Assembly (NCBI GenBank): GCA_002798295.1
Contig: NWQT01000022.1
Span: 1-64,000, forward strand
Origin: Lysobacteraceae bacterium NML07-0707
GTDB taxonomy: Bacteria; Pseudomonadota; Gammaproteobacteria; Xanthomonadales; Xanthomonadaceae
Direction of reading: 5' to 3'
Length of the DNA stretch: 64,000 nucleotides
Position 1 is the stretch's first letter, and each line of letters opens with the position of its first letter. A model generated the notes under the pieces. The model made no database searches. It saw nothing but the letters and a program-made list of their open reading frames with translations, and had not been told where the DNA came from. Position numbers and translations under genes: made by a program. Shown here one piece after another: positions 1-64,000 of this stretch.

Positions 1-1
1 C

Positions 2-478
2 GACCTGTGCCGGGTATGGGGAGGACGTGGTGGCCGGCTGACGTTGGCGCTTGTTATCGATTGTCATACCCGGCAATGGCTGGGCTGGCATCTCTCACGC
101 AGCGGCAAGGCCAGTACCGCGGTGGCGGCATTGGAGCAGGCACTGATTGCCCGCTATGGCACGCTCGGGCGTGTGCCTGAGCCGTTCCTGCTGCGTTCGG
201 ACAACGGCCTGGTGTTTACCAGCCGCGATTACACGCGGCTGGTTCGCAGCTATGGCTTGCAGCAAGAGTTCATCACCCCGCATTGCCCGCAGCAAAACGG
301 CATGGTGGAACGCCTCATCCGTACCCTCAAGGAGCAATGCGTACACCGTCACCGCTTTGAGAGCCAGCAGCATGCCATGCGTGTGCTGGGCGACTGGATC
401 CAGTTCTACAATCACCGACGCCCGCATCAGGCGCTCGGCATGAAAACACCCGCTCAAGCGTATGCTTTAGCAGCATGA
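2..478 (+). CDS. IS3-family transposase (OrfB), 5' end cut by window edge
   Basis: C-terminal part of an IS3-type DDE transposase, the integrase-like subunit that cuts and joins the ends of the element. The frame is open from base 2, so the visible 158 codons continue a gene that starts outside the window. The rve-type core is clear: VIDCHTR carries the first acidic residue, LRSDNGLVFTSRDY the second Asp, and PQQNGMVERLIRTLKE the catalytic Glu. The ending FYNHRRPHQALGMKTPAQAY is typical of the family. No frameshift is seen in the visible part. OrfA and the left end of the element lie outside. The right terminal repeat cannot be fixed without the left one; it should lie shortly after the stop codon. 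Confidence 0.93.
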   Translation, partial: DLCRVWGGRGGRLTLALVIDCHTRQWLGWHLSRSGKASTAVAALEQALIARYGTLGRVPEPFLLRSDNGLVFTSRDYTRLVRSYGLQQEFITPHCPQQNGMVERLIRTLKEQCVHRHRFESQQHAMRVLGDWIQFYNHRRPHQALGMKTPAQAYALAA

Positions 479-2194
<1,716 letters not shown>

Positions 2195-2195
2195 G

Positions 2196-3407
2196 ATGGG
2201 CTTGAGATCCTGGCTGGAAAAAATGGAGCCGCATGTTCACAAGGGCGGCAAGTACGAAAAGTGGTACGCGCTGTACGAAGCGGTGGATACCTTCCTGTAC
2301 CGCCCCGGCAGCGTCACCCGCGCCAATGCCCATGTGCGTGACAGCATTGACTTAAAGCGCATCATGATTCTGGTGTGGCTGTGCACCTTCCCGGCAGTGT
2401 TTTTTGGCATGTGGAATGCGGGCTACCAGGCCAATCTGGTGTTTGCCGCGCAGCCGGAACTGTTATCTGCACAAACCGACTGGCGCTATGCGCTGATGGC
2501 CTCGCTGGGCGGCTTCAACCCGTCCAGCCTTTATGACAACTTGCTGCTCGGCGCGCTGTATTTCGTGCCGATTTATGCGGTGACCTTCATCGTCGGCGGC
2601 TTCTGGGAAATCCTGTTTGCCTCCATCCGCCGCCATGAAGTCAACGAAGGCTTCTTCGTCACCTCGGTGCTGTTTGCGCTGAGCCTGCCGCCGACCATCC
2701 CCTTGTGGCAGGCGGCGCTGGGCATCAGTTTTGGCGTGGTACTGGGCAAGGAAGTCTTTGGCGGCACCGGCAAAAATTTTATCAACCCGGCGCTGGCAGG
2801 ACGCGCCTTCCTGTTCTTTGCCTATCCGGCCTCGCTCTCGGGTGATGCAGTCTGGAATGTGGTCGATGGCTATGCGGGCGCCACGGCGCTCAGTCAGGCG
2901 GCCAGTGGAGGCGTGGTGGCATTGGCAGAAAGCGGTCTGAGCTGGTGGGACGCCTTCCTGGGCTTCATGCCCGGCTCGGTAGGCGAAACCAGTACGCTCG
3001 CCATCCTGATTGGCGGCATCGCCCTGCTCATCATGCGCATTGCCGCCTGGCGGATTGTGGCCGGGGTGATGCTCGGCATGGTGGCATTCAGCCTGCTGCT
3101 CAACGCGATTGGTTCGGACAGTAATCCGATGTTTGCCCTGCCCTGGTACTGGCATCTGGTGCTGGGCGGCTTTGCGCTTGGCATGATGTTCATGGCTACC
3201 GATCCGGTGTCGGCTTCCATGACCAATACCGGCAAGTGGATTTTTGGCGCATTGATTGGCGTGATGGCGGTGATGATTCGCGTCATCAACCCGGCCTTCC
3301 CCGAGGGCATGATGCTGGCCATCTTGTTTGCCAACCTGTTCGCGCCGCTGATTGACCATTTCGTCATCCGCGCCAATATCAAACGGAGGGCCAAGCGCCA
3401 TGAGTAA
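2196..3407 (+). CDS. nqrB: Na+-translocating NADH:quinone reductase subunit B
   Basis: NqrB is the large membrane subunit that carries a covalently bound FMN and forms much of the Na+ path. The 403-residue protein has many hydrophobic helices (for example around residues 50-75, 120-145, 265-300, 310-335). The flavinylation motif DGYAGAT is visible, with Thr230 as the expected FMN acceptor, equivalent to Thr236 of the Vibrio protein. ApbE, encoded at 7331-8350, is the enzyme expected to attach this FMN. The 3' end overlaps nqrC by 8 bases, which implies translational coupling. Confidence 0.97.
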
Positions 3408-4182
3408 TGCGCCCGAATCCATGCGCCGCACCTTGAGCGTGGCCTTGCTGGTCTGTCTTGCCTGCTCGGTGGTGGTCGCCGGTGCGGCCGTTGGCCTCAA
3501 ATCCACCCAGGTGGCCAACCGCCAGCTGGACAAACAACGCAATATCCTGTCCATCGCCGGGCTGGCCGATGCCGATGCCCCGGCTACCCAAGTGCGGCAG
3601 ATTTTCAATAGCCGCATCCAGCCGCGGCTGGTGGATCTGGACAGTGGCCGCTTCAGCGATGCTTATCCGGCCGAGAATTTCGACCCGCTGAAGGCGGCGC
3701 AAGACCCGGCACTGGGTCAGGTGCTTGCTGGTGAGGAGGACATCGCCTCGATTCGCCGCCGCGAGCGCTATAGCGTGGTGTATCTGGTCGAGGATGCGCA
3801 AGGCAAGGTCGAAACGCTGATTCTGCCGGTGCGTGGCTACGGACTGTGGTCCACCCTGCATGGTTTTATCGCGCTGAAAAACGACTACAGCACGGTGCAG
3901 GGCTTTGGCTTTTACCAGCATGGCGAAACGCCGGGGCTGGGGGGCGAAGTGGACAACCCGCGCTGGAAGGCGCTGTGGCCGGGCAAACAAGTGTTCGATG
4001 CCAGTGGCCAACCAGCCATCACCGTGGTCAAGGGCAGCGCTGATCCGGCCTCCGTACATCAGGTCGACGGCCTGGCCGGCGCCACCCTGACCAGCAACGG
4101 CGTGAACAATCTGCTGGCTTTCTGGCTTGGCTCCAAGGGCTTTGGCCCGCTATTGACCCATCTGCGGACGGGAGAGATTTAA
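3400..4182 (+). CDS. nqrC: Na+-translocating NADH:quinone reductase subunit C
   Basis: NqrC is anchored by one N-terminal helix (about residues 11-33) and exposes a periplasmic FMN-binding domain to which FMN is covalently attached. The 260-residue product has the flavinylation motif DGLAGAT, with Thr229 as the expected acceptor. The ATG at 3400 was chosen because it overlaps the end of nqrB, has AACGGAGGGCC upstream as a good ribosome site, and gives the usual family length; the longer in-frame extension lies inside nqrB. nqrD follows with no gap. Confidence 0.96.
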
Positions 4183-4850
4183 ATGGCACAACCCACCATT
4201 CGGCAGGTACTTTTTGACCCCATCGTGCAGAACAACCCGATTGGCCTGCAAATCCTCGGCATTTGCTCGGCGCTGGCGGTCACCTCCAATCTGAAAACGG
4301 CGCTGGTGATGTCCATCGCGCTGACCCTGGTGGCAGGTTTTTCCAACCTGTTCATCTCCACCATCCGCATGCAGATTCCTTCGTCCATCCGCATGATTGT
4401 GCAGATGGTGATCATCGCCTCGCTGGTGATTGTGGTCGATCAGACCCTGAAAGCCTTTGCTTATTCGTTGTCCAAGCAGCTCTCGGTATTTGTCGGCCTG
4501 ATCATCACCAACTGCATCGTGATGGGGCGCGCCGAGGCTTTCGCCATGCAGAATCCGCCGCTGCTGTCGTTCTTTGACGGCATCGGCAATGGTCTTGGCT
4601 ATAGCGCCATGCTGTTGCTGCTCGGCTTCATCCGCGAGCTGTTCGGCGCGGGCAAGCTGATGGGCTATCCCGTCCTGCCCACGGTCAATGACGGCGGCTG
4701 GTATGTGCCCAATGGCCTGCTGCTGCTGCCGCCTTCGGCGTTCTTCCTCATCGGCCTGATCATCTGGGCGCTGCGCAGCTGGAAGTCCGATCAAAAAGAA
4801 GCCCCGGCCTACCAGATGGCGGCGCATGTTTCCGAGCGGGAGGGCGTGTG

Positions 4851-4851
<1 letters not shown>
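4183..4851 (+). CDS. nqrD: Na+-translocating NADH:quinone reductase subunit D
   Basis: Integral membrane subunit of Na+-NQR, 222 residues with about six helices. NqrD and NqrE are inverted homologues that together hold an iron cofactor inside the membrane. The two conserved cysteines are present as Cys28 (GICSAL) and Cys111 (ITNCIVMGR). NqrM, encoded at 8354, is needed in studied bacteria to assemble this site. The stop codon overlaps the nqrE start as TGATG. Confidence 0.97.
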
Positions 4852-5455
<604 letters not shown>

Positions 5456-5459
<4 letters not shown>

Positions 5460-6679
5460 CCACGGAAATCCTGCTGGGCGTGGGCATGTTCACCGCCATC
5501 GTGCTGACACTGGTGCTGATCATCCTGTTTGCCCGCTCAAAGCTCGTTGCCAGCGGCGATGTCACCATCGAAATCAATGGCGAGCGCAGCATCACCGTGC
5601 CGGCGGGCGGCAAATTGCTGCAAACGCTGGCGGCGCAGAACATCTTTCTTTCTTCGGCCTGCGGCGGCGGCGGCACCTGCGCGCAGTGCAAATGCATCGT
5701 CAATGCAGGTGGCGGCGAAATGCTGCCTACCGAGGAGTCGCATTTCACCCGTCGTCAGGCGGGTGAAGGCTGGCGGCTGTCCTGCCAGACCCCGGTCAAG
5801 CAGGACATGAAGATCGAAGTGCCCGAAGAAGTCTTCGGCGTGAAGAAGTGGGAATGCACGGTGGAGAGCAACGACAACGTTGCCACCTTCATCAAAGAGC
5901 TGACCCTGCGCCTGCCCGAGGGCGAAAACGTGGACTTCCGCGCCGGCGGCTATGTGCAGCTGGAATGCCCGCCGCATGCCGTGGCCTACAAGGACTTCGA
6001 CATCCCGGAAAAATTCCGCGACGACTGGGACAAGTTCGACCTGTGGCGTTATGTCTCCAAGGTCGATGAGCCGGTGATTCGCGCCTATTCCATGGCCAAT
6101 TACCCGGAAGAAAAAGGCATCGTCAAATTCAATATCCGCGTGGCCTCGCCGCCGCCCCGGCGCGATGACCTGCCGCCGGGCAAGATGTCCTCCTGGGTGT
6201 TTAACTTGAAGCCCGGCGACAAGGTCACGGTATATGGCCCGTTTGGTGAGTTCTTCGCCAAGGACACCGATGCGGAAATGGTCTTCATCGGCGGTGGTGC
6301 GGGCATGGCGCCGATGCGCTCGCATATCTTCGACCAGTTAAAGCGCCTGAACTCCAAGCGCAAAATCAGCTTCTGGTACGGCGCGCGCTCGCTGCGCGAA
6401 GCGTTCTATGTGGACGAATACGACCGGCTGGCCGAGGAAAACGAGAACTTCACCTGGCATCTGGCGCTCTCCGACCCGCTGCCCGAGGACAACTGGACCG
6501 GCTACACCGGCTTTATCCACAACGTGCTGTACGAAAACTACCTCAAGGATCACCCGGCGCCGGAGGACTGCGAGTACTACATGTGCGGCCCGCCGATGAT
6601 GAATGCTGCCGTCATCCAGATGCTGCTTGACCTGGGCGTTGAGCGCGACAATATCTTCCTGGATGATTTTGGCGGCTAA
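5456..6679 (+). CDS. nqrF: Na+-translocating NADH:quinone reductase subunit F
   Basis: NqrF is the electron entry point: it oxidises NADH with FAD and passes electrons to a [2Fe-2S] centre. The 407-residue protein has an N-terminal membrane helix (residues 5-26), a plant-type ferredoxin domain with cluster ligands Cys69, Cys75, Cys78 and Cys110, and a ferredoxin-reductase-like half. That half has the FAD motif RAYSMANYP, the NAD-binding [12 protein letters not shown], and a C-terminal [10 protein letters not shown] followed by FLDDFGG. Length and motifs are normal. A strong terminator follows at 6696. Confidence 0.97.
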
Positions 6680-6695
6680 CCGGCAAGCCCCCACC

Positions 6696-6725
6696 AAGGC
6701 AGGCCAGGCGCCTGCCTTGTTTCTG
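6696..6725 (+). terminator. Intrinsic terminator after nqrF
   Basis: Perfect 9-bp stem AAGGCAGGC / GCCTGCCTT with a 5-base loop, followed by GTTTCT. It closes the nqrABCDEF transcript and separates it from the toxin-antitoxin genes. The T tract is short, so some read-through into apbE-nqrM is possible. Confidence 0.75.
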
Positions 6726-6743
6726 CGGTATTTGCCAAGCAGA

Positions 6744-6765
6744 AAGTGACACTTTAGTATCACTT
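6744..6765. promoter_or_regulatory. Palindromic operator ahead of the antitoxin gene
   Basis: Two 11-base half-sites, AAGTGACACTT and TAGTATCACTT, are reverse complements at 9 of 11 positions. The palindrome ends one base before the antitoxin ATG. Phd/YefM antitoxins usually repress their own promoter through such palindromes, so this is the likely autoregulatory site. This is inference from position and symmetry. Confidence 0.6.
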
Positions 6766-6766
6766 C

Positions 6767-7024
6767 ATGCGTACCGAACTTGTTACCACCCTTAAACGCA
6801 AAGCCACCGAGTTGCTCTTGGAAATCGAGCGTAGCCGTGAGCCTGTGTTAATTACTCAACATGGCCTGCCCAGCGCCTATCTCATCGATGTAGAGAGCTA
6901 TCAAGCGCAACAAAAGCGCATGACCTTGCTGGAGGGCATTGCCCGAGGGGAGCTTGCCATTGCTGAAGGCCGGACACTTCCGCATCAACAAGCCCAAGAG
7001 CGAATGGCACGGTGGCTGAAATAA
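6767..7024 (+). CDS. Antitoxin, Phd/YefM family
   Basis: An 85-residue protein with the Phd/YefM pattern: an N-terminal DNA-binding fold (residues 1-55, with ITQHGLPSAYLIDVESYQ as the conserved strand-turn-helix) and a charged C-terminal tail expected to wrap around the toxin. It neutralises the toxin encoded next and should repress its own promoter. The toxin gene overlaps its last 13 bases, a tight arrangement seen in type II modules. It has no partner elsewhere in the window. I recognise the family but not a specific named system. Confidence 0.85.
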   Translation: MRTELVTTLKRKATELLLEIERSREPVLITQHGLPSAYLIDVESYQAQQKRMTLLEGIARGELAIAEGRTLPHQQAQERMARWLK

Positions 7025-7326
7025 TTTGGACCGAATCTGCACTGGCAGAGTTGGATGCAGTTGCGGACTACATTGCCATTGAGAATGCAGTAGCTGCGGA
7101 AAATTTGATGCAGCGAATATTCAAACATGTTGAACAACTGGCTTCCCATCCAGAAAGTGGACGTTACCCGCCAGAGTTGGGCAGGCAGATGCGCTACCGG
7201 GAACTGATTGAGCCGCCTTGCCGCATTTTCTATCGCCTGGATGCATCTTTGAATGTATTCATCGTCCACATCATGCGCGGCGAACGCATATTGCCAAGCA
7301 GCAAATTCCCCCCTGTCTCGTCTTAA
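7012..7326 (+). CDS. Toxin, RelE/ParE superfamily
   Basis: A 104-residue basic protein that starts with GTG inside the antitoxin gene. The opening IIWTESALAELDAVADYI, the central LASHPESGRYPPELG, the strand MRYRELIEPPCRIFYRLD and the closing VFIVHIMRGERIL are the standard RelE/ParE layout. RelE members cleave mRNA on the ribosome and ParE members inhibit gyrase; the sequence alone does not decide between them, although helix length and the C-terminal MRGERIL look slightly more ParE-like. The apbE start codon lies 4 bases after its stop, with no obvious ribosome site of its own. Confidence 0.85.
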   Translation: MAEIIWTESALAELDAVADYIAIENAVAAENLMQRIFKHVEQLASHPESGRYPPELGRQMRYRELIEPPCRIFYRLDASLNVFIVHIMRGERILPSSKFPPVSS

Positions 7327-7330
7327 ACTC

Positions 7331-8350
7331 ATGCCTGCCCTTTCCCGCCTCTGCGCCGCGGCGCTCCCCTTGCTGCTCACCGCCTGCCAATCCGGGCAGG
7401 TGGTCAAGTTTTCCGGCCCCACCATGGGCAGCAGTTACACTATCAGCTATGTGGCCAGCGGCAACGGGCAAACCGCCGTGCTGCAACAGGGCGTGGAAGA
7501 AATCCTGGCCGACATCGACCAGGCCGTATCCACTTACCGGGATGACTCGGCACTGGCGCGCTTCAATGCCGCGCCCCCCGGCTGCATGCCGATGCCGCCC
7601 GTAGCGATGGCACTGGCTACGCACGCCATGGCGCTTGCGCAAAGCAGTGAGGGCGCTTTCGACATCACCCTGCTGCCAGTGGTGGATGCCTGGGGTTTTG
7701 GCCCCAAAGCCGCCGCCAACCCGGTGGCATCATGGTCAGCGCCCAGTGATGAGCAGCTTGCCGCGCTGCGCCCGCTGATTGGCATGCAGCATCTGCGCAT
7801 CGAAGGCGATAGCCTGTGCAAGGACGCGCCGATTCAAATCGACTTCAACAGCATGGCCGCCGGTTACGCCATCGACCGCATCGCCGATTACCTCAGCAGC
7901 CAGGGCATTGGGAACTTCTTGATTGATGTCACCGGCGAGATGCGTGGCGAAGGCCTCAAGCCCGGAGGCGCACCCTGGCGCATCGGCATTGAAGCGCCGC
8001 TGGAAGATACCCGTCAGGCACAGAAAATCATCGCCTTGAGCGGCCAGTCAATCTCCAGCTCCGGCGACTATCGGCAATACCGCGAAGTGGGTGGTGAGCG
8101 CCAATCGCATCTGATTGACCCACACAGCCTGCGCCCGGTGACGCACCGGCTGGCCTCGGTCAGCGTCATCCACCCAAGCGCGATGCAGGCCGATGGCCTG
8201 TCCACCCTGCTGATGGTGCTGGGGCCCGAGCGCGGCCTTGCCTATGCCGAACAACACGCGATTGCCGCGCTGTTCATCAGCCGCAGCGAAAATGGTTTTG
8301 AAACCCGAACCAGCCGCCGCTTTGCGGCACTTTATCCTGACGGAAACTGA
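7331..8350 (+). CDS. apbE: FAD:protein FMN transferase, lipoprotein
   Basis: ApbE transfers FMN from FAD to the Thr of DxxxGAT motifs, here expected to be NqrB Thr230 and NqrC Thr229. The 339-residue protein starts with a lipoprotein signal (lipobox LTAC, Cys20), so it is anchored in the periplasm. The family motifs GSSYTI, DINSMAAGYAIDRI-like (IDFNSMAAGYAID), DVTGEMRGEG, SSSGDYRQY and HLIDP are present in order. The ATG at 7331 was chosen because it gives an intact lipoprotein signal; the longer frame runs back through the toxin gene. The gene is only 4 bases downstream of the toxin stop, so translation may be coupled to the toxin message. Confidence 0.94.
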   Translation: MPALSRLCAAALPLLLTACQSGQVVKFSGPTMGSSYTISYVASGNGQTAVLQQGVEEILADIDQAVSTYRDDSALARFNAAPPGCMPMPPVAMALATHAMALAQSSEGAFDITLLPVVDAWGFGPKAAANPVASWSAPSDEQLAALRPLIGMQHLRIEGDSLCKDAPIQIDFNSMAAGYAIDRIADYLSSQGIGNFLIDVTGEMRGEGLKPGGAPWRIGIEAPLEDTRQAQKIIALSGQSISSSGDYRQYREVGGERQSHLIDPHSLRPVTHRLASVSVIHPSAMQADGLSTLLMVLGPERGLAYAEQHAIAALFISRSENGFETRTSRRFAALYPDGN

Positions 8351-8353
8351 AGC

Positions 8354-8569
8354 ATGCTGACCTTGATTGCCGCCTTTATCGTGTTCCTGCTGGTCGTCGC
8401 CGGCATGGCCATCGGCGTGATGGCCGGACGCAAACCGATTGCCGGCTCCTGCGGCGGCATCGCCAATCTGGGCTTGGAAAAGGAATGCGGCATCTGTGGC
8501 AACGACTTTTCCAAGTGCCGGGAAAAACAGCAAAAAACCGAGCTCCCGGTATTGAATCAGGAGGGATAA
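8354..8569 (+). CDS. nqrM: Na+-NQR maturation protein NqrM
   Basis: A 71-residue protein with one N-terminal membrane helix (residues 3-24) and the conserved cysteine pattern of the DUF539/NqrM family: GSCGG, ECGICGNDFSKC. NqrM is needed for assembly of the iron site held by NqrD and NqrE, probably by delivering iron. It starts 3 bases after apbE. The apbE-nqrM pair normally follows nqrF directly; here a toxin-antitoxin pair intervenes. Confidence 0.94.
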   Translation: MLTLIAAFIVFLLVVAGMAIGVMAGRKPIAGSCGGIANLGLEKECGICGNDFSKCREKQQKTELPVLNQEG

Positions 8570-8579
8570 GGCGCTGCCC

Positions 8580-8858
8580 TCAAACTGTCGGCGCGCTGTA
8601 TTTGCCGCTATGTGCCGCCTGTAGCACCGCCTCGGTGGCGTGCGCATAAGCCTCCTCCGCGGCCTCAAGCGCTGTATCGGGCAAGCCCGCTGCCGTCAAA
8701 CCTGCCTGCAAATGCAAGCGCTGCATTTGCAGATTCAACTGCAACAAGGTATGCGCATCTTCTGGCAAGTGGGCACGCGCAAACAGTAGTTGCAAGGCTT
8801 TTTCTGCCACCACAGTGCGTGCTACCAGGCTTGCAATCAGCTGTTTTTCTTCTGACAT
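8580..8858 (-). CDS. Small hypothetical protein
   Basis: A 92-residue, alanine- and leucine-rich, probably all-helical soluble protein. It has no signal peptide and no motif I recognise. It is divergent from deaD and convergent with nqrM. The ATG at 8858 follows an in-frame GTG by one codon. Codon use resembles neighbouring genes, so it is probably real, but no function is proposed. Confidence 0.55.
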   Translation of the reverse strand: MSEEKQLIASLVARTVVAEKALQLLFARAHLPEDAHTLLQLNLQMQRLHLQAGLTAAGLPDTALEAAEEAYAHATEAVLQAAHSGKYSAPTV

Positions 8859-8977
8859 CACTTACATTTTCGAGCCTGACTTGTGGAGCGCCATGCTAAC
8901 GCAACTGCTGCACTGGCATAGCCGGCGTAGAATGGGCATCTTTCCGCGCCATTGCGCTTTACTTGAGAGAACCCGCG

Positions 8978-10894
8978 ATGAGCGCCGAACTCCCCCCCCA
9001 ACCCGCCCCTGTCTCCAGCTTTGCCGAGCTTGGCCTGCCCGATGTGCTGCTGAAGGCATTGGCCGATGTCGGCTATGAATCGCCCTCACCGATTCAGGCA
9101 GCCACCATTCCGCCGCTCTTGCAGGGGCGCGATGTGCTGGGTCAGGCGCAGACCGGCACCGGCAAAACCGCTGCCTTCGCGCTGCCGCTGCTGGCCAATA
9201 TCGACGCCGCCCGCGCGGTACCACAGGCGCTGGTGCTGGCGCCCACCCGTGAGCTGGCCATCCAGGTCAGCGAGGCACTGCAAAAATATGCGCATCACCT
9301 GCCCGGCTTCCATGTGCTGCCGATTTACGGCGGACAGAGCTATACCCCGCAGTTGCAGGCACTGCGCCGCGGCGTGCAGGTCGTGGTGGGGACGCCGGGA
9401 CGGGTGATTGACCATCTGGAGCGTGGCTCGCTGGATTTGTCGGCGCTCAAAACCCTGGTGCTGGACGAGGCCGATGAAATGCTGCGCATGGGCTTTGTCG
9501 ATGATGTCGAGGCGGTGCTGCAACGCTGCCCGCAAACGCGGCAGATTGCGCTGTTCTCGGCCACCATGCCGCCGCCAATCCGGCGCATTGCCCAGACCTA
9601 TCTGCAAAATCCGGTGGAAGTGGCAATCAAGTCCACCACCACCACAGGCGAGAACATCCGCCAGCGTTACTGGCTGGTCAGCGGCCTGCACAAGCTCGAT
9701 GCCATCACCCGCATTCTGGAGGCGGAAACTTTCGATGCGATGATCGTGTTTGCGCGCACCAAGCTCGGCACCGAGGAGCTGGCCGAAAAACTGAGCGCAC
9801 GTGGCATTGCCGCGGCCGCCATCAATGGCGACATGGATCAGAAATCGCGCGAGCGCACCATCCAGAAGCTCAAGGACGGCCAGCTGGATGTCTTGGTCGC
9901 CACCGATGTGGCCGCACGCGGGCTGGATGTGGAGCGCATCACCCATGTGCTCAATTACGACATCCCCTACGACACCGAAAGCTATGTGCACCGCATCGGC
10001 CGCACGGGACGTGCCGGACGCAAGGGCGAGGCGATTTTGTTTGTCACCCCGCGCGAGCGCGGCATGCTGCGCGCCATCGAACGCGCCACCCGCCAGCCGA
10101 TCGAGCCGATGCAGCTGCCCAGCGCCCAGGACGTGAACCAGCAGCGCGTCAGCCGCTTCCGTGACCGCATCAGCGCGGCGCTGGATGGCCCGGATACGGC
10201 ATTGTTCCGCGAACTTCTGGAAAGCTACGAGCGCGAGCAGAATATCCCGATGGCGGAAATCGCCGCCGCGCTGGCGCAGATGCTGCAAGGCGATACGCCG
10301 CTGTTCCTGCCCGATGACCCGCCGCCGCAAGTACGCGAGCGCCGCGAAAAACCGCCGCGCCGCGATGATTACGCGCCTCGTCAGGGCGGCATGGAACACG
10401 CCGGGCATGAAGCGCAGCGTGCGCCACGGCCAGCGCGCGAAGCGCCGGAAGTGGGCATGCAGACCTACCGCATCGAAGTCGGCCATATGCACCGCGTCAA
10501 GCCCGGCAATATCGTCGGCGCCATCGCCAACGAGGCCGAACTCGAATCACGCTATATCGGCCGGGTGGATATCCGCAGCGAATACTCGCTGGTGGATCTC
10601 CCCGAAGGCATGCCGCCCGAGCTTTTGCAATACATGCAGAAAGTGCGCGTGGCAGGTCAGGCCATCCGCATGCGCCTGGCAACCGGTGCCGATATCGAGC
10701 AGCAGGATGAGTCTCCGCGCTTTGAGCGCAGGCCGCGTTTTGGTCGTGATGAGGGCGAGCGCCGCCCGAAGAAACCTGGCGGCTTTCATCCCGGCAATTT
10801 CAGCGATGGCGAGCGCAAACCGGGCAAGCCCGGCTTCAAAAAGCGCGCCGGGTTTGGCAAGGGCGGCTTTGGCAAACCGCGCCACCGCTCCTGA
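8978..10894 (+). CDS. deaD: DEAD-box ATP-dependent RNA helicase
   Basis: A 638-residue DeaD/CsdA-type helicase that unwinds RNA during ribosome assembly and mRNA turnover, often at low temperature. Helicase motifs are in order: Q motif around residues 35-41, Walker A AQTGTGKT at 57-64, PTRELA, TPGR, the DEAD box in VLDEADEML, SAT, and HRIGRTGRAGR in the second RecA domain. After residue ~400 comes a linker, then a DbpA-like RNA-binding domain (YRIEVGHMHRVKPGNIVGAI). The tail, rich in Arg, Lys and Gly, ends in repeated PGFKKRAGFGKGGFGKP-like sequence. The ATG at 8978 has GAGAGA upstream. The next gene begins directly after its stop. Confidence 0.93.
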   Translation: MSAELPPQPAPVSSFAELGLPDVLLKALADVGYESPSPIQAATIPPLLQGRDVLGQAQTGTGKTAAFALPLLANIDAARAVPQALVLAPTRELAIQVSEALQKYAHHLPGFHVLPIYGGQSYTPQLQALRRGVQVVVGTPGRVIDHLERGSLDLSALKTLVLDEADEMLRMGFVDDVEAVLQRCPQTRQIALFSATMPPPIRRIAQTYLQNPVEVAIKSTTTTGENIRQRYWLVSGLHKLDAITRILEAETFDAMIVFARTKLGTEELAEKLSARGIAAAAINGDMDQKSRERTIQKLKDGQLDVLVATDVAARGLDVERITHVLNYDIPYDTESYVHRIGRTGRAGRKGEAILFVTPRERGMLRAIERATRQPIEPMQLPSAQDVNQQRVSRFRDRISAALDGPDTALFRELLESYEREQNIPMAEIAAALAQMLQGDTPLFLPDDPPPQVRERREKPPRRDDYAPRQGGMEHAGHEAQRAPRPAREAPEVGMQTYRIEVGHMHRVKPGNIVGAIANEAELESRYIGRVDIRSEYSLVDLPEGMPPELLQYMQKVRVAGQAIRMRLATGADIEQQDESPRFERRPRFGRDEGERRPKKPGGFHPGNFSDGERKPGKPGFKKRAGFGKGGFGKPRHRS

Positions 10895-12088
10895 TTGAAC
10901 GCTGAGGCCGTGCGCGAGTGTGATGTCCTGATTCTGGGCGGCGGTGCGGCGGGCTTGATGTGCGCGCTCACCGCCGGCCAGCGTGGCCGGCGCGTGCTGG
11001 TCGTTGAACATGCCGAGCGCTGCGGCAAGAAAATCCTGATGTCAGGCGGCGGGCGCTGCAATTTCACCAATACCGGTACCAGTCCAGCCAACTACCTTTC
11101 GGCCAACCCGCATTTTGCCAAGTCCGCACTGGCGCGCTTCACCCCGGCGGACTTCATCGACATGGTCGAGCGCCACGGCATTGCCTGGCACGAAAAAGAG
11201 CTGGGGCAACTGTTTTGCAATGATTCCTCCAAGCAAATCGTGCGCATGCTGCTGGACGAATGCAGCGCCGCCGGGGTGCAGATTGAAACCCGTTGCACGC
11301 TGCAAGATGTCGTGCATGAGGGCGCGGGATTTATCGCCCGCACTACGCGCGGCTCATTCCACAGCCAGTCGCTGGTGATTGCCACAGGCGGGCTTTCCAT
11401 TCCGCGCATGGGGGCCACCGGCATCGGCTATCAAATCGCACGGCAGTTTGGGCATCGGGTGTTGCCTACCCGCGCCGGCCTGGTGCCGCTGACACTCTCG
11501 GGCACCCATCTTGAGCGCATCAAGGATTTGAGCGGCCTGTCGTTCGCGGTGGAAGCGGCCTGCGGCAAACAATCCTTCCAGAACCAGATGCTGCTGACCC
11601 ATCGCGGCATCAGTGGCCCGGCCATCCTGCAAATCAGCTCGTACTGGCGCGAAGGCGAGCCGCTTGCCATCAATCTCCTGCCTGGCGCAGATATCCCTGC
11701 GCTGCTGGCGCAATGGCAGCGCGAGCGCCGCGATGCCCAGCTCGCCACCCTGCTGGCCGAGCGCCTGCCCAAACGCTTTGCCCAGCGCCTGTGCGAGCAC
11801 TGGCTGGAGAGCCGCCCAATGCGGCAATTCAATCCGCGTGAGTTGGCGCATATCGCCAACACGCTTGTCCATTGGCCGCTGACCATCAGCGGCACTGAAG
11901 GCTATCGCACCGCCGAAGTCACCCTGGGCGGCGTGGATACCGCCGGGCTGTCATCTGCGACGATGATGTCCAAGCAACTTGCCGGGCTGTACTTCATCGG
12001 CGAAGTGGTGGATGTCACTGGCTGGCTTGGCGGCTACAACTTCCAATGGGCCTGGGCCTCGGGACATGCAGCAGGCCTCATGGCCTGA
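10895..12088 (+). CDS. HI0933/YhiN-family flavoprotein
   Basis: A 397-residue NAD(P)/FAD-dependent oxidoreductase-like protein of the HI0933 (YhiN, BaiN-like) family; the substrate of most members is unknown. The N-terminal dinucleotide fold is clear (VLILGGGAAGLMCAL), followed by GKKILMSGGGRCNFTN, typical of the family. Other family blocks are LVIATGGLSIPRMGATG and the final FIGEVVDVTGWLGGYNFQWAWASG. The TTG at 10895 abuts the deaD stop; a GTG at 10910 just ahead of the dinucleotide fold is an equally plausible start. It converges with cobS with a one-base gap. Confidence 0.88.
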   Translation: MNAEAVRECDVLILGGGAAGLMCALTAGQRGRRVLVVEHAERCGKKILMSGGGRCNFTNTGTSPANYLSANPHFAKSALARFTPADFIDMVERHGIAWHEKELGQLFCNDSSKQIVRMLLDECSAAGVQIETRCTLQDVVHEGAGFIARTTRGSFHSQSLVIATGGLSIPRMGATGIGYQIARQFGHRVLPTRAGLVPLTLSGTHLERIKDLSGLSFAVEAACGKQSFQNQMLLTHRGISGPAILQISSYWREGEPLAINLLPGADIPALLAQWQRERRDAQLATLLAERLPKRFAQRLCEHWLESRPMRQFNPRELAHIANTLVHWPLTISGTEGYRTAEVTLGGVDTAGLSSATMMSKQLAGLYFIGEVVDVTGWLGGYNFQWAWASGHAAGLMA

Positions 12089-12089
12089 A

Positions 12090-12827
12090 TCAGGCCAGAT
12101 ACGGCCAGGCGGCCACGCACAACAGCAATACGCCGGTTTCGGTGATTTCCACCAATGCCCCCAGGGTATCGCCAGTGCAGCCGCCCAGGCGATGGATGCA
12201 GGCGCTGCGCCAGCGCCAGAGCAGCAACAGCAGGCAGGCCAGTACCGCTACGGCGAGCCACGGCGGCAGCAGTGCCAACGGCAGCAGCGCCAGCGCGCTG
12301 ACAAGCCAGCCACTGCCAGGGTTGGGGGCAAGGCCGCTGCCAAGGCCATCGGCGCGCACATAGGGGGTGGCAAGCAGGGCGGGCAGCAATATCAGGCGCC
12401 CGGAAAATACCGCCAGCAGCAGCACCAGCGGTACATCCGGCAGGCTTGCCAGTGCAGCGAACTTCAGCAGCAAAACCAGTACCAGCGCCATCACGCCCAT
12501 CGGCCCGCTGGCCGGGTCTTTCATGATGGCGAGCGTCCTTTTTCTGTCCCCAAGCCCCCCGACCCAGGCATCGGCGGTATCGGCCAAACCATCCAGATGC
12601 AGGCCGCCACTTAGCCAAACCCAGGCCAGCAAAGTCAGGGCCGCCAGCAGCAGATTGGGTAGCCAATCGGCCAGCAACGCATTCAGCAGCATCAACAATG
12701 CGCCCAGCAATGCGCCCACCAGCGGGTAATACAGCGGCGAGCGCCGCCTGGCCTTGTCATCTGCAAATACCGATACCGGCACCGGGATGCGGCTCAAAAA
12801 CCCCAATGCCACGGCAAAGGCTTTCAT
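12090..12827 (-). CDS. cobS: Adenosylcobinamide-GDP ribazoletransferase
   Basis: CobS joins adenosylcobinamide-GDP to alpha-ribazole (phosphate) in the last membrane-bound step of cobalamin assembly. The 245-residue protein is almost entirely hydrophobic and carries the family motif GGLHLDGLADTADAWVGG near residue 70 and IMKDPASGPMG near residue 100. The ATG at 12827 was chosen because it overlaps the cobC stop as ATGA; the upstream in-frame extension lies inside cobC and is not part of the family. It is the last gene of the minus-strand cobalamin block. Confidence 0.95.
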   Translation of the reverse strand: MKAFAVALGFLSRIPVPVSVFADDKARRRSPLYYPLVGALLGALLMLLNALLADWLPNLLLAALTLLAWVWLSGGLHLDGLADTADAWVGGLGDRKRTLAIMKDPASGPMGVMALVLVLLLKFAALASLPDVPLVLLLAVFSGRLILLPALLATPYVRADGLGSGLAPNPGSGWLVSALALLPLALLPPWLAVAVLACLLLLLWRWRSACIHRLGGCTGDTLGALVEITETGVLLLCVAAWPYLA

Positions 12828-13384
12828 AGCGGCCGCTCCGGCAATGGCCAGGGCAGGCGGTAAAAGCTGGCATGCGGCACGTCGATACCGGCCATATCGG
12901 CAAAGCTGCGGCCTTCTGCCCAGCAACGCAGCAGGCGGATGGCGCCGCCATGCGTCACCACCAGGACACGCTCCTCCCTTGCCGGGGCATGCGCTGCCAG
13001 TGCCGCATGCAGGCGCGCGGCAAATTGCGAGAGGGTTTCACCCGCAGGTGGCGGGTTCTGCCACGGGTCGCGCCAAAAGGCGGCCAATGCCTCACCGTCC
13101 TGCTCGGCAATTTGTGCTATCGGCACACCTTGCCACTGTCCGAAATGATATTCGGCCAAGCCTTCGGCCACCGCCAGCGGCACATCCCGCTGCGCGGCCA
13201 GCTCACGCGCAAAGGCGGCGCAGCGCTGCAGCGGCGAAGTCACGATGCGCTGCCACTGCCGGCCCTGCACTGCCTGCCGCAGCTGCGCCCAGCCCTGTGC
13301 GCTGAGCGCATCGTCGAGCTGGCCGCGATAACTGGCTTCGCCGGTATCGCCATGCCGCAGCAGGTCAAAACCGGCCACGCTCAT
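12824..13384 (-). CDS. cobC: Alpha-ribazole phosphatase / histidine phosphatase
   Basis: A 186-residue member of the histidine phosphatase superfamily, with the phosphohistidine motif LLRHGDTG near residue 10 and the second catalytic His in [11 protein letters not shown]. In the cobalamin pathway CobC removes the 5'-phosphate from alpha-ribazole phosphate or from the final product. It overlaps cobS and cobT by 4 bases each, which supports the pathway assignment over a generic phosphoglycerate mutase-like enzyme. Confidence 0.88.
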
Positions 13385-14430
13385 GCCTGGCTCACCCCGG
13401 ACTGCGCAAAGGTCGCCATCTGCCCGTGCAGGGCGCAGGCCAGTCGCAGCAGCGGCAGTGCGACAGCCGCACCACTGCCCTCGCCCAGACGCAAGCCCAA
13501 ATCGAGCAGCGGCTCGGCGGCCATCGCCTGCAAAAGCTGCCCATGGCCTTGTTCTTCGGAGCGATGCGAAAACAGCAGCCAGTCACGGACTTTGGGCTGG
13601 GTGTGTACCGCGACCAGGGCAGCGGCACTGCTGATGAAGCCATCCACCAGTACTGGCAAAGCGGCCTGGGCGGCGGCGATATAAGCCCCGCTGAGTGCAG
13701 CGATTTCAAAGCCGCCGACGCAGCGCAGCCAGTCCAGCGCCTGCGCTTGCCCGGCGTGCAGCGCCAGTGCGCGGCGTATCACGCTGGCCTTGTGGGCGAT
13801 GCCCTCGGGCGAAAGCCCGGTGCCTGCCCCGGTCAATTGCTCGGCCGGCACTTTCAGCAAGGCACAGGCCAGTGCCGTGGCGGCAGTGGTATTGCCAATG
13901 CCCATTTCACCGCCGACGAAAATATCCGCGCCTGCGGCTTTGGCGCGCTGCACGCTATCACGCCCGGCCTCCAGCGCTGCGGCCAGCTGTACCGGACTCA
14001 TGGCCGGCTTTTGGCAAAAGTTTTCCGTACAAGGCGCAATCCAGGCACGCTTCACGCCCTGAATCTCTCCCAGGTCATTGACCACCCCAAGATTCACCAC
14101 TTCAAGCACGGCGCCCAGATTTCTTGCCAGCACGCTGATGGCCGCACCGCCGCTGGCAAAATTTGCCACCATCTGCCCGGTGACCTCTTGCGGAAAGGCG
14201 GAGATGTTTTCTGCCGCCACGCCGTGGTCGGCGGCGAATATCGCAATCCAGGATTTCTGGATAACAGGTTTGGCGCGCGCCTGCATCGCCGCCAGCGTCA
14301 CCGCCAGCCTCTCCAGCTGTCCCAGTGAGCCGGGCGGTTTGGTCAGCAGCTGCTGATGCTGCAGGGCTTTTTCGCGCATTTGCATATCCAGCACCGCCAC
14401 CGGTGCGCGCAACCATTCAAGATCCATCAT
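13381..14430 (-). CDS. cobT: Nicotinate-nucleotide--dimethylbenzimidazole phosphoribosyltransferase
   Basis: CobT makes alpha-ribazole phosphate from nicotinate mononucleotide and the lower-ligand base. The 349-residue length is standard. Family motifs include KPPGSLG near residue 30, [36 protein letters not shown] and [11 protein letters not shown], whose Glu near residue 317 is the catalytic base. It overlaps cobC and cobU by 4 bases each. No base-synthesis gene such as bluB is in the window. Confidence 0.96.
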
Positions 14431-14942
14431 TGTTTTCCTTTCAAATACCAGGGCAGCCCGGCGATGACCATCACCACCTCATCGCATTGGGCTGCCAGAC
14501 GTTGATGCAGGCGGCCAGAGGCATCGACAAAGCGCCGCGACAACTCGCCCATCGGTACCACCCCCTGCCCCACTTCATTGCTGACCAGAATCAGCTCGCC
14601 GGGAAGTTTAGGCAATATTGCCAGCAGGGTATCCAGTGTTTGCTGCAAATTTTCGGGCGCATGCAGCAGTTGGTTGCTGAGCCAGAGCGTCAGGCAGTCC
14701 ACCAGCAGCACGGCATCTGCGCGGGCGTGCGCCTGCAATGCCGCGCCCAGTTGCAGCGGTGCTTCCACCAGCTGCCAGTGCGGCGGGCGCTGCTGGCGGT
14801 GCTGCTCGATGCGTGCGGCCATTTCCGCATCCTGCGCCTCGGCGGTGGCGATATACACCACCGGCTTGCCGGACTGGCTGGCCAGGCGTTCGGCAAACGC
14901 GCTCTTGCCCGAACGCACACCGCCCAGAATCAGTCGCTGCAT
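14427..14942 (-). CDS. cobU: Adenosylcobinamide kinase / adenosylcobinamide-phosphate guanylyltransferase
   Basis: Bifunctional CobU phosphorylates adenosylcobinamide and then adds GMP, activating it for CobS. The 171-residue protein has the P-loop GGVRSGKS at residues 7-14, [12 protein letters not shown], the RP-rich HRQQRPPHW segment, [11 protein letters not shown], and [10 protein letters not shown] near the C terminus, all typical of the family. It overlaps cobT by 4 bases and cobQ by 13 bases. Confidence 0.95.
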
Positions 14943-16402
14943 ATTGCAATCCCCATCAGTTTTTTAAGACATGCGGTATCCAGATGCGCCTCTACTGCAT
15001 CGGCCAGGCGCTCGATGCTGGCATTGCGCAAGGCGGCCAGGTCAAGCGGCTGGACTTCATCGAGCCCCGCCCATTGCAGCAACAGGCTGAGCGCCTCGGG
15101 GGCGTCAAACAGGCCATGCAGATAGCTGCCCAGCACCTGACCATCGGCAGACAGTGCGCCATCAGCGTCCCCGTTTTCCAGCCGCAGTGGCGGCTCGCCC
15201 GCAATCTGGCTGTGTCCGCAATGGATTTCATAACCGGAGACGGCCGCACGCTGCCCCAGCAGATGCAGGTATCCGCGCCGCTTGGCAAGCTGTTTGCGTT
15301 TTTGCAGTGCGGTGTCGATCGGCAAATAGCCAAGCCCCGCACTGCTGCCCGCTGCCCCCTCCACGCCATCCGGGTCATGGATGGCCTGCCCCAGCATCTG
15401 CATGCCGCCGCAAAGGCCGATGAGTTTGCCGCCATAGCGCAGATGCCGGGCAATGGCCGCATCAAGGCCGTTTTCACGCAGCCAGGCGAGGTCGGCGCGG
15501 GTGGCCTTGCTGCCCGGCAGGATGATGAGGTCGCAGGGCGAGAGCGGCTGCCCGGCACGGACAAACTGCAAATCCACCTGCGGATGCGCGCGCAATGCGT
15601 CGAAGTCGTTGTGATTGCTGATACGCGGCAGGGCCAGCACCCGCACCTGCAACTGCGCCTGCGACTTGGCATCGCGCAGTGCCGGCAGGGCGTCCTCGGC
15701 GTCCAGATGCAGCCCCGGCATGAACGGCAGCACGCCCAGCACTGGCTTGCCGGTGCGCGCCTGGAGCCAGCGCAGTCCCGGCTCCAGGAGGGCAATATCG
15801 CCACGAAAACGGTTGATGACAAACCCGGCCACGCGCGAGCGCTCGCTTGTCGAGAGCAATTCCAGGGTGCCGACAAGATGCGCAAACACGCCGCCGCGGT
15901 CGATATCGGCAACAACAATCACCGGGCAATCCACCGCTTCTGCATAGCCCATATTGGCGATGTCATGCGCGCGCAGGTTGATTTCTGCCGGGCTGCCCGC
16001 GCCTTCCACCAGCAGCAGCTGGTAATCTGCGGCCAGCCGCTGATGCGAGGCCAGCACCGCCTGCATCGCCTGCGGTTTGTAGCGCTGGTACTCGGCCGCG
16101 CTCATCTGGCCGATGGCTCTGCCATGCACGATCACTTGCGCACCGGTATCGGCATGAGGCTTGAGCAAAATCGGGTTGAAATCGGTATGCGCGGCCACAC
16201 CGGCCGCCTCGGCCTGCAGCGCCTGGGCGCGGCCGATTTCACCGCCATCGACGGTGACCGCGGCATTGAGCGCCATGTTTTGCGGCTTGAAGGGCGCCAC
16301 CTTCACGCCCTGCCGCCGCGCCCAGCGACAGAGTGCGGTGACCAGCAGGCTTTTGCCCGCATCGGAAGTGCAGCCCTGCACCATCAAGACTTTCGCGCTC
16401 AT
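14930..16402 (-). CDS. cobQ: Cobyric acid synthase
   Basis: CobQ amidates four side chains of adenosylcobyrinic acid a,c-diamide using glutamine and ATP. The 490-residue protein has an N-terminal dethiobiotin synthetase-like ATPase domain ([12 protein letters not shown] at about residues 6-17) and a C-terminal glutamine amidotransferase-like domain. [12 protein letters not shown] contains the nucleophilic Cys near residue 330, and SYLHGLFD ends the domain. The ATG at 16402 overlaps the cobD stop. Corrin-ring synthesis genes are absent here, so CobQ probably acts on imported incomplete corrinoids. Confidence 0.95.
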
Positions 16403-17376
16403 CGGCGTATCTCCTGCAAGCCCTTCTCCAGCCGCTGCCATGCGGCTTCATCGCCCGGCAGGCCAAAGCGCAGGGCAAAAGGCGCTTCAAAACGCCGCAG
16501 CCAGATAGCGCGTTGCGCCAACGCCTCGGCCACGACATGTGCCTGCGCATCCTGCCAATAGCGGAAGTACGCCGTGCCGGATGTCTTCATGCCGTGTGTC
16601 GCCAGCAATGTTTGCAGACGCGCACTTTGCGCCTGCAACCACTGCCGCTGCGCCTGCTGCCAGGCCTCATCGGCCAGCGCCTGGCGCAGCAGCCAGCGCG
16701 CCGGCCCGTTCACCGTCCACGGCCCCAGTTGTTCGGCCAGCCCTTGCAGGGCGTTTTCGCAGGCCACCACAAAGCCTGCGCGTATCCCGGCAAGGCCAAA
16801 GAACTTGCCGACCGAGCGCAGCACCCACAAGCCCTCGCGGCTATCACTGCACAGGCTGTTTTCTGGCGAGGCATCCATGAACGCCTCATCGACCAGCAAC
16901 CAGCCGCCACGCGCAGCCAAACGGGCATGGGCTTGCAGCAAAGCCTCGTGCGAAAACATGACGCCGCTCGGATTGCAGGGGTTTATCAGTACCAGCACTG
17001 CATGGCTATCGGCAGCATCAAGAATCTTGTCGGCAGGCAACAGTGAGACGTGATGACCGGCGCGTTGCCAGGCATGGGCATGTTCGGCATAGCCGGGGGA
17101 CAAAACCGCCACGCGAGCGGGTTTTCGCAAGCCAGGCAGCGCCAAAATCGCCGCCTGCGAGCCTGCCACCGGCAATAGATGCGCAGCGTGGTAATACGCC
17201 TTTGCCACTGTCAGCAAACCGTCATCCTCTTCGGGCAGGCGTTGCCAAACCTGGGGCGGCACCTGCGGCACCGGCCAAACCCGTGGGCTGATGCCGGTGG
17301 AAAGGTCCAACCAGTCGCCAGGCGCAATGCCGTATTGCCTTGCGGCCTGGTTCAGACGGCCGCCATGCTCAAGCAT
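16399..17376 (-). CDS. cobD: Threonine-phosphate decarboxylase, PLP-dependent
   Basis: CobD produces (R)-1-amino-2-propanol phosphate, the linker attached by CbiB. The 325-residue protein belongs to the class I/II aminotransferase fold: [12 protein letters not shown] near the N terminus, the substrate-site [15 protein letters not shown], and the PLP lysine in [15 protein letters not shown]. It resembles histidinol-phosphate aminotransferase, but its place between cobQ and cbiB identifies it. The start at 17376 overlaps cbiB by 8 bases; the upstream in-frame extension lies inside cbiB. In alpha-proteobacterial naming this gene is called cobC. Confidence 0.93.
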
Positions 17377-18289
17377 GAGCCAGCCTCCAGACCAGGGTGA
17401 CAAGCAGTGTGATGGCTGCCCATAGCCAGGCGCCGTTACGCACCAGACGCCAGGCGGCGAGAATGGCGGCGGCATCGGCTGCGCGCCCTGCCCCCAATAG
17501 CGGCCGCTGCATCATCTGCCCGTGATAGGGCGCCGCCCCGCCCAGCTCTACCCGCAAGGCGCCTGCCCCGGCAGCCATTACCGGCCCGGCATTGGGGCTT
17601 TTCCATTGTCCGGCCTGCCGATACCAGGCGTGCAGCGCAACGCGCGTTGAACCCAGCAGCGCATAGCTCAAGGCGGTCAAACGCGCGGGGATAAAGTTCA
17701 GCACATCATCCACCCGCGCCGCACACATGCCAAAGCGTGAAAAACGCGCATTGCGATAGCCCCACATCGCATCCAGGGTATTGGCCAGCCGGTACAGCAC
17801 CACACCGGGCGCGCCCAGCAGCAGGCCCCAGAAAATCGCTGCAAATACCGCATCACAGCCGTTTTCCAGCACCGATTCGGTGGCCGCCGTGGCAACGCCG
17901 GCTTCATCCAGCGCTGCGGTATCACGGCTGACAATCCGGCTCACGGCATCGCGTGCGGCGGGCAAATCCTGCTGCTGCAAGGCCAGAGCAACCGGACGGG
18001 CATGCTCGCCCAGGCTGCGCAGGCCGATGGCCCAATACAGGACGATGACGTTGAACAGCGCCGCCAGCCACGGCCAGTTTTGCAGCCCGAAATCCAGCGC
18101 CAAGACCAAAGCCACCCAAGGCAGCACCGCCACACTCCAGGCCACAGCCCCCGCGATACGGCTGTCCCGATAGAGATGATGCTCAAGCCATGCAGCCAAT
18201 CGCCCGAAGGCCACCAGCGGATGCGCCCGGCGCGGCTCCCCCCAAAGCGCATCCAGACACAGCGCGACGATGACGATCACGGCAGACAT
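17369..18289 (-). CDS. cbiB: Adenosylcobinamide-phosphate synthase
   Basis: CbiB, a membrane protein, attaches the aminopropanol linker to adenosylcobyric acid. The 306-residue sequence has several hydrophobic helices, the opening [19 protein letters not shown] (substrate-side conserved region), [37 protein letters not shown] and the C-terminal [21 protein letters not shown]. It heads the tightly overlapping seven-gene run down to cobS. A non-coding repeat separates it from cobO. Confidence 0.95.
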
Positions 18290-18606
18290 GGGTTTGTGTC
18301 ATCGGTTATTGGCAAAACCATTCCCCTGCTCTTGCTTTTGCTGTTGCTTTTCTGCCCTGTTCGGACGCGCCGAGTACCGCAGCGACCAATGGGAGCAGGC
18401 AGGGCTTTGTTTGAGCAGCGCGTAGCGATGCGAGTTTGCCCTGCCGCCATTGGGCGCGAGGAACGCAGGGTACTCCGCGTAGCGGGGCGCGGCAGCCAGG
18501 GCTGGTTTCTTTGCTTACTTTCTTTGCCAGCAAAGAAAGTAAGTGCGCTACCGGGCGCAGTCCCGGCATTGAACAATATGCACTTGCCAGCACTGCCAGT
18601 CTCCCA
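18290..18606. repeat. Intergenic palindromic repeat element between cobO and cbiB
   Basis: No gene is supported in this 317-base gap. It is built of imperfectly repeated, GC-rich blocks: CTTGCTTTTGCTGTTGCTTTT around 18335, GGACGCGCCGAGTACCGCAG near 18365, and GAGGAACGCAGGGTACTCC near 18460. It ends with a perfect 14-bp hairpin CTTACTTTCTTTGC / GCAAAGAAAGTAAG at 18514-18543 with a 2-base loop. The overall pattern resembles a dispersed non-coding repeat I associate with Xanthomonadaceae and relatives; that is recalled, not computed. Short frames inside are shadows. Confidence 0.65.
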
Positions 18607-19215
18607 TCACAACTCAATACCTTTCTGCGCCTTGACCCCCGCCTTGAAGGCATGCTTCACCAGCCGCATTTCAGTCACCGTATCGGCCGCCTCAATCAAG
18701 GCATCCGGTGCACCGCGGCCGGTAATCACCACATGCTGATGGCGTGGGCGGGCGTTGAGCGCGGAGAGCACTTCATCCAGCCGGATATAGCCCTTGACAA
18801 GCGCGATATTGAGCTCGTCGAGCAGCACAAAGTCGAAAGCCTCATCCTCAAGCATGGCGCGGGCTTCAGCCCAGGCCTTGCTCGCCGCAGCCAGGTCGCG
18901 CTCAAGGCTCTGGGTTTCCCAGGTGAAGCCCTCGCCCATCACCCGGTAGCGCAGCTGGCACTCATCAAAGCGGCGAAAAAACGCCTCCTCGCCGGTGGCA
19001 AAACTGCCCTTGATGAATTGCACCACGCCACAACGCATCTCATGCCCCAATGCACGCGCCAACATGCCAAAGCCCGATGAGCTTTTGCCCTTGCCGTTGC
19101 CGGTATTGACCACCACCACGCCACGGTCTTCACTGGCACGGGCGATGCGGGCATCGACCAGCGCCTTTTTGCGCTGGGCACGTTCACGATGCCGAGCCGG
19201 ATCCTGTGCTTTCAC
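18607..19215 (-). CDS. cobO: Corrinoid adenosyltransferase
   Basis: CobO/BtuR transfers the adenosyl group of ATP to cob(I)alamin or earlier corrinoids. The 202-residue protein has the P-loop NTGNGKGKSSSGFG near residue 40, GVVQFIKG, and the family block LLDELNIALVKGYI. An N-terminal basic segment (ARHRERAQRKKALVDARI) is usual in this family. The GTG at 19215 was chosen because it overlaps the btuM stop codon; the ATG-initiated longer frame would run into btuM. It belongs to the riboswitch-headed btuB-btuM-cobO group. Confidence 0.93.
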   Translation of the reverse strand: MKAQDPARHRERAQRKKALVDARIARASEDRGVVVVNTGNGKGKSSSGFGMLARALGHEMRCGVVQFIKGSFATGEEAFFRRFDECQLRYRVMGEGFTWETQSLERDLAAASKAWAEARAMLEDEAFDFVLLDELNIALVKGYIRLDEVLSALNARPRHQHVVITGRGAPDALIEAADTVTEMRLVKHAFKAGVKAQKGIEL

Positions 19216-19799
19216 GCGCGCGCCATGCGCCCTTGTGAGCTGTGCTTGCCAAACACGCGCCACAGCAAAAGCCCCGTGCCGATATAGGCGCTGGCGGTCA
19301 TCACATAGGACGGCCCCCACTGCCAGGCACGCGCCAGATATTCGGCCATATGCGGCTCGGCATAACGGCCACCCAGCCAATAGAAAGCGCCATTGGAAAT
19401 GATGAAGGCCGCTGTGCTTGCCAGCACACCGACCGCAGCCACGCCAAGCAGCGAAGCGATTTGCGTTGAGAGCCTGGCGCTCACCGCGCGGCCGCTATAC
19501 CACAGCACGGCATAGGCCACTTGCAGGAAGCCATAGCTTGGCGTGACGCAATAGGCATCGAAAAAACGCTCGCCGCGCAGGCTGATGGCGGCAAAGTCGA
19601 TGCTGATGCCCAGCACGACAAAGGCCAGAAACAGCCGGTGTCTGGAAAGCAAAAGCCCGCCCAGGAAAAACACCGCCATCGAGGCATCGTACAGATGCAG
19701 CAACTTGCCGATTTCGTGAAAGCGGGTCATCACCATCGCCAAAATCAGCGCCAGCAGGGTAAAGCGCATTTGCCGGGGAGAAGCAGTATCAGCCAACAT
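19212..19799 (-). CDS. btuM: BtuM-type cobalamin membrane transporter (probable)
   Basis: A 195-residue integral membrane protein with about six hydrophobic segments. It has RFHEIGKLLHLYDASMAVFF near the N terminus and CVTPSYGFLQ with Cys84. From memory, the BtuM family has an equivalent RFHHFG...PDAS region and a single conserved Cys near position 80 that ligands cobalt and removes cyanide from cyanocobalamin. The setting supports this: it lies between btuB and cobO behind a cobalamin riboswitch, and no btuCD is seen. The ATG at 19799 was chosen over one 60 bases upstream because GGAAACC-type spacing and family length fit better. It could instead be an unrelated membrane protein carried in the operon. 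Confidence 0.75.
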   Translation of the reverse strand: MLADTASPRQMRFTLLALILAMVMTRFHEIGKLLHLYDASMAVFFLGGLLLSRHRLFLAFVVLGISIDFAAISLRGERFFDAYCVTPSYGFLQVAYAVLWYSGRAVSARLSTQIASLLGVAAVGVLASTAAFIISNGAFYWLGGRYAEPHMAEYLARAWQWGPSYVMTASAYIGTGLLLWRVFGKHSSQGRMARA

Positions 19800-19864
19800 G
19801 GAAACCTCCGTTTTCAGAAAAAGGCGGCGCAAGCCAGTACGCCGCCGGGGATTGACCACAAGAC

Positions 19865-21757
19865 TTAACGGCTAGCGCCATAGCGCAGGCTGACAAGCCA
19901 GGTGCGACCGGCCTGATTGTAGAACGCCGCCGTTTCATAGCGCTTGTCAAAGACATTTTCCACAGCCGCCTGCAACTGCCAACCTTGGGCAAAGCGCCAG
20001 CCTGCACGCAGGTCGGCCTGACCGTAGCCGCCCAGGGCATTGCTATTGGCAAGGTCGTCATAACGACGCCCTGCGCCCGTCAGCGAGGCGCCCAGCTCGA
20101 AATCACCAAAGCTGCGCTCCACATCAATCCGCCCAGTCTGCCTGGCGCGGCGCGGCAGCAGATTGCCGCGATGCTTGCCGCTCAGGCTCTCGGGATTGAG
20201 CCAGGTCAGTGCGGCGCGTACTTGCCAGCCGGCGATATCGGTATCGGCAGTAACCTCCAGGCCGCGGATACGGGCACGATCCACATTGCCCGGCGCAAAG
20301 ATGGCCGCATCATAGGCAATCAGGTCGTCCACCGTGTTCTGGAACGCCTGCACATTCCAGCCGCCCCACTCATGCTCGCCGCGCAGCCCCAGCTCCAGAT
20401 TGCGGGCGCGCTCCGGGCGCAGTGCGGCATTGCCATAACCGGGGTAATACAGCTCGTTGAAGGTCGGCGCCTTGAAGGCATTGCCCCAGCTGGCCGAAAC
20501 GCGCAGCGCATCGGAAAGCTGCCAGCCCCATTGCAGCGAGCCGGTATTGCGGCTGCCAAACTGGTCATTGCGGTCATGGCGGCCTGACAATTGCAGGCTG
20601 TGCGCGCCCGTCACCTGCCGCCACTGCGCATACAGCGCGCGGTTATTGCGGCGGTTTTGCGTGTAAACAGTGTCGCTTTCCAGCACATCACGGTTCCACT
20701 CGAAGCCCGCCAGCAAGCGCGTGGCTTCATCCAGATTCCAATCAGCCTGAAGCCCGGCCTGACTGCGGTCGGTATTGAAAGTGCTCTTCCAGATACCGTT
20801 TTTGTAGTTCTCGCCATGATCAGCCGAGCGCCCCGCGCTCAGGGTCAGCGAGAAATCTTCATCCGCCTGATAGCGCAGCTGCGCCCCCAGCGCCTGCTGG
20901 CGGCCTTCGGCCTCATTCACAAAGCTGCCATCGTAATGATTGCGGGTGCGTGCCAGCAGTGCATTGCCCTGCAAGTGCCATTGCGCATTCAAGTCCAGTC
21001 CGGCATTGGCGCTGATGGACTGGTTGCGATAACCATCGCGGTCAGGCTCATCGACAAAGCAGCCGGCGCCGGCCACATAGCCGGGCTGCCCCCTGCGTCC
21101 CTGTGCCGCACGGCCACGGCAGGCATTGAAGCCGTCGGTTTCATCATGCGCCACGGTCAGCGAATAGCGGCCACGCTCTCCCTGTCCTGCAATACCGGCA
21201 CTGATTTTGCGACTGCCGTAACTGCCGGCAGCAACCAGCAGATTCGGGCTGAAAGCCTCGGCATTAGAGCCGTTACGGGTAAAAATCTGAATCACGCCGC
21301 CAATCGCTTCGGAGCCATACAGGCTGGAGTACGGCCCGCGCACGATTTCGATGCGCTCAATCTGATCCAGCGGAATGTCCTGCCAGGCCGCCCCGCCACT
21401 GCTGGCCGAGCCCATGCGCACGCCATCGACCAGCAGCAGTGTGTGGTCGGATTCGGTGCCACGCAAAAACAGCGAGGTCGCCTTGCCCGCACCGCCATTA
21501 TTGGCGAACTCGATGCCGGCACGGCCACGCAACAGCTGCAGCAGCGAACGCGCCTGACTGCGCTCGATATCACTACGGGAAATCACCGTGGCCGAAGCCA
21601 GTACCTGACGCAATGCCAGCGGCTGACGGCTACCGGTGACCACGACCGTATCGAGCTTGCCGGCCTCCTCAGCGGCGCTGGCCGCAAAGCAGGAGCAGGC
21701 AGTGATGATGGCCACGGCCAAACGCGCCGGGCGAGCATAACGGGAAGAAATTTTCAT
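19865..21757 (-). CDS. btuB: TonB-dependent outer-membrane cobalamin receptor
   Basis: A 630-residue BtuB-like receptor that imports corrinoids across the outer membrane using TonB. It has a signal peptide (about residues 1-28), a TonB box (LDTVVVTGSRQ), a plug domain with RGTESDHTLLLVDGVRMG and IERIEIVRGPYSSLYGSEAIGGVIQI, and a C-terminal barrel ending in an aromatic-rich strand (WLVSLRYG). It is the first gene after the cobalamin riboswitch on the minus strand, which fixes the substrate class. Confidence 0.93.
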   Translation of the reverse strand: MKISSRYARPARLAVAIITACSCFAASAAEEAGKLDTVVVTGSRQPLALRQVLASATVISRSDIERSQARSLLQLLRGRAGIEFANNGGAGKATSLFLRGTESDHTLLLVDGVRMGSASSGGAAWQDIPLDQIERIEIVRGPYSSLYGSEAIGGVIQIFTRNGSNAEAFSPNLLVAAGSYGSRKISAGIAGQGERGRYSLTVAHDETDGFNACRGRAAQGRRGQPGYVAGAGCFVDEPDRDGYRNQSISANAGLDLNAQWHLQGNALLARTRNHYDGSFVNEAEGRQQALGAQLRYQADEDFSLTLSAGRSADHGENYKNGIWKSTFNTDRSQAGLQADWNLDEATRLLAGFEWNRDVLESDTVYTQNRRNNRALYAQWRQVTGAHSLQLSGRHDRNDQFGSRNTGSLQWGWQLSDALRVSASWGNAFKAPTFNELYYPGYGNAALRPERARNLELGLRGEHEWGGWNVQAFQNTVDDLIAYDAAIFAPGNVDRARIRGLEVTADTDIAGWQVRAALTWLNPESLSGKHRGNLLPRRARQTGRIDVERSFGDFELGASLTGAGRRYDDLANSNALGGYGQADLRAGWRFAQGWQLQAAVENVFDKRYETAAFYNQAGRTWLVSLRYGASR

Positions 21758-21879
21758 CTAAAAGAAGCTCCAGCCGCGCCCATCCGCACGGCATCCAATG
21801 AGGTGTAAAACCGCATACAGGCAGGCGTATCGTGTCCTCTTTGCAAGGCCACCCGATGCCTGCCACATGCGCGCTTGCC

Positions 21880-22087
21880 CCAAGGCCGGTCTCCGGGCTT
21901 GTGCACCGACATGAGGGCATTGCCATCACTCGCGCTGCCACGCCTTCCCATGCTCACGCACAGTGGCCTGTGTGACCGCTCATGCACCTACCGTTGCGGG
22001 GGCAGCTCCGGACTTGGGCAGATGGCTGCCATTACCGGATTCCCGTTTCAGCCGGGCATCATGCAGATCACACCGGCCACCTTCGAG
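21880..22087 (-). promoter_or_regulatory. Cobalamin riboswitch
   Basis: Read on the minus strand, this leader contains the conserved blocks of the AdoCbl riboswitch in order: GGGAATCCGGT, CCGGAGCTGCCCCCGCAACGG, the B12 box CACACAGGCCACTG (21960-21973), GGGAAGGCG, and AAGCCCGGAGACCGGCC at the 3' end. It lies about 120 bases ahead of btuB. Downstream, GGCAGGC and GCCTGCC can form a hairpin that may be part of the expression platform; no T tract is seen, so translational control is more likely. It should shut off btuB-btuM-cobO when cobalamin is plentiful. Confidence 0.95.
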
Positions 22088-22169
22088 TGTGCGCATTTTA
22101 CCCGTGTTTTTCCGGCAAATACGGCGCTAGCGGCATAAAATGATTCCATTCCGAATCGACAGCTTCACC

Positions 22170-22898
22170 ATGACCGAAAATTCCTCCATCCCCCAGCTGA
22201 ACCCCACCGAAGCGCGCATCCTTGGCTGCCTGATTGAAAAAGAGGCCACCACCCCGGATGTCTATCCACTGACAGTCAATAACGTGATGATGGCCTGCAA
22301 CCAGAAAACCGCACGCGATCCGGTGATGTCGCTGGAGCAGGGTGCGGTGCATTACGCCCTGCGGCAACTGGAAGTGCGCGGCCTGGTACGCTCGCAGCAT
22401 ACCGCCCGCGCCGAACGCTATGCCCACCGTTTTGAGCTGGTCTATGGCCTGACCCCGCCGCAAACCGCGCTGATGGCGCTGCTGATGCTCCGCGGCGCAC
22501 AAACCGCACACGAGCTGTATGCCCGTAGCGAGCGCCTTGCCAAGTTTGAAAATGTCGAAGAAGTGCAGGCCATACTTGAGCGGCTGATGCAAAAAGACAC
22601 CCCGCTGGTGGCACTGGTACCGCGCAAGTCCGGGCAACGCGGCGAGCGCTACCGTCATTTGCTCACGCCCGGCGAGATGATTGAGGACGATGACGAACCA
22701 GACTTCAACACGCCCACAGGCCAGCCCAGCCTGCGCGATCGCGTCACCGAACTTGAAGCCCGCCTTGCCGCCATCGAAGCCCAGCTTGCCGAACTGTCAG
22801 GATCGACTGGTAGCAAAACTGGCGAGATGAACCCTGACGCCAGCCCCACCGCTACTACCTTATTGCCGGAAATCACCCAGCCATCTGATTTGCCTTGA
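22170..22898 (+). CDS. yceH: YceH-family protein (DUF480)
   Basis: A 242-residue protein of the DUF480/YceH family, built of two winged-helix-like repeats; its function is not established. Family blocks are LNPTEARILGCLIEKEATTPD-like N terminus, YPLTVNNVMMACNQK, LVRSQHTARAERYAHRF, and RGAQTAHEL. A C-terminal extension has a short coiled coil (RVTELEARLAAIEAQLAEL) and a low-complexity tail. The ATG at 22170 was chosen because homologues begin close to the LNPTEARI block; an ATG 30 bases upstream is possible. It is divergent from the riboswitch. Confidence 0.88.
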   Translation: MTENSSIPQLNPTEARILGCLIEKEATTPDVYPLTVNNVMMACNQKTARDPVMSLEQGAVHYALRQLEVRGLVRSQHTARAERYAHRFELVYGLTPPQTALMALLMLRGAQTAHELYARSERLAKFENVEEVQAILERLMQKDTPLVALVPRKSGQRGERYRHLLTPGEMIEDDDEPDFNTPTGQPSLRDRVTELEARLAAIEAQLAELSGSTGSKTGEMNPDASPTATTLLPEITQPSDLP

Positions 22899-22921
22899 TG
22901 CTGCAACGACTTAAAACCGAC

Positions 22922-23689
22922 TCAGGCCACAAACTGCTCGGCCAGGATGCGTTCTTCCAGATTGTGTTCGGGGTCGAACAAAACGGTCACGGTGTGAGTA
23001 TTTGATTCACGAATTACGACCTCCACCACATCGCGTACCTCATGTGAATCGGCGGTGGCGCTGACCGGGCGTTTGTAGGGATCGAGCACGCGAAAGCGCA
23101 ACTCGGTATCGGCTTTGAGTACCGCACCGCGCCAGCGCCTGGGGCGGAACGGCGCAATCGGGGTCAAGGCAATCACCTGTGCGCCCAATGGCAGAATCGG
23201 GCCGCCTGCCGAGAAGTTGTAGGCGGTACTGCCCGCGGTCGTGGCCACCATCACGCCATCGCAAATCAACTCGTCAAGGCGCGCTTCGCCATTGAGATCA
23301 ATGGCAATATGCGCCGCCTGCCGGGTCTGGCGCAGCAGTGAAACTTCGTTATAGGCCAGGGACTGGATGCGCGCGCCCGATTCGGTCTGCGCCTGCATCT
23401 GCAAGGGACGCAAAACCGAAGGCTCGGCCTGGGCAATACGCTCTGGCAGCGATTCAATGCGCTGCTGATTCATCAAAAAACCCAAGGTGCCCAGCTTCAT
23501 GCCGTACACGGGTTTGCCCAGCTCACCATGGCGGTGCAGGGTTTGCAGCATGAAGCCATCACCGCCCAGCGCGACCAGCACATCGGCATCTTCGGGGTTT
23601 GACTGGCCATGGATGGCGGTCAATTCAGCCAGCGCTTGGGCGGCATGTTCACTGGGGCTTGCCAGAAAGGCCAGACGCGGATTTTTCAT
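22922..23689 (-). CDS. nadK: NAD kinase
   Basis: Phosphorylates NAD to NADP with ATP or polyphosphate. The 255-residue protein has the diagnostic GGDG motif at residues 42-45 ([11 protein letters not shown]), [13 protein letters not shown], the NE/D-type YNEVSLLR, and the conserved glycine-rich [22 protein letters not shown]. The ATG at 23689 fits the first beta strand (PRLAFLAS); the longer in-frame start at 23737 overlaps the gdhB terminator. It converges with yceH. Confidence 0.95.
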
Positions 23690-23738
23690 GGCGCGAGGAT
23701 AACGCGAAGCCTGCCATTCTTGCCATGCGCTTTGCAAA

Positions 23739-23768
23739 ACAAAACGGAGCCCTTGGGCTCCGTTTTGT
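23739..23768 (-). terminator. Intrinsic terminator after NAD-glutamate dehydrogenase
   Basis: Perfect 14-bp stem ACAAAACGGAGCCC / GGGCTCCGTTTTGT with a TT loop; on the minus strand it is followed by TTTTGC. It lies 21 bases after the gdhB stop and ahead of nadK. Confidence 0.85.
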
Positions 23769-23789
23769 GGGTTTCCGGCACTTCGGCAA

Positions 23790-26700
23790 TTAGCTGCGAT
23801 CAGCCAGTTGCGCCAGACGCTGCACGGCGACCGAAACGGTCGGGTAGTCCAGCGTCTTTTGTGCGGCCAGCTCGTTCAGCATGGCCAGCGTGAAGCGCAG
23901 TGCGGCATCGTCGCGTTCCAGCCAGGCATTGACCTTGGCATCGGCATCCTTGCCGGGCATGGCCAGCACTTGTGCGGTGAGCTTGCGCATCTGTGCCGAA
24001 AGCTCATCGCTCAGCACGCCACGCGCCACCGCATGCCAGCGGCCATCCACCTTGAGGGCAGCGATTTGCTCGCCGAGCCACAGGATGTTCAGGGCATCGG
24101 ACAGGCGGAAATACACCTTGGCCACCTCCACGGCCTGCAGTTTGCGCTCACCGGCCAGCTCGATGATGTTCGGGCTGGCATCGAGATACGGCAATGCGGC
24201 GATTTGCTCGGCCAGCGGCTTGGGCAGCCCCTTGGCGCGCCATTCCTTGAGCGAAGCCTCATAGGCCGGACGCTGCGATGCCGGCAGGATGCCTGCCCCT
24301 GCGCGAATCTCACTGAAGCCCTGGTGATAGCGTTTGACGGCGGTGTCGATGGCCGGAATCGCTCCCGGACGCGACAGCAGCCAGCGGGTGAAGCTGCGCT
24401 GCGAGTTCCAGATGACTTGCAGGGCATCAATCTGCACTTCGTCGCTGACCTTGCCATCAAGCGCATCAATCTGCGCCCACAAGTCACGGGCATCCAGGGT
24501 TTCGCGGGTGATGGTGTAGGCGCGGGCGATTTCACCAATGCTGCGGCCACTGTCTTCCTGCATGCGCATCAGGAAGGTGGCGCCCATGCGGTTGATGGTG
24601 GAGTTGGTAACCGCCGTGGCGATGATTTCACGCTTCAGGCGATGATCCTGCATGGCCTTGGCGTATTTCTTCTGCAGCGCTTCAGGGAAGTAGCGCTCCA
24701 GCTCCTTGGACAGATACGGGTCCTCCGGCACGTCGCTGGCCAGAAGTTCCGGATAGGCCACCAGCTTGGCATAGGAAAGCAGCACGCACAGCTCCGGCCG
24801 GGTCAGGCCTTCGCCACGCGCCTTGCGATCGGCCATTTCCGCATCGCTTGGCAGGTCTTCAATCTTGCGATCGAGCTGGCCGGCCGCTTCCAGGGTGCGG
24901 ATGAAGTGCAGCTTGGAGCCCAGACGGCTCTGGCTCATGCGCTGCATCAGCGACAGGGTCTGGTTCTGGCGATAGTTGTCGTGCAGCACCAGGGCGGCGA
25001 CCTCATCGGTCATCGAAGCCAGCAGCTTGTTGCGATCGGCCAGCTTCAGGCTGCCCTTCTGCACTTCGCCGTTCAGGAGAATCTTGATGTTGACTTCGTG
25101 GTCGGAGGTATCCACACCGGCGGAGTTGTCGATGAAGTCGGTATTGATGAGCACGCCGTTCTGCGCCGCTTCGATACGCCCCTTCTGGGTGAAGCCGAGG
25201 TTGCCGCCTTCGCCGACAATCTTGCAGCGCAGCTCATTGCCATTGACGCGCAGCGCATTATTGGCGCGGTCGCCGACATCGGCATGGGTTTCACTGCTGC
25301 CCTTGACATAGGTGCCGATACCGCCGTTCCAGAGCAGATCCACTGGTGCCTTGAGTGCGGCAGAAATCAGCTCGGTCGGGCTCAGGCTGTCCACCGAGGC
25401 GTCGATGCCAAGCGCTGCCTTGACTTCCGGGGTGAGCTTGATGGACTTCTCGGCACGCGAGAACACCCCGCCGCCCTTGCTGATCAGCTTGGCGTCATAG
25501 TCCGCCCACGAGGAGCGCGGCACCTTGAACAGGCGCTGGCGTTCCTTGAAGGAGGTGGCCGCATCCGGGTTCGGGTCGAGGAACACATGGCGATGGTCGA
25601 AGGCGCAAACCAGACGGATGTGCTTGGACAGCAGCATGCCGTTGCCGAACACGTCGCCGGACATGTCGCCGATGCCCACGCAGGTGAAGTCTTCCTTCTG
25701 GCTGTTGCGTCCCAGGGCGCGGAAATGGCGCTTGACCGACTCCCAGGCGCCGCGGGCGGTGATGCCCATGCCCTTGTGGTCATAGCCGACCGAGCCACCG
25801 GAGGCGAAGGCATCGCCCAGCCAGAAGCCGTGCGCTTCGGAAATGGCATTGGCCTTGTCGGAGAAGGTCGCGGTGCCCTTGTCGGCCGCCACCACCAGAT
25901 ACGGGTCATCGCCATCGTGGCGCACCACGCCCGCAGGCGGCAGCACCTTGCCTGCTTGCGAGAGATTGTCGGTGATGTCCAGGAGGCCATTGATGAAGCG
26001 CTGGTAGCAGGCCACGCCTTCGGCAAACCAGGCATCGCGGTCAACGGCCGGGTCAGGCAGTTGCTTGGCGAAGAAGCCGCCCTTGCTGCCTACCGGCACG
26101 ATCACGGTGTTCTTCACCATCTGCGCCTTGACCAGCCCCAGCACTTCGGTACGGAAGTCTTCACGGCGATCCGACCAGCGCAGGCCGCCACGCGCCACCG
26201 GACCATAGCGCAAGTGGGTGCCTTCCACGCGCGGGCCGCACACCCAGATTTCGCGGTACGGACGCGGCTTGGGCAGGTCGGGCACCTGGGCACAGTCGAG
26301 CTTGAAGCTGAGGTAGTCGGCCGGGCCGCCATCCTTGCGCAGGCCATTGGCATATTCGATGTAGTAATTGGTGCGCAAGGTGGCATCAATCACCCCGATG
26401 AAGCTGCGCAGGATGCGGTCTTCGTCCAGGCTCTTGACTTCTTCCAGCTGCTTGGCAAGCGCCGCCTGGCTGGCCGCCATGCGCTTGTCACGGCCGGACT
26501 TGATTGCAGGGTCGAAGCGGGCGGCGAAATGTTCGGCAATCTGCCGGGCAATCGCCGGATAGCGCGAGAGCGTGGCTTCCACATAGCTCTGCGAGAACGG
26601 CACGCCGATTTGCAACAGGTATTTGCAATAGGCGCGCAGCATCGAGACCTGCTTCCAGCTAAGGCCAGCGGCCAGGATCAGCTTGTTGAAGCCGTCGCTT

Positions 26701-28619
26701 TCCAGCTCGCCGCGCCAGACGCGGCCAAAGGCTTCGACAAACAGCTCGGCATTAGCCGCCGGGTCAGCGCCTTCGGGCACGGTGACTTCAAAATCCTGCA
26801 CATAGGCGGTTTCGCCCTCGCCCGCCACCTTGTGCGGGTATTCGGCAACGATGCGCAGCCCCATGTTTTCCAGCATCGGGATGACATCGGACAGCGGCAG
26901 GCTGTAGTCGCGGTGATAGAGCTTGACCTCGACCGCGCCCTTGGCGTGGCTGGCTTCCTTATCGGCGCGCAGGCTGATGCGCAGGTCATCGGAACCGGTC
27001 AGCGCCGCCAGCTGCACCACGTCGGCAGCGGCCGAGGCCACGCTGGCCTGTTCGATATAGGAAGCGCTGAGCGCACGCCCATAGCGCTTGGCCAGTGCCA
27101 GGCCTTCGCTTTCACCGTGCTCGGCCACCAGCAGGTCAGTCAGGTCATCATGCCAGTTGCGCACGATGGCGGTGAGCGCCGCTTCCAGCTCGGCCACGTC
27201 CACCTTGGCCACATCCACATCCGCACGCGGGCGCACATTCATATGCAGCTGCGCCAGCGGCGACTCACCGACCACCACATGGCTATCCACATGGTCGGCA
27301 CCCAGATGGGTTTTCAGCATCTCCTCGATACGCTTGCGCATCGCGGTGTTGAAGCGCTCGCGCGGCACGAAAGCCAGCACCGAGTAATAGCGGCCATAGC
27401 GGTTGCGGCGCACGAACAGTTTGCTGTCCACGCGCTCTTGCAAACCGAGAATGCCGCTGGCAAGCGCCTGCAGTTCTTCGCGGTTGGACTGGAACAGCTC
27501 ATCACGCGGCAGGGTTTGCAGGATATGGCGCAGCGCCTTGGCGCTGTGGCCGGATGCGGGCAGCCCGGAGGCTTTCAGCACATCTTCGCAACGGCTGCGC
27601 ACCACCGGGATGTCCCAGGCATTGCTGTTATAGGCGCTGGAAGTAAACAGGCCGATGAAGCGCTTCTCGCCCACTGCCTTGCCCTTGGCATCGAAGGTCA
27701 CCACGCCGATGTAATCCATATAGCCACTGCGGTGCACGGTGGCGCGGGCATTGGTCTTGGTCAGCACCAGCGGCTCACGCACGCCATCGGCCTGCAACTG
27801 GTGCGCATCCAGCGATTTCATCGGCCGCGACTGGCCGGCATCGGCGCGCAACAGGCCAAGGCCACTGCCCTTGACCGGCACCAGCATGTCGTCCTTGCCC
27901 TGCTTTTCCACTTTGTATTCGCGGTAGCCAAGGAAGGTGAAGTGATCATCGGCCACCCATTCCAGAAACTCGCGGGTTTCGTCCAGGGCGCTGGCTTCGA
28001 TGCTCTTGGGATGCGACTTCAGCGCCTCGGCAGAAGCCAGCATTTGTTCGCGGATTTTTTCCCAGTCCGCCACGCTCACGCGCACATCCTCCAGCACGCG
28101 CTTGATGCTGGTTTCCAGCTTGCGCGCATCGGCGGCGGCCAGACGGTCGATTTCCACATGAATCAGCGATTCGGCCTCGCCCTTGCCGGTGCTCTTGAGC
28201 TTGCCGTCGCTATCGCGCGTTACCTGCACCACCGGATGCAGCAGGGCGTGGATGCCGATACCGGCATCGGTCAGCGCATTGGTGACCGAATCGACCAGGA
28301 ACGGCATATCGTCATTGACAATTTGCAGCACACTGCGGGCGCTATCCCAGCCGTGCTTCTTGCTCTCCGGATTGAACACCCGCACCAGCGCCTTGCCCGA
28401 TTTGCGGACTTTGGCGAACTCCAGCATATCGGCCGCCAATGCGGCCCAGGTTGCGGCCGGATGCGCCGCCAGCTCGCCGGGGGTCATGCGTGCATACAGG
28501 GCACTGGCAAAGCGCGCCGCATCCTCCTTTTTGGTCAGCAGGTTTTGCACCTCTTTGAGCGAAACAGCGGATACACGCGAGTCGGAAGCCGCGCGCGAAG
28601 TAGCTTTCTTGGCAGTCAT
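23790..28619 (-). CDS. gdhB: NAD-specific glutamate dehydrogenase, large (180-kDa) type
   Basis: Oxidatively deaminates glutamate to 2-oxoglutarate with NAD, mainly for glutamate catabolism. At about 1609 residues it belongs to the large L-GDH class found in Pseudomonas, Caulobacter and Xanthomonadaceae. N-terminal regulatory ACT-like regions lead into the catalytic core around residues 770-1150. The core contains [36 protein letters not shown] and later [15 protein letters not shown]. The C-terminal region contains LLSYAKL and an all-helical end. The ATG at 28619 has CAGGTAGATGAG upstream; one 42 bases earlier is possible. It lies 38 bases after the acyl-CoA dehydrogenase stop, so co-transcription is likely. 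Confidence 0.96.
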
Positions 28620-28657
28620 CTCATCTACCTGTGCAGGAGAATCAAGGTTGGGAATGG

Positions 28658-29806
28658 TCAACGAAGACCGGTTTCGTTACGAGCGATCACCAGCCGCTGG
28701 ATTTCACTGGTGCCCTCGTAGATTTCGGTGATTTTGGCGTCACGGAAGTAACGCTCCAGCGGCATTTCCTTGCTATAGCCCATGCCCGCATGGATTTGCA
28801 CGGCCTGATGGGCAATCCACATCGCGTTTTCGGATGCGGTGAGCTTGGCAACGGCAGCTTCAGTGCTGAAGCGCTCGCCTTGCGATTTTTTCCAGGCCGC
28901 ACGCAGCGTCAGAAGCAGCGCGGCATCGAGCTTGCATTTCATGTCGGCAATCTTGGCCTGGATCATCTGGAAGCTACCGATGGCCTGGCCAAATGCCTTG
29001 CGCTCTTTGACGTATTCCAGGCTGGCCTGATACGCCGCACGGGCAATGCCGATGGCCTGGCTGGCAATGCCGATACGCCCGGCATCGAGCACGCTCATGG
29101 CAATCTTGAAGCCCTGGCCTTCTTCGCCCAGCACTTCATCGGCGTGCGCCACGTAATCGGTGAACTCGATTTCGCAGGTGGCCGAGGCGCGGATGCCGAG
29201 CTTGGGCTCGGTCTTGCCACGATGGAAGCCCTCGCGCTGGGTATCAATCATGAAAGCGGTGATGCCACGCGCGCCCTTGTCCGGGTCAGTCATGGCAAAC
29301 AACACGATGTAATCGGCCACAGGCCCGGAAGTAATCCAGCTTTTTTTGCCGTTGATGACAAAGCTGCCATCGGCCTGCTTGACGGCGCGACAACGCATCG
29401 CGGTCGCGTCCGAGCCCGATTGCGGCTCGGTCAGCGCGAATGCGCCAATGGCGCGACCTTCGGCGATATCACGCACATATTTTTGCTTCTGCGCTTCAGT
29501 GCCGTGGGTCAGGATGCCGTTGCAGAACAGCGAATTGTTGACCGACATGATGGTGCTGTGCGCCGCATCGGCCGCAGCGATTTCAATCATCGCCAGCACA
29601 TAGCCCACCGTGTCCATGCCAGCGCCACCGTATTCGGCAGGCACTTCAATCCCCATCAGCCCGTTTTCGCCCAGAAGGCGGATGTTTTCCAGCGGAAACT
29701 CGCCGGTCTGGTCATGGTGTTCGGCGGAGGGGGCGATTTTTTCTTCGGCGATGCGGCGCGCCACATCCTGAATCATCAACTGCTCTTCGGTAAAGCCAAA
29801 ATCCAC
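28658..29806 (-). CDS. Acyl-CoA dehydrogenase, short/branched-chain type
   Basis: A 382-residue FAD enzyme that makes 2-enoyl-CoA from acyl-CoA and feeds electrons to ETF. N-terminal helices are followed by FALTEPQSGSDA (FAD site), the beta domain with KSWITSGPVADYIV, and the C-terminal helical domain with ERKAFGQAIGSFQ, QIHAGMGYSKEMPLERYFRDAK and the catalytic Glu in IYEGTSEIQR. It resembles butyryl-CoA or 2-methylbutyryl-CoA dehydrogenases; chain-length preference cannot be read from sequence. It is divergent from the methionine regulator and upstream of gdhB. Confidence 0.93.
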   Translation of the reverse strand: MDFGFTEEQLMIQDVARRIAEEKIAPSAEHHDQTGEFPLENIRLLGENGLMGIEVPAEYGGAGMDTVGYVLAMIEIAAADAAHSTIMSVNNSLFCNGILTHGTEAQKQKYVRDIAEGRAIGAFALTEPQSGSDATAMRCRAVKQADGSFVINGKKSWITSGPVADYIVLFAMTDPDKGARGITAFMIDTQREGFHRGKTEPKLGIRASATCEIEFTDYVAHADEVLGEEGQGFKIAMSVLDAGRIGIASQAIGIARAAYQASLEYVKERKAFGQAIGSFQMIQAKIADMKCKLDAALLLTLRAAWKKSQGERFSTEAAVAKLTASENAMWIAHQAVQIHAGMGYSKEMPLERYFRDAKITEIYEGTSEIQRLVIARNETGLR

Positions 29807-29903
29807 GATGACCTCTCACATCTGATTTGAATGCGGCATTGTAGCCCTCATGCTGCACAAATCTCACGCTTCTTGACCGTATGGAAGACCGTGGCGAAAA
29901 TGC

Positions 29904-29927
29904 ATCTTTTAATTCGGATAAAAAGAT
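29904..29927. promoter_or_regulatory. Palindromic operator in front of the ArsR-methyltransferase gene
   Basis: A 24-base near-palindrome: left half ATCTTTTAATTC, right half GGATAAAAAGAT. The halves are reverse complementary at 10 of 12 positions. It is AT-rich against a GC-rich background and ends one base before the ATG at 29929. ArsR-family dimers bind sites of this form, so it is the likely autoregulatory operator controlling the regulator and both metH genes. Confidence 0.7.
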
Positions 29928-29928
29928 A

Positions 29929-30858
29929 ATGGATTTGGAAGCCTGGTCGAGCCGCCTCAAGGTGTTCGCCGATGCCACACGGGTGCGGTTGTTGGCGCTG
30001 CTGGCGCGCGAGGAGCTGACCGTTGCCGAGCTTGCTGCCATCACCGGCCTTGCCCAGCCGCGGGTGTCCACCCATCTGGCGCGGCTGAAAGAGGCCGCAT
30101 TGGTGCGCGACCGGCGCGCCGGGGTTTCGGCCTATTACCGCTTTGATGAGGAGGCGCTGGATGCTGCGCAGCGCACCTTGTGGCAGGCATTGCGCGATGG
30201 CAGTGATGACCCGCTGCTGGCGCAGGATGCCGCACGCTTGCCGCAGGTATTGGCCAGCCGCGCCAGTGAACAAAACTGGGCGGACTCCGTTGCGGGCGAT
30301 ATGGAGCGCCACTATTCGCCAGGACGCACCTGGGAGGCGCTGGCGCGCAGCGCCCTGCCCCTGCTCGATGCCGGCGATGTGCTGGACATCGCTTCCGGCG
30401 ATGGCGTGCTGGCCGAGCTGATGGCGCCGCATGCCGAGCGCTATGTCTGTCTGGATGCCAGTCGCCGGGTGGTGAATGCCGCCAGTGAGCGGCTGCGGGT
30501 GCATGACAATGTGGAGGTCATCGAAGGCGATATGCACGCACTGCGTTTTGCCGATGCCAGTTTCGACCTGGTGGTGATGATGCACGCCCTGACCTATGCC
30601 GAAAAGCCGCAGCAGGCGGTGAACGAGGCTGCGCGCGTGTTGCGCCCCGGCGGGCGCTTGCTGCTGTCGAGCCTTGGCAAACACGCCCATGCCTCTGCGG
30701 TTGAACCGTTTGGCCATGTCAATCTCGGCTTTACCCGCAAGGAGCTGCAAAAATTCATCGAAAAGGCCGGGCTTGTCTTGCAGGACGAGGGCACCATCAC
30801 CCGCGAGCGCCGTCCGCCGCATTTTGAGGTGATCGCGCTAATCGGGGTCAAGCCGTGA
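29929..30858 (+). CDS. ArsR-type regulator fused to SAM-dependent methyltransferase domain
   Basis: A 309-residue two-domain protein. Residues 1-90 form an ArsR winged helix ([20 protein letters not shown], then [27 protein letters not shown] as recognition helices). Residues ~140-300 form a class I methyltransferase fold with [15 protein letters not shown] as the SAM site, and [15 protein letters not shown]. It overlaps metH by 4 bases, so it probably senses SAM or S-adenosylhomocysteine and controls methionine synthesis, as proposed for the SahR group; this is inference. The ATG at 29929 was chosen because the palindromic operator abuts it; the longer frame from 29881 would place the operator inside the coding region. 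Confidence 0.88.
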
Positions 30859-31958
30859 AATCACTGCCCTGGCATAACCCGGTGCGCGCCGAGGCGCTGC
30901 TGGCCGCGCTCAAACAGCGCATCCTGATTCTCGATGGTGCGATGGGCACCATGATCCAGCGCCATGAACTTGGCGAGGCCGATTATCGCGGTGAGCGTTT
31001 CCGTGATGGTTACGACCGTCTGTTCACGCCAGATGGCAGCCACCAGCATGGCGAGGGCTGCGGCTGCCAAGGTCACGACCAGCGCGGCAATAACGACCTT
31101 CTGACCCTGACCCAGCCACATATCATCCAGGGTATCCACCGCGAATACCTTATCGCCGGTGCCGACCTTGTGGAAACCAATACCTTCAATTCCACCGCCA
31201 TTTCGCTGGCCGACTACCAGTTGCAACATTTGGTGCATGAGCTGAACTGCGAAGGCGCACGCCTGGCTCGCGCCGCCTGTGATGAAGTGCAAGCGCAAAC
31301 CCCGGACAAACCGCGCTTTGTGGTCGGCGTGCTCGGTCCCACCAGCCGCACCGCCTCGCTCTCGCCGGATGTCAACCGCCCCGGCTACCGCGCCATCACC
31401 TTTGACGAGCTGCGCGCCGCCTACCGGCAGGCGGCAGACGGCCTGATTGCAGGCGGCGCCGACATCCTGATGGTGGAAACGGTGTTCGACACCCTGAACG
31501 CCAAGGCCGCGCTGTTTGCCATCGAGGAAGCCTTCGATGCATTGGGCGCACGCCTGCCAGTGATGATTTCCGGCACCATCACCGATGCCTCCGGGCGCAC
31601 GCTTTCAGGGCAAACCGCCGAGGCGTTCTGGTATTCGCTGCGCCATGCCCGGCCACTGGCAATCGGCCTCAATTGCGCGCTGGGCGCCAAAGACCTGCGC
31701 GCGCATATCGACACCCTGGCGCAAGTGGCCGATGCCTATGTCAGCACGCATCCCAATGCCGGGCTGCCCAATGCCTTTGGCGGCTATGACGAAACCCCCG
31801 AGGACATGGCCGAGGTGCTGCGCGGCTTTGCCGAATCGGGTCTGGTGAATATCGTCGGCGGCTGCTGCGGCACCTCGCCTGCGCATATCCGCGCGATTGC
31901 CGATGCACTGTCATCGCTGCCGCCGCGTGCGCTGCCGCAACTGGAATCTGCCGCATGA
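30855..31958 (+). CDS. metH1: Methionine synthase, homocysteine-binding subunit (split MetH, part 1)
   Basis: A 367-residue protein equal to the N-terminal homocysteine S-methyltransferase domain of cobalamin-dependent MetH, which activates homocysteine through zinc. Motifs are [12 protein letters not shown] near residue 27, [21 protein letters not shown], and the zinc ligands in GLNCALG and [11 protein letters not shown]. The second half of MetH is a separate gene that overlaps by 4 bases, so the pair should be made together. An unusual His/Cys cluster (His63, His65, Cys69, Cys71, His74) sits in a loop just before the GNNDLL block. The start codon is GTG and overlaps the upstream regulator. 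Confidence 0.94.
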
Positions 31959-34639
31959 AGCTGCTTCGCCAAACCCGCCTTTCCGGCCTGGAGCCGCTCA
32001 TCATCACGCCAGCGCTCAACTTCATCAATATCGGCGAGCGCACCAATGTCACCGGCAGCGCCCAGTTCAAGAAAATGATTCTGGAAGGCCGTTATGACGA
32101 TGCGCTGGCCGTGGCGCGACAGCAAGTGGAAAACGGCGCGCAAATCATCGACGTCAATATGGACGAGGGTTTGCTTGACTCCGAGCAGGCGATGGTGGAT
32201 TTCCTCAACCTGATTGCCGCCGAGCCGGACATCGCCCGCGTGCCGGTGATGGTGGATTCGTCCAAATGGAGCGTGATTGAGGCCGGCCTCAAATGCCTGC
32301 AAGGCAAGGGCATCGTCAACTCCATTTCGATGAAGGAAGGCGAGGCGGAATTTCTGCGTCAGGCCGAGTTGGTGCGCCGTTATGGCGCGGCGGTGGTGGT
32401 GATGGCCTTTGATGAGGTCGGCCAGGCGGATACCTATGAGCGCAAGGTCGAGATTTGCAGCCGCGCCTATCAGCTATTGACCGAAAAAGTCGGCTTCCCG
32501 CCCGAAGACATCATCTTCGACCCGAACGTGTTTGCCGTCGCCACCGGCATTGAGGAGCACAACGACTATGCGGTGGCCTTCATCGAGGCCACACGCGAGC
32601 TGAAACGGCGTTTCCCGCTGGCGCATGTCTCCGGCGGTGTGTCCAACGTGTCGTTCTCCTTCCGCGGCAATGAGCCGGTGCGGCAGGCGATCCATGTGGT
32701 GTTTCTCTATCACGCCATCCGTGCCGGGATGGACATGGGCATCGTCAATGCCGGCGCCCTGCCCCTGTATGACGATTTGGATGCCGAGCTGCGCGAGCGC
32801 GTTGAAGATGTGGTGCTGAACCGCCGCGCCGATGCCACCGAGCGCCTCCTGGAAATCGCCGACCGCTTCAAGGGCAAGAAAGGGCAGAAGAAAGTCGAGG
32901 ATTTGGGCTGGCGCGAAAAACCCGTCGCCGAACGCCTCGCCCACGCGCTGGTGCATGGCATCGACAGCCATATTGATGCCGATACCGAAGAAGCGCGGCT
33001 TGCCGCCCGTCGCCCGCTGGATGTGATTGAAGGGCCGCTGATGGACGGCATGAACGTGGTCGGTGACCTGTTCGGCGCGGGCAAGATGTTCCTGCCGCAG
33101 GTGGTGAAATCCGCCCGGGTGATGAAAAAAGCCGTGGCCTGGCTGCTGCCGTTCATCGAAGAAGAAAAGCAGCGCAGCGGTGATGCCGGCAACAGCAATG
33201 GCCGCATCATCATGGCCACCGTCAAGGGCGATGTGCATGACATCGGCAAGAACATCGTCGGCGTGGTACTGGCCTGCAACAACTTCGAGGTCGTGGATCT
33301 GGGCGTGATGGTGCCGGCACAGACCATCCTCGACCGCGCCCGTGAGGTGCAGGCCGACATCATTGGCCTCTCCGGCCTCATCACCCCGTCGCTGGAAGAA
33401 ATGAGCCATGTCGCCCGCGAGATGCAGCGCCAGGGCTTTGAAATCCCGCTGATGATTGGCGGCGCCACCACCTCGCGTGCGCATACTGCGCTGAAAATCG
33501 ACCCGCATTACAGCGCGCCGACCATCTGGGTGAAAGACGCCAGCCGCGCCGTGAACGTCGCGCAATCGCTGATTTCCCCGGAGCTGCGCCCGGCCTTTGT
33601 GGAAGGCCATGCCCGCGACTATGCCGATATCCGCGAGCGCCACAAGAACCGCGGCGATGCCAAGCGCTTGGTGTCTCTTGAAAAAGCCCGGGCACAGAAA
33701 TTTCAGGGTGACTGGGATAGCTACACCCCGCCGACTCCGGCCAAGCCCGGCATCCATGTGTTTGACGACTACCCGCTGCAAGAGCTGGTGCCGCTGATTG
33801 ACTGGCTACCGTTTTTCAATGCCTGGGAGCTGGCCGGGCGCTTTCCGGACATCCTGACCGATGAAATCGTCGGCCAGCAGGCCAGCGAACTGTTTGCCGA
33901 TGCCAAGGCCATGCTCACACGCATCGTCGAGGAAAAATGGCTGACCGCCAAAGCCGTGATTGGCCTGTTCCCGGCGCAGGCGGTGGGTGATGATGTCGAA
34001 GTGCAGACCGCGGCCGGAATGACGCGCCTGCACTTTTTGCGCCAACAGGCCGACAAGCCCATTGAGCGCCCGGATTTTTGCCTGGCCGACTTCATCGCCC
34101 CGCGCGAAAGCGGCAAGCCTGACTGGATTGGCGCCTTCGCCTGCACCGCCGGGCTTGGCATTGACGCGCATGTCGCCCGCTTCGAGGCCGCGCATGATGA
34201 CTACAACGCCATCTTGCTCAAATCGCTGGCCGACCGCTTGGCCGAAACCCTGGCCGAGCGCCTGCACCAGCGCGTGCGCCGCGAATTCTGGGGCTATGCG
34301 GCAGACGAAGCCTTGAGTGTCGAAGACATCATCGCCGAGAAATACCGGGGCATCCGCCCGGCACCGGGCTACCCGGCCTGCCCCGAACACAGCGAAAAGG
34401 TAACCCTGTTCCGGCTCTTGTCTGCCGAAGACAACGCACAGATGCTGCTGACCGACAACTTCGCCATGCTGCCGGCTTCATCGGTGTCTGGCTGGTACTT
34501 CAGCCACCCGCAAAGCCAGTATTTCGTGCTCGGCAGAGTCAGCAAAACCCAGGTGGAAGACTACGCCCGCCGCAAAGGCATCAGCCTTGCCCACGCCGAA
34601 CGCTTGCTCGCCCCGAACCTGGACTACGACCCGGAATGA
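31955..34639 (+). CDS. metH2: Methionine synthase, folate/B12/SAM-binding subunit (split MetH, part 2)
   Basis: An 894-residue protein with the remaining MetH domains. The methyltetrahydrofolate-binding barrel spans residues ~1-310 ([24 protein letters not shown]-like block, [17 protein letters not shown]). The B12-binding cap and Rossmann domain carry [11 protein letters not shown], in which His428 is the cobalt ligand. The SAM-binding reactivation domain runs from ~residue 580 ([15 protein letters not shown]). It transfers methyl from methyl-folate via cobalamin to homocysteine bound by the preceding gene product. The ATGA overlap suggests translational coupling. A terminator follows at 34648. 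Confidence 0.95.
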
Positions 34640-34647
34640 CGAACCAT

Positions 34648-34689
34648 AAAAATTCCAATGCCCGCTCAAGAGCGAGCATTGGAATTTTT
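34648..34689. terminator. Bidirectional intrinsic terminator between metH2 and nlpD
   Basis: Perfect 14-bp outer stem AAAAATTCCAATGC / GCATTGGAATTTTT, continued by an inner CGCTC / GAGCG stem with an AA loop. A/T tracts on both sides make it active for both converging transcripts: metH2 on plus and nlpD on minus. Confidence 0.93.
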
Positions 34690-34700
34690 AGTTTGTAATA

Positions 34701-35549
34701 TCAACGCCTCGGCAAATACACCTGCGGGTCTACCGGTTTGCCGTTCTGGCGGATTTCAAAATGCAGCATATTGCGCGGTGCGCCGCTGCTGCCCAGCTCG
34801 CCAATCTGCTGGCCGGCCTTGACCAGGGCGCCTTCGTTGACCAAGCGCCTGCGGTTGTGTCCATAGGCCGAGAGCCATTGATCGTCGTGTTTGATGATGA
34901 TGAGCTCGCCATAGCCCACCAGTCCTGCGCCGGAATACACCACGGTGCCGTCTGCGGCCGCGCGTACCGGCTCGCCGCCATTACCGGAGATATCAATGCC
35001 CTGGCGGGTGGTGTCATTGGCAAGATAAGTGGAGATGATTTGTCCGCCACTGACCGGCCATTGCCAGGCAATCCGGCTTATCGGCGCCGGCGCTGTGGTT
35101 ACTGCCGTACTGGCAGGCGGCGTTATCGGGCGGCTGGCAGGACGGCCAGGTACCGGTGTGGTGGTACGCGGTGGCGTGCTGCTGGCCGTGGCATCACGCG
35201 GATACAGGCGCAGGCGCTGCCCGGGATAGATGGTGTAAGGCGGCGGGACGTTGTTCCACAATGCCAAATCCAGCGGGGTGATGCCGTTCTGGGTGGCGAT
35301 GCGATACACCGTTTCACCCCGTTGCACCACATGGGTGGCGCCGTATTTGGGCTGCGAAACCCTGGCCTGGGGCGTTGCGCTCTGTGCCGGGCGCGCGGCA
35401 GGTTGCGCTTGCGCAGCGCCGCCTGTGGCCGGACGCGGCTTGTGCACCACCGTGCTGCGGGTACAGGCGCTTACCCCTAGCAGCAGGACAGCGCTTACCG
35501 CCATGGCGCGCAGCACACGGGTATTGGGCTGTGAAAACATGTTGTTCAT
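34701..35549 (-). CDS. nlpD: NlpD-type lipoprotein with LysM and degenerate LytM domains
   Basis: A 282-residue envelope protein. A lipoprotein signal (GVSAC) is followed by a Pro/Ala/Thr-rich linker, one LysM peptidoglycan-binding domain (VVQRGETVYRIATQNGITPL, residues ~74-115), a second linker, and a C-terminal M23/LytM domain (residues ~165-282). The expected zinc ligands are incomplete: RQGIDISG lacks the usual first His-x-x-x-Asp pattern and MLHFEIR lacks the first His of HxH. NlpD of enterobacteria is likewise catalytically inactive and activates the amidase AmiC during division. It follows surE-pcm-exoD, the usual setting, but no rpoS follows. Confidence 0.9.
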   Translation of the reverse strand: MNNMFSQPNTRVLRAMAVSAVLLLGVSACTRSTVVHKPRPATGGAAQAQPAARPAQSATPQARVSQPKYGATHVVQRGETVYRIATQNGITPLDLALWNNVPPPYTIYPGQRLRLYPRDATASSTPPRTTTPVPGRPASRPITPPASTAVTTAPAPISRIAWQWPVSGGQIISTYLANDTTRQGIDISGNGGEPVRAAADGTVVYSGAGLVGYGELIIIKHDDQWLSAYGHNRRRLVNEGALVKAGQQIGELGSSGAPRNMLHFEIRQNGKPVDPQVYLPRR

Positions 35550-36199
35550 CCGCTCACCTTTTGCAGCAATTGAGTCAGTGCCACGCCGCCGCCGGCGAGC
35601 AGCACCGTGAAATAAATCATCGTTCCGATATTGGCCAGATGCCCCAACAATACCGGGATACCGTCGCGCTGGATGAACCCCACCGCATACAGCAGCAGTG
35701 CAATGCCCGGCAGGGTATTGCTGAAGGGCACAAAGCCAAACGGCGCCATCAGCAGCAGCGCAGCCAGAATGAAGCCCAGATTATTGAATAGCCGCATCAT
35801 CCGGCCATCAACAAAAAACGGCAGGCGGTGCGGGCGGCTGATACGCTCCATGCGCCGCACCCATTTCAGTCCGGTCTTGAGGCCAGGGCGCAGCTTTTCC
35901 ACCGGTAATGGCCTGGTTTTGAGCTTCTCCGGCAGCCACAGATGACCGCTGCCCAGGCGGCTGATGCCGATCAGCAAAATCGCAGCGCCAAACACGGTAC
36001 TGACCCCGGGAATCGATACCGGAATCAAAAACACCAGGGTCAGCATGATGGTCAGCACCAACAGACCTTCATCGCCCAGCACTTTCAAAAGCTCGCCCAG
36101 CCGCAAATGTTCGGCAGGCAGGGCATCAATCATCGCCTCGATTTGCTCGGAGAGTGATTGCCCGGCTTCGGGCAGCGTCGAAACTGTATAGTTTGTCAT
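35546..36199 (-). CDS. ExoD-family membrane protein
   Basis: A 217-residue protein of the ExoD family, first named for an exopolysaccharide-related gene of Rhizobium; molecular function is unknown. It has an N-terminal soluble segment with [14 protein letters not shown], then hydrophobic segments around residues 48-65, 70-85, 140-160, 165-180 and 190-210. [15 protein letters not shown] and [11 protein letters not shown] are conserved-looking. It overlaps both pcm and nlpD by 4 bases, so it is part of the surE-pcm-exoD-nlpD operon. Confidence 0.85.
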
Positions 36200-36861
36200 T
36201 CCATCACTCCGGCCAACAACGGCACAAAACTCACCGGGGCCAGGTTTTGCTGTAGCCAGCGCCCTTCCGGGTCTTGCACCAGGCGCAATAGCTGGCCGTT
36301 TACCGGCGCCACCAGGATTCCGCCCGGCGCCAGTTGCTCAAGCAGTGCTGGCTCAAGCGCGGCTGCACCGGCAGTCACCACGATGGCATCGAACGGTGCG
36401 TACTCAGGCCAGCCTGCGCGACCATCATCATGACGGCTGCGCACTTCAATACCCAGTTGCCGAAAACGCTTGCGCGCGGTGCGCAGCAAATCACCGATGC
36501 GCTCCACGGTAAATACCTGGATACCGAGCGCGGCCAATACGCTGGCCTGATAGCCCGAGCCAGTACCGATTTCCAGCACCGTCTTCGGTGCGCAGGCCAG
36601 CACGGCTTCGGTCATCTTCGCCACCACCCAAGGCTGGGAAATGGTCTGGCCATGACCAATCGGCAAGGCGGTGTCTTCATAGGCGCGCCCGGCAAAGGCT
36701 TCATCCACAAACAAATGCCGCGGCAGCGTGCGAATGGCGGTCAGTACCCGCTCGCTTTCCACGCCCTGCTCACGCAGGCGTGCAATCAGGCGGTCACGCA
36801 CCCGCTGGCCGGTCATGCCAACGCCGATGGCTTCCGGGCTTAAGCGCAAACGGGAAATCAT
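36196..36861 (-). CDS. pcm: Protein-L-isoaspartate O-methyltransferase
   Basis: Repairs isoaspartyl damage by SAM-dependent methylation. The 221-residue protein has the family blocks [20 protein letters not shown]-like region, [16 protein letters not shown], the SAM motif [16 protein letters not shown], and [20 protein letters not shown]. It overlaps surE and exoD by 4 bases each; surE-pcm-nlpD is a conserved survival operon in gammaproteobacteria. Confidence 0.96.
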
Positions 36862-37628
36862 GCCAGCTTGAAACCCTGTACCCAGCTGGCTACCTGCTCC
36901 AGCGCCTGATAACGGGTCAAATCCACCTTGATCGGCGTGACCGATACCGCGCCACGACGGATGGCATCAAAATCCGTACCCGGCCCTGCATCTTGTTCCG
37001 GGCCTGCCGGACCGATCCAGAAAAACGCGCGTCCACGCGGGTCGGGGGCGGCGATGCAGCTTTCGGCGCGGTGGCGATTGCCCAGCCGGGTAGCTTCAAA
37101 GGCGCTGATTTTGTCCCACTCGATATCCGGGACATTGACATTCAGGATAGTGTCAGCCGGCAGCGGGTCGCTCGCCAGACGCTTGACAATCTGCACCGCC
37201 GCAAAGGCGGCTGTTTCAAAATGCTGCGGGTCATGATCGCGGCTCACCAGCGAAATCGCCACGGCCGGAAGCCCCAGAAAACGCCCTTCCATCGCTGCCG
37301 AAACGGTGCCGGAATAAATCACGTCATCGCCCAAATTGGCCGCATTGTTGATACCCGACACCACCATGTCCGGCTCGGCACGATCCTGGAACATGCCGGT
37401 GAGCGCCAGATGCACGCAGTCGGTGGGCGTGCCATGTACCCGCCAAGTATTTTCGTCCTGCTGCACCACGCGGATGGGCATATCCAGGGTCAACGAATTG
37501 CTCGCGCCGCTGCGGTCGCGGTCGGGCGCCACCACTGTCACCTCATGCCCGGCGGCACGCAGCTCCGCGGCCAGGATGCGGATGCCCGGCGCGTCCACGC
37601 CATCATCGTTGCTCACCAAGATACGCAT
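36858..37628 (-). CDS. surE: 5'/3'-nucleotidase SurE
   Basis: A metal-dependent nucleotidase/exopolyphosphatase, 256 residues. The N-terminal [16 protein letters not shown] holds the metal-binding Asp8-Asp9. Other signatures are [47 protein letters not shown] and [16 protein letters not shown]. It is the first gene of the surE-pcm-exoD-nlpD operon and divergent from smr. Confidence 0.96.
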
Positions 37629-37689
37629 GCGCTTGATTTGTCCAAAGAGGCGACATGATACCGGAGCTGCGCCGCAGTCTCACCTGGCA

Positions 37690-37732
37690 TTTACGCAAAA
37701 GCGAAGGAAAAACCGGCAAAAACTTGCGTAAA
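37690..37732. repeat. Inverted repeat overlapping the smr translation start region
   Basis: TTTACGCAA (37690-37698) and TTGCGTAAA (37724-37732) are perfect 9-base reverse complements separated by 25 bases, ending two bases before the first possible ATG (37735). The region is AT-rich compared with its surroundings. It could be an mRNA hairpin that covers the ribosome site or a protein-binding site; the sequence does not say which. Confidence 0.5.
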
Positions 37733-37740
37733 GTATGCCG

Positions 37741-38301
37741 ATGTCCCGCAAACCGCCTGCCCCTGAAATCACCGATCTGGACGATGTTGCGCTGTTTCGC
37801 AGCGCGATAGGTGAGGTACGGGAAATCACCCCACAGCACACACCGCCTGCGCGTCCGCGGCCAGCCCCCAGAGCGGCCATGGCCGAGCGCGATGAGCGTG
37901 AGGCGGCCAGCGAGTTTCGTCTGGCGCTCGATGAGCAATTGTTGGGTACCGGCGATATGCTCAGCTATCGCCGCGATGAAATCCCGCCACGCACACTCAA
38001 GCGTCTGGCGCGCGGTGAATTTGCCGCTGTCGATGAGCTGGACCTGCACGGCGTGGACAGCCGCACTGCCGAAAAATGGCTGCGCGAATTTTTACGCCAT
38101 GCCGTGCAGGAAGGCTTTGGCTGTGTGCGCATCATCCACGGCAAGGGGCGCTATAGCGCCGAGGGCGTGCCCGTACTGAAAAACCTGGTCGATCGCATGC
38201 TGCGCCAGCGTGCCGATGTCCTGGCCTTTCATTCCGCGCCGCCGCCCCAGGGCGGTACCGGTGCGGTGCTGGTGTTGCTCGGCACGCGCCGTCATCGTTG
38301 A
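37741..38301 (+). CDS. Smr-domain protein
   Basis: A 186-residue protein with an N-terminal disordered Pro/Arg-rich region and a C-terminal Smr domain (residues ~95-185) with the DLHG motif (ELDLHGVDSRTAEKWL) and HGKGRYS, the putative nuclease residues. It resembles SmrA/SmrB of gammaproteobacteria; SmrB cleaves mRNA at collided ribosomes, while SmrA is less well understood. I cannot decide which from sequence. The ATG at 37735 is in frame two codons earlier and equally possible. Confidence 0.85.
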   Translation: MSRKPPAPEITDLDDVALFRSAIGEVREITPQHTPPARPRPAPRAAMAERDEREAASEFRLALDEQLLGTGDMLSYRRDEIPPRTLKRLARGEFAAVDELDLHGVDSRTAEKWLREFLRHAVQEGFGCVRIIHGKGRYSAEGVPVLKNLVDRMLRQRADVLAFHSAPPPQGGTGAVLVLLGTRRHR

Positions 38302-38346
38302 GCCGTCATCGTTGAAAAGCCACGGCTGCGCCTCCATTGAAGGCGG

Positions 38347-40113
38347 ATGGCACATCCGCAATCGACCACAAGCAAAGAAAAGGCGCCAGTATCCAGCCTG
38401 CGCACCCTCTGGCCCTATGTAAAACGCCAGCGCGGGCTGTTTCTTGCCTGGCTATTGGCACTGGGCTGCTCATCTGCCGCCACCCTGACCTTGCCGATGG
38501 CGTTCCGGCAGATGATTGACCACGGCTTTGCCAGCGGCAGCAATATCGACCAGACCTTTAGCCTGGTACTGGCCGTGGTGCTGGTATTGGCACTGGCGAC
38601 CGCAGCGCGGTTCTTTTTTGTCAGCCTGCTGGGCGAGCGCGTGGTGGCCGACTTGCGGCAACGCCTGTATGCGCACCTCATCGGCCTGGACATGGCCTTT
38701 CACGATGCCAACCGCAGTGGCGAGCTGGTTTCGCGCCTGACCGCCGATGCCGAACTATTGCGCAGCGTGGTCGGCTCGGCCATGTCGGTGGCGCTGCGCA
38801 GCGCAGTGATCGTGGTCGGCGCCCTGCTGATGCTGTTCATCACCGCGCCCAAACTGGCTGCCTGGGCAGTGCTTGGCATTCCGCTGGCAGTCCTGCCGAT
38901 CGTACTGGGTGGCCGCCGCCTGCAAAAAATCGCCCGGCAAAGCCAGGACCGGATTGCCGATGCCAATACCCATGCGGCCGAAGCGCTGGCGGCAGTCAAA
39001 ACCGTGCAGGCGCATGGCCGCGAAGTCTGGGAGCAAAACCGTTTTGCCGATGCCATCGCCCTGGCGGTACAGGTGGCGAAAAAACGCATCAGCTGGCAAT
39101 CGCTGGTGACCGCACTGGCCATCGTGCTGATTTTCGGTGCCGTTACCTTGGTGCTGTGGAGTGGCGCCCATGATGTCATCGCCGGCAGGATGAGCGCCGG
39201 CACGCTCGGCCAGTTCGTGTTCTATGCCCTGATTGGCGGCGGCTCGGTCGGGGCACTGGCCGAAGTCTGGAACGAATTGCAACGCGCTGCAGGCGGCATG
39301 GGGCGCATCAATGAACTGCTGCAACAGCAGCCGCAAATCAGCGCACCGGCCAATCCCAAACCGCTGCCGGTTCCGCTGCATGGTGAGGTGCGCTTTGAAA
39401 ATGTCACCTTCCACTACCCTGCCCGCCCGGACAGCGCCGCGCTGGAAAATTTCAACTTGCACATCGCGCCCGGCGAAACCGTGGCACTGGTCGGCCCCTC
39501 GGGCGCAGGCAAGAGCACCGTGCTGTCGATGCTGCTGCGCTTCCACGACCCGGACAGTGGCCAGATCAAAATCGACGGAGAAGATATCCGCCAGTTTGAC
39601 CCGCGCGTGCTGCGCCAGGCCTTGGCGCTGGTGCCGCAAGCGCCCAGCATTTTTGCAAGCTCCGCTGCCGACAATATCCGCTATGGCCGGCTGGACGCCA
39701 CTGATGCCGAGGTAGAGTCCGCCGCCCGGGCTGCCGAAGCCCTGGACTTCCTGCGTGCCCTGCCCAATGGCCTGGACGAGCCACTGGGCGAGCATGGCGC
39801 ACGCCTGTCCGGCGGCCAGCAACAACGCATCGCCATTGCCCGCGCACTTTTGAAGGACGCCCCCATCCTGCTGCTGGACGAGGCCACCTCGGCACTGGAT
39901 GCACAAAGCGAGCATGCGGTACAAACCGCACTGGAGCATCTGATGCAGGGGCGCACCACCCTGGTGATTGCCCATCGCCTCGCCACCATTCTCAAGGCCG
40001 ACCGCATTGTGGTGATGGACCAAGGCCGGATTGTCGCCGAAGGCCGCCATGCCGAACTGCTTGCCCAGGGCGGCCTCTACGCCGAACTTGCCAGGTTGCA
40101 GTTTCTGGACTGA
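38347..40113 (+). CDS. ABC exporter half-transporter (MsbA/MDR type)
   Basis: A 588-residue fused permease-ATPase that should work as a homodimer. Residues ~20-310 hold six membrane helices (for example RGLFLAWLLALGCSSAATL, LVLAVVLVLALATAARFFFV). The ATPase domain has Walker A VGPSGAGKST, Q-loop VPQAPSIFAS, signature LSGGQQQR, Walker B ILLLDEATSALD and the switch His in VIAHRLATI. Close relatives are annotated as lipid or multidrug exporters; the substrate cannot be inferred. It converges with tsaE without a gap. Confidence 0.9.
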   Translation: MAHPQSTTSKEKAPVSSLRTLWPYVKRQRGLFLAWLLALGCSSAATLTLPMAFRQMIDHGFASGSNIDQTFSLVLAVVLVLALATAARFFFVSLLGERVVADLRQRLYAHLIGLDMAFHDANRSGELVSRLTADAELLRSVVGSAMSVALRSAVIVVGALLMLFITAPKLAAWAVLGIPLAVLPIVLGGRRLQKIARQSQDRIADANTHAAEALAAVKTVQAHGREVWEQNRFADAIALAVQVAKKRISWQSLVTALAIVLIFGAVTLVLWSGAHDVIAGRMSAGTLGQFVFYALIGGGSVGALAEVWNELQRAAGGMGRINELLQQQPQISAPANPKPLPVPLHGEVRFENVTFHYPARPDSAALENFNLHIAPGETVALVGPSGAGKSTVLSMLLRFHDPDSGQIKIDGEDIRQFDPRVLRQALALVPQAPSIFASSAADNIRYGRLDATDAEVESAARAAEALDFLRALPNGLDEPLGEHGARLSGGQQQRIAIARALLKDAPILLLDEATSALDAQSEHAVQTALEHLMQGRTTLVIAHRLATILKADRIVVMDQGRIVAEGRHAELLAQGGLYAELARLQFLD

Positions 40114-40572
40114 TTAAAGCGGCGGCAAAGCCGCCAGCCAGTCTTGCCCGGTTGGGCTGCCGGCTCTGGCCGTGAAACGGCGACCTGTGCCCTCGATAGC
40201 GAGCTGAATCACCAAGTCCGCGGGCGGCAGGGCACTGCCACCGCGCTCGGGCCATTCCACCAACCAAAGCGCGACCGTATCCGGTTCAATGCCGAGAAAC
40301 TCCAGTTCGCCGGGGTCGCCAATGCGGTACAGGTCCATATGCAGCGCTTCGCGGCCATCGTCCAGCGGGTAGCGCTCCACCAAGGTATAGGTCGGGCTGC
40401 GGATGGCGCCCTGCACGCCCAGTGCCCGCAAAAACGCACGCGCAAAACTGGACTTGCCCGCGCCCAGGTCGCCATGCAGATGCACCACGGCTCTATCCGG
40501 GCGACTGGCAGCAAAGCGTGCGGCCAGGATATCGGTGGCCTCGGCATCTGCAAGAAAGATTTCTTTCATCAT
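40114..40572 (-). CDS. tsaE: tRNA threonylcarbamoyladenosine ATPase TsaE
   Basis: TsaE is the ATPase that turns over the TsaBD complex making t6A37 in ANN-decoding tRNAs. The 152-residue protein has Walker A GDLGAGKSSFARAF at residues ~34-47, SPTYTLVERY, HMDLYRIGDPGELEFLG and LVEWPERG, all family hallmarks. Its start overlaps the nnr stop as ATGA; nnr-tsaE is a conserved pair. Confidence 0.96.
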   Translation of the reverse strand: MMKEIFLADAEATDILAARFAASRPDRAVVHLHGDLGAGKSSFARAFLRALGVQGAIRSPTYTLVERYPLDDGREALHMDLYRIGDPGELEFLGIEPDTVALWLVEWPERGGSALPPADLVIQLAIEGTGRRFTARAGSPTGQDWLAALPPL

Positions 40573-42023
40573 TCAATACACTCGGAAAAAGCGCGACCCA
40601 GCTGGGCAATCAGATCACGTGCCAAAAGGCTGGTTTCACCGCATTCCTGCACCGCCGCATCACCAGCACGGCCATGCAGCCAGGCGCCGATACTGGCCGC
40701 CTGCATGGGGGCATGCCCTTGTGCCAGAAGCGTTGCGATGATGCCCGCCAGGGTATCACCCATGCCCGGCGAGGCCATGCCGGGGTTGCCCACATCCAGA
40801 ATGCGCGGGGTTTGTCCCGGCGCGGCAATCACGCTCCCTGCGCCTTTCAGCACCACGGCGCATTGATAGCGCCCGGCAAGCTCGTCGGCAGCGGCAATCC
40901 GGTCATGGCCAATATCGGCAGTGCTGCAATCCAACAGCCGCGCTGCCTCGCCCGGATGCGGGGTCAGTACTGCCTGTGGCACGGCTCGCGGCTGCGCGGC
41001 CAGCAAGTTCAGCGCATCGGCATCCAGCACGCAGGGTTTGCCGCTGTCCAGCACCCGCGCCAAGTGCGCCCGCGCCCAATCTCCTTGCCCCAGCCCCATG
41101 CCGAGCGCGATGGCATCGGCCGTCGCCATGACGTTGTGCAAGGCATCATCAAGCACGGTCATCGCCTCCGGGCAGCGGCTGAGCAAAGCGCCGTGATGCT
41201 CCGTGCGAGTCGCCACCTGCACCCAGCCTGCGCCACTGCGCAGTGCCGCCTCCGCCCCCAGCAGCACCGCACCGCCCATGCCATGCTCACCGCCAATAAG
41301 CAGTACGCGGCCATAGTCGCCCTTGTGGCTGTCACGTTTGCGCTGCGGCAGTTTCGGCACTGGCATGATGCAGGCGCGCGCTGACAAGCCGTTGAAACAT
41401 GCCTGCGGTACATCCAGTGACGCCAGCGCCAGAGTGCCGACATGATTGCAGGCTCGCCCGCTAGCCAGCCCGGCATGAGCCGCGATGAATTGCAGGGTGT
41501 ACCGCGCCTCAATCGCCACGCCCGGCACTGCGCCGGTTTCAGCATTCACGCCGCTGGGGGTGTCAAGCGCCAGAATTTGCGCAGGATGCTCATTGGCAGC
41601 GGCAATCAATGCGGCGACATCCGCCTCCGGCGCACGTACCAAGCCGATGCCGAACAAGGCATCGACAATCACATCCGCTGGCGGCAATTCCCCGGCAAAC
41701 ACTTCGACCTTGCCACCGGCCTGACGGTATTCCTGAGCCATCTGCCGTGCCAGCTTGCTTGCAGGCGGCAACGAGGCCGGTTGCAGCACGCATACCGCAC
41801 GCCCGGAAAGCAGGGCGTGCTGTGCCAGCACCCAGCCATCCCCGCCATTATTGCCGGGGCCTGCCAGCACCAGGATGCGTTTGGCATCCGGCCAATGCGC
41901 AAGCAACAGCCGCCATGCCGCCTGGCCGGCGCGGCGCATCAGGCTGTCTTCATCCAGCCCGGCCTCCAAACCTGCGCGGCGCTCCAGCGCCCGCAATGCG
42001 GCATTGTCATAAAGCTCAAACAT
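40569..42023 (-). CDS. nnr: Bifunctional NAD(P)HX epimerase/dehydratase
   Basis: Repairs hydrated NADH and NADPH. The 484-residue protein fuses an N-terminal YjeF_N epimerase domain (residues ~1-210; VLAGPGNNGGDGWVLA and VDALFGIGL) to a C-terminal ADP/ATP-dependent dehydratase domain (residues ~225-480; GGEHGMGGAVLLGAEAALRSGAG, VLTPHPGEAARLL, VLKGAGSVIA, NPGMASPGMGDTLAGIIA). It is divergent from queG with only 22 bases between starts. Confidence 0.95.
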   Translation of the reverse strand: MFELYDNAALRALERRAGLEAGLDEDSLMRRAGQAAWRLLLAHWPDAKRILVLAGPGNNGGDGWVLAQHALLSGRAVCVLQPASLPPASKLARQMAQEYRQAGGKVEVFAGELPPADVIVDALFGIGLVRAPEADVAALIAAANEHPAQILALDTPSGVNAETGAVPGVAIEARYTLQFIAAHAGLASGRACNHVGTLALASLDVPQACFNGLSARACIMPVPKLPQRKRDSHKGDYGRVLLIGGEHGMGGAVLLGAEAALRSGAGWVQVATRTEHHGALLSRCPEAMTVLDDALHNVMATADAIALGMGLGQGDWARAHLARVLDSGKPCVLDADALNLLAAQPRAVPQAVLTPHPGEAARLLDCSTADIGHDRIAAADELAGRYQCAVVLKGAGSVIAAPGQTPRILDVGNPGMASPGMGDTLAGIIATLLAQGHAPMQAASIGAWLHGRAGDAAVQECGETSLLARDLIAQLGRAFSECIE

Positions 42024-42045
42024 GCGGGGATTTTATACTTGCCCA

Positions 42046-43110
42046 ATGTCTTTCCCCCAGCCAGCCCCCACCCGGCAACTTGTCGAACGCATCCGTGATC
42101 AGGCCATGCAGCTTGGTTTCAGCCGTTTTGGCATCAGCGGGATTGAACTGGGCGAGGATGCCGAGCATCTGCGCCGCTGGCTGGATGCGGGCATGCACGG
42201 CACGATGCAGTGGATGGCGGCGCACGGCGACAAACGCGCCCGCCCGGCAGAATTGGTGCCCGGCACGCTGTCGGTGATTTCCGTGGGACTCGATTATGGC
42301 CGCGCGCATGATGAGGCTTGGGAGACGCTGGCCAATGGTGAGCGCGCCTATGTCGCCCGCTATGCGCTGGGGCGTGACTACCACAAGCTGATGCGCAACC
42401 GCCTGCAAAAACTGGCCGAGGCGGTACAGGCGCTGCTGGGGCCGTTTGGCTATCGCGCCTTTACCGATTCGGCCCCGGTGCTGGAGCGCGCCTTGGCGCG
42501 CAATGCCGGGCTTGGCTGGATTGGCAAACATACCTGTCTTATCGACAAGAACGGCGGCTCCTGGTTCTTCCTCGGCGAGCTATACACCGACCTGCCACTG
42601 CCGCCTTCAGCCCCGGCCAGCAACCATTGCGGCACCTGCAGCCGCTGTATCGACATTTGCCCGACCCAGGCCATCATCGCCCCGTACCGGCTGGATGCGC
42701 GCCGCTGCATCAGCTATCTGACCATCGAACATCAGGGCAGCATCCCCGAGGACTTGCGCCGCGGTATCGGCAACCGCATTTTCGGCTGCGACGACTGTCA
42801 GCTCATCTGCCCCTGGAACAAATTTGCCCGGCGCTTCGAGGAACCGGATTTTGCGCCACGCAACCGTCTGGATGTGGCCTCGCTGGTGGAGCTGTTCGCC
42901 TGGGAAGAAGACGAATTCCTGCGCCGTACCGAAGGCTCGCCCATCCGCCGCAGTGGTCACGAGCGCTGGCTGCGCAATATCGCTGTGGCGCTGGGCAATG
43001 CCCCCACTACACCCGCCATCATCGCCGCCCTGCACAGCCGTGCGCAGCATCCCTCAGAACTGGTACGTGAGCATGTGGCCTGGGCGCTGGCGCAGCATGT
43101 AGCGCCATAA
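42046..43110 (+). CDS. queG: Epoxyqueuosine reductase, cobalamin-dependent
   Basis: QueG makes queuosine from epoxyqueuosine in the tRNA anticodon and needs cobalamin and two [4Fe-4S] clusters. The 354-residue protein has the N-terminal cobalamin-binding region (LGRDYHKLMRNRLQ, DSAPVLERALARNAGLGWIGKHT). The ferredoxin-like cysteines are in HCGTCSRCIDICPTQA and CDDCQLICPWN, and a C-terminal HEAT-like helix region follows. The ATG at 42046 fits the family start. It links to the cobalamin genes at 12-22 kb as a consumer of the cofactor. Confidence 0.95.
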   Translation: MSFPQPAPTRQLVERIRDQAMQLGFSRFGISGIELGEDAEHLRRWLDAGMHGTMQWMAAHGDKRARPAELVPGTLSVISVGLDYGRAHDEAWETLANGERAYVARYALGRDYHKLMRNRLQKLAEAVQALLGPFGYRAFTDSAPVLERALARNAGLGWIGKHTCLIDKNGGSWFFLGELYTDLPLPPSAPASNHCGTCSRCIDICPTQAIIAPYRLDARRCISYLTIEHQGSIPEDLRRGIGNRIFGCDDCQLICPWNKFARRFEEPDFAPRNRLDVASLVELFAWEEDEFLRRTEGSPIRRSGHERWLRNIAVALGNAPTTPAIIAALHSRAQHPSELVREHVAWALAQHVAP

Positions 43111-43111
43111 A

Positions 43112-45682
43112 TCAATTCAAGGCCTTAAGCCGGTAAATCGCTTCCAGTGCTTGTTTGGGGGTCAGCTCGTCCGGGTCGAGGGCGGCCAGCGCTTCTTCGG
43201 CTGCGCTGCGGGTCGGGGCAAACAGGCCAATTTGCTGCGGCTGCGCCGGTGTTGCAGCGGGCAAGGGCGGCGTGGGCTTGGTCTGCCCGCCCTGCTCCAG
43301 CTCGGCAAGCCGGGCGCGGGCCGCGCTGACCACGGTTTTGGGCAGCCCCGCCAGCGAGGCCACTTGCAGGCCAAAACTGCGATTGGCAGGCCCTTCTTTG
43401 AGCGCGTGCATGAACACCAGACGATCCTCATGCTCGACCGCATCCAGATGCACATTGCGGATGCCGCTGCCGGGCTTCGCCAGGGCGGTCAGTTCAAAGT
43501 AATGGGTGGCAAACAGGGTCAGGCTGCGGTTGCCATCGGCCAGATGACGGGCACAGGCATCAGCCAGCGCCAGACCGTCATAAGTGGAGGTGCCGCGACC
43601 AATCTCATCCATCAATACCAATGACTGCGGCGTGGCATGGTGCAGGATATAGCTGGTTTCGCTCATTTCCACCATGAAAGTGGACTGCCCCTTGGCCAGG
43701 TCATCACCGGCGCCGATGCGGGTCAGGATGCGGTCAATCGGGCCGATACGGGCGCTGCGCGCCGGCACGAAACTGCCGATATGCGCCAGCAGCACAATCA
43801 GCGCATTCTGGCGCATATAGGTGGACTTGCCGCCCATATTGGGACCGGTGATGATCAGCATCCGGCTATCGGCATCCAGATGCAGGTCGTTGGGCGTGAA
43901 CGGCTCCTGGCGCACGGCCTCCACCACCGGATGCCGTCCATCACGAATCTCCAGCCCCGGCTGCTCGACAAGCGCCGGTCGCGCCCAGTCCAGCGCCTCG
44001 GCACGCTCGGCAAAGGCACACAGCACATCCAGCTCGGACAGCGCCTCGGCGCAGGCACGCAAAGGCGTGATGTTGTCGTTCAATCTGTCGAGTATTGCTT
44101 CGTACAAGAATTTTTCGCGCGTCAGCGCACGCTCGCGGGCAGAGAGCACCTTGTCCTCGAAATTCTTCAGTTCCTCGGTGATATAGCGCTCGGCATTGGC
44201 CAGCGTCTGCCGGCGGCTGTAATGCACCGGCGCCTTGTCGGCATGCACCTTGCCCATTTCGATGTAATAGCCATGCACGCGGTTGTAGCCGACTTTCAGT
44301 GTGGCAACGCCGGTGGCCTCGCGCTCGCGCGCTTCCAGCTCAACCAGGAACTGGTCGGCATGGGTGGAGAGCCGGCGCAATTCATCCAGCTTGGCATCGA
44401 AACCCTCGGCAATCACGCCGCCATCGCGCGCCAGGAGCGGCGGCTGCGCCACCACCGCGCGCTGCAAAAAATCGGCGATTTCAGCATGCTCCCCCATGCG
44501 CCCGGCAAGTTCGGCCAGACGCGGTGAGTCCAGCCCCTCAAAATCGGCGCGCAGCGCAGGCAGGCTTGACAGCGCATCGCGCAGGGTGGAGAGGTCACGC
44601 GGGCGGGCGCTGCGCAAGGCCACGCGGGTGAGGATGCGCTCGATATCGCCAAAGCCGCGAAAAGTCGTGCGCAGGTCTTCCGCCACTCGCGCATCCAGCA
44701 GGGTTTGCACCGCCTGCAATCGTGCATTGATGATGCCCTGCGAGCGCAATGGCCGGTGCAGCCAGCGCCGCAGCAACCGCCCGCCCATCGGCGTGATGGT
44801 GGAATCGAGCACGCCCAGCAGGGTGTTGCGGGTATCGCCGTCGATACGGGTATCGAGTTCCAGATGGCGTCGGGTCGCGGCGTTCATGGCAATCGCGCCA
44901 TCGCCTGATTCCAGGCTAATCGCGGTCAAGTGCGGCAGGCGCTGCTTTTGGGTTTCTTCCACATAGCCCAGCAACGCCCCGGCTGCGGCCACCGGCAATG
45001 GCAGTGCGTCGATACCGAAAGCGGACAAATCATGCAGGCCAAAAAATGCCAGCAGCTTGCGCCGCGCCGCATCGGCATCGAACAGCCACGGCGCACGGCG
45101 GCGCACCCCGCTGCGGCTCAACAGCGCCTCCGGCCAGCCCTCTTCATCGGCAACCAGAAGCTCCACCGGCTCCAGCCGCGCCAGCTCGGCTTCCAGCATG
45201 TCGTCATTGCCCAGCTGCGCCACATGAAAACGGCCGCCGGCCAGATCCGCCCAGGCAAGACCGTAGCCCTCCTTGCCACGCGCCACCGCCATCAACAAGG
45301 TATCGCGGCGGTCTTGCAGCAAGGCCTCGTCGGTCACCGTGCCCGGGGTGACAATCCGCACCACCTTGCGCTCCACCAGACCCTTGGAAGTGGCCGGGTC
45401 GCCGATTTGTTCGCAAATCGCCACCGACTCGCCCAGCGCCACCAGCCGCGCCAGATAGCTTTCATAGGCATGATGCGGCACCCCGGCCATCGGAATCGGC
45501 TGCCCGGCACTCATGCCGCGCTGGGTCAGGGTCAGGTCCAGAAGCCGCGCCGCCTTGCGCGCATCGTCATAGAACAGCTCGTAAAAATCCCCCATGCGGA
45601 AGAACAGCAGCACATCCGGGTGCTCGGCCTTGGCGGCAAGAAACTGGCGCATCAGGGGGGTGTGCTGGTCGAGATTGGACAT
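43112..45682 (-). CDS. mutS: DNA mismatch repair protein MutS
   Basis: Recognises mismatches and starts repair. The 856-residue protein carries the mismatch-wedge motif [15 protein letters not shown] near residue 30 (Phe-x-Glu), a connector, lever and clamp region, and the ATPase domain with Walker [30 protein letters not shown] and ATHYFELT. The C terminus ends in a dimerisation segment ([16 protein letters not shown]). Full length; no interruption. Divergent from pncC. Confidence 0.97.
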
Positions 45683-45724
45683 CCGGGTGACAATGCGGGG
45701 GAAACAAGCCGCCTAGTTTGCCCG

Positions 45725-46228
45725 ATGAATATCCCCACTGACAGCCAGCTTGAACAACTCGCCCGCCAAACCGGCGCGGCACTGTGCCGCCAACACCTGA
45801 TGCTGGTCACTGCCGAAAGCTGTACTGGCGGCTGGATTGCCAAGGCCGCCACCGGCATCAACGGCGCATCCGAATGGTTCGACTGCGGCATGGTTGCCTA
45901 CAGTTATGAGGCCAAGCAGGCACTGCTCGGGGTGCGCCCGGAAACCCTGGAAAAACACGGCGCGGTCAGCCGCGAATGTGTGGCGGAAATGGTCGCCGGC
46001 GCCCTGGTGCATTCCGGTGCCAGCATGGCGGTGGCCGTTACCGGCATCGCCGGCCCGGGCGGCGGCGCCCCGGACAAACCGGTCGGCAGCGTCTGGATTG
46101 GCTGGAAACGCCGCGGCGACTACGCCCGTACCGAATTGTTCCAGTTCGACGGCAACCGCGATGCCGTCCGCCGCCAGACCGTCGCCCAGGCACTGCAGGG
46201 CATTCTGGAGATGCTGGAGAGCCCCTGA
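45725..46228 (+). CDS. pncC: Nicotinamide-nucleotide amidase (CinA C-terminal domain protein)
   Basis: Deamidates NMN to nicotinate mononucleotide, recycling the by-product of DNA ligase. The 167-residue stand-alone CinA C-terminal domain shows LVTAESCTGGWIAKAAT near residue 28, GMVAYSYEAKQ, and VAVTGIAGPGGGAPDKPVGSVWIG. The ATG at 45725 was chosen because the much longer frame upstream is antisense to mutS. It converges with argH. Confidence 0.93.
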   Translation: MNIPTDSQLEQLARQTGAALCRQHLMLVTAESCTGGWIAKAATGINGASEWFDCGMVAYSYEAKQALLGVRPETLEKHGAVSRECVAEMVAGALVHSGASMAVAVTGIAGPGGGAPDKPVGSVWIGWKRRGDYARTELFQFDGNRDAVRRQTVAQALQGILEMLESP

Positions 46229-46232
46229 AAAA

Positions 46233-46260
46233 CAACCGCATATCCTTCTGACTGCGGTTG
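46233..46260 (-). terminator. Intrinsic terminator after the arginine operon
   Basis: Stem CAACCGCA / TGCGGTTG (8 bp, 12-base loop) lies 23 bases after the argH stop; on the minus strand it is followed by TTTTTC. It closes the arg operon. It may also slow pncC transcripts on the other strand, though no T tract follows there. Confidence 0.7.
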
Positions 46261-46283
46261 CAGCGTAGTTGTATTTCGAACTG

Positions 46284-47564
46284 CTATTGCCAGCGGTGCT
46301 TGAGCTGCTCAAGTTGCATATCGCCGGCACTGCCTGGAGAAACGCGCTCGGCAAGACTGTGCGCCGGATCGCCCTCGGCCCAGCGTTCGGGTTTGGCGGC
46401 TTCGCGGTAGGCATCGCGGAAGGGCATGCCCTGACAGGCGAGCGTCACGGCAAGGTCGGTGGCGTACATTGAAGGCTCCAATGCGTTTTGCAGGGATTCT
46501 TCCCGCCATCGCAGCGCCTGCATCAGTGCTGGCAACAGGGCGAGCGCGGCCATGCCGCGGGCAAAGCCTTGCACCAGGGCGCCCTTGCCCGGTTGCAGGT
46601 CGCGGTGATAACCCGAGGGCAGCGACAGCAATTGCTCGATTTCGGTCTTGGCCGCCGCCACGCTGGCATAGCTGGCGCGCATGAGTTCGATGACATCCGG
46701 GTTGCGTTTGTTGGGCATGATCGAGCTGCCGGTGGTGTATTGGGCAGGCAGTTCGACAAAACCAAATTCGGCGCTGGTAAACAGGCTCAAATCCCAGGCG
46801 AGGCGGCGCAGGTCGAGCATGGCGCTGCCGAGGGCTTCCAGCGCCGCCAGCTCGTATTTGCCGCGCGAAAGCTGGGCGTACAGGGGCGAGACCTGCATCC
46901 TGGCAAAGCCCAGCGCCTCGGTGGTGTAGGCGCGATCCAGCGGCAGGTTGACGCCGTAACCAGCAGCCGTACCCAGCGGATTGCTGTCGATAAGCTGCAA
47001 GGTGGCGCGGGCGCGCTCGCGGTTGTCGATAAAGGCTTCCGCCCAACCTGCCCACCACATGCCAGTGGAGGACACCACCGCACGTTGCAAATGGGTATAG
47101 CCCGGCATCGGCTGCTGCGCCTCGACTTCGGCGCGCGCCAGCGCAGTTCCGGCGATGTCATGGCATAGCGCGGCAAGCTGCTGCAATTGCGCTTTCAGCC
47201 AAAGCCGTGTGGCGACCAGCACCTGATCGTTGCGGCTACGGCCGGTATGGATCTTCTTGCCGGTATCGCCAAGGCGCTCGGTCAGGCGTGCCTCGATGGC
47301 CGAGTGCATATCCTCAAAGCGCGCATCCAGCACGAAGTCACCACGTTTGAAGTCCTTGGCCAGCGTGTCCAGCTCATGCTGCAAGGCGGTGAGTTCTTCC
47401 GCACTCAAGATGCCGATGCGCTGCAAGCCTTCGGCATGGACGCGGCTGGCCTCGATATCAAACCGCATGAATTCGCGGTCGAGAATGACATCTTCCCCGG
47501 CCAGAAAGCGCTGGATATCGGCATCGACGGCGATGCCCTGTTTTTGCCACAACAGATTGCTCAT
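46284..47564 (-). CDS. argH: Argininosuccinate lyase
   Basis: Final step of arginine synthesis: cleaves argininosuccinate to arginine and fumarate. The 426-residue protein is a fumarase/aspartase superfamily member with the signature [12 protein letters not shown] near residue 280, THLQRAV and [10 protein letters not shown]. It overlaps argC by 4 bases. Fumarate released here could feed the fumarase encoded at 57.7 kb. It is shorter than E. coli ArgH (457), but close to the length I expect in Xanthomonas relatives. Confidence 0.96.
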
Positions 47565-48529
47565 GGATGCAACTCACTGGAATGGGAAGGAAAAATACCG
47601 GCCAGCTCGTCAAAGCCAAAGGCCAGGTTCAGATTCTGCATCGCCTGGGTGGCCGCACCTTTGAGGAGATTGTCCAGCACGCTCACCAGCACCAGCCGCC
47701 TGCCCCCCTCATCCACGGCAAAGCCGCCCAGCATGGCGTGATGGCGACCGGCCACACGGCTCACCCAAGGCGCGTCCTCGCTGACCGCGACCAGCGGCTC
47801 ACCGGCATAGAACTCGCGCGTGCGCTGCAAGGCCTGCGCTGCGGTGATGCTGCGCTTCAGATGCAGGTTGGCGGTAATCGAAAGGCCACGAAAATGCGGC
47901 GCCACATGCGGCATGAATTCCACCGGCGCAGTATGACGAGTGACCTCGCGCTCGTGCAGATGGCCGGTCAGGGCATAGGGCATCAGGTTGTCGCGCAACA
48001 ATTCGACATTGTTCTTGTCGCTGGGCGTAGTGCCCGCGCCGGAATAGCCGGAAACGCCAAAGCACTGCACCGGCGCGGCCAAGTCCGCCTTGAACGGCGC
48101 AATGGCCAGCTGCATCGCCGTGGCATAGCAGCCGGGATTGCTGATGCGGCGCTGCCCCCTGTAATGCTGGCGGGTCAGCTCCGGCAGACCGTAATACCAG
48201 GCCTCATCAAAACGGTAATCGGCAGACAGATCGACAATCACCGTGTCTGGATGATGCGCCTCAATCGCCATCACATACTCGGCGCTCTTGCCGTTGGGCA
48301 AGGCCAGCACAACCGCATCGGCATGGTGCTTGGCCAGCGCCGCGGCATCGAGACTTTCATAGCAAAGCGTGCCCTGATAGGCGGGATTGTGCGCAGCCAG
48401 CGGCTGCCCGGCCAGCTCGCGCGAGGACACGAAGCCAAGTTCAAACTGCGGATGCGCGGCAACAAGACGAATCAATTCGGCGCCGGTATGGCCGCGCGCA
48501 CCGATGATGCCCAAGGTTTTGCTTTTCAT
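47561..48529 (-). CDS. argC: N-acetyl-gamma-glutamyl-phosphate reductase
   Basis: Reduces acetylglutamyl phosphate with NADPH. The 322-residue protein starts with the dinucleotide motif [16 protein letters not shown] and has the catalytic Cys134 in [21 protein letters not shown], and [12 protein letters not shown]. The ATG at 48529 was chosen because it directly precedes the NADP-binding strand; longer in-frame starts add a segment unlike the family. A membrane-protein gene separates it from argB. Confidence 0.95.
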
Positions 48530-48545
48530 GATGTCCTCATGTCGT

Positions 48546-49043
48546 TCATTGGTGCAAAGACGGGCACTGTGCATGCACTTCCGGGCTTAGCAACTGGCCA
48601 AACAGCACTATCCAAGTCATATAGCCCGCCACACCCAGCATCACCGGCAAGCCAATCGCCAGCATCAGGCGACCACGCCACAGCGCATAGGTTTTGCTGC
48701 GAATCGGCGTGTCTTTCCACAGCCACATGCCCGGCCACGGCCATTGCCCGTATTGCAGGCTGCGCAGGCCATCAAGCAACACATAAAACAGCACCGCAAA
48801 GTGAATCAACAAAAGTGGCGCCAGCATAATCCGCATACGCACAATGGCTTCACAGGCATCAGGGGACGTCTTCAACCACGCACTGGCCATCGGCATCAGC
48901 ACTTGTCCCCAAAGCACCATAAAACCAAGCCCTGCCACGATAATCACAGCCTGCGTCATGCGGCTGACATTGCGCGGGGCGATGCCCGCCGCTGTGCTTG
49001 GAGGGAGTTCGGGGGCAATGCGGAACCAATCCTCGAGGCTCAC
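48546..49043 (-). CDS. Membrane protein of unknown function inside the arginine operon
   Basis: A 165-residue protein with hydrophobic segments at about residues 30-50, 70-92 and 125-147, and aromatic-rich loops ([14 protein letters not shown]). I do not recognise a family. It starts with GTG one base after the argB stop and ends 16 bases before argC, so it must be co-transcribed and probably translationally coupled. No transport signature is visible; an inner-membrane role is likely. Its presence between argB and argC has no obvious explanation from the pathway. Confidence 0.75.
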
Positions 49044-49044
49044 T

Positions 49045-50382
49045 TCAGGCCTCTTTGTCGGTCAAGGTGGCCGGGCGCTGACGGCATTCCAGCACGCAAC
49101 GTTCAATCTGCGCAAAATCATCCAGGCCGTACCAGAACACTGTCCACTCGCCCTGCTTGCTGCTGCCGTCGGCTTCGTCAAAGTAGAAACTATTGACCGG
49201 GTTATGGCGGCGTGAGCGCCAGTACAGCGCCGGGGTTTGCGCACGCATCTGCGCCCACAGCGCCCGTCCCAGCCCCTCGCCCTGGGCCTCGTCAAGCACG
49301 GCGAACTTGTCCAGATAGATGCCCTGATCGGTACGCAGCAAAATCACTGCAGCGCGGTAGTTTTCGCTGACCCAGGCGCGTGCAACTGCGCTGCGCTCAA
49401 AGTAATCGGATGCCAATTGGCGGCCGAAGGCCGACTCAATCAGCCCGCGCAGGCGCGCAAGGTCAAACGCCTGCCAGTTGTCTGCGCACAGCACGCGCTC
49501 ACCACGCCGTACCAGGGTGCCCGAGCCTTTATGAGTAAACAGCTCACGCGCCAGCTCGGCAGGCCGGGTGATGGACACCGAGGAGGACAGCGGCACGGTG
49601 TCGAGCAGCGCCTTGATTTGCTCAATCTTCACCCGCATGCCGCCGTTGATCCACTCGGCCTGCATCAGCTGCTCGTAATCGCTGGAGAGGTTGATGGAAT
49701 CAATCACCTGCCCGTGCGCATCCAGAAGGCCGCCGGTGCCGGTCAGGAACACGATTTTGTCCGGCTGCACTTCGCGCACCAGCGCATTGGCGGCAAAATC
49801 GGCATTGATATTGACGATCTGCCCTTCGCGGGTTTCGCCGAGGCTGGCAATCACCGGAATGGAGCCGGCCTTGAGGCTTGCCCGCAGCGGCGTCAAATCC
49901 ACCCGGCTCACATCGCCTACCAGTCCGTAAGTGGCTTCGTCCTTCAAGGTCGCCTCGAACACACCACAAACAATCGAGGTGGCGCGGGTATCCAGCGCCT
50001 GCAAGGCTTCCACCAGTCGCAGGTTCTGCGCCTGCATCACCTGCCGGACGATGGCAAGCGTATCGGCGCGGGTCACGCGCAGGCCATCGACGGTGCGCTT
50101 TTCGATACCGGCCTCGGCAATGGCCGTATCCAACTGCGGCCCGGCGCCATGGATAACAATCGGCGTCAATCCGACATCCTGCAAAAACGCCAGTGAGGAG
50201 GTCAGCGCTTCCAGATCATCGCGCAGCACCGCCCCGCCGACCTTGACCACCGCAAAGCGGGCGGCCTCCAGCTCGGAATAACGCTTCAGATATTGGTTGA
50301 TTTCCTTGCTGCTGCCCATGCTGGAGAGCAGCCGCAGGATGGTCAGACGGGTTTGCCGGTCGTGGACGTGCAAAGGATTCAT
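49045..50382 (-). CDS. argB: Bifunctional N-acetylglutamate kinase / N-acetylglutamate synthase
   Basis: A 445-residue fusion. Residues ~1-285 are an amino-acid-kinase domain ([40 protein letters not shown]) that phosphorylates acetylglutamate. Residues ~290-435 are a GNAT domain ([38 protein letters not shown]) that acetylates glutamate, more like the vertebrate-type synthase than E. coli ArgA. Both committed steps therefore sit on one chain. This fused form is known from Xanthomonas and Maricaulis relatives. It is 7 bases after argE'. Confidence 0.94.
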
Positions 50383-50389
50383 CGCGGTC

Positions 50390-51469
50390 TCAACTCAAAA
50401 TACGCAGGATGGATTGGGTGTATTGCTCAAGCTGCGCCAGCGCTACCCACTCATCGGCGGTGTGCGCCTGGGCAATGTCGCCGGGGCCATAAACAATCGC
50501 GGTGAGGCCGGCGGCGGAAAACAGCGAGGCTTCCGTCCAGAAGTCCACCGCATCGCCTATGGGCAACTGCAAAGAGGCGGCCAGTTGTTCAGCCTGATGG
50601 CGACGGCTTTCCGCTTCAGCTGCAACACCCGCGGGCAGGGATGGGCCACGGAAGGTTTCCTCGTAATCCGTGCCCAGTGTGGCAAACGCCTGAAACTGCC
50701 GGTGCAATTCGTCCATATCCTGCGAGGGCAGTGGCCGCAAGCCAAAGCGCACTTCGGCCTCGGGGGCGATGACATTGGCCTTGATGCCCCCCTCCACCCG
50801 GCCGATATTGAAGCGCAGCCCCTGCAAGCCGCCAAAGGCCTGCGCAGCGTGTGCGTCCACATGCTCAAGCGCGCGCGCGCCCCAGCGCATCGCCTGATGC
50901 AGGGCGCTGGCCTGCATCGCCTGTGCGCCCGAGGCATGCCCTGCCCGGCCATGAAACTGCATCCGCACCGCACTGATGCCGCGATGCGCCAGCACCGCGC
51001 GGCAACCCGTCGGCTCGGCCACAATCACGTTCTGGAAGCCATGCTGGCCTGCCAGAAAATGCGCGATGCAGCGTGGGTCATTGGCTTCCTCGTCATTGGA
51101 AAACAAGATCGCCATATCGCCGTTTGTCGCCTGCGCCGCGGTCAGCAAGCCCGCAGCCGCGCCCTTGATGTCGCAGGCGCCAAGGCCAATCGCGCGCCCG
51201 TCCCCAATGCGCAGCCGATGCGGATCGGCGCTCCAGGCTGGAGACGCCGGCACGGTATCCAGATGCACATTGAACAGCACCGATGGCTGGCCGCGCACCG
51301 CCAGCAACGACACCGCGCCGGCGCCGTGATCCGTCACCTGGATGTCAAAGCCCGGCAATTGCGCGCGCAGATAGGCAAACATCGGGCTATCGGCCGACAT
51401 CGCCCGCGGCGGATTGCGGCTATCGAAGGCCACCAACGCGGCCAGGTGCTCCAGTACGTGGTCCAACAT
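50390..51469 (-). CDS. argE: N-acetylcitrulline deacetylase (ArgE-like, M20 peptidase family)
   Basis: A 359-residue M20 metallohydrolase with metal-binding motifs [18 protein letters not shown] and the catalytic DEEANDP. A dimerisation domain ([10 protein letters not shown]) and C-terminal HTADEWV follow. In organisms using acetylornithine carbamoyltransferase the deacetylation step acts on N-acetylcitrulline, giving citrulline; the neighbouring argF' points to that substrate rather than acetylornithine. The ATG shares a base with the argG stop (TGATG), which is why this start was chosen over one 27 bases upstream. Confidence 0.9.
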
Positions 51470-52677
51470 CAGCCGTTTCCGTTGATTTCTGCCCACAAGG
51501 TGCTGCTCATACCGAACAACTTGATGAAGCCTTCGGCTTCGGCCACGCCCCAGTCGGCGCTTTGTGCATAGGTCGCGCCCTTGGCATTGAGGATATGCGG
51601 CGATTCAATGGCCAGCGCATCCACCCGGCCGCCTTGGGTTTCCAGCAGCACTTCACCATTGACCTTACGCTGGCTGGATTGCAGGAACGCTTCCAGGTCG
51701 GTTTTCAGCGGGTCATGCCAGAAGCCCTCATACACCAGTTCCACCCACTTGCGGGCGACCTCGGGCTTGAAGCGGTTTTGCTGCTTGCTGAGCACGGCTT
51801 CTTCCAGCGCGCGGTGTGCGGTGAGCAAGGCCACCAGCCCCGGCGCTTCATAAACGATGCGCCCCTTGAGGCCGATGGTGGTATCGCCGGTGTACAGCCC
51901 GCGACCCACGCCATAAGCGGCAAACAGGGTATTGAGCCGTGCCAGCAGCTGCGGCCCCGGCAGCGCCTCGCCATCGAGCGCCACCGCCTCGCCTTCGACA
52001 AAACGGATACGCACCCGCAGCGGCGTGCTCGGCCATTCGGCGCGCGGCTTGCACCAGCCCCGGGCTTCCTCGCCCGGCGCCTGCCATTGGTCGATTTCAC
52101 CACCGGAAAGCGTCACCCCCAACAGGTTCTCGTTGATGGTGTATTGCTGCTGCTTGGCGCGCACCGCAAAACCGCGCGCCTCCAGATATTGCTGCTCGTA
52201 GGCGCGGGTCTGGGTGTGTTCTTTCTGGATTTCACGGATCGGCGCGATGATGCGGTAATCGCCACTGGCCTTCACCGCCAAGTCAAACCGCACCTGGTCA
52301 TTGCCCATGCCGGTGCAGCCGTGGGCGATGGCGCGGGTGCCCAGCTCGCGGGCGCGCGCCAGCGCGGCATCGACAATCAGATAGCGGTCGGAAACCAGCA
52401 ACGGATACTGCCCCTGATACCCCTCCCCTACCCAGACGAAGGGTTTGACAAAGCCCTGCCAAATCGCCGGGCCGCCATCGATGGTGCGGTGACTGGCAAC
52501 ACCCAGCTCCGCCGCGCGCTGCTCGATATAGGCGCGCTCCCCGGTATCCACGCCGCCGGTATCGGCAAACACGGTGTGCACCTGCCAGCCCTGCTCACGC
52601 AGATAGGGGATGCAGAAACTGGTATCCAGCCCGCCGGAAAAAGCGAGCACGATGTCACGGCTTTGTTTTGCACTCAT
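51469..52677 (-). CDS. argG: Argininosuccinate synthase
   Basis: Condenses citrulline with aspartate using ATP. The 402-residue protein starts with the PP-loop [17 protein letters not shown], and has [15 protein letters not shown] and the extended C-terminal multimerisation region. It lies between argF' (24-base gap) and argE' (1-base overlap). Length fits the ~400-residue class. Confidence 0.95.
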
Positions 52678-52701
52678 GGAAATCTCCTGCCTGATTTGTG
52701 A

Positions 52702-53706
52702 TTACTGTTGGATAAGCGCTGCCATCACCGCCTTCTGCACATGCAGGCGGTTTTCGGCCTCGTTGATGGCGATGCACTGCGGCGAATCCATCACCGCGTC
52801 GGTGGCCTTGACATTGCGGCGCAGCGGCAGGCAATGGCTGAAAACACCGTTATTGGTCAGCGCCATCTTCGCCTCATCAACGATGAAATGCCTGTGCGCA
52901 TCGCGGATCGGCTTTTCTTCCTGCCAGCGGCCAAAGTACGGCAGCGCGCCCCAGCTCTTGGCATACACCACATCAGCCCCGGCATAGGCGCTTTCAATGT
53001 CATGGCTGACCTGCAAGGAGCCGCCACTCTCGGCCACGTTCTGCGCCGCCCACTGCATATAACGCTCATCCAGCAAGTAATCTTCATTCGGGCACAGCAA
53101 GGTCACATCCATGCCTAAGCGCGTAGCGATGGTCAGCGCCGAATTGGCCACCGCGGTATTCAGCGCCTTGGGGTGGTACGTCCAGGTCAGCACATATTTT
53201 TTGCCGCGCAGATCGTGCGTGCCGAAGTGCTCCTGCAAGGCCAGCGCATGCGCCAGCTCCTGACAGGGATGGGTGATGGTTTCCATATTGATCACCGGCA
53301 CCGTGGAATACCGGGCAAACGCCGCCAGCACCTTGTCCTGCCGGTCTTCCTGCCAGTCGATGAACTTCGGGAAGGCGCGCACGGCAATCAGGTCCACATA
53401 GCGCGAGAGCACCCGCGCCACTTCGGCGATATGTTCCTCGGTATCGCCGTCCATCACCGTGCCGAGGTCAAACTCCACCGGCCAGGCGTCCTTGCCCGGT
53501 TGCAGCACGATCGCATGCCCGCCCAGCTGGAACGCGCCCAGCTCGAAGCTGGTGCGAGTGCGCATCGACGGGTTGAAAAACATGAGCGCAATCGAGCGCC
53601 CGCGCAGGGCATCGCCCAGCTTGTGCTGCTTCATGCGCGCGGCCTCGGCCAATACAGCATCGAGCTCGGCGCGGCTCCAGTCTTGCGTATTCAAAAAATG
53701 TTTCAT
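52702..53706 (-). CDS. argF': N-acetylornithine carbamoyltransferase
   Basis: Transfers carbamoyl to N-acetylornithine to give N-acetylcitrulline, replacing the usual ornithine transcarbamylase. The 334-residue protein has the carbamoyl-phosphate motif NPSMRTRTSFELG near residue 45, ETITHPCQELAHAL near residue 143, and FSHCLPLRRNVKATD near 289. Two features known from the Xanthomonas enzyme are present: Glu90 (Glu92 there, acetyl-group recognition) and Lys300 (carboxylated Lys302 there). The ATG at 53706 gives a start like the Xanthomonas protein; the in-frame extension from 53772 runs through the leader terminator and is rejected. It is the first structural gene of the arginine operon and is preceded by a putative attenuator. 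Confidence 0.96.
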   Translation of the reverse strand: MKHFLNTQDWSRAELDAVLAEAARMKQHKLGDALRGRSIALMFFNPSMRTRTSFELGAFQLGGHAIVLQPGKDAWPVEFDLGTVMDGDTEEHIAEVARVLSRYVDLIAVRAFPKFIDWQEDRQDKVLAAFARYSTVPVINMETITHPCQELAHALALQEHFGTHDLRGKKYVLTWTYHPKALNTAVANSALTIATRLGMDVTLLCPNEDYLLDERYMQWAAQNVAESGGSLQVSHDIESAYAGADVVYAKSWGALPYFGRWQEEKPIRDAHRHFIVDEAKMALTNNGVFSHCLPLRRNVKATDAVMDSPQCIAINEAENRLHVQKAVMAALIQQ

Positions 53707-53723
53707 GGCGTTTTCCCGAAGGC

Positions 53724-53755
53724 AAAAAACAAAAAACCCGGCACAAGGCCGGGCT
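53724..53755 (-). terminator. Leader terminator (attenuator) ahead of argF'
   Basis: On the minus strand a perfect 6-bp GC stem CCCGGC / GCCGGG, extendable by two pairs, with loop CTTGT is followed by TTTTTTGTTTTTTG. It lies 17 bases before the argF' ATG and inside the untranslated leader. It does not follow a long gene, so it is best read as a regulated terminator. Its left arm (CCGGCCT, 53746-53752) can instead pair with AGGCCGG (53784-53790) in the leader frame, forming an antiterminator. Confidence 0.85.
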
Positions 53756-53778
53756 GGAAAATCTGCATGCACGCAGTA

Positions 53779-53823
53779 TCACGCCGGCCTGTAACAGCAG
53801 CGGCGGCGCGCGCGCGAGGTCAT
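53779..53823 (-). CDS. Arginine-rich leader peptide (attenuation)
   Basis: A 14-codon frame on the minus strand encodes MTSRARRRCCYRPA: five Arg in 14 codons, four of them CGC and one AGG, with three consecutive. The stop lies 24 bases before the terminator hairpin at 53755. AGG occurs 9-11 bases before the ATG as a weak ribosome site. An in-frame ATG at 53880 gives a 33-residue version but has no ribosome site. The size and codon bias match leader peptides such as TrpL (14 residues) and HisL (16). Expected effect: ribosomes stall at CGC codons when charged Arg-tRNA is low, the antiterminator forms and the operon is read. No experimental support is known to me. Confidence 0.8.
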   Translation of the reverse strand: MTSRARRRCCYRPA

Positions 53824-53923
53824 GCCCGCAGCCTGCCAGGCAGCGGACTGATAAGCGGCGGTGGAAAAGCGTGCATTCATGGGCGGCTATGCTCGCATGC
53901 GACTGACGATAGGACAAGGGGCA

Positions 53924-54304
53924 CTACGGCCGAACTTCCGCACTCACCACCGGCGTGATGCCGATACGGATGCGCAACCGGCGCCCGGGGTTTTGCGCAA
54001 TCCGCGAGCGATACTTCACCCCGCGATAGGTGTAGTCCACGTCATAGGCAATCGGGCGGCGATATTCCAGCGGCACGCGCACCTCGCGGCACTCACGCAC
54101 CGCACTGCCCGGCAGCGGACGGCACTGCTCTCTTGCGGTGCTGGCGTTCAGCACCTGATAGACCGGCTGCACACTCAATACCTGCGCATAGTCATAGCGC
54201 ACCTGCTCGGCGGGAACCAGTCGCTCCTGCGCTGCAGCCACAGCAGGCACAGTCATTACGGCGAGCAATAACAGGGTTTGCAGCAGAGGATGACGACAGG
54301 ACAC
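53924..54304 (-). CDS. Exported protein of unknown function
   Basis: A 126-residue protein with a clear signal peptide (residues 1-25, cleavage after AAA). The mature part has [17 protein letters not shown] and a C-terminal [30 protein letters not shown]. That C-terminal pattern (YDVxYxYxGxxY...PGxxLRVRV) resembles the end of glycine-zipper 17-kDa surface-antigen-like proteins, but the glycine-zipper membrane part itself is missing here. It may be a periplasmic relative. It lies upstream of the arg leader on the same strand, 100 bases before the leader peptide, and divergent from cysS. Confidence 0.75.
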
Positions 54305-54438
54305 GGACAGTTCACGGCATAAAATTTGCAGGCAAGTGTATGCGCGGCAGACTGAACCCCAGCATTAACGGCATGTTAACCACTCAGACTGGATGCAAGC
54401 CGCTAGAATCCCTAGCCCATTCGTTTGTGCCACCCGCC

Positions 54439-55815
54439 ATGAGCCTGCATCTTTACAACAGCCTGACCCGACAGCCTGAAGCGTTTACGCCTGCCAACCC
54501 GGCCGAGGTCACGATGTATGTCTGCGGCCCGACGGTTTACAACTATGTGCATATCGGCAATGCCCGCGGCCCGGTGGTGTTTGGCGTGCTGGCTGCGTTG
54601 CTGCGGCGGCGCTTTGGCGCACTGCGCTATGCCCGCAACATCACCGATGTGGATGACAAAATCAATGCCGCCGCCAAGGAGGCCGGCAGCCCGATCAGCG
54701 CCATTACCGGGCGTTTTGCTGAAGCCTACCGCGACGACATGGCAGCGCTGGGCGTGGAGGGCGCCTTCGCCCCAGATATTGAGCCTGCGGCCACCGAACA
54801 CATTGCCGACATCATCCAGATGTGTGAGCGCCTGATTGCCGAAGGACACGCCTATGCCGCCGAGGGGCATGTACTGTTTTCAGTGGCGAGCTTCCCCGGC
54901 TACGGCAAACTCTCGCGCCGCGACCCGGAGGACATGCTGGCCGGCGCGCGGGTGGAAGTCGCCCCCTACAAACGCGATGCCGGCGATTTTGTGCTGTGGA
55001 AGCCCTCCAGCGACGACCTGCCCGGCTGGGACTCTCCCTGGGGACGGGGGCGACCGGGCTGGCATATCGAATGCTCGGCGATGGCCGCGGCACACCTGGG
55101 GCACACCATCGACATCCATGCCGGCGGCGTGGACTTGCAATTCCCGCATCACGAAAACGAAATCGCCCAGAGCGAATGCGCCCACGGCGGCAAGACCTTT
55201 GCCCGTTTCTGGCTGCATAACGGCATGCTGAACTTTGCCGGCGCCAAGATGAGCAAATCGCTGGGCAATATCGAACGGGTGCATGACCTGGTGCGCGCCC
55301 ATCCGCCCGAAGCCCTGCGCTATGCCCTGCTCTCGGCGCATTACCGCCAGCCGCTGGAATGGAGCGATGGCCTGATTGAGCAATCCATCCGCACCCTCGA
55401 CCGCCTGTACGGCACGCTGCGCGACCTGGCCGATATTGAAGCCAAAGCGCACATCCCGGCCAGCATCGAGGCCGCGCTTGATGATGACCTCAACACCCCG
55501 GCGGCACTGGCGGAAATCGCCCGCCTTGCCGCTGTGGCGCGCAAAGCCGAAGGTGATGCCGCCCGCCGTGCTGCCAAAGCCGCGCTGCTCGGAGCCGGGC
55601 AGGCACTTGGCCTGCTGCAACAGTCACCGGCAACCTGGTTTGCCCGCGGCGCTGACCAGGGCGACGATGCCCGCATTCAAGCCCTGGTGGATGAGCGCAT
55701 TGCCGCGAAGAAAGCCCGCGACTTTGCCCGCGCCGATGCCATCCGCGACCAGCTGGCCAGTGAAGGCATCGTACTGGAAGACACCTCCCAGGGCGTACGC
55801 TGGCAGCGCCGCTGA
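54439..55815 (+). CDS. cysS: Cysteinyl-tRNA synthetase
   Basis: Charges tRNA-Cys. The 458-residue class I synthetase has zinc ligand Cys29 in [11 protein letters not shown], the HIGN motif at residues 38-41, [28 protein letters not shown], the KMSKSLGN loop near residue 270 and a C-terminal anticodon domain. The ATG at 54439 gives the standard length; the longer in-frame start at 54133 lies antisense to the exported protein. It converges with obg. Confidence 0.97.
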
Positions 55816-55837
55816 ACTGCCTCTCCCGATCAAACAC

Positions 55838-56896
<1,059 letters not shown>

Positions 56897-56927
56897 TTAT
56901 GCAAAGTGTGGATGGCGACAAAAATAA

Positions 56928-56951
56928 CAAACCCCGCCGCAGCGGGGTTTG
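56928..56951 (-). terminator. Terminator between rpmA and obg
   Basis: Perfect 10-bp stem CAAACCCCGC / GCGGGGTTTG with loop CGCA (read on plus). On the minus strand it is followed by TTATTTTTG. It lies 22 bases after the rpmA stop and would set obg expression below ribosomal-protein level, or require a separate obg promoter. Confidence 0.88.
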
Positions 56952-56973
56952 CCGAAAGCCGGTTCGCGGTGGC

Positions 56974-57231
56974 TTATTCTGCCACGACGCTCACGGTACG
57001 ACGCTTCATCGGTCCTTTGATGGAAAACTCCACCTTGCCGTCCTGCAGTGCGTACAGGGTGTAATCGCGGCCAAGGCCAACGCCAGGACCCGGATGGAAC
57101 TGGGTACCGCGTTGACGCACGATGATGTTGCCAGCTTCAATCGCCTGACCGCCATAGATCTTGACGCCCAGGTATTTCGGGTTGGAGTCGCGGCCGTTGC
57201 GCGAGGAGCCTACGCCTTTTTTGTGTGCCAT
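56974..57231 (-). CDS. rpmA: 50S ribosomal protein L27
   Basis: An 85-residue ribosomal protein whose N terminus reaches the peptidyl transferase centre. It begins [20 protein letters not shown] with no pre-sequence and contains [22 protein letters not shown], diagnostic of L27. It follows rplU with an 11-base gap. Confidence 0.98.
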
Positions 57232-57242
57232 GAGTTTTCTCC

Positions 57243-57551
57243 TTAACCGTTGATGCCGGTGATTTCGATTTCAGTGTAGTGCTGACGGTGACCCATCTGC
57301 TTGCGGTGGTGCTTGCGGCGACGGAATTTGACGATCTTCACCTTGTCGGCGCGACCGTGACCCACCACCTTGGCGGAAACGGCTGCGCCCTTCAGCGCAT
57401 CGCCAAGCTTCACGCCTTCGCCATCACCCAGCATCAGGATGTTGTCGAACTTGATTTCGCTGCCCGCCTCAACGTCCAGCTTTTCAACGCGCAGGGTGTC
57501 ACCCTGAGCTACGCGGTATTGCTTACCGCCAGTAACCAGTACTGCATACAT
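57243..57551 (-). CDS. rplU: 50S ribosomal protein L21
   Basis: A 102-residue ribosomal protein that binds 23S r[17 protein letters not shown] at the start and [21 protein letters not shown] near the C terminus are diagnostic. The ATG at 57551 fits the family; an in-frame start two codons earlier is less likely. A strong promoter lies about 64 bases upstream. Confidence 0.98.
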
Positions 57552-57614
57552 GACCAAGCATTCCTCTGTAGTTATTGTGGTCGCCTCCGGCCAACATGGC
57601 CAAGAGAGCTGGAG

Positions 57615-57643
57615 ACTATACCTCGCATCTAGGTATTAAGCAA
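57615..57643 (-). promoter_or_regulatory. Sigma-70-like promoter of rplU-rpmA
   Basis: On the minus strand TTGCTT (57638-57643) and TATAGT (57615-57620) are separated by exactly 17 bases, a near-consensus housekeeping promoter. It lies about 65 bases upstream of rplU, leaving a leader that contains a short GGCC..GGCC hairpin, as ribosomal-protein leaders often do. Confidence 0.75.
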
Positions 57644-57662
57644 GACATCCTCGGCTTCCCTC

Positions 57663-59192
57663 TCAGCCTTCCACCACCACCGGAATTCCGGCGATTTTGG
57701 CGGCCCACTGTTTCGGGCCGGTTTCATGCACCGAGGTGCCGCGAGCATCGACCGCCACGGTGACCGGCATGTCCTTGACCTCGAATTCGTAGATGGCTTC
57801 CATGCCCAGGTCTTCAAAAGCCAGCACCTTGGCCGCCTTGATGGCCTTGGACACCAGATAGGCGCTGCCGCCGACGGCCATCAGATAGGCCGCGCCGTTA
57901 TCGCGGATGGCGTCAATCGCTGCCGGGCCGCGCTCGGCCTTGCCGACCATGCCCAGCAAACCTGTGGCTTCCAGCATCTGCCGGGTGAACTTGTCCATGC
58001 GCGTGGCGGTGGTGGGGCCAGCAGGGCCGACCACTTCATCGCGTACCGGATCCACCGGGCCGACGTAATAGATAAAGCGCCCGTTGAGATCCACCGGCAG
58101 TGGCTCGCCCCGGTTGAGCATATCCACCATGCGCTTGTGCGCAGCATCGCGCCCGGTCAGCAGCTTGCCCGAGAGCAGCAACACATCGCCTGGTTGCCAA
58201 GTGGCGACTTCTTCCTTGGTGACGCTATCGAGATTGACGCGCTTGCCCTTGGAGGCGTCATAGGTCAGCTCCGGCCAGTCGGTGAGCGATGGCGGCTCCA
58301 GCGCCACCGGCCCGCTGCCATCCAGGGTGAAGTGGGCATGCCGGGTGGCGGCGCAGTTGGGAATCATCGCTACCGGCAGGTTGGCCGCATGGGTCGGATA
58401 GTCCTTGACCTTGATATCAAGCACGGTGGTAAGCCCGCCCAGCCCCTGCGCGCCGATGCCCAGCGCATTCACCTTGTCGTACAGCTCAAGGCGCAGTTCT
58501 TCGGCACGGTTTTGTGCGCCGCGCGCCTTCAGCTCAGTGATGTCAATCGGCTCCATCAATGCTTCCTTGGCCAGCAGCATGGCTTTTTCGGCAGTGCCGC
58601 CAATGCCGATGCCGAGCATCCCCGGCGGGCACCAGCCCGCGCCCATGGTTGGCACGGTCTTCAGCACCCAGTCCACAATGGAATCAGATGGGTTCAGCAT
58701 GGCGAACTTGGTCTTGGCCTCCGAGCCACCGCCCTTGGCCGCAACGATGACATCCACCTTGTTGCCGGCGACCAGCTTCATGTTGACCACGGCCGGGGTG
58801 TTGTCACCGGTGTTCTTGCGGCGGCCTGCCGGGTCGGCCAGCACGCTGGCGCGCAGCTTGTTGTCCGGGTGGTTGTAGGCGCGGCGCACGCCTTCGTTGA
58901 CCATGTCCTCAACGCTCATGGTGGCATCGTCCCAGCGCACATCCATGCCAACCTCAAGAAACACGGTGACAATGCCGGTGTCCTGGCAAATCGGGCGATG
59001 GCCTTCGGCGCACATGCGCGAATTGATGAGAATCTGTGCCATCGCGTCCTTGGCCGCGGGCGATTCCTCGCGCTCGTAGGCGGCGGCCAGATTCTTGATG
59101 TAATCGACCGGGTGGTAGTAGCTGATGTATTGCAGGGCATCGGCAACGGACTGGATGAAGTCCTCCTGCCGGATGGAGACGGGCTGGCGCAT
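57663..59192 (-). CDS. fumA: Fumarate hydratase, class I ([4Fe-4S])
   Basis: Hydrates fumarate to malate in the citric acid cycle using an oxygen-sensitive [4Fe-4S] cluster. The 509-residue protein has the N-terminal alpha domain (RPICQDTGIVTVFLEVG with a cluster Cys, NTGDNTPAVVNMKLV, KGGGSEAKTKFAML, GWCPPGMLGIGIGG). The C-terminal beta domain carries GKLLTGRDAAHKRM, IYYVGPVDPVRDEVVGPAGPTTATRMD and GKAERG. Single-chain fused form. It is divergent from fpr. Confidence 0.96.
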   Translation of the reverse strand: MRQPVSIRQEDFIQSVADALQYISYYHPVDYIKNLAAAYEREESPAAKDAMAQILINSRMCAEGHRPICQDTGIVTVFLEVGMDVRWDDATMSVEDMVNEGVRRAYNHPDNKLRASVLADPAGRRKNTGDNTPAVVNMKLVAGNKVDVIVAAKGGGSEAKTKFAMLNPSDSIVDWVLKTVPTMGAGWCPPGMLGIGIGGTAEKAMLLAKEALMEPIDITELKARGAQNRAEELRLELYDKVNALGIGAQGLGGLTTVLDIKVKDYPTHAANLPVAMIPNCAATRHAHFTLDGSGPVALEPPSLTDWPELTYDASKGKRVNLDSVTKEEVATWQPGDVLLLSGKLLTGRDAAHKRMVDMLNRGEPLPVDLNGRFIYYVGPVDPVRDEVVGPAGPTTATRMDKFTRQMLEATGLLGMVGKAERGPAAIDAIRDNGAAYLMAVGGSAYLVSKAIKAAKVLAFEDLGMEAIYEFEVKDMPVTVAVDARGTSVHETGPKQWAAKIAGIPVVVEG

Positions 59193-59280
59193 GGGCTGGC
59201 TTCCGGGAATTGAAAGCCGGGTATTTTAGCGAACACCTTGGCCGTAAAATGTGCCCCTCCTTTACGCAAGGCAGATGTCG

Positions 59281-60093
59281 ATGTCCGAATCCCCCTATCT
59301 CACCGAAACCGTGCTGGATGTCCACCACTGGACGGATGCCTATTTCAGCTTCACCACCACCCGTGATGCCGGGCTGCGCTTTGAAAATGGCCAGTTCGTG
59401 ATGATTGGCCTGGAGGTGGAGCAACCCGATGGCCGCATCAAGCCGCTGGTACGCGCTTATTCGGTCGCCAGTGCCAACTGGGACGAAACCCTGCACTTTT
59501 TCAGCATCAAGGTGCAAGACGGGCCGCTGACCTCGCGGCTGCAACATCTCAAGCCCGGCGACAAATTGCTGGTCAGCCGCAAACCGACCGGCACCTTGCT
59601 GATTTCCGACGTGCACCCGGGGCGCAACCTGTTTCTGCTGGGCACCGGCACCGGCCTGGCGCCCTGGCTGTCGGTGGCGCAAGACCCGGAAACCTATGAA
59701 CGCTTCGAGAAAGTCATTGTCTGCCACGGCGTGCGTGGCGCGGCCGACTTGGCCTATCGCGACTTTTTTGAGCACCAGCTGCCGAACCATGAGTTCCTGG
59801 GTGACATCGTCCGCGACAAGCTGCTGTACTTCCCGGCAGTCTCGCGCGAGCCGTTTGAATACCGCGGCAATGACCACCGTGGCCGCATCACCGACATGCT
59901 GGCCGATGGCCGCATGACCCGTTTCCTTGGCCTGGAAGCATTGGATGCCAAGCACGACCGCGCCATGATTTGCGGCAGCCCGGCGATGCTGGCCGATTTC
60001 CGCGCCCTGCTCGATGCCCGTGGCCTCACCGCCTCGCCGCGCATCGGCACCGCTGGCGAATACGTGTTCGAGCGTGCCTTCGTGGAGAAATAA
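59281..60093 (+). CDS. fpr: Ferredoxin/flavodoxin--NADP+ reductase
   Basis: A 270-residue FAD enzyme that exchanges electrons between NADPH and ferredoxin or flavodoxin. FAD motif RAYSVAS begins at Arg58; GTGTGLAPWLSV is the NADP-binding loop; MICGSPAML is typical; the C-terminal GTAGEYVFERAFVEK end resembles bacterial subclass I Fpr. The ATG at 59281 was chosen from the family start; ATG at 59275 is two codons earlier. Divergent from fumA; dcp follows 87 bases later. Confidence 0.93.
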   Translation: MSESPYLTETVLDVHHWTDAYFSFTTTRDAGLRFENGQFVMIGLEVEQPDGRIKPLVRAYSVASANWDETLHFFSIKVQDGPLTSRLQHLKPGDKLLVSRKPTGTLLISDVHPGRNLFLLGTGTGLAPWLSVAQDPETYERFEKVIVCHGVRGAADLAYRDFFEHQLPNHEFLGDIVRDKLLYFPAVSREPFEYRGNDHRGRITDMLADGRMTRFLGLEALDAKHDRAMICGSPAMLADFRALLDARGLTASPRIGTAGEYVFERAFVEK

Positions 60094-60180
60094 GCGCCGC
60101 GCTTGTCGATTGTTTGCGTCTTACCCACAACGATGCGTTACCCTGAAATATTCCGTCCCACACCAGATAAAGGTTTGTCG

Positions 60181-62385
60181 ATGAAGCTACCCATCTCGCC
60201 CCGCCCGCTTGCTGCCGCCCTCTCGCTGGCACTGGCCACCACCGTTCTTGGCGCCTGCGCGACCACGCCTTCGGCCAGCGCCGGCAAGTCTGCCGCCAGC
60301 AGCAACGTCGCCAGGGCCGATAACCCCTTCTTCCAGGCCAGCCCGCTGCCGCTGCAATACCCGCAGTTTGACAAAATTCGCGACCAGCACTTTGCGGCAG
60401 CCTTCGACCAGGGCATGGCCGAGCAGCTCAAGGAGGTGGAAGCCATCGCCAACAATCCGGCTGCACCGACCTTTGAAAACACCATCGTGGCCATGGAAAA
60501 CTCTGGCCAAACTCTGGGACGCGCCACTGCGGTGTTCTTCAACCTCAGCAGCACCGATACCAATGACGTACGCAAAAAACTGCAATCAGACTACGCGCCG
60601 AAGTTCTCCGCCCACAGCGATGCCATCCGCCTGAACCCGAAGCTGTTTGCCCGCATCAAGGCGCTGTACGAAAGCCGCAGCACCCTGGGGCTGGACGCCG
60701 AAAGCCTGCGTCTGGTTGAGCGCTATCACGATGATTTCGTGCGTGCCGGTGCGGCACTGGATGAGGCGCAAAAGACCCGGATGCGCGAAATCAATACCCG
60801 CATGGCCGCGCTCGGCACCCAGTTCAGCCAGAACGTGCTGGCTGAAGTCAATGACTCTGCCGTGGTAGTCGATAGCCGTGCGGAACTTGCCGGCCTTACC
60901 GATGCGCAGATTGAAGCCGCAGCTGCAGCCGCCAAATCGCGTGGCCTGGATGGCAAATACGTCATCACCCTGCTCAATACCACCGGCCAGCCGCCGCTGT
61001 CGCAGCTGGAAAACCGCGCCCTGCGCGAGCGCATCCACAAGGCTTCGGTCAACCGTGGCAGCCGTGGCAACCAGTGGGACAACACCGCCATCGTCGCGGA
61101 AATGACCCGTCTGCGCGCCGAGCGCGCCAAGCTGCTGGGCTACCCGGATTTCGCCAGCTTCTCGCTGGCCAACCAGACCGCAGGCAACAAGGAAGCCGTC
61201 AACCGCATGCTTGAGCAACTGGCTCCAGCGGCAGTGGCCAATGCCCGTCGCGAAGGCGCCGAGTTGCAGGCACTGATTGATGCCGAACAAAAGGCCAAGG
61301 GCGAGCCGAGCTTCCAGCTCGAAGCCTGGGACTGGGACTTCTACAGCGAAAAACTGCGCAAGGCCAAGTACGATTTTGACGCCGCCGAGCTCAAGCCGTA
61401 TCTGGAAATGAAGTCGGTGCTGGAAAACGGCGTGTTCTTTGCCGCCAACAAGTTCTACGGCATCAGCTTCAAGGAGCGCACCGACCTGCCCAAATACCAT
61501 CCCGATACCTGGGTATATGACGTCATCGACCGTGACGGCAGTCAGCTCGCCATCTTCATCTTCGACCCGTATGCGCGTGATTCCAAGCGCGGCGGTGCCT
61601 GGATGAACAGCTATGTGCAGCAATCGCGCCTGGAAGGCAGCAAGCCGGTGGTCGCCAACCACCAGAACATCACCAAGCCACCGGCAGGTGAGCCGACCCT
61701 GCTGACCTGGGACGAAGTCACCACCATGTTCCACGAGTTCGGCCACGCCCTGCACGGCATGTTCTCGAACGTGACCTACCCGTATTTCTCCGGCACCAGT
61801 GTGCCGCGCGACTTTGTGGAATTCCCCTCGCAGGTCAATGAAATGTGGGCTGACTGGCCGGAAGTCCTCGCCAACTATGCCAAGCACCACCAGACTGGCG
61901 CGCCCATGCCGGCTGCACTTTTGCAAAAGGTCGAAGCCGCCAGCAAGTTCAACGAAGGCTTCCGCACCACCGAATACCTTGGCGCCGCCCTGCTCGACCA
62001 GCGCTGGCACCAGGTGCCGGCCGACAAGCTGCCGCAGGCTGCCAACGTGATTGGCTATGAAGTACAAGCGCTCAAGGACGTGGGTCTTGATTACGCCGTG
62101 GTGCCGCCACGCTACCGCACCACCTACTTCAGCCACATCATGGGCGGCTATGCCGCCGGCTATTACGCCTATATCTGGTCGGAAGTGCTCGATGCCAATA
62201 CCGTGAAATGGATTCGCGACAACGGCGGCCTGACCCGCACCAACGGCGACCGCCTGCGTGACCGCCTGCTCTCGCAAGGCGGCAGCAAGGACGCAATGGC
62301 GCTGTTCCGCGACTTCACCGGCGGCAAGGAACCGCAAATCCAACCGCTGCTGGAACGCCGCGGCCTGGATACCAAGAGTCAATAA
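60181..62385 (+). CDS. dcp: M3-family peptidyl-dipeptidase, lipoprotein form
   Basis: A 734-residue zinc metallopeptidase that removes dipeptides from C termini of short peptides. The N-terminal lipoprotein signal (TTVLGACATT, lipid Cys near residue 25) predicts envelope location, unlike the cytoplasmic E. coli Dcp. The zinc motif HEFGHALHG begins at His518, and FVEFPSQVNEMW, with the third ligand region, follows. GGYAAGYYAYIWSEVLDAN near the C terminus is diagnostic. A MITE-like element lies directly downstream. Confidence 0.94.
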   Translation: MKLPISPRPLAAALSLALATTVLGACATTPSASAGKSAASSNVARADNPFFQASPLPLQYPQFDKIRDQHFAAAFDQGMAEQLKEVEAIANNPAAPTFENTIVAMENSGQTLGRATAVFFNLSSTDTNDVRKKLQSDYAPKFSAHSDAIRLNPKLFARIKALYESRSTLGLDAESLRLVERYHDDFVRAGAALDEAQKTRMREINTRMAALGTQFSQNVLAEVNDSAVVVDSRAELAGLTDAQIEAAAAAAKSRGLDGKYVITLLNTTGQPPLSQLENRALRERIHKASVNRGSRGNQWDNTAIVAEMTRLRAERAKLLGYPDFASFSLANQTAGNKEAVNRMLEQLAPAAVANARREGAELQALIDAEQKAKGEPSFQLEAWDWDFYSEKLRKAKYDFDAAELKPYLEMKSVLENGVFFAANKFYGISFKERTDLPKYHPDTWVYDVIDRDGSQLAIFIFDPYARDSKRGGAWMNSYVQQSRLEGSKPVVANHQNITKPPAGEPTLLTWDEVTTMFHEFGHALHGMFSNVTYPYFSGTSVPRDFVEFPSQVNEMWADWPEVLANYAKHHQTGAPMPAALLQKVEAASKFNEGFRTTEYLGAALLDQRWHQVPADKLPQAANVIGYEVQALKDVGLDYAVVPPRYRTTYFSHIMGGYAAGYYAYIWSEVLDANTVKWIRDNGGLTRTNGDRLRDRLLSQGGSKDAMALFRDFTGGKEPQIQPLLERRGLDTKSQ

Positions 62386-62393
62386 GCGCCCTT

Positions 62394-62554
62394 AAAGCCT
62401 GTTCAGAGGCTTCTAGCGTAACCGTTTTTCAAGAAAATCCGTGTATGTACAGACGGGAGTACTTGCAAGATTGAACACCTTGCGAGTATTTCCAACGCTG
62501 CAGAAGCGGCTTTTAACCGAAAGACGCCCGCGACCTAGCCTTTGAACAGGCTTT
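62394..62554. mobile_element. MITE-like non-coding element with terminal inverted repeats
   Basis: About 160 non-coding bases are bounded by a 16-base inverted repeat: AGCCTGTTCAGAGGCT (62396-62411) and AGCCTTTGAACAGGCT (62537-62552), matching at 15 of 16 positions; flanking A/T bases extend the match. Inside, TACTTGCAAG (62460-62469) and CTTGCGAGTA (62479-62488) form a second stem. It has no coding capacity. It sits 9 bases after dcp and may also act as its transcript end. No target duplication could be confirmed. Confidence 0.6.
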
Positions 62555-62625
62555 TTGCTGCCTGTGCGGCAGTGAACCCCATTACTCATGTGCGAAACCT
62601 GCCCTGCAATTTTTAGGGCACGTCA

Positions 62626-63145
62626 TCAAATCATCCAAATGATGGCCGAGACGAGGTGGATGGCGCCCAGGAAGTTACATGCCGTCTTGTCATAACGCGT
62701 AGCAATGGCACGCCATTGCTTCAGGCGGGCAAAGAAGTTCTCAATAGCGTTGACGTGCCTTGTAAAGTGCCGCGTCGCACTCGCGCTGCGCTTTGTTGCG
62801 GCTACGTGATGGAATCACTACCTGCTTGCCCGCAGCCCACAAGGGCTCAATCACTCTGCTATGCGCAGCATAGGCCTTGTCGGCAATCACCGTTTTGCCT
62901 GAATTGCCCGGCAACAATGCGTCTGCGTCCTCCAAGTCGTGCGCCTGCCCAGGGGAGTGGGATTACCGAGCGCATCGATGGTGGCGTGAATTTTGGAACT
63001 TACCCCCCCCCTCGGCTGCGACTGATCGCTTTGACCACCTTGGTTTTTTTAGCCCCGGCGCTGTGCTGGTGTGCTCGCACAAGGGTGGCGTCAATCATTA
63101 CCCACTCGTTGTCGGCATCCTGTGCCAATGCCGCAAAGACACGTT
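62626..63145 (-). pseudogene. IS5-family transposase remnant, 5'-truncated and frameshifted
   Basis: The minus strand encodes the C-terminal two thirds of an IS5-type (IS427-like) transposase in three frames. RVFAALAQDADNEWVMIDA through SAGAKKTKVVKAISRSRGG comes first; then KIHATIDALGNPTPLGQAHD; then LEDADALLPGNSGKTVIADKAY through RECDAALYKAR; then HVNAIENFFARLKQWRAIA to AIIWMI at the stop (62626-62628). The first shift is at a run of nine G (63003-63011); the second, near 62760, fits loss of a repeated CGTCA. A stop precedes RVFAAL and the N-terminal third is missing. The element is dead. Confidence 0.85.
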
Positions 63146-63198
63146 ATGATGCAATGCAGTGAAAGTCAGACATTCGACCGTCATTCAAGATAGAACAC

Positions 63199-64000
63199 TC
63201 AAATAGAAGCAGTGTTTTTTTCAAGCAACTCACGCAATACGGTGGTGGCGTAGCTGCCGGGGGGCAGTTGGAAAGCTAGCTGCAATACCTCAGGCGCCAA
63301 CCATTGCCAAGTGAAGTTTTCCGGCATCAGCCGCAGGCTGCGGCGTTCTTGTTTCAGGCCAGCTTGTTCCAGCCCCTCACACAAGTCTGGATACTGGGCT
63401 GCGATACGGGTTTCAAGGGCTGCAAGCGGTTGCTGGGAGCGTAGCTCACCGCGTCCCCAAAGTGCGCCGGTGGGGTGAATATCGAATGCCGCCAGGCGCG
63501 CCTGTATTGCCGCGTCCAGTGGCTCGGGGCCGAAGATACTCTGGCTGCCCGCCAGCATGAACACTTCACCTTCGAGCGCCTGATTCCAGTTGCCCGCCTG
63601 CACCCGCGTAGCCAGTATCTGGTTGAAGATTTCCGAGCGTGCGGCCGAAAGCAGTATCGAGCGCAGTTCGCGCTTTACCCGCCGCCCGGCAAACATGGCG
63701 CGGGCTTTTTGCAGATTCTCGCCATCGCGGCCAAAGCGTTGCTCGCCAAAGTAATTGGGCACGCCCTGTGCAGCGATGCGGCCAAGACGCGCTTCGATGG
63801 CTTCGCGTTCACCAGCGACTTCGCGCAGGCATAGCACAAAACGGTTGCCTGCCAATGCGCCACGCGGCAGTTTGCGGCTATGCCAGTGGCTGGCCAAAAG
63901 GCGGATGCCCTCTTGTGCTAGTCCGGCCAAGTCCGGCGCGGTCTTCCTGGGCAGCCATACCGAAAAGCGCTGACGGGTCACGGCGTTACGGTCTTTCAAG
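63199..64000 (-). CDS. truD: tRNA pseudouridine(13) synthase TruD, 5' end outside window
   Basis: Makes pseudouridine 13 in tRNA-Glu. The visible 267 codons are the C-terminal part: LKDRNAVTRQRFSVWLP at the window edge is the conserved TruD block that normally follows the catalytic Asp segment. Then come GNRFVLCLREV, the TRUD insertion domain with GVPNYFGEQRFGRDGENLQKA, and a C-terminal PENFTWQWLAPEVLQLAFQLPPGSYATTVLREL. The N terminus with the catalytic Asp lies beyond base 64000. In E. coli truD adjoins surE; here they are 26 kb apart. Confidence 0.95.
   Translation of the reverse strand, partial: LKDRNAVTRQRFSVWLPRKTAPDLAGLAQEGIRLLASHWHSRKLPRGALAGNRFVLCLREVAGEREAIEARLGRIAAQGVPNYFGEQRFGRDGENLQKARAMFAGRRVKRELRSILLSAARSEIFNQILATRVQAGNWNQALEGEVFMLAGSQSIFGPEPLDAAIQARLAAFDIHPTGALWGRGELRSQQPLAALETRIAAQYPDLCEGLEQAGLKQERRSLRLMPENFTWQWLAPEVLQLAFQLPPGSYATTVLRELLEKNTASI

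What the first reader, a model, noticed from the sequence alone, without database searches (positions are those of the whole stretch)
53724..53880. Putative arginine-responsive transcription attenuator controlling the arg operon
Seen directly on the minus strand: a 14-codon frame MTSRARRRCCYRPA with five Arg codons, then a GC stem with TTTTTTGTTTTTTG 17 bases before argF', and a 7-base segment AGGCCGG at the end of the frame that is complementary to CCGGCCT in the terminator's left arm. Ribosomes that finish the frame would cover AGGCCGG and allow termination; ribosomes stalled at the CGC run would leave it free to form the antiterminator. Ribosome-mediated attenuation is established for trp, his, leu, ilv, thr and phe operons. 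I do not know of an arginine leader peptide of this type, so it may be undescribed, but I could not search the literature.
Basis: partly seen in the sequence, partly recalled or inferred. Interest (0 to 1): 0.88.

Follow-up and report, generated by a model that had tools for sequence, protein, structure and literature searches.

The report
Arginine-sensing attenuator of the arginine operon
A short hidden gene rich in arginine codons and a transcription terminator sit in front of the arginine-making genes of this bacterium and most relatives examined, and together they look like a switch that turns those genes on when arginine runs out, a job that a repressor protein (ArgR) does in many other bacteria.

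Summary
Of 127 distinct argF' upstream regions from the order, 125 carry such a leader. 116 share a GMTSRAR-type motif; nine from other families have unrelated peptides with Arg runs. A blind rule (Arg-cluster frame ending before a terminator) finds 9 of 11 of those distant regions, 0 of 11 outside the order and 0 of 20 before carA. The leader's end pairs with the terminator's left arm, with compensatory changes. ArgR is missing from this genome and was found in 2 of 60 genomes searched, own included. In Xanthomonas this RNA is Rfam family Xoo5, an sRNA mapped in 2011 by 5' RACE and Northern blot; in the parts read its authors tie it to neither arginine nor a leader peptide. Most likely: ribosome-mediated transcription attenuation sensing Arg-tRNA charging. 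No response to arginine has been measured. Ten paper searches gave no arg-operon attenuator of this type. A conserved peptide block (pN/pS 0.24) hints at nascent-chain help in stalling.

The parts
53889..53917 (-). Promoter-like site: -35 TTGTCC (53917-53912), 17 nt spacer, -10 GAGCAT (53894-53889), 8 nt before the leader start codon; predicts a (nearly) leaderless transcript
   Evidence: similar geometry in relatives (score 12 or more in 50 of 62 non-redundant leaders), but start codons were chosen partly by this score from 1-7 candidates, so this is not independent. Independent: the Rfam Xoo5 model starts 2 nt before the leader ATG and Xoo5 has a published 5' RACE end. Against: a consensus scan finds no minus-strand promoter.
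53779..53880 (-). Leader ORF, 33 codons plus TGA: MNARFSTAAYQSAAWQAAGMTSRARRRCCYRPA, 6 Arg codons
   Evidence: pN/pS 0.24 in the block from codon -6 to +6 around MTSRAR across 54 sequences, the window included.
53800..53814 (-). Arg control codons CGC GCG CGC CGC CGC (R A R R R); a further Arg codon, AGG, lies at 53790-53788
   Evidence: Homologous Arg codons at motif positions +3 and +5 in 54 of 54 and at +6 in 52 of 54.
53784..53790 (-). Segment 2 (AGGCCGG), antiterminator 5' arm, overlapping the last leader codons
   Evidence: fully inside the reach of a ribosome at the stop codon, free if the ribosome waits at an earlier Arg codon (four of the six leave it free).
53746..53752 (-). CCGGCCT, the part of the terminator's left arm and loop that pairs with segment 2 (antiterminator 3' arm)
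53725..53755 (-). Intrinsic terminator: AGCCCGGC-CTTGT-GCCGGGTT plus TTTTGTTTTT
   Evidence: six stem pairs are kept in all 62 aligned sequences with 41 compensatory cells. The first U run ends 24 nt before argF'.
52702..53706 (-). argF', N-acetylornithine carbamoyltransferase, first gene of the operon
   Evidence: NF003384, 623 bits against a cut-off of 288.
46284..52677 (-). Rest of the operon: argG 52677-51469, argE 51496-50390, argB 50382-49045, unknown ORF 49043-48546, argC 48574-47561, argH 47564-46284
   Evidence: NCBIfam hits, coordinates. Co-transcription is inferred from spacing, not tested.

Best explanation
The 53917-53725 region is a ribosome-mediated transcription attenuator of the argF'GEB(x)CH operon that senses the supply of charged Arg-tRNA. 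RNA polymerase starts at or within about 2 nt of the leader AUG and a ribosome follows it. With enough arginine the ribosome runs to the stop codon, covers segment 2, and the terminator before argF' forms. When Arg-tRNA is short the ribosome waits at the Arg codons, 13 or more nt upstream of segment 2. Segment 2 then pairs with the terminator's left arm as it emerges, and the polymerase reads on into argF'. In most relatives (not in the window) a slowly read CGA codon sits third in the Arg cluster and should sharpen the response. The mechanism stands in for ArgR, which these genomes lack. Shown here: conservation of leader, Arg codons, segment 2, terminator and spacing, and absence of ArgR. 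Shown by others in Xanthomonas: a discrete short RNA with its 5' end next to the leader start. Inferred: translation of the leader, stalling, termination control, and the response to arginine.
For: Leader in 125 of 127 distinct upstream regions, including 80 of 80 named loci (the closest relatives of the window's protein, not a random draw). Codon logic: 9 of 11 distinct regions in families f4-f7, f9 and f10 have unrelated peptides with Arg runs before a terminator (seen by eye; a blind rule also gives 9 of 11, against 0 of 11 outside the order and 0 of 20 before carA). Antiterminator: 89.5% of cells paired against 87.5% shuffled; 17 compensatory cells against 9.5 (1 of 500 shuffles reached it); 54% when slid by one. 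Terminator: 100% paired, 41 compensatory cells against 14.7 (0 of 500). Geometry: segment 2 fully covered by a ribosome at the stop in 59 of 62, left free by at least three Arg codons in 62 of 62. Folding: a stalled ribosome gives the antiterminator in 61 of 62, a ribosome at the stop gives the terminator in 62 of 62; left-arm pairing 0.68 against 0.40 in shuffles, higher in 57 of 62. Room: in the window only 24 nt separate the first U run from argF', too little for a promoter of its own behind the terminator. ArgR domain in 2 of 60 genomes, own included, and none in the own genome. CGA is the third Arg codon in 49 of 54 motif leaders but 3 of 213 Arg codons in eight window genes; CGA is slow in an attenuator assay in Salmonella (PMC4046918, passages). 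Published RNA: Xoo5 in front of PXO_00353, named N-acetylornithine carbamoyltransferase in the same paper.
Against: I found no expression data with and without arginine. At equilibrium the terminator wins even with the ribosome stalled in 57 of 62, so antitermination must be kinetic. 12 of 62 sequences break the covarying pair 50-120, among them leaders with CCGGG facing CCCAG; the window's segment 2 pairs in another register and also breaks pairs in the aligned columns. In single sequences the duplex is only marginally better than shuffles (65 of 124 at p 0.05 or less), and in L127 it is weak (four pairs in a row). Two of 127 upstream regions lack the leader (L126, L133) and those genomes lack an ArgR domain too. 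The window has no consensus promoter there, and its leader lacks the CGA codon. The Xoo5 Northern sizes (~130 and ~100 nt) and the cloned 3' end (124 nt) are shorter than the ~159 nt predicted for a terminated RNA. The Xoo5 authors state that deletion was made without affecting expression of flanking genes and saw no growth phenotype; loss of an attenuator should raise argF' expression. Conservation of non-Arg residues is more than simple codon counting needs. Arg-rich frames as such are common in this DNA: 10 of 20 carA and 10 of 11 outside-order upstream regions list at least one under a looser rule.
Confidence: 0.82

Rival explanations
1. Nascent-peptide sensor: the conserved block A-x-x-A-(S/A)-G-M-T-S-R-A-R-R acts in the exit tunnel as an arrest peptide, like SpeFL or the fungal arginine attenuator peptide (both recalled as arrest peptides), so that a small molecule (arginine, ornithine or N-acetylornithine) rather than Arg-tRNA charging sets the stall.
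For: The block is held at the amino-acid level (pN/pS 0.24 against 1.19 and 0.94 in the flanking leader codons). Ala -6, Ala -3, Thr +1 and Ser +2 are 54 of 54, with synonymous codons in use. It spans the 12 or so residues that fill the upper tunnel when the third Arg codon is in the A site (inference).
Against: Nine leaders of other families have Arg runs and a terminator without the block. An arrest at the Arg cluster leaves segment 2 free, so it would switch the operon on, not off: an arginine-triggered arrest has the wrong sign, although a precursor-triggered or intrinsic one would not.
Confidence: 0.13
2. Xoo5-type RNA is a free-standing small RNA acting in trans; the reading frame and the position before argF' are incidental.
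For: Published as an sRNA with its own Northern bands and curated as such in Rfam (RF02242).
Against: The frame shows purifying selection on the peptide. In other families the sequence is unrelated but the Arg-cluster frame, terminator and position before argF' remain. It was judged Hfq-independent and its deletion had no reported phenotype.
Confidence: 0.03
3. Ordinary intergenic terminator of the upstream gene plus a chance Arg-rich frame, as GC-rich DNA often gives.
For: In the window alone the fold, the terminator and the duplex are close to chance. Under a loose rule Arg-rich frames are frequent in control regions too.
Against: Leader in 125 of 127 regions, pN/pS 0.24, and only 24 nt between the U run and argF' in the window. 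Frame plus terminator under a blind rule: 119 of 127 in the order, 0 of 11 outside it, 0 of 20 before carA. Other terminators in the 80 named loci have an Arg-cluster frame before them in 3 of 21, against 75 of 80 here.
Confidence: 0.01
4. A riboswitch or protein-binding leader for arginine, not translation-coupled.
For: Any terminator with an alternative pairing could be driven by a ligand or a protein; no tool result speaks for it.
Against: No conserved structured domain other than the competing stems was seen; the conserved stretch varies at third codon positions, which fits translation and not an aptamer; over the leader no Rfam family other than Xoo5 reaches gathering score in the window and 26 loci searched.
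Confidence: 0.01

Closest known systems
Ribosome-mediated transcription attenuators of trp, his, leu, ilv, thr and phe operons (enteric bacteria; features recalled)
   Same: Short leader frame with clustered codons of the pathway's amino acid, intrinsic terminator before the first gene, competing antiterminator arm at the end of the frame, spacing that fits a stalled or a terminating ribosome.
   Different: The amino acid is arginine. The start codon lies at or within about 2 nt of the transcript's 5' end (predicted; supported by Xoo5). Codons other than the control codons are also conserved as amino acids. A 1:2 protector hairpin is predicted in only 24 of 62.
sRNA-Xoo5 / Rfam RF02242 (Xanthomonadaceae sRNA)
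   Same: The same RNA in Xanthomonas and relatives: gathering-score hits over the leader in 12 of 26 distinct loci searched.
   Different: Described as an sRNA without assigned function in the parts read; the model ends before the terminator. The window scores 20.4 against a cut-off of 50.
speF leader orf34 (SpeFL) of Salmonella
   Same: A 34-codon leader whose consecutive Arg codons sense arginine (PMC6386406, abstract and passages).
   Different: Controls ornithine decarboxylase through Rho, ribosome-binding-site folding and RNase G, not a biosynthetic operon through an intrinsic terminator; the peptide is unrelated by sight.
rbfL of Staphylococcus aureus
   Same: Leader peptide that senses arginine limitation through rare Arg codons (PMC13009471, abstract and passages).
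   Different: Blocks translation initiation of a biofilm regulator; no transcription attenuation.
S. meliloti trpL (recalled; only listings of related papers seen)
   Same: A leader frame read from a leaderless transcript in a transcription attenuator (recalled).
   Different: Tryptophan, alphaproteobacteria.

Membership tests
Ribosome-mediated transcription attenuator of an amino-acid operon | Short translated frame upstream of the operon, enriched in codons for the product amino acid | tested here: met
   3 to 7 Arg codons per leader in 62 of 62; purifying selection on the frame. Translation itself not shown.
Ribosome-mediated transcription attenuator of an amino-acid operon | Intrinsic terminator between leader and first structural gene | tested here: met
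   124 of 125 leaders by script (L092 failed the T-run rule); covarying stem.
Ribosome-mediated transcription attenuator of an amino-acid operon | Antiterminator pairing that excludes the terminator | tested here: met
   89.5% of cells paired with compensatory changes; better than shuffled in 57 of 62; exceptions are told in evidence against.
Ribosome-mediated transcription attenuator of an amino-acid operon | Spacing: a ribosome at the control codons leaves the antiterminator arm free, a ribosome at the stop covers it | tested here: met
   Covered fully at the stop in 59 of 62; at least three Arg codons leave it free in 62 of 62 (ribosome edge assumed 13 nt from the A-site codon's first base).
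Ribosome-mediated transcription attenuator of an amino-acid operon | Protector or pause hairpin (1:2) | tested here: inconclusive
   Segment 2 pairs with upstream leader RNA at probability 0.5 or more in 24 of 62.
Ribosome-mediated transcription attenuator of an amino-acid operon | Short terminated transcript starting upstream of the leader | not testable with these tools
   Published for Xanthomonas oryzae as sRNA-Xoo5: 5' RACE end, bands ~130 and ~100 nt (PMC3039613, table and passages). The 3' end does not match the predicted ~159 nt.
Ribosome-mediated transcription attenuator of an amino-acid operon | Readthrough rises when the amino acid is short, dependent on leader translation | not testable with these tools
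   No data found.
Rfam RF02242 (Xoo5) | Score at or above the gathering cut-off of 50 bits | tested here: not met
   Window 20.4 bits. Relatives: 12 of 26 distinct loci above the cut-off. The window is related by position and motif, not a member by score.
Known leader-peptide protein families (Pfam, NCBIfam) | Match to a curated model | tested here: not met
   No hit up to E=1 in either library for four leader peptides: window, L091, L047, L129 (HMMER filters may lose such short queries).
ArgR-type arginine repressor control | argR gene in the genome | tested here: not met
   TIGR01529 absent from own genome; PF02863 in 2 of 60 genomes, own included, with 8 of 14 control genomes ringing.

The most novel reading that the evidence does not exclude
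The leader is a two-input device: clustered Arg codons sense Arg-tRNA charging while the conserved nascent chain (A-x-x-A-(S/A)-G-M-T-S-R-A-R-R, held for its amino acids in the window's family and three others) makes the ribosome prone to stall at the Arg cluster, in most members at a slow CGA codon, intrinsically or on sensing a pathway metabolite such as N-acetylornithine. It would join codon counting and nascent-peptide arrest in one attenuator, read from a leaderless transcript.
Probability: 0.25. Interest if true: 0.88.

Novelty: new variant of a known kind. Interest (0 to 1): 0.73.

Why it matters
Arginine is not among the amino acids named in the comparative surveys of ribosome-mediated attenuation that I know of (trp, his, leu, ilv, thr, phe; recalled). 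If confirmed, this adds arginine and explains how most sampled members of an order without ArgR could control arginine synthesis. It would also give a function to an Rfam sRNA (Xoo5) mapped in 2011 and left without one in the parts read. Many genomes and, I expect, much RNA-seq data exist for the order, so the prediction can be checked quickly. The contrast between families with a conserved peptide block and families with bare Arg runs is a natural experiment on codon counting versus nascent-chain stalling.

Tried and rejected
Whole-region folding of the window (z -0.09) and single-sequence terminator and promoter scans gave no signal above shuffles; conservation was needed.

Shuffle tests of the antiterminator in single sequences were only marginal: 65 of 124 at p 0.05 or less. 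I therefore rely on the aligned set.

Other Rfam matches to the window below gathering score (ncS037, anti-hemB, SorX, GadY, asX2) were taken as chance terminator resemblance.

Arg leaders in front of carA: under a loose rule 10 of 20 carA upstream regions list an Arg-rich frame; under the blind rule with terminator and spacing, 0 of 20.

Further MTSRAR pattern hits outside argF': of 15, the three that I fetched (L136-L138) lie in frames of 75 to 179 codons between stops, without the leader's layout by eye; the other 12 were not looked at.

AOTCase-like genes outside the order (class sample, 370 genomes): 11 of 11 upstream regions fetched show no such leader (0 of 11 by the blind rule, although 10 of 11 list some Arg-rich frame under the loose rule). 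Several seem to follow argD directly (by eye, not tested).

No match of the leader region in plasmids. Naville and Gautheret 2010 (PMC2965389): the terms arginine, argF and arg operon have no hit in the main text. Leyn 2016 (PMC5343134, passages) treats ArgR regulons; the term Xanthomonad has no hit. PMC6956189 (passages) and PMC12189769 (passages) describe no arginine leader in what I saw. Ten paper searches in all; most subscription papers are missing from the library.

Full report
What is in the window. On the minus strand an arginine operon runs argF' (N-acetylornithine carbamoyltransferase), argG, argE, argB, an unknown frame, argC, argH. The frame is open further upstream, to an ATG at 53880, giving 33 codons.

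Single-sequence tests are weak. The region folds like its shuffles, a terminator scan finds one against 0.9 expected, no consensus promoter is seen on this strand, and Arg clusters occur in 22 of 355 short ATG frames of the window. The case rests on comparison.

Comparison. Of the 60 genomes (own included), 56 had a match; the four without one, and the two whose match is a 39-40% identical carbamoyltransferase (G045, G054), are not among the 134. G045 was looked at separately and has no leader (L139); G054 was not.

A leader was found in 125 of 127; the misses are L126 and L133. In 116 the peptide carries a GMTSRAR-type motif, with variants such as GTTSRTRR in L075. The 80 named loci are all among them or identical to them, but they were picked as the nearest relatives of the window's protein. 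Nine leaders from other families of the order have unrelated peptides with Arg runs, for example MKNVMGNSIFPGRRARRTRRPLLAG and MTAHVHFPAQLKAPVIQAALRRRRRLSQRRAG. These nine were first spotted by eye.

A blind rule was then applied: in the last 300 nt before the gene, an ATG frame of 20-40 codons with three Arg in four codons near its end, stopping before a GC stem with a T run. It finds 9 of the same 11 regions and 110 of the other 116, against 0 of 11 AOTCase-like genes outside the order and 0 of 20 carA genes. Under looser rules Arg-rich frames alone are common in the controls (10 of 11 and 10 of 20), so the frame without the terminator says little. A chance estimate from window frames gives about 6e-6 for 9 of 11, a rough figure that ignores relatedness.

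Competing structures. In 62 non-redundant sequences (under 90% alike) the terminator stem pairs in 100% of cells with 41 compensatory cells against 14.7 in shuffles. The antiterminator, leader GCTGGGT with terminator ACCCAGC, pairs in 89.5% of cells (87.5% in shuffles) with 17 compensatory cells against 9.5 (1 of 500 shuffles reached it), and falls to 54% when slid by one column. Twelve of 62 break the most informative pair. The window and its nearest relatives pair in another register (AGGCCGG with CCGGCCT), which the columns do not capture. Against shuffled upstream RNA the left arm is better paired in 57 of 62.

Geometry and folding. Taking the ribosome's edge at 13 nt from the first base of the A-site codon, segment 2 is fully covered by a ribosome at the stop codon in 59 of 62, and at least three Arg codons leave it free in all 62. 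Before the right arm is made, the antiterminator forms with probability 0.5 or more in 61 of 62 if the ribosome waits at the last Arg codon that leaves segment 2 free; with the ribosome at the stop the terminator forms in 62 of 62. At equilibrium the terminator wins in 57 of 62 even then, so the switch would have to be kinetic. A protector hairpin is predicted in 24 of 62 only. These segments were chosen as best duplexes, so the counts lean towards the model; the shuffle control does not share that choice.

Start and room. Relatives show a -35/-10-like pair a few nt before the leader start (50 of 62 with score 12 or more), but start codons were chosen partly by that score. The independent sign is the Xoo5 5' end. 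Behind the terminator the window leaves 24 nt to argF'; over the set the stem ends 40 nt or less before argF' in 24 of 124 and 60 nt or less in 61 of 124, so in the others a further promoter is not excluded by space.

Codons and peptide. The third Arg codon is CGA in 49 of 54 motif leaders, while eight genes of the window use CGA for 3 of 213 Arg codons. In a his-leader assay in Salmonella, Arg pairs with CGA gave high de-attenuation (PMC4046918, passages). The window's own leader has CGC there. The block from codon -6 to +6 has pN/pS 0.24, the codons before it 1.19 and after it 0.94. Classical leaders need only their control codons (recalled), so this is a sign of a further role of the peptide, and it is the basis of the novel case.

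Regulator. ArgR's C-terminal domain is found in 2 of 60 genomes, own included (both of family f11, with the other carbamoyltransferase), and argR is absent from the window's genome; the control genomes rang in 8 and 9 of 14.

The RNA was seen before. Rfam's Xoo5 family hits the leader in 12 of 26 distinct loci searched; the window scores 20.4 against 50. Xoo5 comes from Liang et al. 2011 (PMC3039613; I read passages and two stretches of the main text): an RNA of X. oryzae with a 5' RACE end and Northern bands of about 130 and 100 nt, both seen early in growth and only the short one later, judged Hfq-independent, no phenotype on deletion. Its 5' end is 2 nt before the leader AUG by the match of the 124-nt model to L091 (leader start). 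Its downstream gene PXO_00353 is named N-acetylornithine carbamoyltransferase in another table of the same paper, but in the parts read no link between Xoo5 and arginine or a leader peptide is made, and the words arginine, argF and leader have no hit as searched. The predicted terminated RNA would be about 159 nt in X. phaseoli (L091); the published sizes are shorter, which I cannot explain.

Prior art on arginine-sensing leaders: Salmonella orf34 before speF and S. aureus rbfL, both acting by other means on other genes. Ten searches of the paper library listed no arginine-operon attenuator of this type. The library lacks most subscription journals, so this is no proof of novelty.

Verdict. 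It is a new variant of a known kind: a classical attenuator logic for a new amino acid, probably on a (nearly) leaderless transcript, with a conserved peptide block.

Noticed in passing
window 48546-49043 (-): A 165-codon frame between argB and argC in the arg operon has no NCBIfam or Pfam match; it looks like a small membrane protein by eye.
   Followed up: partly
window 21867-22099 (-): Cobalamin riboswitch RF00174, 99.7 bits.
   Followed up: no
L166 and L171, within about 100 nt before carA: GC hairpin followed by a T-rich stretch shortly before carA (by eye), perhaps a pyrimidine-type attenuator; a script finds a terminator-like site before carA in 5 of 20 loci.
   Followed up: no
G039 (L126) and G043 (L133): Two genomes of the same order have neither this leader before argF' nor an ArgR domain; how they control arginine synthesis is open.
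   Followed up: no
window 53924-54304 (-): Small gene-like frame upstream of the leader, without a Pfam match and with only a sub-threshold NCBIfam match.
   Followed up: no
L091 2729-2887: Published Xoo5 ends (124 nt, bands ~130 and ~100 nt) do not fit the ~159 nt expected for termination at the U run; 3' trimming is one possibility.
   Followed up: partly
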